Assembly (NCBI GenBank): GCA_902587615.1 | Contig: CACILY010000010.1 | Coordinates: 1-36,240 of the forward strand | DNA: 36,240 nt | Source of the DNA: an uncultured Prochlorococcus sp. | Lineage (GTDB): Bacteria; Cyanobacteriota; Cyanobacteriia; PCC-6307; Cyanobiaceae | Reading direction: 5' to 3' | Part shown: in pieces, positions 1-36,240 of the stretch | Numbering within the stretch: position 1 is the first letter of the stretch | Layout: each line of letters begins with the position of its first letter | Notes under the pieces: generated by a model | Databases searched by the model: none | Told to the model about the DNA's origin: nothing | Seen by the model: the letters and a program-made list of their open reading frames with translations, nothing else | Position numbers and translations under genes: made by a program

Positions 1-413
1 TTCAGAAGAGACATCGCATAGAAGTAGAAGAGGAAGCCATGTTTTTGCTTGAACAAATGGGAATAACCCAACAGGCGATAAAATATCCAAGTCAACTTAG
101 TGGTGGAGAGCAACAAAGAGTAGCCATAGCAAGATCTTTAGCACTAAAACCGGATTTATTATTATTTGATGAGCCCACTAGTGCTCTAGATCCAGAGCGG
201 GTGAATGAAGTTTTGGACGCGATTCGCAGTCTTGCTAGTGACGGAATGACTATGGTTGTTGTGACACATGAGATTGGCTTTGCCAAAGAAGTAGCCGATA
301 GAGTTTTGTTTATGGATTCTGGTAAAGTTATCGAAACATCAACTCCAGATACCTTTTTTTCTAATGCGAAGCATGAAAGAAGTAGAAAGTTCTTAAATCA
401 AATTGAGAAATAG
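1..413 (+). CDS. Polar amino-acid ABC transporter ATPase, 3' part
   Basis: The gene is already open at the window edge: codons from base 3 run in frame into the rest, so only the C-terminal part (about 136 residues) is seen. It carries the ABC signature LSGGEQQRVAIARSL, Walker B LLLFDEPTSALDP and an H-loop histidine in VVVTHE; the D-loop SALD is intact. This arrangement and the ending with a short helical tail are typical of GlnQ/HisP-type ATPases that power uptake of polar amino acids at the inner membrane. Walker A lies outside the window, so substrate and partner genes cannot be judged. Confidence 0.9.
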   Translation, partial: QKRHRIEVEEEAMFLLEQMGITQQAIKYPSQLSGGEQQRVAIARSLALKPDLLLFDEPTSALDPERVNEVLDAIRSLASDGMTMVVVTHEIGFAKEVADRVLFMDSGKVIETSTPDTFFSNAKHERSRKFLNQIEK

Positions 414-461
414 AATGAAAGTCAGGATTAAATTCTCTATAAGAAGTGGTCACTATTACTT

Positions 462-848
462 ATGAGAATACTTAGTTGGGATGAATTTGATTTGTGTATA
501 GGAACGATTGTTAATGCTTGTACTGAAAACAGTTTTTGTGGTGTTTATGGATTCCCTCGAGGTGGACTTTGCTTGGCTGTGGCTTTGAGTCATTCATTAG
601 GTATTCCCTTGATTACAGAGCCTAGGAATGGTTGCCTAGTAGTAGATGATGTTTATGAAACTGGAAAAACATTAAGTTTAGTCTCTGAACTGATAGAGGT
701 CACAACTTTTGTTTGGATTAGTAAAATTGAACCTCAATGGTGGAATGCTGTGGAGATTGTTGATTCGGAAGACTGGTTAGTATTCCCTTGGGAGGACAGA
801 AGATTTGCAGAACAAGATCAAAAGGCTTATTTACTTTCTCGCTCGTAA
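462..848 (+). CDS. Phosphoribosyltransferase-like protein
   Basis: A 128-residue protein. Residues 31-36 (FPRGGL) and 60-71 (VVDDVYETGKTL) match the ribose-binding and PRPP-binding loops of type I phosphoribosyltransferases, where two acidic residues precede an xxTGKT segment. The product is shorter than typical purine PRTases, and the base specificity cannot be read from the sequence. Six bases separate its stop from the GTG start of the nucleoside deoxyribosyltransferase-like gene, so the two are probably co-transcribed and may act together in base or nucleotide salvage. That joint role is inference. Confidence 0.75.
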   Translation: MRILSWDEFDLCIGTIVNACTENSFCGVYGFPRGGLCLAVALSHSLGIPLITEPRNGCLVVDDVYETGKTLSLVSELIEVTTFVWISKIEPQWWNAVEIVDSEDWLVFPWEDRRFAEQDQKAYLLSRS

Positions 849-853
849 ATTTA

Positions 854-1336
854 GTGATTAAAAAGATTCTTTACTTAGCTTCTCCCTATGGATTTTCGCA
901 GCAATGGAGAGAAAATCTTCTGCCTGATTTTATAACTATTCTTGAAGGAATGGGCGCTGAGGTTTGGGAACCTTTTCATCGAAATAGTCAAGTTGATTTT
1001 TCGGAGTTAGGTTGGGCACATAAGGTTGCGACAGCAGATCTTGAAGATGTTAAAAATGCCGATGGAATTTTTGCAATTGTAAATGGGACTCCGCCAGATG
1101 AAGGTGTGATGATAGAACTTGGTGTCGCAATTGCTTTGAATAAAACAATTTTCTTATTTCGCGATGACTTTCGACGTTGTACTGACTCTGAAGACTATCC
1201 ACTTAACCTCATGCTTTTTGCTGGATTACCATCTTCTGGTTGGCACAATTATTTTTATACTTCTCTTGAAGACATAACCAATGAAGAAAAAGCTTTAGCT
1301 AGATGGATTAATGTGTCTGAATATAAAAGCGACTAA
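854..1336 (+). CDS. Nucleoside 2-deoxyribosyltransferase-like protein
   Basis: A GTG start at 854 is preferred over an upstream ATG at 788, because 788 lies deep inside the previous gene and the family fold begins at KKILYLASPYGF. The product is then about 160 residues, the usual family size. ASPYGF near residues 9-14, the D-rich centre (NADGIFAIVNG) and DEGVMIELG (83-90, with Glu88 as the likely nucleophile) match the nucleoside 2-deoxyribosyltransferase family, which moves 2-deoxyribose between bases. It follows a phosphoribosyltransferase-like gene in a tight pair. Related enzymes also hydrolyse nucleotides, so the exact substrate is open. Confidence 0.75.
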   Translation: MIKKILYLASPYGFSQQWRENLLPDFITILEGMGAEVWEPFHRNSQVDFSELGWAHKVATADLEDVKNADGIFAIVNGTPPDEGVMIELGVAIALNKTIFLFRDDFRRCTDSEDYPLNLMLFAGLPSSGWHNYFYTSLEDITNEEKALARWINVSEYKSD

Positions 1337-1600
1337 ATAGAAGTTGCATGAATCATTGATTGCCAGCAAATTACTTGTTTTTCTGAATAAGAAGAGATTC
1401 TTGTGCTTCAAATATCCGTGTGATGTGAAAAATAGATAGAATGTTTGAGTTAGGTGTAGGGAGGAGAATTCAAAAGTAGTTTATTTCTCTTCTTAGGTAG
1501 ATTAGGTAGAGATTTTTTTTATGTAATAGCTCATAAACATATGATTTTTCTCTAGATACCTCTAGGTTGTTTATTAGGAAGATCATGAGGTATTTATCAG

Positions 1601-2083
1601 ATGACTAAGGCCTCTAGATACGTTGTTATAGCATTACTTTTTCTTATAATTCAATTAACACCTGAGCCTGCTATAGCGTGCGTTCAAGGTTTGGAGTGGG
1701 GAATGGATCTATCAAGTGTAGAGAGTCATCTTGGTACCCCTTTAAAACGTATTCAAGAGAGTGTAAACAGTGATCTGTTTGAAGTTAGTCATTTTCAAAT
1801 GAGTGGTATACCTGTGAAGAGTCTTCGTGTTCGTGTTGCAGATGAATATGGGTTAAAACAACTTGCTTATGAAATGGATTATGAAAATATGACTGAAGTA
1901 TTGGCAGGCTTAAGACATCGATTTGGCCCTCCAGTTGGGACAAGCTTAGATGTTGACGGAAGATCTCCTCAACAACAATGGATTTGGCATACAGGAGAAG
2001 ATGTGATTACTGCAGTTAAAAGTCAAGAAAGACCCTTTGTACTTTCTTATCGACCATCGCTTTTAGATCCATCATTCCTTTGA
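1601..2083 (+). CDS. Exported hypothetical protein
   Basis: A 160-residue protein that I do not recognise. Residues 1-27 form a signal peptide (TKASRYVV, a hydrophobic stretch ALLFLIIQL, then PAIAC). Cys27 could be a lipoprotein site with a relaxed lipobox (AIAC), otherwise cleavage would be just before it. The mature part is soluble and mixed alpha/beta, with two GTP/GPP-type stretches (LGTPLKRI and FGPPVGTS) that could mark a duplicated fold. It is followed by two hairpins and faces a minus-strand gene. Confidence 0.6.
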   Translation: MTKASRYVVIALLFLIIQLTPEPAIACVQGLEWGMDLSSVESHLGTPLKRIQESVNSDLFEVSHFQMSGIPVKSLRVRVADEYGLKQLAYEMDYENMTEVLAGLRHRFGPPVGTSLDVDGRSPQQQWIWHTGEDVITAVKSQERPFVLSYRPSLLDPSFL

Positions 2084-2221
2084 AAATATGTGAAAGGAAT
2101 CTCTATACTGCACTCAAAGATTTTAACTAACTCAGAAGGATCCTATTTTCTGAAGAATCACTCTTTTAAATATACCTAATTATCCGAGACGATATAAGTG
2201 AACAATTGGTCAACCTTGATA

Positions 2222-2265
2222 TGAGCCTGTTAATAGGCTCACAACTAGGTGGAAGGGCCCACTAG
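2222..2265. repeat. Two adjacent hairpins between convergent genes
   Basis: TGAGCCT (2222-2228) pairs perfectly with AGGCTCA (2235-2241), loop GTTAAT. Directly after it CTAGGTGG (2245-2252) pairs with CCCACTAG (2258-2265) with one bulged G. They sit between the ends of the genes at 1601-2083 (+) and 2312-2842 (-) and could end transcription from either side, but neither has a clear T run. Confidence 0.4.
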
Positions 2266-2311
2266 CACTTCTATATATGAAGCTAACAATACTATTTACT
2301 TGTCAAATTAT

Positions 2312-2842
2312 TTATACCTGGTAGTTATCGTCAATCCAATCCCTCATTTCCTGAATAGCAAGCTTTGTCGCAGCTTCTAAGTCATCTTCTGATACATTTA
2401 ATCCTTTTTTCTTTGCTCTTTTTTCTAGAAGCAACATCACTTCATCTTCTGTCTCTGCTCCGTTGTATGAAATACCTTCGTTATCAAGTTTTTCTTGAAG
2501 TTTCTCAGAGGAAATTAATGCGACAATATCTTCCAAGGACGTCGCACTCATATTTGAATAGGCTTTACCACTTGTGATTACAAAATCAAAAGCAAAAACT
2601 TTGTATTCATCTGGATAACCATCTCCTAGTAAGGCATTCTCTTCAAATTCTTGAATATCATCATCATCCATTCCGTTTCTCTCCCAATATTCATTCTTAG
2701 AATCTTCTGAAGTATCAGGGTCCAGACTGAAGGCCTCTTGATTCTCATCAAAAAAAATGATCTTCTGTTTACTGGTCTTACATAACTGAGCAATATTCCA
2801 ATAGTGTTGAATTTTTTGCTCGAGATTTTTTTTGTTAGTCAC
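2312..2842 (-). CDS. Acidic hypothetical protein
   Basis: A 176-residue cytoplasmic protein, very acidic in the middle (EFEENALLGDGYPDEY and the DDDD stretch near residue 60), with no signal peptide or membrane segment. The C-terminal third (EAATKLAIQEMRDWIDDNY) looks helical. No catalytic motif is recognised. The start is the ATG at 2842, giving TNKKNLEQ; a nearby A-rich tract precedes it but no strong Shine-Dalgarno. Codon use resembles neighbouring Prochlorococcus-type genes. Function unknown. Confidence 0.6.
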   Translation of the reverse strand: MTNKKNLEQKIQHYWNIAQLCKTSKQKIIFFDENQEAFSLDPDTSEDSKNEYWERNGMDDDDIQEFEENALLGDGYPDEYKVFAFDFVITSGKAYSNMSATSLEDIVALISSEKLQEKLDNEGISYNGAETEDEVMLLLEKRAKKKGLNVSEDDLEAATKLAIQEMRDWIDDNYQV

Positions 2843-3369
2843 TTCTTAAGTGCAAATTTTTACAAAGCATAGTTGTGTTTAGCTTCTAGGTCTTCTAAAA
2901 GGTGGATTAGGTGCACTAAGTATCCTATGCCTATAAGACTCAATCTGAACTGGCCCGAGACTCAGCCAATATCTTCGAAATCTTTTGATTCTTCAGAAAA
3001 CTATTTACAATATTAAGTAGTAGAACTTTTCCATAGTATTGCTGTAAGTCCATTCAGTATCTTTTTAACTCCTTTTTGCCTGTCTTGGGTTATGGCAGTT
3101 CAGTAGTCAGCTCAATTATAAAAAAACAAATGGATGGCAAGTTGGAATGGAGATTTTGGTTTCTTCCAATCACTTGCGAGTACTTTAGTCTCATTTTTTA
3201 TTGGCTAGTCACTAATATCATTCATATCAATCGATTGTGGCCATATGCATTGTTTTTAGCAGGTTGTGAAAGTAAGTTTCTTTGCGAATTTATTTCTATT
3301 ATTTTAAATGGATAATTATTTAATTTCTTTTTCGTGCTTGATTGGCTAAATTATTAGTAGTTTCATAAC
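2843..3369. other. Intergenic stretch without a convincing gene
   Basis: About 530 bases. A TTG-started frame at 3076-3315 exists on the plus strand, but its composition (many W, F, I and C without a domain) and lack of a ribosome site make it unconvincing. The right end leads into the extended Shine-Dalgarno at 3370. Confidence 0.4.
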
Positions 3370-3380
3370 GGAGGTGATCC
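3370..3380 (+). promoter_or_regulatory. Extended Shine-Dalgarno
   Basis: GGAGGTGATCC matches 11 consecutive bases complementary to the 16S rRNA 3' end (GGATCACCTCC). GGAGG ends 7 bases before the TTG at 3382, an ideal distance, so it decides the start of the 33-codon peptide. Such complete complementarity is rare in this window. Confidence 0.6.
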
Positions 3381-3381
3381 A

Positions 3382-3483
3382 TTGTCGCATCTACCAATCG
3401 GTCAAGAGTCAATGGGAAGAAAATTATTTTGTCACTCTGCGGCTCCTGCCTTGAAAGGTTTCATAATTAATAGGTTTATATAG
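3382..3483 (+). CDS. Possible 33-residue peptide with strong ribosome site
   Basis: A TTG-started frame of 33 codons ending in TAG at 3481-3483. The peptide begins MSHLPIGQESMGRKLF and ends with a basic hydrophobic tail (GFIINRFI). It is not recognised. Support for translation comes from its surroundings: an 11-base Shine-Dalgarno at 3370-3380 with 7-base spacing, and a strong intrinsic terminator starting 30 bases after the stop. It forms a compact unit separate from the cupin gene downstream. It may be a leader or a stand-alone small protein. Confidence 0.45.
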   Translation: MSHLPIGQESMGRKLFCHSAAPALKGFIINRFI

Positions 3484-3512
3484 GAATATTTTAGACCTAG
3501 TGATTTACTAAA

Positions 3513-3542
3513 GGCTGGTTACAAGGTAACTGGCCCTTTTTT
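3513..3542 (+). terminator. Intrinsic terminator
   Basis: GGCTGGTTAC (3513-3522) pairs with GTAACTGGCC (3526-3535) over ten pairs including two G-U, loop AAG, followed by C and six T. It closes the unit containing the 33-codon peptide. Confidence 0.75.
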
Positions 3543-3586
3543 ATTGGATTAAGTTTCTATCAACTGGATTGTTAACTCCTTCAATA

Positions 3587-3877
3587 ATGCAGACTTTTAT
3601 TATGACTATTTTAATCACTTCTCCTTGTCCAGACAGTACTATTCAGGATCAAGGTATAAAAGACTGGCCAATCTGGACATGTGAACCAAGTACATTTGAT
3701 TGGACTTATAATGACCAAGAAACATGTTTAATTCTAGAAGGTGAAGTAACAGTTACCTCTAACGGAGGTGTAACTGTTCATTTTGGTTCAGGAGACTTGG
3801 TGGTTTTCCCAAAAGGAATGACCTGTACTTGGGAAGTACATAAAGGAGTACGTAAACATTATCGCTTCGGAGATTGA
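3587..3877 (+). CDS. Cupin-domain protein (Cupin_3/DUF861 type)
   Basis: A small single-domain cupin of about 96 residues. The segment WPIWTCEPSTFDWTYNDQET, followed by CLILEGEVTVTSNGG and FGSGDLVVFPKGMTCTWEV, is the characteristic order of the Cupin_3 family: a beta-strand with W and Y, G(X)5EG-like turns, GDLVVFPKG, and a terminal strand KHYRFGD. Few of the His ligands of metal cupins are present, which is usual for this family. The start is uncertain: ATGs lie at 3587 and 3602, and a TTG at 3569. Family members are of mostly unknown function. Confidence 0.8.
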   Translation: MQTFIMTILITSPCPDSTIQDQGIKDWPIWTCEPSTFDWTYNDQETCLILEGEVTVTSNGGVTVHFGSGDLVVFPKGMTCTWEVHKGVRKHYRFGD

Positions 3878-3931
3878 TTTTGTTTTGATATTAAGTATGT
3901 CTTGAGACATTGGAGCCACTACGACTCATTC

Positions 3932-4222
3932 TTAACGCTTTCTTTTTTCAAACCATTGATATAGTAACCATATTATTAACCCCGTAAAGATGATAGGTGT
4001 ATAAATTCTAATTATTGTCAAAAGTGGGACAGCTATTATTGGAACTAAAAGAATTCTCTTGGCATTTAACTTCTCTTGATCTGTTAAAGACGTCCAATCT
4101 AAATAACGTTCCCACTGAAATACTCGCTTCATCTCGCTTTCTTTAGCCCCTCTTTTGTTATCCAAGTGACCAAAAAGCCACTTTGTAAAGGCATTTACTG
4201 AATTAAAGTCTTTTTTGTTCAA
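3932..4222 (-). CDS. Small membrane protein
   Basis: A 96-residue protein. The first 55 residues are charged and helical (KDFNSVNAFTKWLFGHLDNK and further), then two hydrophobic segments follow (about 58-70 LLVPIIAVPLLTI and 74-88 PIIFTGLIIWLLYQW), ending in a basic tail KRKR. No family is recognised. It lies convergent to the cupin gene with a 54-base gap. Confidence 0.5.
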   Translation of the reverse strand: MNKKDFNSVNAFTKWLFGHLDNKRGAKESEMKRVFQWERYLDWTSLTDQEKLNAKRILLVPIIAVPLLTIIRIYTPIIFTGLIIWLLYQWFEKRKR

Positions 4223-4346
4223 AGTTTCTTGTTATAAGAACAGTCTCCGCATTCAATTATCTTCCCTATTGCGAGATTTGACCAACTCGATTGAGCCTGA
4301 CTGATTTTGTCGAAATTGATAAGACGAAGAGGAGTAAGAGAGAACT

Positions 4347-5531
4347 TTAACAATATTTTCTGGCTAGATATTGAGCTTGACCCTTCCGATCAGAACTGAT
4401 CGACTGCCTCTTAAATCCATCGTCTTTAAGATCAAAGGTTTTGCTGTAACAGTCAATAGTTAATTGCCGTTCTCTGAACCAACCTTCAGGTTTAGCTTGC
4501 CCCTGAAGAAGCAATGAATTAGCACAGGTTTCTTTACTCCCTTGTGAACAATTTATAACACCAATTACACCTGCAAAAATATTGCCGGCAATTTGTCGAC
4601 CTCTTTCGATTTCAAACCTATACACATCAAAATATAAGTTTCTACTTCTAATTCCATAGTTTTTTCCAATCTTTTTTGAGAACGTCTCATTAGTATCTTG
4701 AAGCCATTCTCCAGCAAAATTTCCTACACCCATCGATTCATGATTGAAGCCATTCATGAAAGCATTAAATCTATTCGTAGGATTACCATGTTCTGAGAGT
4801 AAATGAAAGTCTCCTACACTAAAGAATAGATTTGCACCTTTAGTAAAACCTTCTAAAGGCATGAGTTGATTAGATATGACATACGCTAAATACTTTCCAG
4901 CCTTCCAATCTGCCTCATTCTCCTCATTGTCAAGATATTGCTCCCTACCAATATGATGATTTACATGATGCCCAAATTCATGAGATAAAATAGCTAAGCT
5001 AAGATAACTTAAATTAAGATTTTTTTTATCGGTGAACCCCTTGATTAGAGGCTTTACATTAAGCGTAATTTCGTTCGATTCAGGGCAATAAATATTTGGG
5101 TATTGGGTAACTAGTTTTTTACCACATCCAATAAGGCGGCCATCGTCTAATCGTAAAATTGGAGTGGGGAAAGTTAATCTTTTTTTATTAGCACGTTCAA
5201 GCCAATATTGATTCATTAACTCAAAATGAAGTCTCAAAAACTCTTTGTCGGCAATGTCATTACTTGGTTCTCCATAACTATAAAGATTATCTATCAAGGG
5301 TTGAGTCACATCACTTGAAGGAATATCTATCAAGGGTTGAGTCACATCACTTGAAGGAATATCACTTTTATCAATTTTTGGTTTGATCCGAGAATAGTAA
5401 AGATAACAGTCTTTATAATCAATTCCGCTTCTTAACTTGCATTTGTTATGCGCACTTTTATTTAGCCCTTGAGCATTTAAAGTACCCAGGCTACTAAGTA
5501 AAGCTAAGAGTAACAGTAAGCTTTTTCTCAT
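4347..5531 (-). CDS. Secreted zinc metallopeptidase-like protein
   Basis: A 394-residue protein with a clear signal peptide (residues 1-20, ending LNAQ). HEFGH at 184-188, within LSLAILSHEFGHHVNHHIG, is a gluzincin HExxH zinc site, and ENEADWKAGKYLAY (204-217) fits the downstream third ligand. The HExGHHV...LG...ExxAD.xAG order resembles the neutral zinc metallopeptidase group of YpfJ. The C-terminal part has several Cys, suggesting disulfides in the periplasm. A linker at about 58-81 carries two identical 12-residue units IDIPSSDVTQPL from a perfect 36-bp DNA duplication. The natural substrate is unknown. Confidence 0.75.
   Translation of the reverse strand: MRKSLLLLLALLSSLGTLNAQGLNKSAHNKCKLRSGIDYKDCYLYYSRIKPKIDKSDIPSSDVTQPLIDIPSSDVTQPLIDNLYSYGEPSNDIADKEFLRLHFELMNQYWLERANKKRLTFPTPILRLDDGRLIGCGKKLVTQYPNIYCPESNEITLNVKPLIKGFTDKKNLNLSYLSLAILSHEFGHHVNHHIGREQYLDNEENEADWKAGKYLAYVISNQLMPLEGFTKGANLFFSVGDFHLLSEHGNPTNRFNAFMNGFNHESMGVGNFAGEWLQDTNETFSKKIGKNYGIRSRNLYFDVYRFEIERGRQIAGNIFAGVIGVINCSQGSKETCANSLLLQGQAKPEGWFRERQLTIDCYSKTFDLKDDGFKRQSISSDRKGQAQYLARKYC
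5289..5360. repeat. Perfect 36-bp tandem duplication
   Basis: Bases 5289-5324 and 5325-5360 are identical. The unit is a multiple of three, so it adds 12 residues to the N-terminal linker of the metallopeptidase without breaking its frame. No base difference between copies suggests a recent event. Confidence 0.95.
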
Positions 5532-5602
5532 TTATTAAGCTTAACTCTACAGTCTTTAGGATTGTGGAAAGATTTGATTAGTTGAAAAAACTGTTATATA
5601 GG

Positions 5603-5632
5603 AATGGGAGTGATTGTGTTATGTCTCCCATT
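5603..5632 (-). terminator. Weak terminator-like hairpin after the hli operon
   Basis: AATGGGAG (5603-5610) and CTCCCATT (5625-5632) form an 8-bp stem with a 14-base loop that contains the stop codon of the last small gene. In the minus direction a run of six T follows only about 12 bases later, so its efficiency is doubtful. Confidence 0.35.
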
Positions 5633-5735
5633 CAGAGTCTTCTTTTAGAGGAGAGTAATCGGTGTAATTAAAAAACATATCTTCATCTAAGAGGTCATCA
5701 AAATCACCTCTTAGGATTCTTTCGAATAAGTTCAT
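5619..5735 (-). CDS. Acidic 38-residue peptide at the end of the hli operon
   Basis: ATG at 5735 and TAA at 5619-5621. The peptide starts MNLFERILRGDFDDLLDED and ends in an acidic tail DSEWET, with about 12 acidic residues and no membrane segment. It begins 8 bases after the stop of the fifth hli gene, so it is probably translated from the same message. I do not recognise it. The soluble acidic character sets it apart from the membrane Hli proteins and could suit a regulator or chaperone of them; that is only inference. Confidence 0.6.
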   Translation of the reverse strand: MNLFERILRGDFDDLLDEDMFFNYTDYSPLKEDSEWET

Positions 5736-5743
5736 TGGTTTAA

Positions 5744-5863
5744 TTAGAAAATGCCAGGAATAATCCAGCCAAAGAAACCGTAGTTGATAACTGCTGCGAA
5801 TAAGCCCATCATGGCCAGGCGACCATTAGTAGTTTCAGCAACTGTCCAGTAGTTGTCTTTCAT
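5744..5863 (-). CDS. hli: High-light-inducible protein (39 aa)
   Basis: A one-helix member of the light-harvesting-like (CAB/ELIP/HLIP) family. NGRLAMMGLFAAV carries the conserved pigment-binding N-x-R motif, and the protein ends in WIIPGIF. Upstream in-frame codons exist, but the ATG at 5863 overlaps the stop of the preceding hli gene as TAATG and is the natural start, giving translational coupling. Hli proteins bind chlorophyll and carotenoid in the thylakoid membrane and protect photosystem assembly under excess light. The extra GYFFGW-like aromatic stretch (NYGFFGW) is a variant of the usual GAYxTTGQ segment. Confidence 0.9.
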   Translation of the reverse strand: MKDNYWTVAETTNGRLAMMGLFAAVINYGFFGWIIPGIF

Positions 5864-6087
5864 TAGAAAATGCCAGGAATAATTTGATTGGTTGAAATGT
5901 AGGCACCAAGTAGAGCCACGAAGCCCACCATTGCCCATCGACCATTAGCCTTTTCAGCTTCTTCTGGATAATTGGTGTAGTTTTCCTCAATTTGAATTGG
6001 AACTTCTTTAGCAAAAATATTTTGCTTGCCGTACTCGGTAATCACCGAGCCGTCGTTTCTATTTAATGAAGGAGTAGATGTTGTCAT
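5863..6087 (-). CDS. hli: High-light-inducible protein (74 aa)
   Basis: The largest Hli of the cluster. A 45-residue hydrophilic N-terminus (TSTPSLNRNDGSVITEYG and on) precedes the single helix EEAEKANGRWAMVGFVALLG, with the E-x-N-G-R pigment motif, then ISTNQIIPGIF. The C-terminal sequence closely matches the other Hli proteins here, suggesting local duplication. Its stop overlaps the start of the next hli. Located in the thylakoid membrane by family knowledge. Confidence 0.92.
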   Translation of the reverse strand: MTTSTPSLNRNDGSVITEYGKQNIFAKEVPIQIEENYTNYPEEAEKANGRWAMVGFVALLGAYISTNQIIPGIF

Positions 6088-6099
6088 AATGAATGTCTA

Positions 6100-6207
6100 T
6101 TAAAAAATGCCAGGTACGATCTGACCAGTTGTTGCATAGGCGCCTAGTGCTGCAATGAATCCAATCATTGCAGCGCAACCATTAAATCTTTCTGCTTTGG
6201 GAGACAT
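6100..6207 (-). CDS. hli: High-light-inducible protein (35 aa)
   Basis: A minimal Hli: MSPKAERFNGCAAMIGFIAA then GAYATTGQIVPGIF. The usual NGR-x-AM motif reads NGCAAM, so the conserved Arg is replaced by Cys, which is unusual because this Arg forms a salt bridge with Glu in the pigment-binding helix pair. Start ATG at 6207; 12 bases separate its stop from the next start. Confidence 0.88.
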   Translation of the reverse strand: MSPKAERFNGCAAMIGFIAALGAYATTGQIVPGIF

Positions 6208-6238
6208 GGTGAAAATAAGAGATGTGTTCAGTGATTTT

Positions 6239-6382
6239 TTATAGATAGCCAGGAATTATCTGACCAGTGGTTGAGTAAGCACCAATAAGTGCAAGAAGAC
6301 CAAGCACTGCAAAGCGACCGTTGAGCTTTTCAGCGATAATTTTTTCAGCATCGATTGATTGATTCGGATTGGTTTTCTTCAT
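6239..6382 (-). CDS. hli: High-light-inducible protein (47 aa)
   Basis: A short Hli. The hydrophilic start MKKTNPNQSIDAEKIIAEKL leads into NGRFAVLGLLALIGAYSTTG and ends QIIPGYL. The E-K-L-N-G-R pigment motif is intact. It lies between the 39-residue first gene and the 35-residue third gene of the operon, with short gaps on each side. Confidence 0.9.
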   Translation of the reverse strand: MKKTNPNQSIDAEKIIAEKLNGRFAVLGLLALIGAYSTTGQIIPGYL

Positions 6383-6424
6383 TGAGATTTAAGAGAAGCG
6401 TTTAATGAGTGTGGGTAGTTTCTT

Positions 6425-6544
6425 TTAAGCGACACCAGGAACTAGTTGTCCTGTAACTAGGTAAGAGCCAAGTAGAACCATGAAGCCCATCATTGCGGGT
6501 CTGCCAATAGCCCTGTCCAGGATTGAGGTGTTAGAAGAATCCAT
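6425..6544 (-). CDS. hli: High-light-inducible-like protein (39 aa), first in operon
   Basis: Residues read MDSSNTSILDRAIGRPAMMG, then FMVLLGSYLVTGQLVPGVA. The motif is IGRPAMMG rather than NGRxAMxG, so Asn is replaced by Ile; the Arg is kept. The ATG at 6544 is the only standard start, but the frame stays open for another 60 codons upstream to 6724 without ATG, GTG or TTG. It is the first gene of the minus-strand operon, so its promoter should lie to the right of 6544. Confidence 0.82.
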   Translation of the reverse strand: MDSSNTSILDRAIGRPAMMGFMVLLGSYLVTGQLVPGVA

Positions 6545-6823
6545 AGGTAAAGTGAATTGATGTAACGAAATATAACAGGTAATGTTGCGAAGTGTGAAGC
6601 CGATTTTAGTTTCTCCTTCTGTGTTTTTAGGTATCTCTTCCGTTGCAGTGCTTTCGGGGTAATAGTAGGTTCGAAGAACGTTCTGATTTGGGCATAAGGA
6701 AAGAAGACGAATTGCGATTGCTAGTTAAGTTTTTCCTTATATGTCTTTAAAAGAAAGAATTAGCCACGTTTTAGGTTCTTTTTTGCGATTGTGTTATCAA
6801 GACTTTTTCAGCATTTTTATTTT

Positions 6824-7069
6824 ATGTCTACTCAGGAGATGCTAGAGGACTCTCTGAAAGATCCAGCAATAGGAGATACTACCAGATTTAAATGGCATAT
6901 TACTCCAATCGGAATAGCTGCATTATGTAAGGACAAGGAGCCAAGCCTTTCGGAAAATTTTTACGCGGATGCCATTAAAGAAGGGTTAGCAGTTGGTGTA
7001 GATCTATCTAGAGAAGAAAGGGAGTCCCATTACTCGAAAAAGGGTTTAGTAATTCTTTTTTATTCGTAG
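6824..7069 (+). CDS. Hypothetical protein (81 aa)
   Basis: The ATG at 6824 (MSTQEMLEDSLKDPAIGD) is preferred over 6791, because the added residues would be an aromatic-rich run unlike the rest. The protein is soluble, mixed helical, with a Trp-His segment FKWHITPIGIAALC and a charged centre LSREERESHY. No family is recognised. It is divergent from the hli operon, with a 279-base gap. Confidence 0.55.
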   Translation: MSTQEMLEDSLKDPAIGDTTRFKWHITPIGIAALCKDKEPSLSENFYADAIKEGLAVGVDLSREERESHYSKKGLVILFYS

Positions 7070-7182
7070 CAATTACCGCTATCAATATCTCGGTGTGATC
7101 TTGTACTTGGTTAAGGTTTTAACGAATGATTCTCAATCTTAGACTATGCTTATTTCATTTGACATTCATTGTCCCTTAACCA

Positions 7183-7296
7183 TTGCCACTATTAGATTCA
7201 TTGCTCCAATTCCTTGACTCTTATCAAGAGGCTCTTAATGCAGGTTATTTCTATGAGGAACCATTAGGAGATGATTTCCTTTATCCAGATTGGTAA
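7183..7296 (+). CDS. Possible small acidic protein (37 aa)
   Basis: A TTG-started frame. Residues include LDSLLQFLDSYQEALNAGYF, followed by EEPLGDDFLYPDW before the stop, which reads like a helix followed by an acidic aromatic tail. A second TTG lies at 7201. No Shine-Dalgarno is visible, so evidence is composition only. Not recognised. Confidence 0.3.
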   Translation: MPLLDSLLQFLDSYQEALNAGYFYEEPLGDDFLYPDW

Positions 7297-7434
7297 TAAA
7301 TATTAGAAACTTTTTATGCTTAAACTACTTCATTAGCTATTAGATCTTTTTTATGCTTAACCTTTAAATGAAAAACGCTAGGTGAGGTATTGATTTATAA
7401 GTATGACTTTAAGGAATTATCAGTTTGACGATTT

Positions 7435-7626
7435 TTAAATCTCTTTAGTATTTTGTTTATTCCACTCTTGAGGTAAAAGCCAGACATCATCATCTATATC
7501 TTTACCTAACCATTCTTTATATTCTTGAAAAATACAACGACGTGTAGAAGGATTTCTAGAAGACTCCATCTGAGTAACTGCATTAATTAGTGTCTCTCTG
7601 AGAGTTATTTCTATTTCGGATTCCAA
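7435..7626 (-). CDS. Hypothetical protein (63 aa)
   Basis: TTG start at 7626, or an internal ATG about 20 codons later. The protein is soluble, with an amphipathic N-terminal helix (EIEITLRETLINAVTQMES) and an acidic, Trp-containing second half (DIDDDVWLLPQEW). It is unrecognised. Confidence 0.5.
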   Translation of the reverse strand: MESEIEITLRETLINAVTQMESSRNPSTRRCIFQEYKEWLGKDIDDDVWLLPQEWNKQNTKEI

Positions 7627-8132
7627 ATTTCATGAGTCATTCTCTTTTTAATTTTATTTGATAAATCCATGATTTGCTTAAGGAGTTTAGGTTGTATAAG
7701 GAATTCACCACGTATAAATACACATGAGTCTTTTTTTTTTACTTATATAGTTACTTGATATGCATTCATGGTGTAGCTTCTAATGCAAGTCCTTATTGAA
7801 CTCTTTTAAATGAGACTTGAGATCGTCGATTGATTTATTAATGTTCTTTCTTGGCTCTTCTTGGTTCTTGGCTGCTTATCCATGCTTTCCCATTCCCTCT
7901 GCCTTTATAAAAATTTAAACTAATGAAGCTTTATAAGGAAAGAATACATTTGTCCTTCAATAATCATTCTGAGAGATGTAGTTACTGATTCCATAATTTA
8001 CTCGAATCTAAACAAAAGTAGTCAATATACAGGTTTAACCTAAAGGTAGTCATTCCAGAAATATAGATGAAGGTCAAGTAGATGAGGTGATTCAAAAGGT
8101 AACTTATGACTTTAAGTCCGAAAAACGACTCT
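7627..8132. other. Intergenic stretch with a possible decayed small gene
   Basis: No intact gene over about 500 bases. On the minus strand 7780-7893 holds a start, five codons, an in-frame TAA and then a protein-like frame of 31 codons (contains KNINKSIDDLKSHLKEF), which may be a broken small gene. A run of eleven T lies at 7730-7740. Confidence 0.35.
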
Positions 8133-8351
8133 TTAGTAACTTTTAGATTGTTTATGCAATTGAGTGTATGTGAGAGATTTATCCATTTCGCTACCTATTG
8201 AGAGTAGTAAGGATTTGATTGTGTTGAGCTCATGTTCTAATTGACTTCGTCTTGACTGCAAAGTTACAAACCTTCTTTGTAATTCATTTTGCTTTCTATT
8301 TTGAAAACAATCTTTTTGACTGTGGTTGTTTTCTGAAAATTGATTTTCCAT
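8133..8351 (-). CDS. Small coiled-coil protein (72 aa)
   Basis: ATG at 8351. The middle (residues 20-50, LQRRFVTLQSRRSQLEHELN and on) is a strongly predicted helix with heptad-like leucines, suggesting a coiled coil. The N-terminus is hydrophilic and rich in N, Q and H. There is no signal peptide. Unrecognised. Confidence 0.45.
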   Translation of the reverse strand: MENQFSENNHSQKDCFQNRKQNELQRRFVTLQSRRSQLEHELNTIKSLLLSIGSEMDKSLTYTQLHKQSKSY

Positions 8352-8717
8352 CGCATGACCTTGTTGTTTTGCGGAGAGCTTTGCCCACCAAAGCCCTCCT
8401 AAAGCCTTGGTGTGTTCTCAATGTGATTTCACCAGAGCTCTATACCTGGTGTACTAGAAAAGAATGGACACTGTAAATCCGTTTTTACGCTCAAGTATTT
8501 AAACCTCGGCTTTATTGCTTCAGTAGTTTTTACTAGGTGTTTTTGCCTTTACGTGATCTGGATTAGTAGCTTTTAGACTAGTATATTTTCAATAGATTTC
8601 AGAGTAATAATTAACTAGAAAATTTTTCTATATTACCTACTCTTGATAAGAAATAAGAAGTCTTGGTTTCTAGGACTATAGATACATCTTAAATTAATAT
8701 ACCTTTAGAGGGAAAAA
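8352..8717. other. Intergenic, nothing recognised
   Basis: About 365 bases. A plus frame at 8252-8476 runs antisense through the coiled-coil gene and has no support. The right end leads to the ribosome site of the next gene. Confidence 0.5.
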
Positions 8718-9035
8718 ATGAAGATTAGCACGAATACCCTAATAGCTATTGTAGTTATAGGCGTAGGAGGAATAATTCTCTATCAACTCCTTTTGAATTT
8801 TATATTCCCAATTGCTTTATTCGTTTTACTTCTATATGTTCTTAAGTATTTGATTAAAGGTTTTGAGAATAATGATGAGATTGAAGGCGTCCCGATTCTT
8901 GAAGATCAACCAGGATCTCCCCCTACACAAAATGTTGTTCCAATTACTCCGGTAGTATTTAGCTCTAACAATGACGCGTCACCAGAGAAGGAAGAAACAC
9001 CTCAAAAGAAAGATAAATCTCTTCAAGATAATTAA
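8718..9035 (+). CDS. Small membrane protein with acidic tail (105 aa)
   Basis: ATG at 8718 with AGAGGGA just upstream. Two hydrophobic segments (about 8-24 LIAIVVIGVGGIILYQL and 28-47 FIFPIALFVLLLYVLKYL) are followed by a long hydrophilic, Pro- and acid-rich tail (EDQPGSPPTQN; SPEKEETPQKKDKS). Probably anchored in a membrane with the tail in the cytoplasm. Unrecognised. Confidence 0.6.
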   Translation: MKISTNTLIAIVVIGVGGIILYQLLLNFIFPIALFVLLLYVLKYLIKGFENNDEIEGVPILEDQPGSPPTQNVVPITPVVFSSNNDASPEKEETPQKKDKSLQDN

Positions 9036-9269
9036 TCTGATGACTAGTTCATGAATAATATTTAGTAAATTATTTTGATTATTGATTCAAAAATAGTGGA
9101 TATTGTTTTTCCGAAATGTAGTTCAATTTAAGTCTATAATTTTAAGCTGACTTTGAATGCAACTTCTCCTTTTGCCAATAATGAATAACTATGACTGAGC
9201 TACACAACGTGAACTTACATCATATATCCCTACTTAGTTGACGTTAGAAATAGGTGTCAACCCTAAGAG
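9036..9269. other. AT-rich intergenic with one hairpin
   Basis: Nothing coding. GTTGAC (9237-9242) and GTCAAC (9256-9261) can pair just beyond the end of the minus-strand gene that follows, a possible weak terminator. Confidence 0.3.
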
Positions 9270-9470
9270 TTATTTCTTCAGAAGATTCTCCAACCTTTCT
9301 TTTTGATCTTTAAGGGGGTCTTTGAGTAGAGATTTTGCTGCTCTTCGATTTGCTACAGCTTCTTCAGCTGCTCTTCCATTCTTAATTGTTATCATAATCC
9401 ACCAAACCTGAAGCATTGCAAAAACAATTGCCAAAGTTGCAAGAGGAACTGTCCCTGGTCTCACTTCCAT
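9270..9470 (-). CDS. Small membrane protein (66 aa)
   Basis: ATG at 9470. One membrane helix (about 10-29, TLAIVFAMLQVWWIMITI), then a basic helical tail of 35 residues (NGRAAEEAVANRRAAKSLL and on). It overlaps the end of the upstream minus-strand gene by 10 bases, so both are likely translated together. Unrecognised, but the pair looks like a two-subunit small membrane unit. Confidence 0.6.
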   Translation of the reverse strand: MEVRPGTVPLATLAIVFAMLQVWWIMITIKNGRAAEEAVANRRAAKSLLKDPLKDQKERLENLLKK

Positions 9471-9607
9471 CGAATTCTTCCTGGATCGTTTTTTTCTATT
9501 CTCTTTAAGAGAAAAATGACAGCTGCGATAGCTGATGGGCCAATTATTGCAGAAATGACAATAAAAATTTTGATAGTTGGATCTAATCCAACTTGGTAAT
9601 CTGACAT
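9461..9607 (-). CDS. Small membrane protein (48 aa)
   Basis: The start at 9607 (MSDYQVGLDPTIKIF) has AAGGAG a few bases upstream and is chosen over 9649. One membrane helix (about 13-34, FIVISAIIGPSAIAAVIFLL), then a basic end KRIEKNDPGRIRWK. Its stop lies inside the next gene (10-base overlap). Unrecognised. Confidence 0.6.
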   Translation of the reverse strand: MSDYQVGLDPTIKIFIVISAIIGPSAIAAVIFLLKRIEKNDPGRIRWK

Positions 9608-9949
9608 TAAGGAGATTTCTTTAATCAATGTGCTTTTTATGTTTAGCAAGTGAAAACAACATAGCTAAAAGCAACACCACATAAACCTAATGCAAGCACG
9701 TTTGGAATTATTCATGTCACCATTTTAGGGTTATCAAAAAACAGAAGAAAAACCATTACGAAACTCTGGACCAATGATCAGGTAAGTTGAAGTTTTTTCG
9801 ACGACTTTTCCTATTTGATACAAAGGATACTTATAAGAAATAGATGTGTGGCTTGTCTCTTCAGAATGGGGGGTGTTGTTAAGGATAGATAAATACAAAG
9901 CAGGGAAGAGAGCAGAAGATAATACGAGCTATAGAAGAGACCAAACTCA
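9608..9949. other. Intergenic, no supported gene
   Basis: About 340 bases. A minus-strand frame near 9655-9720 reads like a tiny hydrophobic peptide (PNVLALGLCGVAFSYVVF) but has no ATG and only a late GTG, so it is not called. Confidence 0.4.
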
Positions 9950-10090
9950 TTATTCGTCTAATCTGTCTGCATAATCTCTTAACACTTCTGCAATTTTTTT
10001 TGGTGGGATTTTTTCCTGATAATCCCTACATAAATCAAAGAATTTATCTAAAAACTCTTTCATAGGACTTTGTGGTTTGTCTTCAGTCAT
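9950..10090 (-). CDS. Small helical protein (46 aa)
   Basis: The ATG at 10090 (MTEDKPQSPMKEFLDKFFD) is chosen over 10132, which adds an unrelated S/Y-rich lead. It is an amphipathic helix protein with a basic middle (KIPPKKIAEVLRDYADRLDE). It looks like a conserved picocyanobacterial hypothetical but has no known role. Divergent from the next gene with a 72-base gap. Confidence 0.6.
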   Translation of the reverse strand: MTEDKPQSPMKEFLDKFFDLCRDYQEKIPPKKIAEVLRDYADRLDE

Positions 10091-10162
10091 TGAATAATTC
10101 AGAGATTTGAATGAGTAGCTAGTGCTTTGCAAGGTTCTTACTTTCTATCTATTATCTTTAGT

Positions 10163-10327
10163 ATGGCAAAAGCCAAATGGGAACCCTCAGAAGAAGAACG
10201 AGAAGTAATGGAAGCTGTTTGGCTGCAGGTTAAGGGTGCATGTGAGAAATTAAAAGAAGAGACGAATGCCGAGGATGAACATATACGCAAAATGCTGAAT
10301 GAAATGATTCAACGCTATTATTCATAA
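10163..10327 (+). CDS. Small helical protein (54 aa)
   Basis: The ATG at 10163 (MAKAKWEPSEEEREVMEAVW) is preferred over 10127. The protein is almost wholly helical and charged, ending RKMLNEMIQRYYS. No known function. Confidence 0.6.
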   Translation: MAKAKWEPSEEEREVMEAVWLQVKGACEKLKEETNAEDEHIRKMLNEMIQRYYS

Positions 10328-10612
10328 AATTTTTTCAACATATGGTTACAAATTTTCTTCAAAGAGGAATTAGATTTTGCACATATTCAGGATTATTAAG
10401 GAACTTTCTCTCTAAAATTATCAAGCTAAAAATACTTATATGAGACTGCGATCTCTTTGATCTTATTTTTAGCCCATATTTTTCTGGAAATGAACTGAGG
10501 CTTCTCTTCAGAATATGAGTAAAAGATTCTATTGGGTAATTGATAGGAAGTAATGCTGATGCCAATAATGTTTTAAAAGGCTAGATTGGAAAAAGAAATG
10601 GGAGGATCTTTT

Positions 10613-10771
10613 ATGAACACATGCGATTTCAACAGAAGTTTTGAAAATCAAAGTGAGGCTATAGATGATTATCTCGAATGTATAACTTATTGTTCAGTTG
10701 AAAACTTAGCTGAAGGAAATGATTGCCAAACCATTTGCATGGAAAGACATTTAAAAGGAAATTACTTTTAA
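10613..10771 (+). CDS. Twin-CX3C mini-protein (52 aa)
   Basis: GGAGG at 10601-10605 stands 7 bases before the ATG at 10613, which fixes the start. Cys23-x3-Cys27, a 10-residue spacer and Cys38-x3-Cys42 (YLECITYC and CQTICMERHL) form a twin CX3C pattern, with a further Cys4. Two helices bearing CX3C would give a disulfide-linked hairpin as in small Tim and CHCH-type proteins of eukaryotes. There is no signal peptide, so the pairs could bind metal in the cytoplasm instead. Unrecognised. Confidence 0.65.
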   Translation: MNTCDFNRSFENQSEAIDDYLECITYCSVENLAEGNDCQTICMERHLKGNYF

Positions 10772-11060
10772 AATCTATTGGAAAGAATTGCCTTTAAATT
10801 AATCTAACTTTTTTGCTGCAATAGAGTGATTTTGAATATTAAAATTATCGTACAGAAATTAAAGGCAAGTCTTCATACTATTTTTTCTTTTTTAGTCTCA
10901 TAAATTTAGTTCTTCATTAATTAAAGAAGATGTTTGCCAGTTTTGGGAAGAAAATAATGCATAGGAATTGAAATTTTGATTGATATCTAGCTTTTTAAGA
11001 CCCACATTAGTTTTATATCAGAGTGTTTTGATCAATTACCTTAGTATGTCTATTTTACTT
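10772..11060. other. AT-rich intergenic, nothing recognised
   Basis: About 290 bases between a plus-strand small gene and the 3' end of the minus-strand DenV-like gene. Confidence 0.5.
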
Positions 11061-11471
11061 TTAGATTGCTTTTGTCCATTTATACCAGTGGGGTTTTTGA
11101 TTGATTTTCTCTTCGATCCTTTTTCGTATAAGTTCAAGATCTTTATCTTTAGGTTCCCAGTCTTTATATAAATCATTCGGCCATTGCTCTTTTTTAAATA
11201 TGCGTTTTGGATCTGGTTTCATTCCTCGACTTTTCATTTCATCTATTAGATATAAATATCTTTCATGTAAGTACTTTCCTTTGTTATAGAAGAATTTGAC
11301 GTGTCCAGTATTTAGGGTGAACTCTTTCGGTAAGTTTTCTTTTGTCTTCTTCCAATGCTTTGATTTGATTGAGCGTTGGAGTGCTGAGCCCACCATGAAA
11401 ATCTCTCTATATTCAGCTATTAAGTGTTGATCTGATAACTCACTTGGCTTTATTAGGTTAATTCTTGTCAT
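11061..11471 (-). CDS. denV: Pyrimidine dimer DNA glycosylase, T4 endonuclease V type
   Basis: The ATG at 11471 is chosen over 11492 because the mature enzyme must begin with Thr2: TRINLIKPSELSDQHLIAEY matches the T4 DenV N-terminus closely. Thr2 (the N-terminal amine is the nucleophile), Arg3, Arg22 and Glu23 all fall at the same numbers as in T4. The length of 136 matches the 138 of T4. FTLNTGHVKFFYNKGKYL and the C-terminal PHWYKW are also typical. The enzyme cuts the glycosyl bond of cyclobutane dimers and nicks the site. It is a phage-type gene found in scattered bacteria and algal viruses, so transfer is likely, although composition here is not out of place. Confidence 0.92.
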   Translation of the reverse strand: MTRINLIKPSELSDQHLIAEYREIFMVGSALQRSIKSKHWKKTKENLPKEFTLNTGHVKFFYNKGKYLHERYLYLIDEMKSRGMKPDPKRIFKKEQWPNDLYKDWEPKDKDLELIRKRIEEKINQKPHWYKWTKAI

Positions 11472-11794
11472 TGGAAAATCCTTTGATAACAAACTTTTTA
11501 TTTAGTATGCCTTTTTACTACTTATTTTTAAAGAATAGTCAGCACTTGATCAAGATATATAATATGAGTATACGAAGATACTTAAGATAAAGAGTTACAG
11601 ATAATTTTAGCTAATTCAGAAGACTTCATTGTTCCTATCTATAAATAGAGATGTAAATCGATTTCTACGTAAATAGAAACTGTACAATACAATGTGAATA
11701 TAATTATTAGTTTTAAATTAAAAGAATATAAAATATAATTCCTAATTTATTTCCATTGTTAGAATTGAAACATAAAATGCTTATTGGCTAACTT
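11472..11794. other. Very AT-rich intergenic, nothing recognised
   Basis: About 320 bases, estimated above 70% A+T, without a credible frame. It probably carries promoters for the divergent genes on either side. Confidence 0.5.
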
Positions 11795-11935
11795 ATGAGC
11801 GTCATTGAAAAGCATAAAAAACTCATTTCTTGGTATAAGAAGAAATTAAGATTAAGTGATTATGGCTTGCTTTGGGTTGTTTTTTTTAAAGGAGTATTAA
11901 TGACTTTGTTCATTCAATATTTTTTTTCTTTATAG
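11795..11935 (+). CDS. Small membrane protein, paralogue of the 20565 gene (46 aa)
   Basis: Starts at ATG 11795: MSVIEKHKKLISWYKKKLRL, then SDYGLLWVVFFKGVLMTLFI. The HKKLISW, S[DN]Y.L.W and KG.L pattern is shared with the 57-residue protein at 20565-20738 (HKLISW, SNYALYW, EGALV), so the two are paralogues. A basic N-terminal helix and one membrane helix suggest a small inner-membrane protein. Confidence 0.6.
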   Translation: MSVIEKHKKLISWYKKKLRLSDYGLLWVVFFKGVLMTLFIQYFFSL

Positions 11936-12075
11936 CTTATTTAAGTCATTATTCAGAGTTTAGTGAAGTTCCATGACCCTCATTATCACAAAAAATCACT
12001 CTGTAAATATGCTCTATCTTGCAGCAGCAGAATCCATTCATTCTCAAACATAAGACAAAATAGCTACCAGAGAAC

Positions 12076-12300
12076 TTATTGACCGCCCACTTTCTCCTTA
12101 TCTTGTCTTGAGTCAAGCCATGAGGTTGGGCCAAGATATGGCTCTGGGCCAAAAAGTGTATCAATTTCTTCTTGCGTTATTGCTTTGGGAGCCTGATTTC
12201 CATTATCACTATTTGGCATAAGTTCTGAGTCTTCTGCCTGACCTGATACCGGCAGGACAGAAATCACTATGACCAGAAATAGAGTTAAAATTATTCTCAT
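12076..12300 (-). CDS. Exported small protein (74 aa)
   Basis: A signal peptide (residues 1-22, ILTLFLVIVISVLPVSGQA) with a likely cut after GQA. The mature part of about 52 residues is hydrophilic (NSDNGNQAPKAITQEE), ending in a basic tail. The start ATG overlaps the stop of the upstream gene as ATGA, indicating coupling. Unrecognised. Confidence 0.6.
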   Translation of the reverse strand: MRIILTLFLVIVISVLPVSGQAEDSELMPNSDNGNQAPKAITQEEIDTLFGPEPYLGPTSWLDSRQDKEKVGGQ

Positions 12301-12452
12301 TCTTCAATTCTTATCTCTACTTTCTCTATTTGCTCCGTCTTTCTTTGAAATTGTGAAAAAATCTGTTTTATTGAATAGGTCGTAAATCCAACAATCACTA
12401 CCAATCCCAATGTTTGAATGAAATCAACATATGTTGCTGATGCATGATTCAT
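12297..12452 (-). CDS. Small membrane protein (51 aa)
   Basis: The ATG at 12452 (MNHASATYVDFIQTLGLVV) gives one helix (about 11-29), then an amphipathic tail (FSQFQRKTEQIEKVEIRIEE). An alternative ATG lies at 12503. Its end overlaps the next gene by ATGA. The pair may form a small two-gene operon. Confidence 0.55.
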   Translation of the reverse strand: MNHASATYVDFIQTLGLVVIVGFTTYSIKQIFSQFQRKTEQIEKVEIRIEE

Positions 12453-12705
12453 TTGAAATGAGTCGGTTGAAAGTATTAAAGAGCTAAATTCCTTTATTGG
12501 CATCCAACGTAAAGAATATTGCCATTCAAGATGGGACTGTTACTCAACAAAATTGCTTAGCCATTATTCATATGGGTAATTAATATACAAACTTTCAAAA
12601 AAGCTTATACATTGACTGGGTGCATCGCGGATAGGTTTTACGAGGAGCTACTAGCTACACCAGTACTCTTGTTTTTAGATCTTTTGCTCTGTTTCATTGT
12701 TCCTT
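12453..12705. other. Intergenic, no supported gene
   Basis: A plus-strand TTG frame at 12612-12713 (34 codons, hydrophobic) overlaps the end of the next minus gene and has no ribosome site; it is not called. Confidence 0.4.
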
Positions 12706-12930
12706 TCACTTGACTTGGTACACCTTGGATCTTCCATTACATTTTCTGACAGCCCATTCGATAGGAGCTTTCTGACTTTCTTGCTCAACACATGTGTTTT
12801 GATAAGTAGCCCATTTAGCTAGGGGACTTAAAGTGATGGTAATTAATACGAGACTAAAAGTACAAAAAAGAAGAGCAATTCCTGCAAAGATTTTTGTCCA
12901 ATCAAATGTGTTGTGTTTAGCTTCAGTCAT
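12706..12930 (-). CDS. Small membrane protein with CX(n)C tail (74 aa)
   Basis: ATG at 12930. Residues 12-36 form one membrane helix (KIFAGIALLFCTFSLVLITIT), then a short outside domain containing Cys (NTCVEQES and RKCNGRSK), which could be a disulfide loop. It resembles a conserved picocyanobacterial hypothetical but is unassigned. Confidence 0.6.
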   Translation of the reverse strand: MTEAKHNTFDWTKIFAGIALLFCTFSLVLITITLSPLAKWATYQNTCVEQESQKAPIEWAVRKCNGRSKVYQVK

Positions 12931-13155
12931 CAAAATTTAATAGGATTAAGCCTTGTTAGGATTCAGACTATTTTCAGGAAACTTTTTTTGCAACTTTACT
13001 GTAGAGAATTTTAGTAAGGATTTTTATATTATTAGTTGAGCTTGGCTGAGCTTATTCATTGATGGAAATAAATTTATTACAGTTTCTCTGGCAGCAGGCT
13101 CTTGATAAATCAATACAAGAAGAGACAAACTTGGAGATATCTCTCAATTACTTAA

Positions 13156-13677
13156 ATGCCTTCTCTCGTGACTTTGACCCTTTACATCCTTGGAGGTGCA
13201 GCTTTGGGTTCTCTAATGCTGATAACAGGACTTCCGGGAGGTCCACTTTTAGGTTCTATCTTAGGGGCGGGTTTGTTAAGTATTAGTGGTCAGCTTGAGG
13301 TGGCGGATTGGCCTTTAGGAACAAAAACAGTATTAGGCGTTGGTATAGGGACAGTTATTGGGACGGGAATCAATAGAGATACATTAGGAGAATTAAAATT
13401 ATTGTGGAAACCTGCATTAGTGATAACTTTTACACTTCTTGTAACAGGAGTTGTTGTTGGATTATTAATGAGCAAATTCCTTGGAGTAGAAAAAATCGTA
13501 GCTTTATTAGGAGCAGCACCTGGAGGAACTATAGGAATGAGTCTTGTAGGTGCGGAATATGGAGTTGGGGCAGCTGTTGCTGCTTTACATGCAGTTAGAT
13601 TAATAACAGTTCTTGTTTTAATGCCTGCAATAGTCAATTTTTTGACCCCAGCGGGAGGAGTTGATATTCCTAAATGA
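13156..13677 (+). CDS. AbrB-family membrane protein, single repeat
   Basis: The ATG at 13156 follows an in-frame TAA immediately, so it is the start. The 173-residue protein has five or six hydrophobic segments. GLPGGPLLGSILGAGLLS and the APGGTIGMSLVGAEYGVG stretch match the AbrB membrane family (once called ammonia monooxygenase), normally about 350 residues with two such repeats. Here only one is present, so a homodimer is needed if it works like the full-length kind. The ligand is unknown; regulation of or transport by this family is poorly understood. Confidence 0.75.
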   Translation: MPSLVTLTLYILGGAALGSLMLITGLPGGPLLGSILGAGLLSISGQLEVADWPLGTKTVLGVGIGTVIGTGINRDTLGELKLLWKPALVITFTLLVTGVVVGLLMSKFLGVEKIVALLGAAPGGTIGMSLVGAEYGVGAAVAALHAVRLITVLVLMPAIVNFLTPAGGVDIPK

Positions 13678-13829
13678 GATTTACTTTTGAAGGGATAGGT
13701 ATAAAAAACCGGAAATAGAAGATTATTCATCTAGTTGCAATGAACCGGTCGCCTTTCTTTTTGAAGGAAAGTAAAAAAAAATGCCTAATAAATTTATTGT
13801 CTTAGATTATTTATAGACTTTTTAATTTT

Positions 13830-14279
13830 ATGCTAAGGAAAATAGCTAGAAGTGCTTATCTTGCCTTTGTTTCTATAGTTTTAATTTCACTTATTTTCGC
13901 TAGTTGGACAGCTTATATATATATTTCTCAATCCTCGAAATCCAGTGAAATTATCTTGTTAGTAAAAGATATGTATCGAAGTCAAAAATCGTTCGCGATT
14001 GATTTCTTAGATCTTTCAAAAGTATTAATAGAAAACACCCCTCAAAATATTCCGAAAGAAGAAGAACTCGTAAAGAATGAAATAGACAATTCTCAATTAG
14101 ATGAACCTTCCCTTCAAGAGGATAATGGAGATAATCCGCTTGGAATTATTATAGAACCATCAGAGGATCGGGATAACTTAGATAATCAAGAAATAAAAAA
14201 GCCTTTGACTACAAATAATCTTGAAAACACTTCTTTTTTATATGAGAGAAAGCTTCCAAGAGAGCTAGGCTTGAATTAA
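13830..14279 (+). CDS. Single-pass membrane protein (149 aa)
   Basis: One N-terminal helix (about 10-32, AYLAFVSIVLISLIFASWTA) follows a basic start. The remainder is soluble, acidic and low in complexity (LQEDNGDNPLGIIIEPSED). Could be an anchored periplasmic or cytoplasmic protein. Not recognised. Confidence 0.6.
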   Translation: MLRKIARSAYLAFVSIVLISLIFASWTAYIYISQSSKSSEIILLVKDMYRSQKSFAIDFLDLSKVLIENTPQNIPKEEELVKNEIDNSQLDEPSLQEDNGDNPLGIIIEPSEDRDNLDNQEIKKPLTTNNLENTSFLYERKLPRELGLN

Positions 14280-14400
14280 TACCAGTCTCTAAAATATATT
14301 AAAATAAGTAAGACTATTTTTCATTCTTCAACTATATAAGACAATTTCTGATTTATTCGATATGCTGATGAAGGATGAAAATTAAGCTAAAAGGATTTGC

Positions 14401-14652
14401 ATGGCCATTTACCTCAAAATTACAAATGCTTCTGATGTTGTAGCAAAGAAAACATCTAAATGGTTTGAAAATATAACTCCTAACCGAATTGATAGAAAAC
14501 TAGTAGAAGATGAAGTTATAAAGGGAATTATTGAACAGCTAACACTCGAAGGCATTGAAGGAGAAATCTCAGCAATTAATGGAATAGAAGTTACCGAATC
14601 TAGTCTTACAACGAAAAATAACTTTGTAATTAGAGATACAAAAACTTTTTAA
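14401..14652 (+). CDS. Hypothetical protein (83 aa)
   Basis: Begins MAIYLKITNASDVVAKKTSKW at the ATG 14401. A soluble alpha/beta protein with a helical centre and regular strands. It looks like a conserved Prochlorococcus-group hypothetical. No motif. Confidence 0.65.
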   Translation: MAIYLKITNASDVVAKKTSKWFENITPNRIDRKLVEDEVIKGIIEQLTLEGIEGEISAINGIEVTESSLTTKNNFVIRDTKTF

Positions 14653-14743
14653 ACTTTTATATGATATATAGCTTTTAATTTACTCATTATTGAAATTAGA
14701 AAAATAAGACTTTTTCTTTCAATATAATCGTTTTAAAGGATAA

Positions 14744-15085
14744 TCTCTCTTTCATATCTTCATTATATACCTCTTACTATACGTATTTGATCTGGCTGCA
14801 ATTTGGTGGACCAATCGTATTGGCTGGGCGGAAGCTATAAAGGTCATTATCAGTATATTAATTCCGTCAATTTTCATTATTCTTTTGAATATAAAAGCTG
14901 GACGATTCATTTTTAGAAGTCCACTAGTTGGTTTAATTAACTTTGTGCCCACTGTTGTTTTTATTTATAGCGGATCACAACCTCACGTTGCTGGAATTAA
15001 TAGTTGGATTGATAAGAAAACAAATGATTTTGTTAATTCCCATGATGTTGTTGATACAGAAGTTATTTCTAAAGAGGATGCTTGA
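14744..15085 (+). CDS. Membrane protein lacking a standard start codon
   Basis: After a TAA at 14741 the frame stays open for 113 residues. TTG at 14885 is the first usual start, but residues before it read well as protein: YLLLYVFDLAAIWWTNRIGW, then AEAIKVIISILIPSIFIILL, forming two membrane helices that run straight into NIKAGRFIFRSPLVGLINFV and a third helix, then a hydrophilic tail (WIDKKTNDFVNSHDVVDTE). AAAGGA (14735-14740) could serve a start further on, with ATC (14756) or ATT (14762) as candidates. Alternatives are a broken gene that lost its first exon-like part, or use of the TTG. Function unknown. Confidence 0.5.
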   Translation, partial: SLFHIFIIYLLLYVFDLAAIWWTNRIGWAEAIKVIISILIPSIFIILLNIKAGRFIFRSPLVGLINFVPTVVFIYSGSQPHVAGINSWIDKKTNDFVNSHDVVDTEVISKEDA

Positions 15086-15269
15086 ATGAAGATACTTTCA
15101 AATTAAGAAAATACGTAGACATTATTGTTCCGATTATGAAAATGCCTTTAATCTCGGCTAGATGTTTCACGATGTTTTTAGAAGACGCTTTGTTAAGACG
15201 GACTTGAATAGATATGACTTTGCTACATATTTTGCATATTTGATTGGCTTTTAATGGACTCGAAAGCAT
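15069..15269 (-). CDS. Doubtful small protein (66 aa)
   Basis: A frame with CKIC near the start, a basic centre (KASSKNIVKHLAEIKG) and a hydrophobic segment (IFIIGTIMSTYFL). It overlaps the 3' end of the membrane-protein gene by 17 bases and the 5' end of the plus-strand gene at 15254. Both overlaps argue against it; the composition is moderately protein-like. Confidence 0.3.
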   Translation of the reverse strand: MLSSPLKANQICKICSKVISIQVRLNKASSKNIVKHLAEIKGIFIIGTIMSTYFLNLKVSSFKHPL

Positions 15270-15406
15270 TGGATAATTTAGTTGATGATTGCTTTGCCAG
15301 TAAGGCGAAGATATCTAGGGTGAGGAAGTATGATGAAAGAACCAACTTTTTTGCCTCCCAAGTAATTCAAGGAACTCAGAAAGAAAATAGAACGAACTTA
15401 AAGTAG
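15254..15406 (+). CDS. Small hydrophilic protein (50 aa)
   Basis: ATG at 15254: MDSKALDNLVDDCFASKAKI, then a basic middle (SRVRKYDERTNFFASQV). It is soluble and mostly helical, and has normal codon use. No Shine-Dalgarno is obvious. Overlaps the start of the doubtful opposite frame by 16 bases; at most one of them is likely used. Unrecognised. Confidence 0.45.
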   Translation: MDSKALDNLVDDCFASKAKISRVRKYDERTNFFASQVIQGTQKENRTNLK

Positions 15407-15474
15407 CTATTTTTAACTATTGACCTACTCAGAATATCTACTATTTTTTAGACATCATCTCTTATGAATTAATT

Positions 15475-15765
15475 ATGTGTACAACTAATTTGTGCATTGC
15501 TTTTTATATCCTTACCTTTTGCGTTGTGGGTTGGTTTGGAGCTTTATCGTTGATTCTTATTAAAAGTAGTCGAGAGCAAGGTAATACCTATGTTTTAGAC
15601 CCACTTGCCTGTTGGGTTAATAGTGAAGTTGTAAATCCGCTTAATTGTTTTAGAAGTGAGGTTCTTGTACCTTTAAGAAACAGATTAGATTTATTTGCAA
15701 GGGACTTCACAAGAGAGTGGAATAATCACATTGATTCAAAAACTGATGTTGGTAGAGCTTTCTAA
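15475..15765 (+). CDS. Small membrane-anchored protein (96 aa)
   Basis: One N-terminal helix (about 5-28, NLCIAFYILTFCVVGWFGAL) is followed by a soluble domain with two Cys (DPLACWVNSEVVNPLNCF) and charged helices. Start ATG 15475. Unrecognised. Confidence 0.6.
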   Translation: MCTTNLCIAFYILTFCVVGWFGALSLILIKSSREQGNTYVLDPLACWVNSEVVNPLNCFRSEVLVPLRNRLDLFARDFTREWNNHIDSKTDVGRAF

Positions 15766-15902
15766 AATTTGAGTACTCATTTTCTGAGCTAATTCCATAC
15801 TCAATTTACGCTCTGAATGTAATGTTACTCAAGATTGCTTGCATGTTGTTGCCATGATCATTTAACGACTATGTTTATTTGGCATGGTTTTCTTTTGTGA
15901 TT

Positions 15903-16088
15903 ATGAACTTCATTGCTACATCAGGCCCTTTTGGCACAAATGTTTCTACTGATCAACTGATTGTAGTTAATCTTGCTGCAATATTAGTTGCTACTACTTT
16001 TAATGCACCTCAAAAGGTTATTAAGTGGGGTGGTGTTGTGGTCGCTGTTGTAACTACAACATGTGCTATCTGGTGTACTCATCATTAA
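15903..16088 (+). CDS. Small two-helix membrane protein (61 aa)
   Basis: The ATG at 15903 (MNFIATSGPFGTNVST) is preferred, with a TTG at 15879 as the longer choice. Two hydrophobic segments (VNLAAILVATTF and VVVAVVTTTCAIW) surround PQKVIKWGG. Unrecognised. A strong terminator follows 44 bases later. Confidence 0.5.
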   Translation: MNFIATSGPFGTNVSTDQLIVVNLAAILVATTFNAPQKVIKWGGVVVAVVTTTCAIWCTHH

Positions 16089-16132
16089 AGTATTTTGATG
16101 TAGCTAATTTGATTTAGGGACACTTTCCTCTG

Positions 16133-16170
16133 AGAGATTTCATGAACATAAATTCATGAAATCTCTTTTT
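16133..16170 (+). terminator. Strong intrinsic terminator
   Basis: AGAGATTTCATGAA (16133-16146) and TTCATGAAATCTCT (16153-16166) are a perfect 14-bp inverted repeat, loop CATAAA, followed by T4. It isolates the small-protein region from the surface-protein genes to the right. Confidence 0.8.
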
Positions 16171-16407
16171 CAATTTAAATTTTTCTAGTTCCTTTTCTGT
16201 TTTTTGTATCTACAGCTAATGATTAGTTCGTCACCAAATAAGTCCCATTCACTTAATATTGCCACTTAACTTTTATTCTTTTTGTATAATTCCGGTGAAT
16301 TCTAGAACTTTATCCCGAGCTATCTAGGAGTAGCCATTTGGAAATCTGCCTATTTCCCCTTGACCTTAGATCTCTAAAAGTTGATTATTGCATTGAATAA
16401 GAGGTTA
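16171..16407. promoter_or_regulatory. Upstream region of the surface-protein genes
   Basis: About 235 bases between the terminator and the barrel gene. Includes TATAAT (16286-16291) as a possible -10, but no clear -35 at the right distance. Transcription of the two surface genes must start here. Confidence 0.35.
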
Positions 16408-17667
16408 ATGTTGAAATCTTACTTTTGGGAAAAGAACCTTATTTTCGCATTTGCTTTAATTGCTAGCTCGGTCGCTGTTGCAAATTCAAAGCCATTTAGT
16501 CCTTTAGAGATAAAATCAGAAGATTCAGGACAAGTTTTTACTGGTAGCTCTAAAGAAGTGGAATTTGAGAAAGAATTTGCAGTTAAAAAAAGTAAAAGTA
16601 ATACAAATTCCGCGAAGTGCAATTTATTTGAGGATCCTCGATCTGTTGATTGTATTGGACCTGAAAGTGCTTATGAACCTAATAATAACGTTGAAAAATG
16701 GGTGCAAAATGGGGCCATTTATTCCCAGCGTTTTGTCCCAATGCTAAACAATGACGCTCAATTTAGTGATTACACTGATGTGATGAAAAATGATGCAACG
16801 AGTTTTTTGGTTGCAGGAATACATAATTCTGGTAATGGGTATATAAATGATCAGATTCAAAGAATCCCTTTCTTTGCTCAAACTAGTCTTTCTATTACTG
16901 CAGGTGGTAGTGATGAAAGCGCAAGTGTTTCGGTTGATAGTTTGATGAAGCTTAAGGCTATTAATGATGATGAGGGTGATTTGAAAAGATTGTTGTTTTC
17001 ACAGGCTAAATACACTGGTAGTGGTGAGATGGATGGTTCAACAATAAATGTTGGTTTCGGTCTTAGAAATCGTCCTGATGACCAAACGATGTATGGAGGT
17101 AATGTTTTTTGGGATCATCGTATAGTGGAGAGTAGTCGCACTAGCCATAGTCGAATTGGTCTGGGAGGTGAGTATTTATGGAAGCATTTGGAATTGCGCA
17201 ACAACTGGTATATTGCAGCCACTGGAAAAAAAGATGTAACCGTTGATGGAGTCGATTACATAGATCGTGTTGTTCCTGGTTGGGATGTTGAAATTGGTTA
17301 TCGAATTCCTGAGTATCCTGAGCTAGGTGTATTTGTAAGAGGTTTTAATTGGGATTATCACCATACGCAGGACAATAATGGAGGAGAAGTCTCTTTGAAC
17401 TGGCAAGCTTCTAAACATGTCAATTTAGAAGCTTGGGTTTCTAATGAGTTGTCACCAACTTCTATCACAGTCAATGACGACTTACCTGGATTGGACGAAT
17501 ATTTTGTTGGTGTGAGAGTTAACTTCACAAGTCAACCTGTTGTTTTCGAGAAGAACAACTTTAAAGAAAATATTATCACTCAAATGACTCAGCCTGTTAG
17601 ACGTACTTATGATGTTCTAATTGAACGTTCTACTGGCGATTTTACTAATAGAGCTGAAGGCTCCTGA
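16408..17667 (+). CDS. Inverse-autotransporter-type beta-barrel protein (intimin/invasin-like), no passenger
   Basis: Signal peptide at 1-26 (ending SVAVANS) from the ATG at 16408; GAGG is only 3 bases before it, so the TTG at 16411 with 6-base spacing is an equally good start. After a linker, residues 130-390 show alternating strands with motifs of the inverse-autotransporter barrel: GGNVFWDHRI, SRIGLGGEYLWKHLELRNNW, and VVPGWDVEIGYRIPEYPELG. The C-terminal segment RRTYDVLIERSTGDF resembles the short conserved element after that barrel. Family proteins carry a large C-terminal passenger, but this one ends about 28 residues after the element. Probably an outer-membrane protein. Confidence 0.75.
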   Translation: MLKSYFWEKNLIFAFALIASSVAVANSKPFSPLEIKSEDSGQVFTGSSKEVEFEKEFAVKKSKSNTNSAKCNLFEDPRSVDCIGPESAYEPNNNVEKWVQNGAIYSQRFVPMLNNDAQFSDYTDVMKNDATSFLVAGIHNSGNGYINDQIQRIPFFAQTSLSITAGGSDESASVSVDSLMKLKAINDDEGDLKRLLFSQAKYTGSGEMDGSTINVGFGLRNRPDDQTMYGGNVFWDHRIVESSRTSHSRIGLGGEYLWKHLELRNNWYIAATGKKDVTVDGVDYIDRVVPGWDVEIGYRIPEYPELGVFVRGFNWDYHHTQDNNGGEVSLNWQASKHVNLEAWVSNELSPTSITVNDDLPGLDEYFVGVRVNFTSQPVVFEKNNFKENIITQMTQPVRRTYDVLIERSTGDFTNRAEGS

Positions 17668-17719
17668 TGCTAAGTCCATTTTCTTTCTTATTTCCATTAA
17701 CTTAATTGCTATTCAAAAC

Positions 17720-18634
17720 ATGAAATTAATTACAAAAGAAAACTTAAAAGTTGTTTTGGGATTGGGCTTTTCTGTAGGAGCTTGTTTATTGGCTCCTAAC
17801 AATGCTGCTAATGCAGAGGCTTGTTCAGGAAGTGTTACTGCTAATTGCTATATAACTCCAACTAGATATGTCATAAACGTTTATGAGATGGGACTTTGTT
17901 GGGAAGATCCTCTTAATGGAACATATCTAGATGGAGACGACAATATAAGAACCGATTCACTCATAGATGAGTCGACTTGTCAGGCTACATTTGTTTCACC
18001 TAACGGCGGAGGTGTGAAAGTTAATTTAGCTGTAGGGAGTGGTGAGCATGCTTTGACCGGTTTGGCTTTAAGACCATCAGTGGGAAGGTATTCATATGCT
18101 TATATCAAAATTGATAATACTTTTGGCATAGCAGGTTCTTATGACACAGGTTCTACCAAATATTGCTCAATTGGAACAGGAGATGTTACAAGTGCAGGAG
18201 GATGTACTGAATCTGCATGGGATGAAGATCTTTTAGATTTTAGTAATGGTAGAACGTGTAATAGCACTCCAGGAGATATTGAATTAGCTGGGTCAGAAGT
18301 ATTTACAACGGGTATAACTGGAACTATGAAAGCTGTACTAGCAAAGCCTTCAGGTACATATGGAAAATATGAAGACCCGTCGACAAAGGATGTCTTTAGA
18401 AAAGATAAGTACAATTCCGTTGGTACTTATGTTGGGGATACTTCATGTGGAAGCTCAACTAGGTTGTTTGGTGTCTTTAAGCCAGACCAACCTGTAGTCA
18501 TAAAAGAGAGCACAGAGGGCTTACATGTTAACTTCTCAATTACTGATAGAGGAATGACAGTTCTCCCAGATGGAAGTGGAGGCGTTAGTGGATTTTCTAG
18601 TGGACCATTTAGTCCATCCTTTAAGGTTTTCTAA
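17720..18634 (+). CDS. Secreted Cys-rich protein, likely partner of the barrel
   Basis: ATG at 17720, 52 bases after the barrel gene. Signal peptide 1-34 ends NNAANA. The mature protein of about 270 residues is beta-rich, Gly/Ser/Thr-rich and has at least eight Cys, probably in disulfides. TPTRYVINVYEMGLCWEDPL near its start resembles a group of secreted proteins of marine bacteria I recall only vaguely. The C-terminal FSSGPFSPSFKVF is aromatic. It may form the exposed partner of the passenger-less barrel or a pilus-like surface protein; both are inference. Confidence 0.6.
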   Translation: MKLITKENLKVVLGLGFSVGACLLAPNNAANAEACSGSVTANCYITPTRYVINVYEMGLCWEDPLNGTYLDGDDNIRTDSLIDESTCQATFVSPNGGGVKVNLAVGSGEHALTGLALRPSVGRYSYAYIKIDNTFGIAGSYDTGSTKYCSIGTGDVTSAGGCTESAWDEDLLDFSNGRTCNSTPGDIELAGSEVFTTGITGTMKAVLAKPSGTYGKYEDPSTKDVFRKDKYNSVGTYVGDTSCGSSTRLFGVFKPDQPVVIKESTEGLHVNFSITDRGMTVLPDGSGGVSGFSSGPFSPSFKVF

Positions 18635-18672
18635 CCTAACTGAGAATTTCCTGGAGATAAGTGATCCATTAA

Positions 18673-18696
18673 TTGAGTAAGACTACTTTTACTCAA
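18673..18696. terminator. Hairpin after the secreted protein gene
   Basis: TTGAGTAA (18673-18680) pairs with TTACTCAA (18689-18696), loop of 8. There is no clear T run, so termination is uncertain. Confidence 0.35.
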
Positions 18697-18736
18697 GTAG
18701 CACTATTAATATGGTGAATGAATGATTTAACTAGAT

Positions 18737-19009
18737 ATGGATTTTTCTGGACCTGATGCAATTGATAAAGCTATCCAAGCAGGGGTAGATTTGGACGGAA
18801 GTCCAATACCTATTGAGATGTTGAGCCTATATAAAGAAGTAATGGCAAAAGAAGGGGCTAGACAAAGAAGCGGAGTCAAGAAATCAATGAGAAATAGAAT
18901 TGTTCGTTCTGGTGCAAAACATTTTGATAAAGATATACTCAACAAACGTCTTACTGAAGCAGGATGGGAAGGCTTAAGGGAAAAGGAGATTGAATTCTTT
19001 TTCAACTGA
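18737..19009 (+). CDS. Conserved hypothetical protein (90 aa)
   Basis: Start ATG 18737. MDFSGPDAIDKAIQAGVDLD followed by GSPIPIEMLSLYKEVM, then a basic half (RQRSGVKKSMRNRIVRSGA) and a C-terminal EAGWEGLREKEIEFFF. It closely resembles a hypothetical family shared by marine picocyanobacteria. Soluble, basic, probably helical; no known function. Confidence 0.75.
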   Translation: MDFSGPDAIDKAIQAGVDLDGSPIPIEMLSLYKEVMAKEGARQRSGVKKSMRNRIVRSGAKHFDKDILNKRLTEAGWEGLREKEIEFFFN

Positions 19010-19512
19010 TTCATATATTTATATAATTACAAAATTTTCTTATTTCTGAGACTGTTCATTTGAGTTCTATTGTCCGATTATTTTTAGATAAATCTGATAA
19101 TCATAATTATTAATATCTAATTGAAGTGGTTCTTATGATTCTTTCTCAAAATAAGACTCTCACCACATAGCTCCGTAGATCAACAGTAGTAAAAACATAA
19201 ATTTCTTTTTCTGGAGATTACTTTTTGTTATAACTTTAAAACTAATATCATTAAAGGGTTTTTATGATTCCGACTAGAAAAGTGTAAATAAAGATAATAT
19301 TTGTTATATAGTCATGAAAGCCCTTCTTAAATAATTTTAGATGATTATGAGTTTTGTTTAAGATATAGTTACTGTATAATTCACTTAAAGTTTTCACTTC
19401 AATTAAGAAAAGATCTATTTATTTTTAATTTAATTGTACTTATATATATCACATCCAAGATTTTGGTAATACACGATTTGGCAACAGAAAGACCTTTCAT
19501 AGAGTCGGTTTT
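19010..19512. other. AT-rich intergenic stretch
   Basis: About 500 bases without a credible gene. Composed mostly of A and T with scattered short hairpins. No RNA motif is recognised. Confidence 0.45.
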
Positions 19513-19557
19513 TTGTTTGTCAAAAGTAGTAAGCTAGAAAAAGATGAATCGATCTTA

Positions 19558-19779
19558 ATGCAAATTATGCTTACAGGTAAAGGATTTGGCTATCCATTTA
19601 ACATACCTTTAAAGGCTATTCAGTCTTTATCCATTGATCCTCTGACTATGAAGCTTCTAAGTTTCTTGCCAATAATTGCTTTTATTGCATTGCTTATAGC
19701 TGCAGTATGGAGGCAGGCTAAAAAGTATCCTGTAAGAGTTTTGGAAGATACAAGCAATTCAAGTGCGCGTAGTTTTTAA
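19558..19779 (+). CDS. Small membrane protein (73 aa)
   Basis: The ATG at 19558 (MQIMLTGKGFGYPFNIPL) is one choice, a TTG at 19513 another. A hydrophobic helix (FLPIIAFIALLIAAVW) is followed by a basic tail (RQAKKYPVRVLEDTS). Unrecognised. Confidence 0.45.
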   Translation: MQIMLTGKGFGYPFNIPLKAIQSLSIDPLTMKLLSFLPIIAFIALLIAAVWRQAKKYPVRVLEDTSNSSARSF

Positions 19780-19952
19780 ACTTTTTTTATCAGGGAATTA
19801 ATATGGTTTAACAAAATATTGCCATTTTATTACAATCAGAAGTAATAAAAACAACTTTTGGATTAATTTCTTATTGGACTTGTTTGTATTAAATGTCACC
19901 ATATTCTGAGGATTAGGTCTTATAGTTATTTTATTATTTTCACGAGAGAGTC

Positions 19953-20132
19953 ATGAATTCATATATATCTAATGCTATTAATGAAGGATCTAAATATTTT
20001 AATGTTGATCATTCGACAGGATCTTTTCTTGGAGTATTGTTTATCATTTTTTTTCTTGGATTTACTTGCATTTTCTTTATTTGGAGCTTCGGTTCTAATT
20101 TAAAATCTTCCAATATGAAAGAAAATAGTTAA
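19953..20132 (+). CDS. Small membrane protein (59 aa)
   Basis: ATG at 19953: MNSYISNAINEGSKYFNVDH, then a hydrophobic helix (FLGVLFIIFFLGFTCIFFIW) and a short polar tail ending MKENS. The helix is phenylalanine-rich. GAGAG lies 5-8 bases before the ATG. Unrecognised; it precedes the sRNA pair. Confidence 0.5.
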   Translation: MNSYISNAINEGSKYFNVDHSTGSFLGVLFIIFFLGFTCIFFIWSFGSNLKSSNMKENS

Positions 20133-20191
20133 AGGGGTGTGTATTTCGAATCTAGTCTCTCTAGGCGTTTATAGAAATATTTCGCGAAGTA

Positions 20192-20221
20192 GTGACAAAA
20201 GTTTCTTGAATCGAGTAGAAA
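20192..20221 (+). promoter_or_regulatory. Possible promoter of Yfr1
   Basis: GTGACA (20192-20197) and TAGAAA (20216-20221) are separated by 18 bases and would start a transcript near 20228, matching the expected short Yfr1. Weak match to the sigma-70 consensus. Confidence 0.45.
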
Positions 20222-20227
20222 GGAAAT

Positions 20228-20285
20228 ACGACACTCCTCACACAACTGTCGTTATTAGGTGCTACTCGATGAGGGCACCTTTTTT
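20228..20285 (+). ncRNA. yfr1: Yfr1 small regulatory RNA
   Basis: ACTCCTCACAC at 20233-20243 is exactly the ultraconserved 11-base motif of the cyanobacterial sRNA Yfr1, which pairs with ribosome-binding regions of target mRNAs and represses them. Here ACGACA (20229-20234) can pair with TGTCGT, bringing the motif into a loop. The 3' end is a terminator hairpin, AGGTGC (20257-20262) with GCACCT (20275-20280), plus a T run. The 5' end is estimated, not seen; an alternative longer 5' end near 20203 allows the weak stem TTTCT/AGAAA. Confidence 0.85.
20257..20285 (+). terminator. Terminator of Yfr1
   Basis: Stem AGGTGC/GCACCT, 12-base loop, followed by six T. Part of the Yfr1 transcript. Confidence 0.8.
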
Positions 20286-20325
20286 ATGGCTTGCAAAATA
20301 TCCAATTATAGGTAAAAATACCCTC

Positions 20326-20415
20326 AGTGAGGAGTTGAGATCCTCTGAGAAGTGGAAACAAGGAAACACGCTCTCAAGATTTCTTCAAAAAACCTGCTTT
20401 AGGGCAGGTTTTTTT
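20326..20415 (+). ncRNA. Yfr2-family small RNA (possibly Yfr10)
   Basis: GGAAACAAGGAAACA at 20354-20368 is the conserved loop motif of the Yfr2 family. It is presented by a stem of TGAGA (20346-20350) with TCTCA (20372-20376) plus GTG (20352-20354) with CAC (20367-20369). GTGAGGAGT (20327-20335) near the 5' end is perfectly complementary to nine bases of the Yfr1 motif (20233-20241), though it can also fold with TCCTC (20341-20345). A terminator ends it at about 20415. Family knowledge: Yfr2 RNAs are abundant and one role is titration of Yfr1; a Yfr2-type RNA next to Yfr1 is known from some picocyanobacteria. The 5' end is estimated from a possible -10 near 20313-20319. Confidence 0.8.
20387..20415 (+). 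terminator. Terminator of the Yfr2-type RNA
   Basis: AACCTGC (20391-20397) pairs with GCAGGTT (20404-20410), extended by A/T pairs, then T. Confidence 0.85.
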
Positions 20416-20441
20416 ATTTTTGAAATTACAGTAGTAAGAAT

Positions 20442-20480
20442 GGCTTGGAGTCGCTTTGTGCTCCCTTCAGCTCCAATGCC
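20442..20480. other. GC-rich hairpin of unknown role
   Basis: GGCTTGGAG (20442-20450) pairs with CTCCAATGCC (20471-20480) with a single bulged T; the 20-base loop is GC-richer than the surroundings. It could be part of another RNA on either strand. Confidence 0.4.
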
Positions 20481-20564
20481 CCTTTGCGGACAGAAACGCA
20501 CGAAGGAATGAAAAAGACCCCTTTTCTCTGTATTAATATTGAATATGATTATTAAAAATTAAAA

Positions 20565-20738
20565 ATGCATAAGCTTATATCTTGGCATAGGTCCTTTATT
20601 GAACGAGCACAAAGTCAACTTGGAATATCTAACTATGCCCTTTATTGGTTTGGTGTCTTAGAAGGTGCTTTGGTGATGTGGATTATTTTGAAACTGGTGT
20701 CTTTGTTCATCGGACAATCAGCTGACGTTCCTTTTTGA
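20565..20738 (+). CDS. Small membrane protein (57 aa)
   Basis: ATG at 20565. MHKLISWHRSFIERAQSQLG, then SNYALYWFGVLEGALVMWII. A basic N-terminal helix is followed by a hydrophobic helix. It is a paralogue of the 46-residue protein at 11795-11935 (shared HK.LISW, SxY.L.W, G.L). Similar small proteins seem common in marine picocyanobacteria. Role unknown. Confidence 0.7.
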   Translation: MHKLISWHRSFIERAQSQLGISNYALYWFGVLEGALVMWIILKLVSLFIGQSADVPF

Positions 20739-20875
20739 ATTTTGGATTGCATTTAGTATTTTTTTAGACACTGAATGATTGACAGAGTTTTCCAGGTGAG
20801 AACATCTAAGAGTTAATGGATATTTTCTGCTATTTGCCTGGCAAATTAATGTATGGTCTTTCGAAAGACTTTTAA

Positions 20876-21814
20876 TTAGGTCAACATGTTTTTCACTATA
20901 CTTATCGCAACTAAATTGCCGATGAGTTGTTCACTTATTTCCCACAGCTTTTCTCTTTCCTCTCTTTCTAAGGCTAATGGAGCTATTCGACAACGCTTGG
21001 GTGTGCCCCTGAAATTAAAACGAGGACCATATTGCTCACCTCCTTTAGCATTGGGATCAGTCGCTGCAATAAGTTGAGGTAGTGATCCCATGTATGAACT
21101 TTGAAATAAAGGATCCATTAATTTATAAGCTATAGCTTCTTGCCAAGAGCCATTCGCTTCAATTGATTTGGGTTGTAAGTTTGTGCGAGCCAGACCTGGA
21201 TGAGCAGAAAGAGAAGCAATCTCGATATTTGATTTCTTCAACCGTAAGTCAAGTTCTATAGCGAACATGACATTAGCAAGTTTGCTTTGTGAATAAGAAG
21301 CCCATCGATCATAATGCTGTTCCCCTTGAAGATCATGCCAGTTGATTTTGCCTAAATATTGAGCCCCAGAAGAGACGGTGACAATTCTTGCGCCTCGTTG
21401 TTTGGCTAGTAGGGGTAGCAATTTAAGAGTTAAAGCCATATGGCTGAGATGATTTACCGCAAATTGAATTTCCAATCCCTGCTTACTTAATGTTCGGGGC
21501 GGAGCCATTAGACCAGCATTGTTTATAAGAAGATCCAATTTGTCGAATTTATCTAGTATTTGATCCCCTGCTATGTCGATTGATTTTAAATCTGATAAAT
21601 CCATCTCTAAGCATTCAATCTTTCCAGAATGGATCTCTTTACTAAGTTTTTCCGCCGTTGTTTCCGCTTTATAGATGGAACGACACCCAAGAATGACTGT
21701 GGCACCTTTTTTTAATAAAGCCTTTGCAGTTTCTAAGCCCAGGCCACTATTTGCACCAGTAATTAACGCGTTACGACTTTCTTGATTGGGTATTGAGTCA
21801 ATTGTCCACAACAT
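20876..21814 (-). CDS. Short-chain dehydrogenase/reductase
   Basis: A 312-residue SDR. ALITGANSGLGLETA contains the cofactor motif TGxxxGxG, CRS after the second strand suits NADP(H), DLSDLKS holds the adenine-binding Asp, NNAG lies at about 97-100, and the catalytic Ser (VSSGAQY) and YSQSK (Y-x3-K) are present. The size and the sequence around HPGLARTNL place it with the protochlorophyllide-reductase/retinol-dehydrogenase-like SDRs, but it is not protochlorophyllide reductase proper. Substrate unknown. Start ATG 21814. Confidence 0.85.
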   Translation of the reverse strand: MLWTIDSIPNQESRNALITGANSGLGLETAKALLKKGATVILGCRSIYKAETTAEKLSKEIHSGKIECLEMDLSDLKSIDIAGDQILDKFDKLDLLINNAGLMAPPRTLSKQGLEIQFAVNHLSHMALTLKLLPLLAKQRGARIVTVSSGAQYLGKINWHDLQGEQHYDRWASYSQSKLANVMFAIELDLRLKKSNIEIASLSAHPGLARTNLQPKSIEANGSWQEAIAYKLMDPLFQSSYMGSLPQLIAATDPNAKGGEQYGPRFNFRGTPKRCRIAPLALEREEREKLWEISEQLIGNLVAISIVKNMLT

Positions 21815-21901
21815 TCATTTTTATTCCATTAAATTTATTTTAAAGAACTTTTACCTCAATATTCGCTCTTGACTGGAGTGAAAAGTCGATAGATAAGCTG
21901 G

Positions 21902-22132
21902 TTAAGCAACAAGATCTTGAATGTAAAGCCTTTCTGCTATTGATTGATCAACAACATCACCTTTAGATTTTTGTCTGACATAAGTCATATAGTCAACTAC
22001 AACCGGTTCCCTTTTAATTGGGTTTATCTTTAGATTTTCGGCGTTCACGCGAATATTATTTAGTGCAATCAAACAAGGTGTTGTGATAACTGCAATAGAA
22101 GAAATGACAAGTACCAGATTATCTATAGACAT
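21902..22132 (-). CDS. Small membrane protein (76 aa)
   Basis: One N-terminal helix (5-24, NLVLVISSIAVITTPCLIAL), then a soluble region with a strand (EPVVVDYMTYVRQKSKG). Unrecognised, looks conserved. It is followed by the SDR gene 88 bases downstream on the same strand. Confidence 0.6.
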   Translation of the reverse strand: MSIDNLVLVISSIAVITTPCLIALNNIRVNAENLKINPIKREPVVVDYMTYVRQKSKGDVVDQSIAERLYIQDLVA

Positions 22133-22231
22133 GAAATAGAAATGAACCTATTTGAATATCCCGAATATTGATGTAGATACAAGTTTTTGTAATTAATTCC
22201 TGATAAGTTTTTAAGTCACAGCTCATTGGAT

Positions 22232-22573
22232 TTATTTACCCATTGCTCTTCTTAGCTTTGTTGCCTCATCCATACCTTCCATAATTGTGAAGGTTGCATT
22301 TTCCGTCGCAGCATTGCGAATTTCAGATAACTCTTGATATTCGGCCGATTCATAAGCTTCAACTGCTTCACGCATAGAAGGAAACTCACAAATCACTGCT
22401 AGGTTTGCTCCCTCTGTACGCTCTTTCCCTTGAGGCTCGGTATCTTTAGCGAAAACTTTACCACCGACGTCCTTGAGCCAAACCCCTACTCTTTCTACAT
22501 ATTCAGCAAACAGTTCTTGATTGATAACTGTTGAGGTTGTGATCCAATAACCTTTTGCACCCTTTTTGTCCAT
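22232..22573 (-). CDS. DUF1330 family protein
   Basis: 113 residues. GYWITTSTVINQELFAEYVE starts the dimeric alpha/beta-barrel fold; KVFAKDTEPQGKERTEG and LAVICEFPSMREAVEAYESA follow the DUF1330 order (EF.S...A..WY.S.EY). EYQELSEIRNAA ends it. No enzymatic role is established for the family. Start ATG 22573. Confidence 0.85.
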   Translation of the reverse strand: MDKKGAKGYWITTSTVINQELFAEYVERVGVWLKDVGGKVFAKDTEPQGKERTEGANLAVICEFPSMREAVEAYESAEYQELSEIRNAATENATFTIMEGMDEATKLRRAMGK

Positions 22574-22668
22574 GATAAAAAAATAGTCATGTTTTTTGTT
22601 AGTAGAAAGCTTTGGATCCTACCTTTTGCATCAAAAGTATGACATAAAGAAAACTATTTTTTTTTTAT

Positions 22669-22800
22669 TTATTCGTCTTGACTTTGAGGCGTATTTTTCT
22701 TTTTCATTTCTTCTTGATATTTTTTCATAGTTTTTTCTCCTACAGCATCTTCGATTAGTTCGAAAAACCAAGTTTTTATACTTTCTAGTGGATTGACCAT
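22669..22800 (-). CDS. Small helical protein (43 aa)
   Basis: ATG at 22800: MVNPLESIKTWFFELIEDAV followed by a charged Lys/Glu-rich helix (KKYQEEMKKKNTPQSQ). It is preferred to a longer overlapping minus frame (22631-22852) rich in Arg/Lys/Ser and Cys that looks like a shadow. Unrecognised. Confidence 0.5.
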   Translation of the reverse strand: MVNPLESIKTWFFELIEDAVGEKTMKKYQEEMKKKNTPQSQDE

Positions 22801-22877
22801 GAAATCTAAGTTTTAAAAGCGAGAGGATTTTATCCTTTCCCGACATTATCAAGAATTTCTTATAACTCAGAGATTCT

Positions 22878-23516
22878 TTAGAACAAACTCATTTGAGATG
22901 ATGTTGGTTCGCTTATCGTTTCTGCTTTCCATTCGTTTGGATTCCATTTACCCAATAATGATTCGAGTGCTTTTAATTCAGGCCCATTTTTTACCGAGGC
23001 CATCCAATCTTCTTCTGATCCATTTGGAATGATGACAGGCATTCGGTTATGTAATGTTTTAACTAATTCGTTGGGTTCAGTCGTTAATACGCAGCAACTT
23101 TCTATCTCACTTCCTTCAGGCGACATCCATCTATTCCAAATTCCTCCCAACCAAAAAGGTTGTTGGTCTATTCTGCTAATGCGATGGCCTTTCTCAAAGA
23201 ATGCACTTGCAGGCATCAGACATCTTTTATGTCTCCAACTTCCTCTAAATAACTTTTTTTCTTTAACTGTCTCGGCTCTTGCATTAAAAGGTTTTGGTCT
23301 TTCTTGTTGAAAAGGATCTTTAGCCCATTCAGAGATAAAACCCCAGAGCATTATTGATGTAGTTGTTTTGCCTTCGTTCTTTACTACGAGGACAGGGTCC
23401 ATTGGTCTAATTAATTTTTGTTCTGCGTATTTCTCTTCAAAATATCTTGGTAAGTCTTTCTTTAAAAGAGAGGGCAGTTCTTCAAATTTAGTTAATAGCT
23501 CATATCTTCCGCACAT
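22878..23516 (-). CDS. SRAP-domain protein (HMCES/YedK family)
   Basis: 212 residues starting MCGRYELL: Cys2 becomes N-terminal after Met removal and forms a thiazolidine crosslink with abasic sites in single-stranded DNA. NARAETV holds the conserved Asn and Glu, CLMPASAFFEKG the middle motif, and HNRMPVII the catalytic His. Length fits the family. It protects abasic DNA at replication forks; it is in a region with other repair genes (DenV-type). Confidence 0.93.
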   Translation of the reverse strand: MCGRYELLTKFEELPSLLKKDLPRYFEEKYAEQKLIRPMDPVLVVKNEGKTTTSIMLWGFISEWAKDPFQQERPKPFNARAETVKEKKLFRGSWRHKRCLMPASAFFEKGHRISRIDQQPFWLGGIWNRWMSPEGSEIESCCVLTTEPNELVKTLHNRMPVIIPNGSEEDWMASVKNGPELKALESLLGKWNPNEWKAETISEPTSSQMSLF

Positions 23517-23808
23517 ACCCCTTAAAAATTAAATTCGTTGTATAGGCATGCGGCTTTCTGTTTATCTGTACATCTTTTGAACTTTTGATCGAATTTTTGC
23601 ATTTTCTTTTCAGCTTGATCTATTAAATCTAAAGAACATGTCTGATTTTCTTTTGTAAAATGTTTTTTTGAAGATTTCTAATCCATAAAAGAAGTCTAAT
23701 AAGTTTTAAAGGCTTTTAGGTTGTATAAGGGCTTTAAATATGAACTCAGAGGAACTTTTCAGGGTGTAAACAAGTAGCTTTTATAAAATATGCTGCATAG
23801 TGGAAGAT
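23517..23808. other. Intergenic with a short repeat
   Basis: About 290 bases without a gene. TTTAGGTTGTATAAGG (23715-23730) also occurs at 7686-7701. May be a chance or a shared promoter-like element. Confidence 0.3.
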
Positions 23809-24126
23809 CTAGTAAGAACTTAGTTGTTCATTTCCATGGGCAACAATGGTTCCAGATACAGGATCAGTCACCCCAAGTTCAGGTGATAACTCTTTCATAA
23901 ACCCTCTTACTTCATCCAAGTGAGCAAGCATTTTGGGTCTTGCAGTAATGAGAGCTTCTTCACTATCCCAAAGTCCTACAAAGCAATAACTATCTTCTCC
24001 GGTTTTAGAGATGTATCTTTCCTTGAGACCTTCGCAAATGAATTTTCCATGAAATTCAAAATATTGATCGACGCATTCTGGCTTTAACTGGAAGCGAACA
24101 ACATTCATAAAAGTTGGTGCTGTCAT
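23809..24126 (-). CDS. Antibiotic-biosynthesis-monooxygenase-like protein
   Basis: 105 residues. TFMNVVRFQLKPECVDQYFE and YCFVGLWDSEEALITARPKM match the ABM-type dimeric alpha/beta barrel: a first strand with F.L.P, a helix after it, then W.S.E. The family includes small monooxygenases and many proteins of unknown role. Start ATG 24126. Confidence 0.7.
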   Translation of the reverse strand: MTAPTFMNVVRFQLKPECVDQYFEFHGKFICEGLKERYISKTGEDSYCFVGLWDSEEALITARPKMLAHLDEVRGFMKELSPELGVTDPVSGTIVAHGNEQLSSY

Positions 24127-24390
24127 TTTATCTAATTAATTAATCGAACAGATTGGCATAGGTCTCTTGAAATTTGCAAGTAAAAGTGGATCTCTTCAGG
24201 CTCTTCTTACATAAAGAGAACTTTTAGAACCAAAGAAAAACTCTAAAACTTCTTGGAAGTGGGAGCTGATTATTTTGCTTGCGAGTTGGCCGATCAAAAA
24301 AACTCAGAAATAAAGTGAAGTAGTATTCCTTTTATTTACCTCAAACCTGAGAAGAAGAAATACCAAGTAAAGACTATCCCGTTGAAAATA
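24127..24390. other. Intergenic, nothing recognised
   Basis: About 260 bases before the small membrane protein. Confidence 0.5.
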
Positions 24391-24540
24391 ATGGCTGATG
24401 AACCAACAATGATTTTGAATTTAATTCCCAATCCCTCTGAGTTGGAATTAGCCTTTATATCCATTATTTGGATTTCTCTTTTTAACTCTTTCTCAAACTT
24501 CTTAGTTTACAAGCGAAAAATTGATTATTCGAGATTCTAG
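24391..24540 (+). CDS. Small membrane protein (49 aa)
   Basis: ATG 24391: MADEPTMILNLIPNPSELEL, then one helix (AFISIIWISLFNSFSNFLVY) and a basic end KRKIDYSRF. Its stop abuts the 3' end of tRNA-Thr. Unrecognised. Confidence 0.55.
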   Translation: MADEPTMILNLIPNPSELELAFISIIWISLFNSFSNFLVYKRKIDYSRF

Positions 24541-24612
<72 letters not shown>

Positions 24613-24619
24613 TTTTTTA

Positions 24620-24701
24620 TGGGCCGGGTTGGATTTGAACCAACGTAGGCAGCGCCAGCGGATTTACAGTCCGCCCCCATTAACCACTCGGGCACCGACC
24701 C
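24620..24701 (-). tRNA. tRNA-Tyr (GTA)
   Basis: 82 bases with a long variable arm (class II). Acceptor GGGTCGG pairs with CCGGCCC; anticodon loop CTGTAAA in stem GCGGA/TCCGC gives GTA. Transcribed ahead of tRNA-Thr, probably as one precursor. Confidence 0.96.
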
Positions 24702-24807
24702 ACATAACAGATAGACAATATCAGCTATTGGGGTGGATTATGTCTATTTGTTGGGTTTTTAAGTTCTTTATGGATACTATCGTTAAGAGCTTCTTGATCG
24801 AGAGATT

Positions 24808-25251
24808 ATGCATTTCTTATTGATTAATGGCCCAAATTTAAACCTATTAGGCCGAAGAGAACCAGAGTTATATGGTTCAAACTCTTTAGAATCGATAGAG
24901 AAAGAATTAATTGAGAAAGCAAAGAAAGAAGATTTGATTTTGGATTGCTTTCAAAGTAATAGTGAAGGCGAAATCATAGATCGGATTCATAATGTGATAG
25001 GAAAAGTTGATGGAATACTAATAAATGCAGGGGCTTTGACTCATACTTCTATTGCTATAAGAGATGCATTGTTAGGCACAGACATACCATATATTGAATT
25101 GCATTTAACTAATACTTATGCGAGAGAAGAGTTTCGACATAAATCTTTTTTATCAGATGGAGCAGTAGGTTTAGTATGTGGCTTTGGGGCATTTAGTTAT
25201 CAGCTTGCTATGGAAGGCTTGTTGAATTATTTACGAGAATCTAATAATTAA
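24808..25251 (+). CDS. aroQ: 3-dehydroquinate dehydratase, type II
   Basis: 147 residues, the normal size. [18 protein letters not shown] is the active-site entry: Asn, Arg and Tyr (the catalytic Tyr in ELYG). [30 protein letters not shown] and [20 protein letters not shown] complete the family (the catalytic His lies in HLTN). It makes 3-dehydroshikimate in the shikimate pathway for aromatic amino acids. Start ATG 24808; the next gene begins 7 bases later. Confidence 0.97.
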
Positions 25252-25258
25252 AAATATT

Positions 25259-25870
25259 ATGAATTTAATAAATAAAAATATCTCAACAAGGAAAATTAAA
25301 TGGTTGGTTAATTCAACTAGTGAAGCATGGTTAAATCAAGCAATAGAAAACCCCATTGAGGTTCTTATAGATCATGCTCATTGTGAAAGGAAAGCTGCAG
25401 GATTAGCAGTTCAATTGATGTTTCGCTATTTATGTGAACCTGGATTGTCAGAAGTTCTTAGTCCATTAGCGAGAGAAGAGCTGGAACATTTTGAAAGAGT
25501 TTTAAGGATTCTTCTTTCAAGAGGTACTTATATAAAGCCATTGCCTGCTCCTCCTTATGCTTCAAGTCTGTCTAAAAAGATTAGAAGTAAAGAGCCATAT
25601 AGAATGTTAGATAGTTTTATTATTGCAGGTTTAATAGAAGCAAGAAGTCACGAAAGAATGTCTTTATTAGCTCTAAATAGTCCTGATGAAGAATTAAGGA
25701 ATTTATATGGAGACTTGCTTAAAAGTGAAGCGCGACACTTTGGAATTTATTGGAAACTTGCAGAAGAACGTTTTGAGTATAAAGAATTAATTCAAAGACT
25801 AGATCAGTTATCTCATTTTGAATCTAAAATTATTTCAGAATTACATCCTTATCCAAGAATGCATAGTTGA
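25259..25870 (+). CDS. miaE: tRNA-(ms2io6A)-hydroxylase
   Basis: 203 residues. Diiron ligands are in HCERKAAGL, EELEHF, IEARSHERM and SEARHFGIYWKLA; the fold is a ferritin-like helical bundle. MiaE hydroxylates 2-methylthio-N6-isopentenyladenosine at position 37 of tRNAs that read U-starting codons, which includes the tRNA-Tyr encoded nearby. Starts 7 bases after aroQ. Confidence 0.9.
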   Translation: MNLINKNISTRKIKWLVNSTSEAWLNQAIENPIEVLIDHAHCERKAAGLAVQLMFRYLCEPGLSEVLSPLAREELEHFERVLRILLSRGTYIKPLPAPPYASSLSKKIRSKEPYRMLDSFIIAGLIEARSHERMSLLALNSPDEELRNLYGDLLKSEARHFGIYWKLAEERFEYKELIQRLDQLSHFESKIISELHPYPRMHS

Positions 25871-25924
25871 AAGATATTATGTTTTTACTATCGCTTTATA
25901 GATACCTTCTGGTTTGTTTTGATA

Positions 25925-26752
25925 GTGAATTATTTTAAAAGACTTATTTTATTTCTATTAAAGAAAATATCAGTAGAAAGAGTAGCCTCTCCAGGCGATA
26001 TAATTTTTTCTCCTGTGAGGAATGAAATTGATTTAACTATAGTGGGAGTTGGTCCTGGAGACCCTTCTCTTTTAACTCTTGCGGCTGTATCTGCTATACA
26101 AAATGCAACTCTAGTGGCTTATCCAATCTCGCATGATATTGAAAAAAGTATGGCTGAAAATATAGCTTCTTCTTGGATTCAAAAGAAAACAAAGAGATTG
26201 CCACTTCTATTCCCAATGGTTTCAGAAGTTCAGCCAAGGATAGATGCTTGGGAAGGTGCTACAAAAAAAATATTTCAGGCTATAGATGAAGGTGAGAAAG
26301 TTGTTTTTCTTGCTCAAGGAGATGTTTCATTATTTTCTACGAGTTCTTATATTCTGCTTCAATTAAGAAAAGATTATCCTCAATGTTCAATAAAAATTAT
26401 TCCAGGTATTAATTCTTTTTCTGCAGCAGCAGCAGTTGGTAAACTGCCTTTAGCATTACAAAATGAGCAGCTTCTTATCCTTCCTACGCCAGATAAATCT
26501 GAAGACTTAAAAGAAGTACTTATTGAAGCGAAATCCAATCAAAGAGTACTTGTTTTAATGAAATTAGGAAAAAAATGGCTATGGTTAAGACCTTTATTGG
26601 ATCAAATGAAGCTTCTTGATATGACTTTATTTGTTAAGCGTGTTGGTTTCCCTGATGAGAGAGTCGTTTTAGCTAGCAAAGTTAATGAAAATCAAATTGA
26701 ATACTTTTCATTATTGATTATTCGTCAGGATTGGCCTGATGTTATACCTTAA
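25925..26752 (+). CDS. cobI: Precorrin-2 C20-methyltransferase
   Basis: LTIVGVGPGDPSLLTLAAVSAI is the SAM-dependent tetrapyrrole methylase N-terminal motif. LAQGDVSLFSTSSYILLQL (the GD loop), IIPGINSFSAAAAVGKLPLA and LMKLGKKW follow in order. It adds a methyl group at C20 in cobalamin synthesis. Start GTG 25925 or TTG 25919 leaves about 38 residues of basic-hydrophobic lead before the usual start; a GTG at about 26014 would give the normal length, but no ribosome site decides it. Confidence 0.85.
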   Translation: MNYFKRLILFLLKKISVERVASPGDIIFSPVRNEIDLTIVGVGPGDPSLLTLAAVSAIQNATLVAYPISHDIEKSMAENIASSWIQKKTKRLPLLFPMVSEVQPRIDAWEGATKKIFQAIDEGEKVVFLAQGDVSLFSTSSYILLQLRKDYPQCSIKIIPGINSFSAAAAVGKLPLALQNEQLLILPTPDKSEDLKEVLIEAKSNQRVLVLMKLGKKWLWLRPLLDQMKLLDMTLFVKRVGFPDERVVLASKVNENQIEYFSLLIIRQDWPDVIP

Positions 26753-26760
26753 ATCGTTGA

Positions 26761-27828
26761 TTAATTAAAATCTAAAAGAGAATTTTCTAAAATTGCAATA
26801 GCTTTTCTAGGTGTATCTGCTCTAATTAAAGAATTGCAAAGATGACTCGACCCTTGGAATCCGGTGCAGATAGATTTTATATATTTGCGTGAAATAAACA
26901 GGCCGCCAGATCCATAAATCTCTAAAAGATTATTCAGTAATTCAATAGAAATCAGTATTCTTTCTTTCCCCCCAGGTGTTTGAATAGGCTTCTTCTTTTG
27001 TAGAAATGAATTAATTTGCCCCACAATCCAAGGTGCACGTATGCTTGCCCGGCCTATCATTACTCCATCAGCTTGAGTGATATTTAGGCAGCGAAAGGCG
27101 TCATTGCAATTACTGATATCTCCATTTGCAATAAGAGGAATTTTCAAAGATTTCTTCACTTCGTTTATTGCGGACCAATTTGCATTTCCTTTAAACCTTT
27201 GTGTTTTAGTTCTTCCATGTAAAGTTAGAAGTTGCGCGCCAGCATCTTGTAGAAGACGACCTAGATTTATAGGGTCAGAGGACTTTTCACACCAACCAAG
27301 ACGAGCCTTAACTGTAACTGGGATTCTTACAGCATTTGAAACATCTTTAACTATTTGAGCCGCTAGCAGTGGATCTTTTAATAAGGCACTACCTCCTCCT
27401 TTTCGAGCAATTTTTTTGGCAGGGCAGCCCATATTTATATCTATTAGGAATGCTCCAAAATCTTCTGCTTTTTGAGCTGCTTCGACCAAAGCTTGTGGTC
27501 GATGATCAAAAAGTTGAACGCCAACAGGACCTTCCTCGCTAGATAAGTCCCTCATCTTTTGCCAGTTGTTTTGAGGTCCCCAATGGCTTGCATTCACCAT
27601 TTCAGTGAATAGTAGGCAATCTGGTGCCCATCTTCTGACAAGCTTCCTAAAAACTTGATCAGTAATCCCTGCAAGAGGAGATTGTAATACGATTGAATTG
27701 AGTGTTCTACTTATTCCCCTTCCAGGAAGAGTTATTTGAGATTGAGGGGGTCTCATTACTTTAATGGTGGTTGACTTATAAGTTTCTTGAACAACTAATT
27801 TGGCTGGGCATGTAGGGAGCAAGACCAA
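26761..27828 (-). CDS. dus: tRNA-dihydrouridine synthase (DusB type)
   Basis: 355 residues. LQSPLAGITDQVFRKLVRRW starts the TIM barrel; FLIDINMGCPAKKIARKGGG holds the catalytic Cys; VTVKARLGW, LTLHGRTKTQRFKG, LIANGDISN and GVMIGRASIRAPW bind FMN. Reduces uridines in the tRNA D-loop with NADPH. A start at about 27756 (MRPPQSQ) would give the standard length. Convergent with cobI, gap 8 bases. Confidence 0.9.
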   Translation of the reverse strand: MVLLPTCPAKLVVQETYKSTTIKVMRPPQSQITLPGRGISRTLNSIVLQSPLAGITDQVFRKLVRRWAPDCLLFTEMVNASHWGPQNNWQKMRDLSSEEGPVGVQLFDHRPQALVEAAQKAEDFGAFLIDINMGCPAKKIARKGGGSALLKDPLLAAQIVKDVSNAVRIPVTVKARLGWCEKSSDPINLGRLLQDAGAQLLTLHGRTKTQRFKGNANWSAINEVKKSLKIPLIANGDISNCNDAFRCLNITQADGVMIGRASIRAPWIVGQINSFLQKKKPIQTPGGKERILISIELLNNLLEIYGSGGLFISRKYIKSICTGFQGSSHLCNSLIRADTPRKAIAILENSLLDFN

Positions 27829-28049
27829 TAATCATCTCATCGTTATATTTTTTGAAATAGAATCTCACTACTTTAATTGAACATTAAATATCCCACTTTT
27901 TTGGATGTAATATTTTGGGTAATTTTGACTGTCTGAACTTGATTTTCTTTCTCTAATTTCAGAGTTACAACTTTTTATAGGGAGTATGAAGAAAAAATAG
28001 ACTCATCTTGGTCTATAAAGGGAAAGTAGTTTTTCTTGATTGAGGTGAT
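27829..28049. promoter_or_regulatory. Divergent promoter region of dus and der
   Basis: About 220 bases between divergently read genes; AT-rich, no single hexamer pair stands out. Both transcripts must start here. Confidence 0.4.
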
Positions 28050-29420
28050 TTGGTGCGTCCTATTGTTGCCATAATTGGGCGTCCAAATGTCGGTAAGTCG
28101 ACATTGATAAATCGTTTATGCCAAAGCAGAGAGGCGATTGTTCATGATCAGCCTGGCGTAACACGAGATAGAACTTATCAAGAGGGGTTTTGGAGAGATC
28201 GAAACTTTAAAGTTGTAGATACTGGCGGATTGGTCTTTGATGATGATAGTGAATTTCTTCCTGAGATTAGAGAACAGGCAAAATTGGCATTAACAGAAGC
28301 TTCTCTGGCCTTGCTTTTAGTTGATGGTCAACAAGGTATTACTGCTGCTGATGAATCAATAGCTGAGTGGTTGAGGCCTTATCCTTGCCAAGTTTTGTTA
28401 GCAGTTAATAAGTGTGAGTCTCCTGAGCAAGGATTGTCTATGGCCGCAGAGTTTTGGAAATTGGGTTTAGGAGAACCCTTTCCAGTGTCAGCTATTCATG
28501 GAGTTGGTACTGGAGAATTATTGGATCGGGTAATATCACTTTTACCACCTAAAGAAAAGGATGTTGATGAGGAAGATCCAATTGAGTTAGCTATTGTAGG
28601 AAGACCAAATGTGGGAAAGTCAAGTTTATTAAATGCAATTTGCGGAGAAGAAAGATCTATAGTGAGTAGTGTTAGGGGTACTACAAGAGATACTATTGAT
28701 ACGCGAATTAATAGTCATGGCAAGATATGGAAATTAGTTGACACAGCAGGTATTAGAAGAAGAAGAAGTGTTAATTATGGACCAGAGTTTTTCGGGATAA
28801 ATCGAAGCCTTAAAGCAATTAATCGCAGCGATATCTGCGTATTAGTTATTGATGCGCTTGATGGTGTAACTGAACAAGATCAAAGATTAGCTGGAAGAAT
28901 TGAACAGTCTGGACGTGCTTGTGTAGTTGTGGTTAACAAATGGGATGCCGTTGAAAAAGATAGCCATACTATGGCCTTGATGGAAAAAGAACTTCGTTCA
29001 AAGCTTTACTTTCTTGATTGGGCTGAGATGTTATTTACATCGGCACTCACTCATCAAAGAGTAGATAGTATCTTCGCTTTGGCCATTTTAGCTGTTGAAC
29101 AACATCGTAAAAGGATAACTACTTCTGTAGTTAATGAAGTAATTCAGGATGCTTTGAGTTGGAGAAGTCCTCCCACATCCCGAGGAGGTAGACAAGGACG
29201 ACTATATTATGGAACTCAAGTAGCAATTAGACCTCCAAGCTTTACTCTTTTTGTTAATGATCCAAAACTGTTTGGAGATACTTATCGGAGGTATATTGAA
29301 AGGCAATTAAGGGAAGGAGTTGGCTTTGAAGGTACTCCTATAAAATTATTTTGGAGAGGCAAGCAAAAACGAGATGCAGAGAGAGATTTAGCTAAACAGC
29401 AAAACGATATTTCTTCTTAA
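28050..29420 (+). CDS. der: Ribosome assembly GTPase Der (EngA)
   Basis: 456 residues with two GTPase domains. GRPNVGKST at 10-18 and again near 184; DTGG and DTAG switch regions; NKCE and NKWD guanine motifs. The C-terminal KH-like domain ends FKGT-like [25 protein letters not shown] lies just before the TTG at 28050, GTG at 28053 being an alternative. Der is needed for 50S maturation. First gene of a long plus-strand run. Confidence 0.97.
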
Positions 29421-29422
29421 GA

Positions 29423-30334
29423 ATGGATTGGATACGTAAAGTTCCTATAGGTCAATATGTGCCAGGAGGTTCCAGTTGGTTACGCAGGATTGATCCGAGG
29501 TTGAAATTATTGTGGGTTTTGTTATTTCTTCTTAGTCCAATTCTGGCTGGTTCTATTTGGAGGTTAGGACTCGTTCTTGCTCTTTTAATAATTACCTTTC
29601 TTAGTTTCCTTCCTTTGAGGATCTGGTGGCGTTCTCTTCTCTTGTTGTTAATTCTTTCTTCTGTGGTTGGAGCGTTAGCAACGTTTTTACCAACTAGTGA
29701 TACTGCTGCAACTTTGTCTGTTAGATCTTCTTATGAGTTGCCAAATGCCACAGTAGTCAGCTCTCAATGGGAGCTAATAAAAATAGGTCCTATTAAGTTA
29801 TTTGATTTTGTGCTTGGCCCTTTAGTAATTGATCAAAGATCGGCCGAATTAGGGATCAAAAGCTCCACCTTGCTATTTACGGTGGTTCATTGTGTGAATC
29901 TTATGTTAATAACGACACGTCCAGAAGATGTGGTTTGGGCTTTGAGATGGTTCATAGCACCTTTCTCAAAGTTAGGACTTCCTGTGGAAAAGATTAGTTT
30001 TCAGCTCCTTCTCTCATTACGATTTCTTCCTTTAGTTCAAGAAGAATTTCAGAATCTAATGAGATCTTTGGCCACAAGAGCGGTTAATTATAAGAAGTTG
30101 GGTCTTAAGGGTTCTATAGGCTTGATTATCTCCATCGGAGAGAGATTGCTAGCCAACATTCTTTTAAGAGCAGAGCAAGGGGCTGACTCTCTTTTGGCAA
30201 GAAGTAGCTCCTGGCTTCCTGCAGAATATTTCAGGCCTAAAGACAGTCTCATAAGACTGTCTTTAATTAATTCAGTCTCTATCTTTTTGCTTTTTGCAAC
30301 TTTACTATTGAGAATAGTCTTTGGTTCGTTGTGA
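29423..30334 (+). CDS. ECF transporter T component, CbiQ type
   Basis: 303 residues. GQYVPGGSSWLRRIDPRLKL is the EcfT N-terminus (the DPR.K motif). Five or six membrane helices follow, then a helical cytoplasmic domain (FQNLMRSLATRAVNYKKLG) and GADSLLARSS, the position of the coupling helices with an Ala-Arg motif. It should pair with ATPases and a substrate-binding S unit outside the window. Starts 2 bases after der and is likely on one message. Confidence 0.85.
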   Translation: MDWIRKVPIGQYVPGGSSWLRRIDPRLKLLWVLLFLLSPILAGSIWRLGLVLALLIITFLSFLPLRIWWRSLLLLLILSSVVGALATFLPTSDTAATLSVRSSYELPNATVVSSQWELIKIGPIKLFDFVLGPLVIDQRSAELGIKSSTLLFTVVHCVNLMLITTRPEDVVWALRWFIAPFSKLGLPVEKISFQLLLSLRFLPLVQEEFQNLMRSLATRAVNYKKLGLKGSIGLIISIGERLLANILLRAEQGADSLLARSSSWLPAEYFRPKDSLIRLSLINSVSIFLLFATLLLRIVFGSL

Positions 30335-30402
30335 TACACACACATCACCTGACATCACTTTATTGATTGGGTATTGTTTCTCTTTAAATATCCAATTGAA
30401 AA

Positions 30403-30669
30403 TTGGACGCTGAGCGTTATCTCAATCATCCTAATTATGGGATGTTATACCTTGTTTCGCCTGCAGGAAAAGGTAGAGATGTATATGCGACTTTGTATGC
30501 TCAGAAAATATTTTTCTTGGTGACTTTAGAAGCAAGAGGTGCTCAATTCGAAGTAATTCCTTATTTAGATGCTAGATATCATGCAGAGATGAATTTATCT
30601 CAGTGTAGAAGACAGAAATCATTGGAGATTAATCGTTGGCAAGAACTTTATAAGCAGACTTTTGCCTAG
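30403..30669 (+). CDS. pipX: PII-interacting protein X
   Basis: 88 residues starting at TTG 30403, which places YLNHPNYGMLYLVS as in known PipX. Then DVYATLYAQKIFFLVTLEA, FEVIPYLDARYHAE and a C-terminal helix ending YKQTF. PipX binds GlnB/PII or NtcA depending on ADP and 2-oxoglutarate and tunes nitrogen gene expression. No ATG is near. A gap of 4 bases separates it from pipY, the standard partner. Confidence 0.95.
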   Translation: MDAERYLNHPNYGMLYLVSPAGKGRDVYATLYAQKIFFLVTLEARGAQFEVIPYLDARYHAEMNLSQCRRQKSLEINRWQELYKQTFA

Positions 30670-30673
30670 ATAA

Positions 30674-31330
30674 TTGACTTTCCTCAATCGACTAGAAGAA
30701 TTTAAGGAACTTCTACCCGAGGAAGTTCAATTGTTGGCAGTAAGCAAAGGTCATTCGGCTTCATCTATTAGACATCTTGCGAATCAAGGGCAATTAGATT
30801 TTGGAGAGAGTCGCTTCCAAGAAGCAAAATCTAAGATAAGACTATTAAATGATCTCAGCCAAATTAGATGGCATTTCATTGGTCATATTCAAGCAAATAA
30901 GGTTAGAGGCGTTGTGCAAGTGTTTGATGTTATTCATTCTGTAGATTCTCTTTCTCTTGCACAAAGGATTTCAAGAATTTCAGGAGAAGAAGGACGCATT
31001 CCACAAATTATGTTCCAAGTTAAGTTGCGAGATGATCCATCTAAAGGTGGTTTTGACTCTCAGGATCTTTTGAGTAATTGGACCTTGTTACGAAATTTGC
31101 CGAATATTTTGATTCTGGGATTAATGACAATACCCCCTATTCACCTTAATGAAAGGCAAAGAAAGGATTTATTTGAAGATTGCAGAAATCTTGCAAATCA
31201 ATTGAGATTGAAAGATTGCTCAATGGGAATGAGTCGGGATTGGGAAGAGGCAGTAGAGGCTGGTTCTACTTGGATTCGTATAGGTTCTCTTTTGTTTGGA
31301 GATAGGGTTGGCAAGGACTTGATTTCATAG
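30674..31330 (+). CDS. pipY: PLP homeostasis protein PipY (YggS/PLPBP)
   Basis: 218 residues. LLAVSKGHSASSIRHLANQG contains the PLP lysine (K in VSKGH). FGESRFQEA, WHFIGHIQANKVRGV, SVDSLSLAQRI, GLMTIPP and SMGMSRDWEEAVEAGSTWIRIG follow the alanine-racemase-fold barrel. Regulates vitamin B6 balance and is genetically linked to PipX. Same message as pipX. Confidence 0.95.
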   Translation: MTFLNRLEEFKELLPEEVQLLAVSKGHSASSIRHLANQGQLDFGESRFQEAKSKIRLLNDLSQIRWHFIGHIQANKVRGVVQVFDVIHSVDSLSLAQRISRISGEEGRIPQIMFQVKLRDDPSKGGFDSQDLLSNWTLLRNLPNILILGLMTIPPIHLNERQRKDLFEDCRNLANQLRLKDCSMGMSRDWEEAVEAGSTWIRIGSLLFGDRVGKDLIS

Positions 31331-31475
31331 AGATATCAATAAAAGCAATTGAAAGCCTTGCCCCTGCAAGAAACTAACGTTATTTAAGTATCAGGATTGA
31401 GTCTTTTTTTAGAAGAACCTCCTTTTGTTGGTAACAAGCCAACTCTTTCACAATTATCCCGAGAGGATTACAAAG

Positions 31476-32051
31476 GTGTCGCTTATTTCCCGTCTTCGTG
31501 CTGTCGTTGCTGGTGACGACTATTTGGATAGTGATTTTGATGAGCTCGATTACGAAACAGGTGATGACTTTGATGTCCCAAGTCGGAGTCAAAAGAACAC
31601 TAATAAACAGTTAGCTTCACTTTCCGAATCCAATCCTTTTGATTTTCGTGGACCCTCTTCTTCAAATAATGTTATTGGTATGCCAGGAATATCAAATACT
31701 TCATCTGAAGTGAGCTTGATGGAACCTAGAAGTTTTGATGAAATGCCAAAAGCCATTCAGGCTATACGTGAGAGGAAAACAGTCATATTGAATCTGACAA
31801 TGATGGAGCCTGATCAGGCTCAAAGAGCTGTGGATTTTGTTGCTGGTGGTACTTTTGCTATAGATGGCCATCAGGAAAGAGTTGGGGAGAGTATTTTCCT
31901 TTTTGCTCCGAGTTGCGTGAATGTAACTAACTCTTTTCAAGAAGAAGCATCTCCTTCGACTGTAGGTAATAAGACTTCTGAACCTTCTTCGAAAGATGTG
32001 ACACCTGCTCCAGAACCAGCATGGGGAGAATCAATTGCCACTGCTTTTTAA
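31476..32051 (+). CDS. sepF: Cell division protein SepF (Cdv2)
   Basis: 191 residues. GAGAGGA with 8-base spacing fixes the GTG at 31476 (the N-terminal amphipathic [17 protein letters not shown] anchors to the membrane). The C-terminal domain has [38 protein letters not shown] and [19 protein letters not shown]. Binds FtsZ at the septum. A variable linker (residues 30-85) is rich in N, S and T. Confidence 0.96.
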
Positions 32052-32061
32052 ATATAAATAA

Positions 32062-32889
32062 GTGGTATTATCCCTTGGGGTTATAGGGCTAGGGCGAATA
32101 GCCCAAGCGATCCTTTTACCTTTGTTTCAGGAAGGTAAATTTACTCCTGAAGAGGTTTATGGAGTTGTTGGGAAAGAAGAAAGTATTCCAGTCGTTTCCA
32201 ATCAATTACCTTTAGGTGTAAAGGTAGTTCACTCTAATCATCACGACTCCCAAGAAGTGTGGCGAGCTCCTATAAATTTATTAGCGGTTAAACCTCAGCA
32301 ATTAAATAATATTGTGAGTCCCTATAAAGAAGATTTTCATGGAAATTCTAAGGAGAAACCATTATTGATTTCAGTATTGGCTGGAGTCACATTAAATAAG
32401 CTTCAGAAAAATTTTCCAGGACATTGTTGTGTCCGTGCAGTACCAAATACTCCAGTTTTAGTTAAGGCTGGACTTACTGGATTGTCTTGGGGAGAAGGAG
32501 TGACTAGTCACCATAAAAAAATAGTAAAAGATATTTTTAGCCCCATTAGTCAGGTTTTCGATTTACCAGAACACCAGCTTGATGCTTTCTTAGCTTTAAC
32601 TTCTTCTGGACCAGCTTATATAGCTTTAATAGCAGAGGGACTAGCTGATGGTGCTGTGGCAGCAGGATTGCCTCGTTCATTAGCTCATCAACTATCACAT
32701 ATGACACTATTTGGAACAGCTCTTTTGCTTAAGGAAAAAGATCTGCACCCTGGTCAATTAAAAGATATGGTGACGTCCCCAGGAGGAACAACTATTGCAG
32801 CTTTGAGACATCTTGAGATGGCTGGTGTGAGATCTGCGTTGATTGAAGCTGTTGTTGCTGCTGCTGAACGAAGTCGGGAATTGGCATGA
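32062..32889 (+). CDS. proC: Pyrroline-5-carboxylate reductase
   Basis: 275 residues from GTG 32062. LGVIGLGRIAQAILLPLF is the NAD(P) binding start, LLAVKPQQL and VRAVPNTPVLV the active region, and SSGPAYIALIAEGLADGAV the signature, ending MVTSPGGTTIAALRHLEM. Makes proline from P5C. The 3' 98 bases overlap the minus-strand glycosyltransferase. Confidence 0.96.
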   Translation: MVLSLGVIGLGRIAQAILLPLFQEGKFTPEEVYGVVGKEESIPVVSNQLPLGVKVVHSNHHDSQEVWRAPINLLAVKPQQLNNIVSPYKEDFHGNSKEKPLLISVLAGVTLNKLQKNFPGHCCVRAVPNTPVLVKAGLTGLSWGEGVTSHHKKIVKDIFSPISQVFDLPEHQLDAFLALTSSGPAYIALIAEGLADGAVAAGLPRSLAHQLSHMTLFGTALLLKEKDLHPGQLKDMVTSPGGTTIAALRHLEMAGVRSALIEAVVAAAERSRELA

Positions 32890-34066
32890 GAGGCATTCTT
32901 ATTGATTCTCCAAGTAATTCGCTATAAAGATTTTCTAGAGAATCAATATTTTTTTTCATTGTGTATCTCTCCAAGACTCGGAGTCTTGCTCTCTTTCCTA
33001 ATTCTGAAGTGAGCAGGGGTTGATCTATTAAAACTGGTAGTAAGGTTTTTAATTGAGATGTTACTCCTTCTGTGTTGATAACAATCCCGGCTCCATTCTC
33101 AAGTACTTTTCCATCAGCACCTGCATCAGTTGCTATGCATGCCGTTCCAGTGGACATTGCTTCTAACAAGGCAATAGAGAGGCCTTCTACCAGGCTAGGA
33201 AGAAGAAATACTTCTGAACACTGAAGCAAGGCGATTCTTGTATCTAAATCATCTTCATATCCCCACCAGAAAACATCTGAGTCATTATTTGCAATTGAAT
33301 TGTTTTCAAGAGTTGGTCGAAGTGGACCGTCTCCTACAATTACTAGTCGACAATTTTTCTTTTCAACCTGACGCCAGGCACGAAGAAGTGCCTCGACATT
33401 TTTCTCGGAAGCAATTCTTCCCATATATAAAAAAATACGATCAGTACCAAGAAGACTTCTCACCAGTATTTGTTTTTGTGTTTGGGAATTAGGGTTGCTA
33501 GGTAGCCATAAATCTTGATCAATACCATTAGGTATAACCTGGATGCGATGATCTTTTACCCCTAGCTTTATCAGCACTTCTGCTTGCATCTCTGAGAAAA
33601 CTATTACTCTTTCAAACTTTGCTAGAGATGGGGCATAGAGCTGATAAGTAAGTTGTTGTGTACTTGCGGTTAGGGTCCTAAGGCCCGAATCAAAAGCAGG
33701 GTGAAATGTTGCTATCAGTGGAACATTAAGCTGTTGACATAGATCAGGTAGTCTGAAGTCAAGAGGAGAGAGGGTTAAACTTGCATGTACAAGGTCTGGT
33801 TTAAGTCTTTGTAGTGATTGTCTTAACTCACTTTGGGCTCTGGGCGAAGGGATTGTATAGACTTGCGATTTAATTAGATAAGGGAGGCTAACTTCGGGAT
33901 CGTTCGCCAATAGTGATGTTTTTTTATTTCTAGGATTTGAAGGATTATCAAAGTGAATAAAGCTTGTTTGATGACCTCTTCTCTTAAGAGCTTTTGTGGT
34001 GCTTAGGCCGTAACTGACATTTCCGCAAAATGGTGTTTTTTTGCCTAGCCAGGCAATATGTGTCAC
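32792..34066 (-). CDS. Glycosyltransferase, GT4 family
   Basis: 424 residues. GT-B fold: GNVSYGLSTTKALKRRGHQT in the N-domain; the C-domain has VIPNGIDQDLW, FLYMGRIASEKNVEALLRAW, LVIVGDGPL and PSLVEGLSIALLEAMSTG, with the E-x7-E motif. A tail of 32 residues (PDFVQQQQQQLQSTQISH and on) lies antisense to the 3' end of proC and is not part of the family. Donor and acceptor unknown. Near a transporter and recO, 34 bases from the first. Confidence 0.88.
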   Translation of the reverse strand: MTHIAWLGKKTPFCGNVSYGLSTTKALKRRGHQTSFIHFDNPSNPRNKKTSLLANDPEVSLPYLIKSQVYTIPSPRAQSELRQSLQRLKPDLVHASLTLSPLDFRLPDLCQQLNVPLIATFHPAFDSGLRTLTASTQQLTYQLYAPSLAKFERVIVFSEMQAEVLIKLGVKDHRIQVIPNGIDQDLWLPSNPNSQTQKQILVRSLLGTDRIFLYMGRIASEKNVEALLRAWRQVEKKNCRLVIVGDGPLRPTLENNSIANNDSDVFWWGYEDDLDTRIALLQCSEVFLLPSLVEGLSIALLEAMSTGTACIATDAGADGKVLENGAGIVINTEGVTSQLKTLLPVLIDQPLLTSELGKRARLRVLERYTMKKNIDSLENLYSELLGESIRMPLMPIPDFVQQQQQQLQSTQISHQPSQDVSKLQ

Positions 34067-34100
34067 CTAGGAGCCATAGAAAATAATAACTTAGCAGTTT

Positions 34101-35465
34101 TTATGGTTTTTCTAAAACTGTTGTTAATAACAAAATAGCTGCTAATCCCCATAAAAATGGGCGTAGCCCAATGATATTTACTAATGTACTCGCAAGGACA
34201 AGGGGAAGTGTAAGTGAGATATTGATCAAATTGTTTTGGAGGCCAAACACTTTTCCTCGCTCTCTTTCAGGTGTATCTCTTTGAATAGTTGTTTGTGCAG
34301 GGATGGCGATTAGTGCTGCGCCAAGCCCCAGCAAGAAGCAAGCAGTAAGAATAATAGAGAGTGAGTTTTGAAAAATGCCTATAAAAATAAGGCTGCAAAT
34401 TATTAGAACTGATCCAATAGAAATCATTTTTTTAAGAGTAAACAAATGTCCAAGTTGAGACAGCAGAATTGCACCAAAACCAATCCCTAACCCACATAAA
34501 GCAAGAAGAGATCCGAACTTTGTTGGCCCTAATGATTCAATTGAAGAAGCAAGAAAAATTGTTATTACATATAGTGCGGCTAACACAGAATAAAGAATTA
34601 CAAGCTTAATGATTGCCCATCGTACGGTTGGGGTTTTTCTGATGAGAATTAAACCTTCGTTTAGCTCTTTGAACAGATTTGTGTGAAATTGATGTCGTTT
34701 TTCTTCTTTGAAATGAATTGAGGAAATTGCTAAATTTGCAATAAAGTAACAAGCAGGTAGAAGAAGAAATTCTCCTCCGTTAATACCGAAGAATAAAAAG
34801 GATTTTTTTAAAATAGTTAAAATTGGTTCTCCAATCGCAAAGCCTAGTATTATAGCCACCATAGCGGTTGTTTGATATATAGAATTTGCTGCTACTAGAT
34901 TTTCTTTATGTACTAATAAAGGGATTGTTGCCTGTTCAGAAGGAGCGAAAAATTGAGTACATACAGAAAAAAAGAAAGTTATAATAATTGCGCCCCAGTA
35001 ACCAGAATTTATTCCTATAAAGTATGAAGATTTCATGACACAAAAAGGTAAAAATAAAGTAAGCAAAGCCTTTTTTGTATTGCATCTAATCATTATTTTC
35101 TTTTTAGACCAGCGGTCAGAAGCTATTCCTGCAATTGTTCCAATTAATATTGCGGGGATTGTATTAACGATATATATCCCGGTCGCTAAAATTGTTATTT
35201 TCTGAGAATTTGTTTCAAACTCAATTGGGAAGATAGACGTAATTCCATCAGTTAAAAGTAGACTTTGATCGTTTGATTTTATCCAAAATTCGGCTATTAA
35301 ATAGACCATTAAAACAATATAGAATTTATCTGCTACTTGCGAAAAAAATTGACCTATCCATAGGTTCCTAAAGTTTTTCGATTTAAATAAAAAAATTAAT
35401 CCCTGGCCTTTTGGCAATTCTTTATCATAATGATTCTTTGTGTCAACAGATTTGAAGTTATACAC
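34101..35465 (-). CDS. MFS transporter
   Basis: 454 residues with about 12 membrane helices. NFRNLWIGQFFSQVADKFY is a typical first helix, GIASDRWSKKKIMI the loop 2-3 motif, and FLLGLGAALIAIPAQTTIQR and DTPERERGKVFGLQNNLIN the second half, as in LplT/drug-type MFS. Substrate unknown. Eight bases after the end of recO, so likely co-transcribed. Confidence 0.85.
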   Translation of the reverse strand: MYNFKSVDTKNHYDKELPKGQGLIFLFKSKNFRNLWIGQFFSQVADKFYIVLMVYLIAEFWIKSNDQSLLLTDGITSIFPIEFETNSQKITILATGIYIVNTIPAILIGTIAGIASDRWSKKKIMIRCNTKKALLTLFLPFCVMKSSYFIGINSGYWGAIIITFFFSVCTQFFAPSEQATIPLLVHKENLVAANSIYQTTAMVAIILGFAIGEPILTILKKSFLFFGINGGEFLLLPACYFIANLAISSIHFKEEKRHQFHTNLFKELNEGLILIRKTPTVRWAIIKLVILYSVLAALYVITIFLASSIESLGPTKFGSLLALCGLGIGFGAILLSQLGHLFTLKKMISIGSVLIICSLIFIGIFQNSLSIILTACFLLGLGAALIAIPAQTTIQRDTPERERGKVFGLQNNLINISLTLPLVLASTLVNIIGLRPFLWGLAAILLLTTVLEKP

Positions 35466-35473
35466 GAATTAAA

Positions 35474-36240
35474 TCATTTACTATTAGTCGGTGATTGAAA
35501 ATCAGAGCTAATAATTACCTCTCTAAGTATTTCTAATGAATGTACTTTTTTAGGTAAATGATAGTTAATCCAATGTTCTAGAATTGTAAGAAGTTTAATC
35601 CATACTTGCTTAGGTCCCATTAACTCTCCTTTCTTGTTAAAGGGGGGGGTCGGCTTCATCAGCCTCTGAAGTAAAGCCAGCTCTGAAGGATTTAATTGTA
35701 TTTGAGAATTTGGTAGTGAACCTATTGCGAAACCTTCTTGAGGAAGAAAGCTGCATCGCCATTCCCATTCTCCTATAGGCGGATTGAGTTCTATGTTTGT
35801 TTTGCAGCACTTTTGAATTGGGAGGCAGTATCCTCCAAGAGCAAGGATATGAACACAAGATTGGATGCTTTTTGCTAAGACAATTTTTTGATTGAGCTTT
35901 TTGCCTAGATCTTCTTCTAGACGCTGTAAATGAATCAAAACAGTTGCAAGAATATTAGGATGAGGGTCATTGTTTCCTACCAGCATTAAAGTTAATTCCG
36001 AAAGGGCTTGAGCTGCTGCAAGAGTTTCCAATGTTTCTCCTAATTTGCTATAGCTTCGAATAATTTTCATCTGTTTTACTCTTTTTAAACCAGCCTTTCC
36101 TACGACTTGCAGATTAAGAAATGAAAGGGGTACAGCAGCGGAAAGACTGCTATTAGGTTTTCTCGCGCCAGGTATGGCAATACGACTAATTCCTTCTTGA
36201 TTGCTCAGTAGAGTTAATAAACGATCAGTCTCTCCTAAAG
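35474..36240 (-). CDS. recO: DNA repair protein RecO (cut by window end)
   Basis: The frame stays open to the right edge, so the N-terminus is missing. DRLLTLLSNQEGISRIAIPG and ARKPNSSLSAAVPLSFLNLQ are the RecO OB-fold, then RSYSKLGETLETLAAAQALSE. An ATG at 36070 lies inside the gene and is not the start. RecO loads RecA through RecR at gaps. The G8 run at 35642-35649 is a slippery spot. Confidence 0.93.
   Translation of the reverse strand, partial: LGETDRLLTLLSNQEGISRIAIPGARKPNSSLSAAVPLSFLNLQVVGKAGLKRVKQMKIIRSYSKLGETLETLAAAQALSELTLMLVGNNDPHPNILATVLIHLQRLEEDLGKKLNQKIVLAKSIQSCVHILALGGYCLPIQKCCKTNIELNPPIGEWEWRCSFLPQEGFAIGSLPNSQIQLNPSELALLQRLMKPTPPFNKKGELMGPKQVWIKLLTILEHWINYHLPKKVHSLEILREVIISSDFQSPTNSK

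Follow-up and report, generated by a model that had tools for sequence, protein, structure and literature searches.

Two short RNA genes lie side by side in the window, a 36,240-nucleotide stretch of a contig from an uncultured Prochlorococcus sp., and a segment of the second is exactly complementary to part of the ultraconserved motif of the first. Which RNAs are these, and does the complementarity make one a regulator of the other? We consider it highly probable that yfr10 and yfr2 stand here in tandem, in a Prochlorococcus-type genome, as a gene pair in which Yfr2 would act as a sponge of Yfr10 and Yfr1 and the RNAs would neutralise each other. The source genome is 59.5% complete, with 59 contigs in a 1.10 Mb assembly.

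Anatomy and identity of the two RNAs

The layout described by the first-pass annotation is borne out by the sequence (Table 1). ACTCCTCACAC occurs where it was placed and is the sole exact copy of this 11-mer in the whole 1.10 Mb assembly. The two RNAs had been put less than 50 bases apart; we found a gap of about 40 bases, with a hairpin and a T run ending each RNA, and the nine-base complement can be read directly from the sequence. The Yfr2 loop motif is also present, and the interval first given for it, 20354-20368, falls inside the actual 20352-20369. The terminator of the first RNA is visible in the fold; it was missed by the terminator scan because its stem is interrupted. A nine-base inverted repeat, ATCGAGTAG (20210-20218) and CTACTCGAT (in this terminator), lacks its full counterpart in relatives and was taken as chance.

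Table 1. Features of the putative yfr10-yfr2 locus, in window coordinates
Feature	Position	Strand	Basis
Putative promoter of the Yfr10-type RNA: GTGACA (20192-20197), 18 bases, TAGAAA (20216-20221)	20192-20221	+	sequence
Yfr10-type small RNA (approximate; start inferred near 20228)	20226-20286	+	weak Rfam Yfr10 match 20226-20294, motif-loop hairpin
Hairpin ACGACA (20228-20233) / TGTCGT (20247-20252), motif in loop	20228-20252	+	predicted fold
Yfr1/Yfr10 ultraconserved motif ACTCCTCACAC	20233-20243	+	sequence; PMC2190773, PMC2518516
Terminator of the Yfr10-type RNA: hairpin 20257-20280, T's 20280-20285	20257-20285	+	fold; similar hairpin in relatives
Putative Yfr2 promoter: TTGCAA (20291-20296), 17 bases, AAAAAT (20314-20319)	20291-20319	+	recurring strip
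Yfr2-family (Cyano-1) small RNA	20321-20414	+	Rfam RF01701 match 20321-20387
Anti-motif GTGAGGAGT, exact reverse complement of 20233-20241	20327-20335	+	sequence; within Cyano-1 consensus
Conserved Yfr2 loop motif GTGGAAACAAGGAAACAC	20352-20369	+	sequence, Rfam
Yfr2 terminator, hairpin and T run	20387-20414	+	terminator scan

The second RNA belongs to the Yfr2 family, with a score of 43.5 bits against the Cyano-1 covariance model (RF01701; cutoff 41), and it carries the loop GGAAACAAGGAAAC and the 5' anti-motif that characterise the family, from which it shows no notable difference.

The first RNA had been named Yfr1. Its exact 11-base ultraconserved motif, common to Yfr1, and its own terminator would suit a second, true Yfr1 in this genome, but it scores only 12.9 bits against the Rfam Yfr1 model (RF01116; cutoff 38), and a genuine Yfr1 lies elsewhere in the genome (contig C2:54032-54088, minus strand, 51.4 bits against the same cutoff). 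The published architectures also differ: the motif of Yfr1 is single-stranded between two stem-loops, and that of Yfr10 sits in a loop atop a stem (Lambrecht 2019, PMC6778093). In the window the two-stem architecture is absent and the motif is predicted in the apical loop of the ACGACA/TGTCGT stem, and the gene immediately precedes a yfr2 homologue, the arrangement known from high-light strains. A second true Yfr1 is therefore very improbable. Because of the apical-loop motif, a Yfr10 score higher than the Yfr1 score and the true yfr1 elsewhere, we call the first RNA Yfr10-type; it is no formal member of Rfam Yfr10 (RF02362), since its 22.1 bits lie below the cutoff of 43. Yfr10 is known to vary, its published conservation being confined to the motif. 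The motif of the genome's separate Yfr1 reads TTCTCCTCACAC, with TCTCCTCACAC in place of ACTCCTCACAC, the first A being replaced by T.

Distribution of the tandem layout

We searched 400 family genomes from 59 genera for the pattern CTCCTCACAC-gap-GGAAACAAGGAAAC, with the reversed pattern as a control. Matches were found in 13 of the 400 genomes at gaps of 97-127, in 21 at 128-158 and in 90 at 159-189, and the control gave 0 matches at every gap class. The tandem order is thus present in 110/400 genomes and 17/59 genera, a union with overlaps counted by hand. Within the genus of the window, the tandem is present in one genome (G001), where the complement spans 13 bases, and another (G002) has a Yfr10 that adjoins none of its Yfr2 genes. 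We infer the clade of the window within Prochlorococcus, as we do the equation of genus g17 with the high-light clade and of g56 with a NATL-like clade.

Genus g10 would match the low-light II/III group, described as lacking Yfr1 (Voss 2007; PMC6778093): Yfr1 was not found in any of the seven g10 genomes searched (E 0.1), three of which are at least 99% complete, and the tandem occurs in three of the seven, none of them among those three most complete genomes. What appears to be new relative to Steglich 2008 and Lambrecht 2019 is the tandem layout in lineages beyond the high-light strains, g10 included.

Single genomes can carry more than one copy. Contig C32 of genome G022 has two yfr10-yfr2 tandems about 3 kb apart (1330-1466 and 4551-4686), one of them without a closing stem around the motif, and contig C13 of G312 has four tandem matches. 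A possible phage-borne Yfr2 was also considered; the 16-base loop core was found in 20 viral contigs, none with the anti-motif in place in the flanks read or with CTCCTCACAC in the locus, and these were taken as chance.

Conservation of the anti-motif and of the stem

We compared 57 distinct tandem loci. In 33 of them GTGAGGAG is retained in the Yfr2 partner, and in 31 of these it is GTGAGGAGT; the complement, whose lack of conservation among neighbours would have spoken against the original proposal, is conserved. A further 22 have the high-light form GTGTGTAGGAG, in most cases opposite a motif lengthened to CACACAC; since the search fixed CTCCTCACAC, these counts do not bear on covariation within that core. 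The remaining two are one locus with GTGTGAAGGAG and one variant (G327 contig C24:1220-1376), whose Yfr2 has GTGATGAGG for the anti-motif next to an intact Yfr10 motif.

Yfr2 copies outside tandems also keep the complement segment, which makes it a family-wide Yfr2 trait, so any role of adjacency itself would be conjectural; the segment also appears in the Cyano-1 consensus. This bears on the view that the two RNAs are independent regulators and neighbours by chance, each with its own mRNA targets, and that their complementarity arises incidentally because one binds, and the other resembles, sequence of the ribosome-binding-site kind. Besides the non-tandem copies, the resemblance of GAGGAG to a ribosome-binding site and the hundreds of candidate targets that Yfr2 has of its own (PMC6778093) agree with such a view. 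It is opposed by the high-light lineages, which have changed on both sides, with a CACACAC motif and a GTGTGTAGGAG partner, and by MED4, where pairing and relief of repression were demonstrated (PMC6778093). We judge incidental pairing to be quite unlikely, and keep to the antagonistic yfr10-yfr2 pair.

The presentation of the motif is conserved as well. A stem of at least five pairs closes it in 56 of the 57 tandem loci, compared with 12% for shuffled flanks, a statistic to be read as support and not as a probability because related loci are not independent. The closing stems differ in sequence, as in CGACA/TGTCG, CGAGA/TCTCG, ACAGAAC/GTTCTGT and TCAGAAA/TTTCTGA.

Predicted pairing and the proposed switch

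An exact nine-base complement between two RNAs of such size has a chance expectation of about 0.03 by an arithmetic estimate. With the Yfr2 start at 20326, the predicted dimer pairs exactly on the two motifs at -9.7 kcal/mol, and changing UCCU to AAAA, as in the published mutant, abolishes the predicted duplex (-0.9 kcal/mol). The energy of -9.7 kcal/mol is only modestly unusual, being equalled in 18/400 shuffles of the first RNA (and in 1/400 of the second), and conservation across relatives carries the case. These values come from the dimer ensemble, which was used instead of a plain duplex prediction that gave a long site with an opening cost greater than its gain. The suggestion that the second RNA could be a sponge of the first is upheld; such a sponge has already been shown experimentally with the homologues from MED4 (PMC6778093).

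The anti-motif had further been proposed to fold into its own hairpin, whose opening might be a switch. This idea fared less well. The hairpin CCTC-AGT-GAGG uses bases 20322-20325, which probably lie upstream of the Yfr2 start site; it could form only if transcription began no later than 20322, and it was not found in relatives, which have CCCACCGTGAGG and similar sequences there. An alternative hairpin, GAGGA/TCCTC, is a competitor in the window, where the mean unpaired value is 0.52, and in several relatives, and in many other relatives the segment is predicted to be mostly open (unpaired 0.8-0.9). The folds do not support a conserved hairpin switch.

One transcript or two

Each RNA had also been assigned its own promoter. 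A consensus promoter scan called none at either expected site, whereas relatives repeatedly show promoter-like strips with comparable spacing: on the Yfr10-type side, several related loci have TTGAC-N18-TAGAA at a comparable offset, and on the Yfr2 side most short-spaced relatives have TTGNCA-N17-AANAAT at an unchanged spacing. The terminator half of the claim is upheld by sequence and fold, and the promoters are putative. Spacing to the candidate -10 box would put the Yfr2 start near 20326-20327; no published start sites for the yfr10-yfr2 pair were found in the literature consulted. The two terminators, together with the recurring strips, suggest separate units for the Yfr10-type RNA and Yfr2.

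Such separate units argue against a locus transcribed mainly as one read-through RNA, in which motif and anti-motif would pair internally to form an inactive precursor freed by processing. Within a joined transcript the predicted probability of this pairing approaches 1 for the window; among the 33 GTGAGGAG loci it is at least 0.94, with three exceptions. A 270-nt joint Yfr10-Yfr2 precursor has been reported in MED4 (PMC2518516). But the three exceptions, which are more widely spaced, pair poorly (0.05-0.62), and a short 78-nt Yfr10 also accumulates in MED4 (PMC2518516). A mainly read-through locus appears unlikely, and we prefer two separate RNAs.

A related idea is that outside the high-light clade, including the lineage in which Yfr1 was not found, yfr10-yfr2 might form a self-contained regulator with its output set by termination between the genes: read-through would give a self-paired, inactive RNA, and termination with use of the second promoter would give free Yfr10 and free Yfr2. 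We offer this as a doubtful conjecture.

Relation to known pairs and proposed mechanism

The interaction itself is already known, since it was predicted by Steglich 2008 and demonstrated by Lambrecht 2019. In MED4, Voss 2007 had already observed the motif ahead of Yfr2 and Yfr5, and Steglich 2008 (PMC2518516) described Yfr10, Yfr12 and Yfr18 as adjoining Yfr2, Yfr4 and Yfr5 there, with predicted pairing. Lambrecht 2019 (PMC6778093) found by pull-down, primer extension and a GFP reporter that Yfr2 binds Yfr1 and Yfr10 in MED4 and that it relieves Yfr1 repression of the reporter in E. coli; for high-light strains, the same paper places yfr10 ahead of yfr2. With the MED4 pairs Yfr10-Yfr2, Yfr12-Yfr4 and Yfr18-Yfr5 the window shares order, motif, anti-motif, apical loop and the antagonism to be expected (PMC2518516, PMC6778093). 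It differs in its shorter spacing (110 bases from CTCCTCACAC to GGAAAC, as compared to 159-189 in most high-light-type loci) and in a complement that is perfect over nine bases, whereas that of MED4 has a bulge.

Locus anatomy, conserved order, complementarity and the predicted apical loop were observed here, and expression, start sites and pairing in the source organism are presumed. The Yfr10-type RNA would present ACUCCUCAC in an exposed hairpin loop and bind target mRNAs like MED4 Yfr10. The Yfr2 complement GUGAGGAGU, close to the 5' end, would pair with this loop and take Yfr10 from its targets; Yfr2 may also pair with the separately encoded Yfr1 over at least 8 bases, and Yfr10 or Yfr1 would neutralise Yfr2 in return. 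Both the sponge effect and the mutual neutralisation are carried over from the published MED4 work. A known antagonistic sRNA pair is thereby extended from high-light strains with reported adjacency to further lineages, which offer natural variants (short or long spacing, perfect or bulged complement, Yfr1 present or missing) with which to ask whether the balance of the two RNAs is governed by adjacency and duplex strength.

Other features of the window

Elsewhere in the window, positions 16381-17667 (plus strand) encode a protein of 428 aa in which Pfam recognises an inverse autotransporter beta-domain (IAT_beta, E 1.4e-57). The ORF after it (17621-18634, 337 aa) matched nothing in Pfam at E 0.001. 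Two adjoining tRNA genes lie on the minus strand at 24541-24701, with Rfam scores of 72.1 and 57.8.
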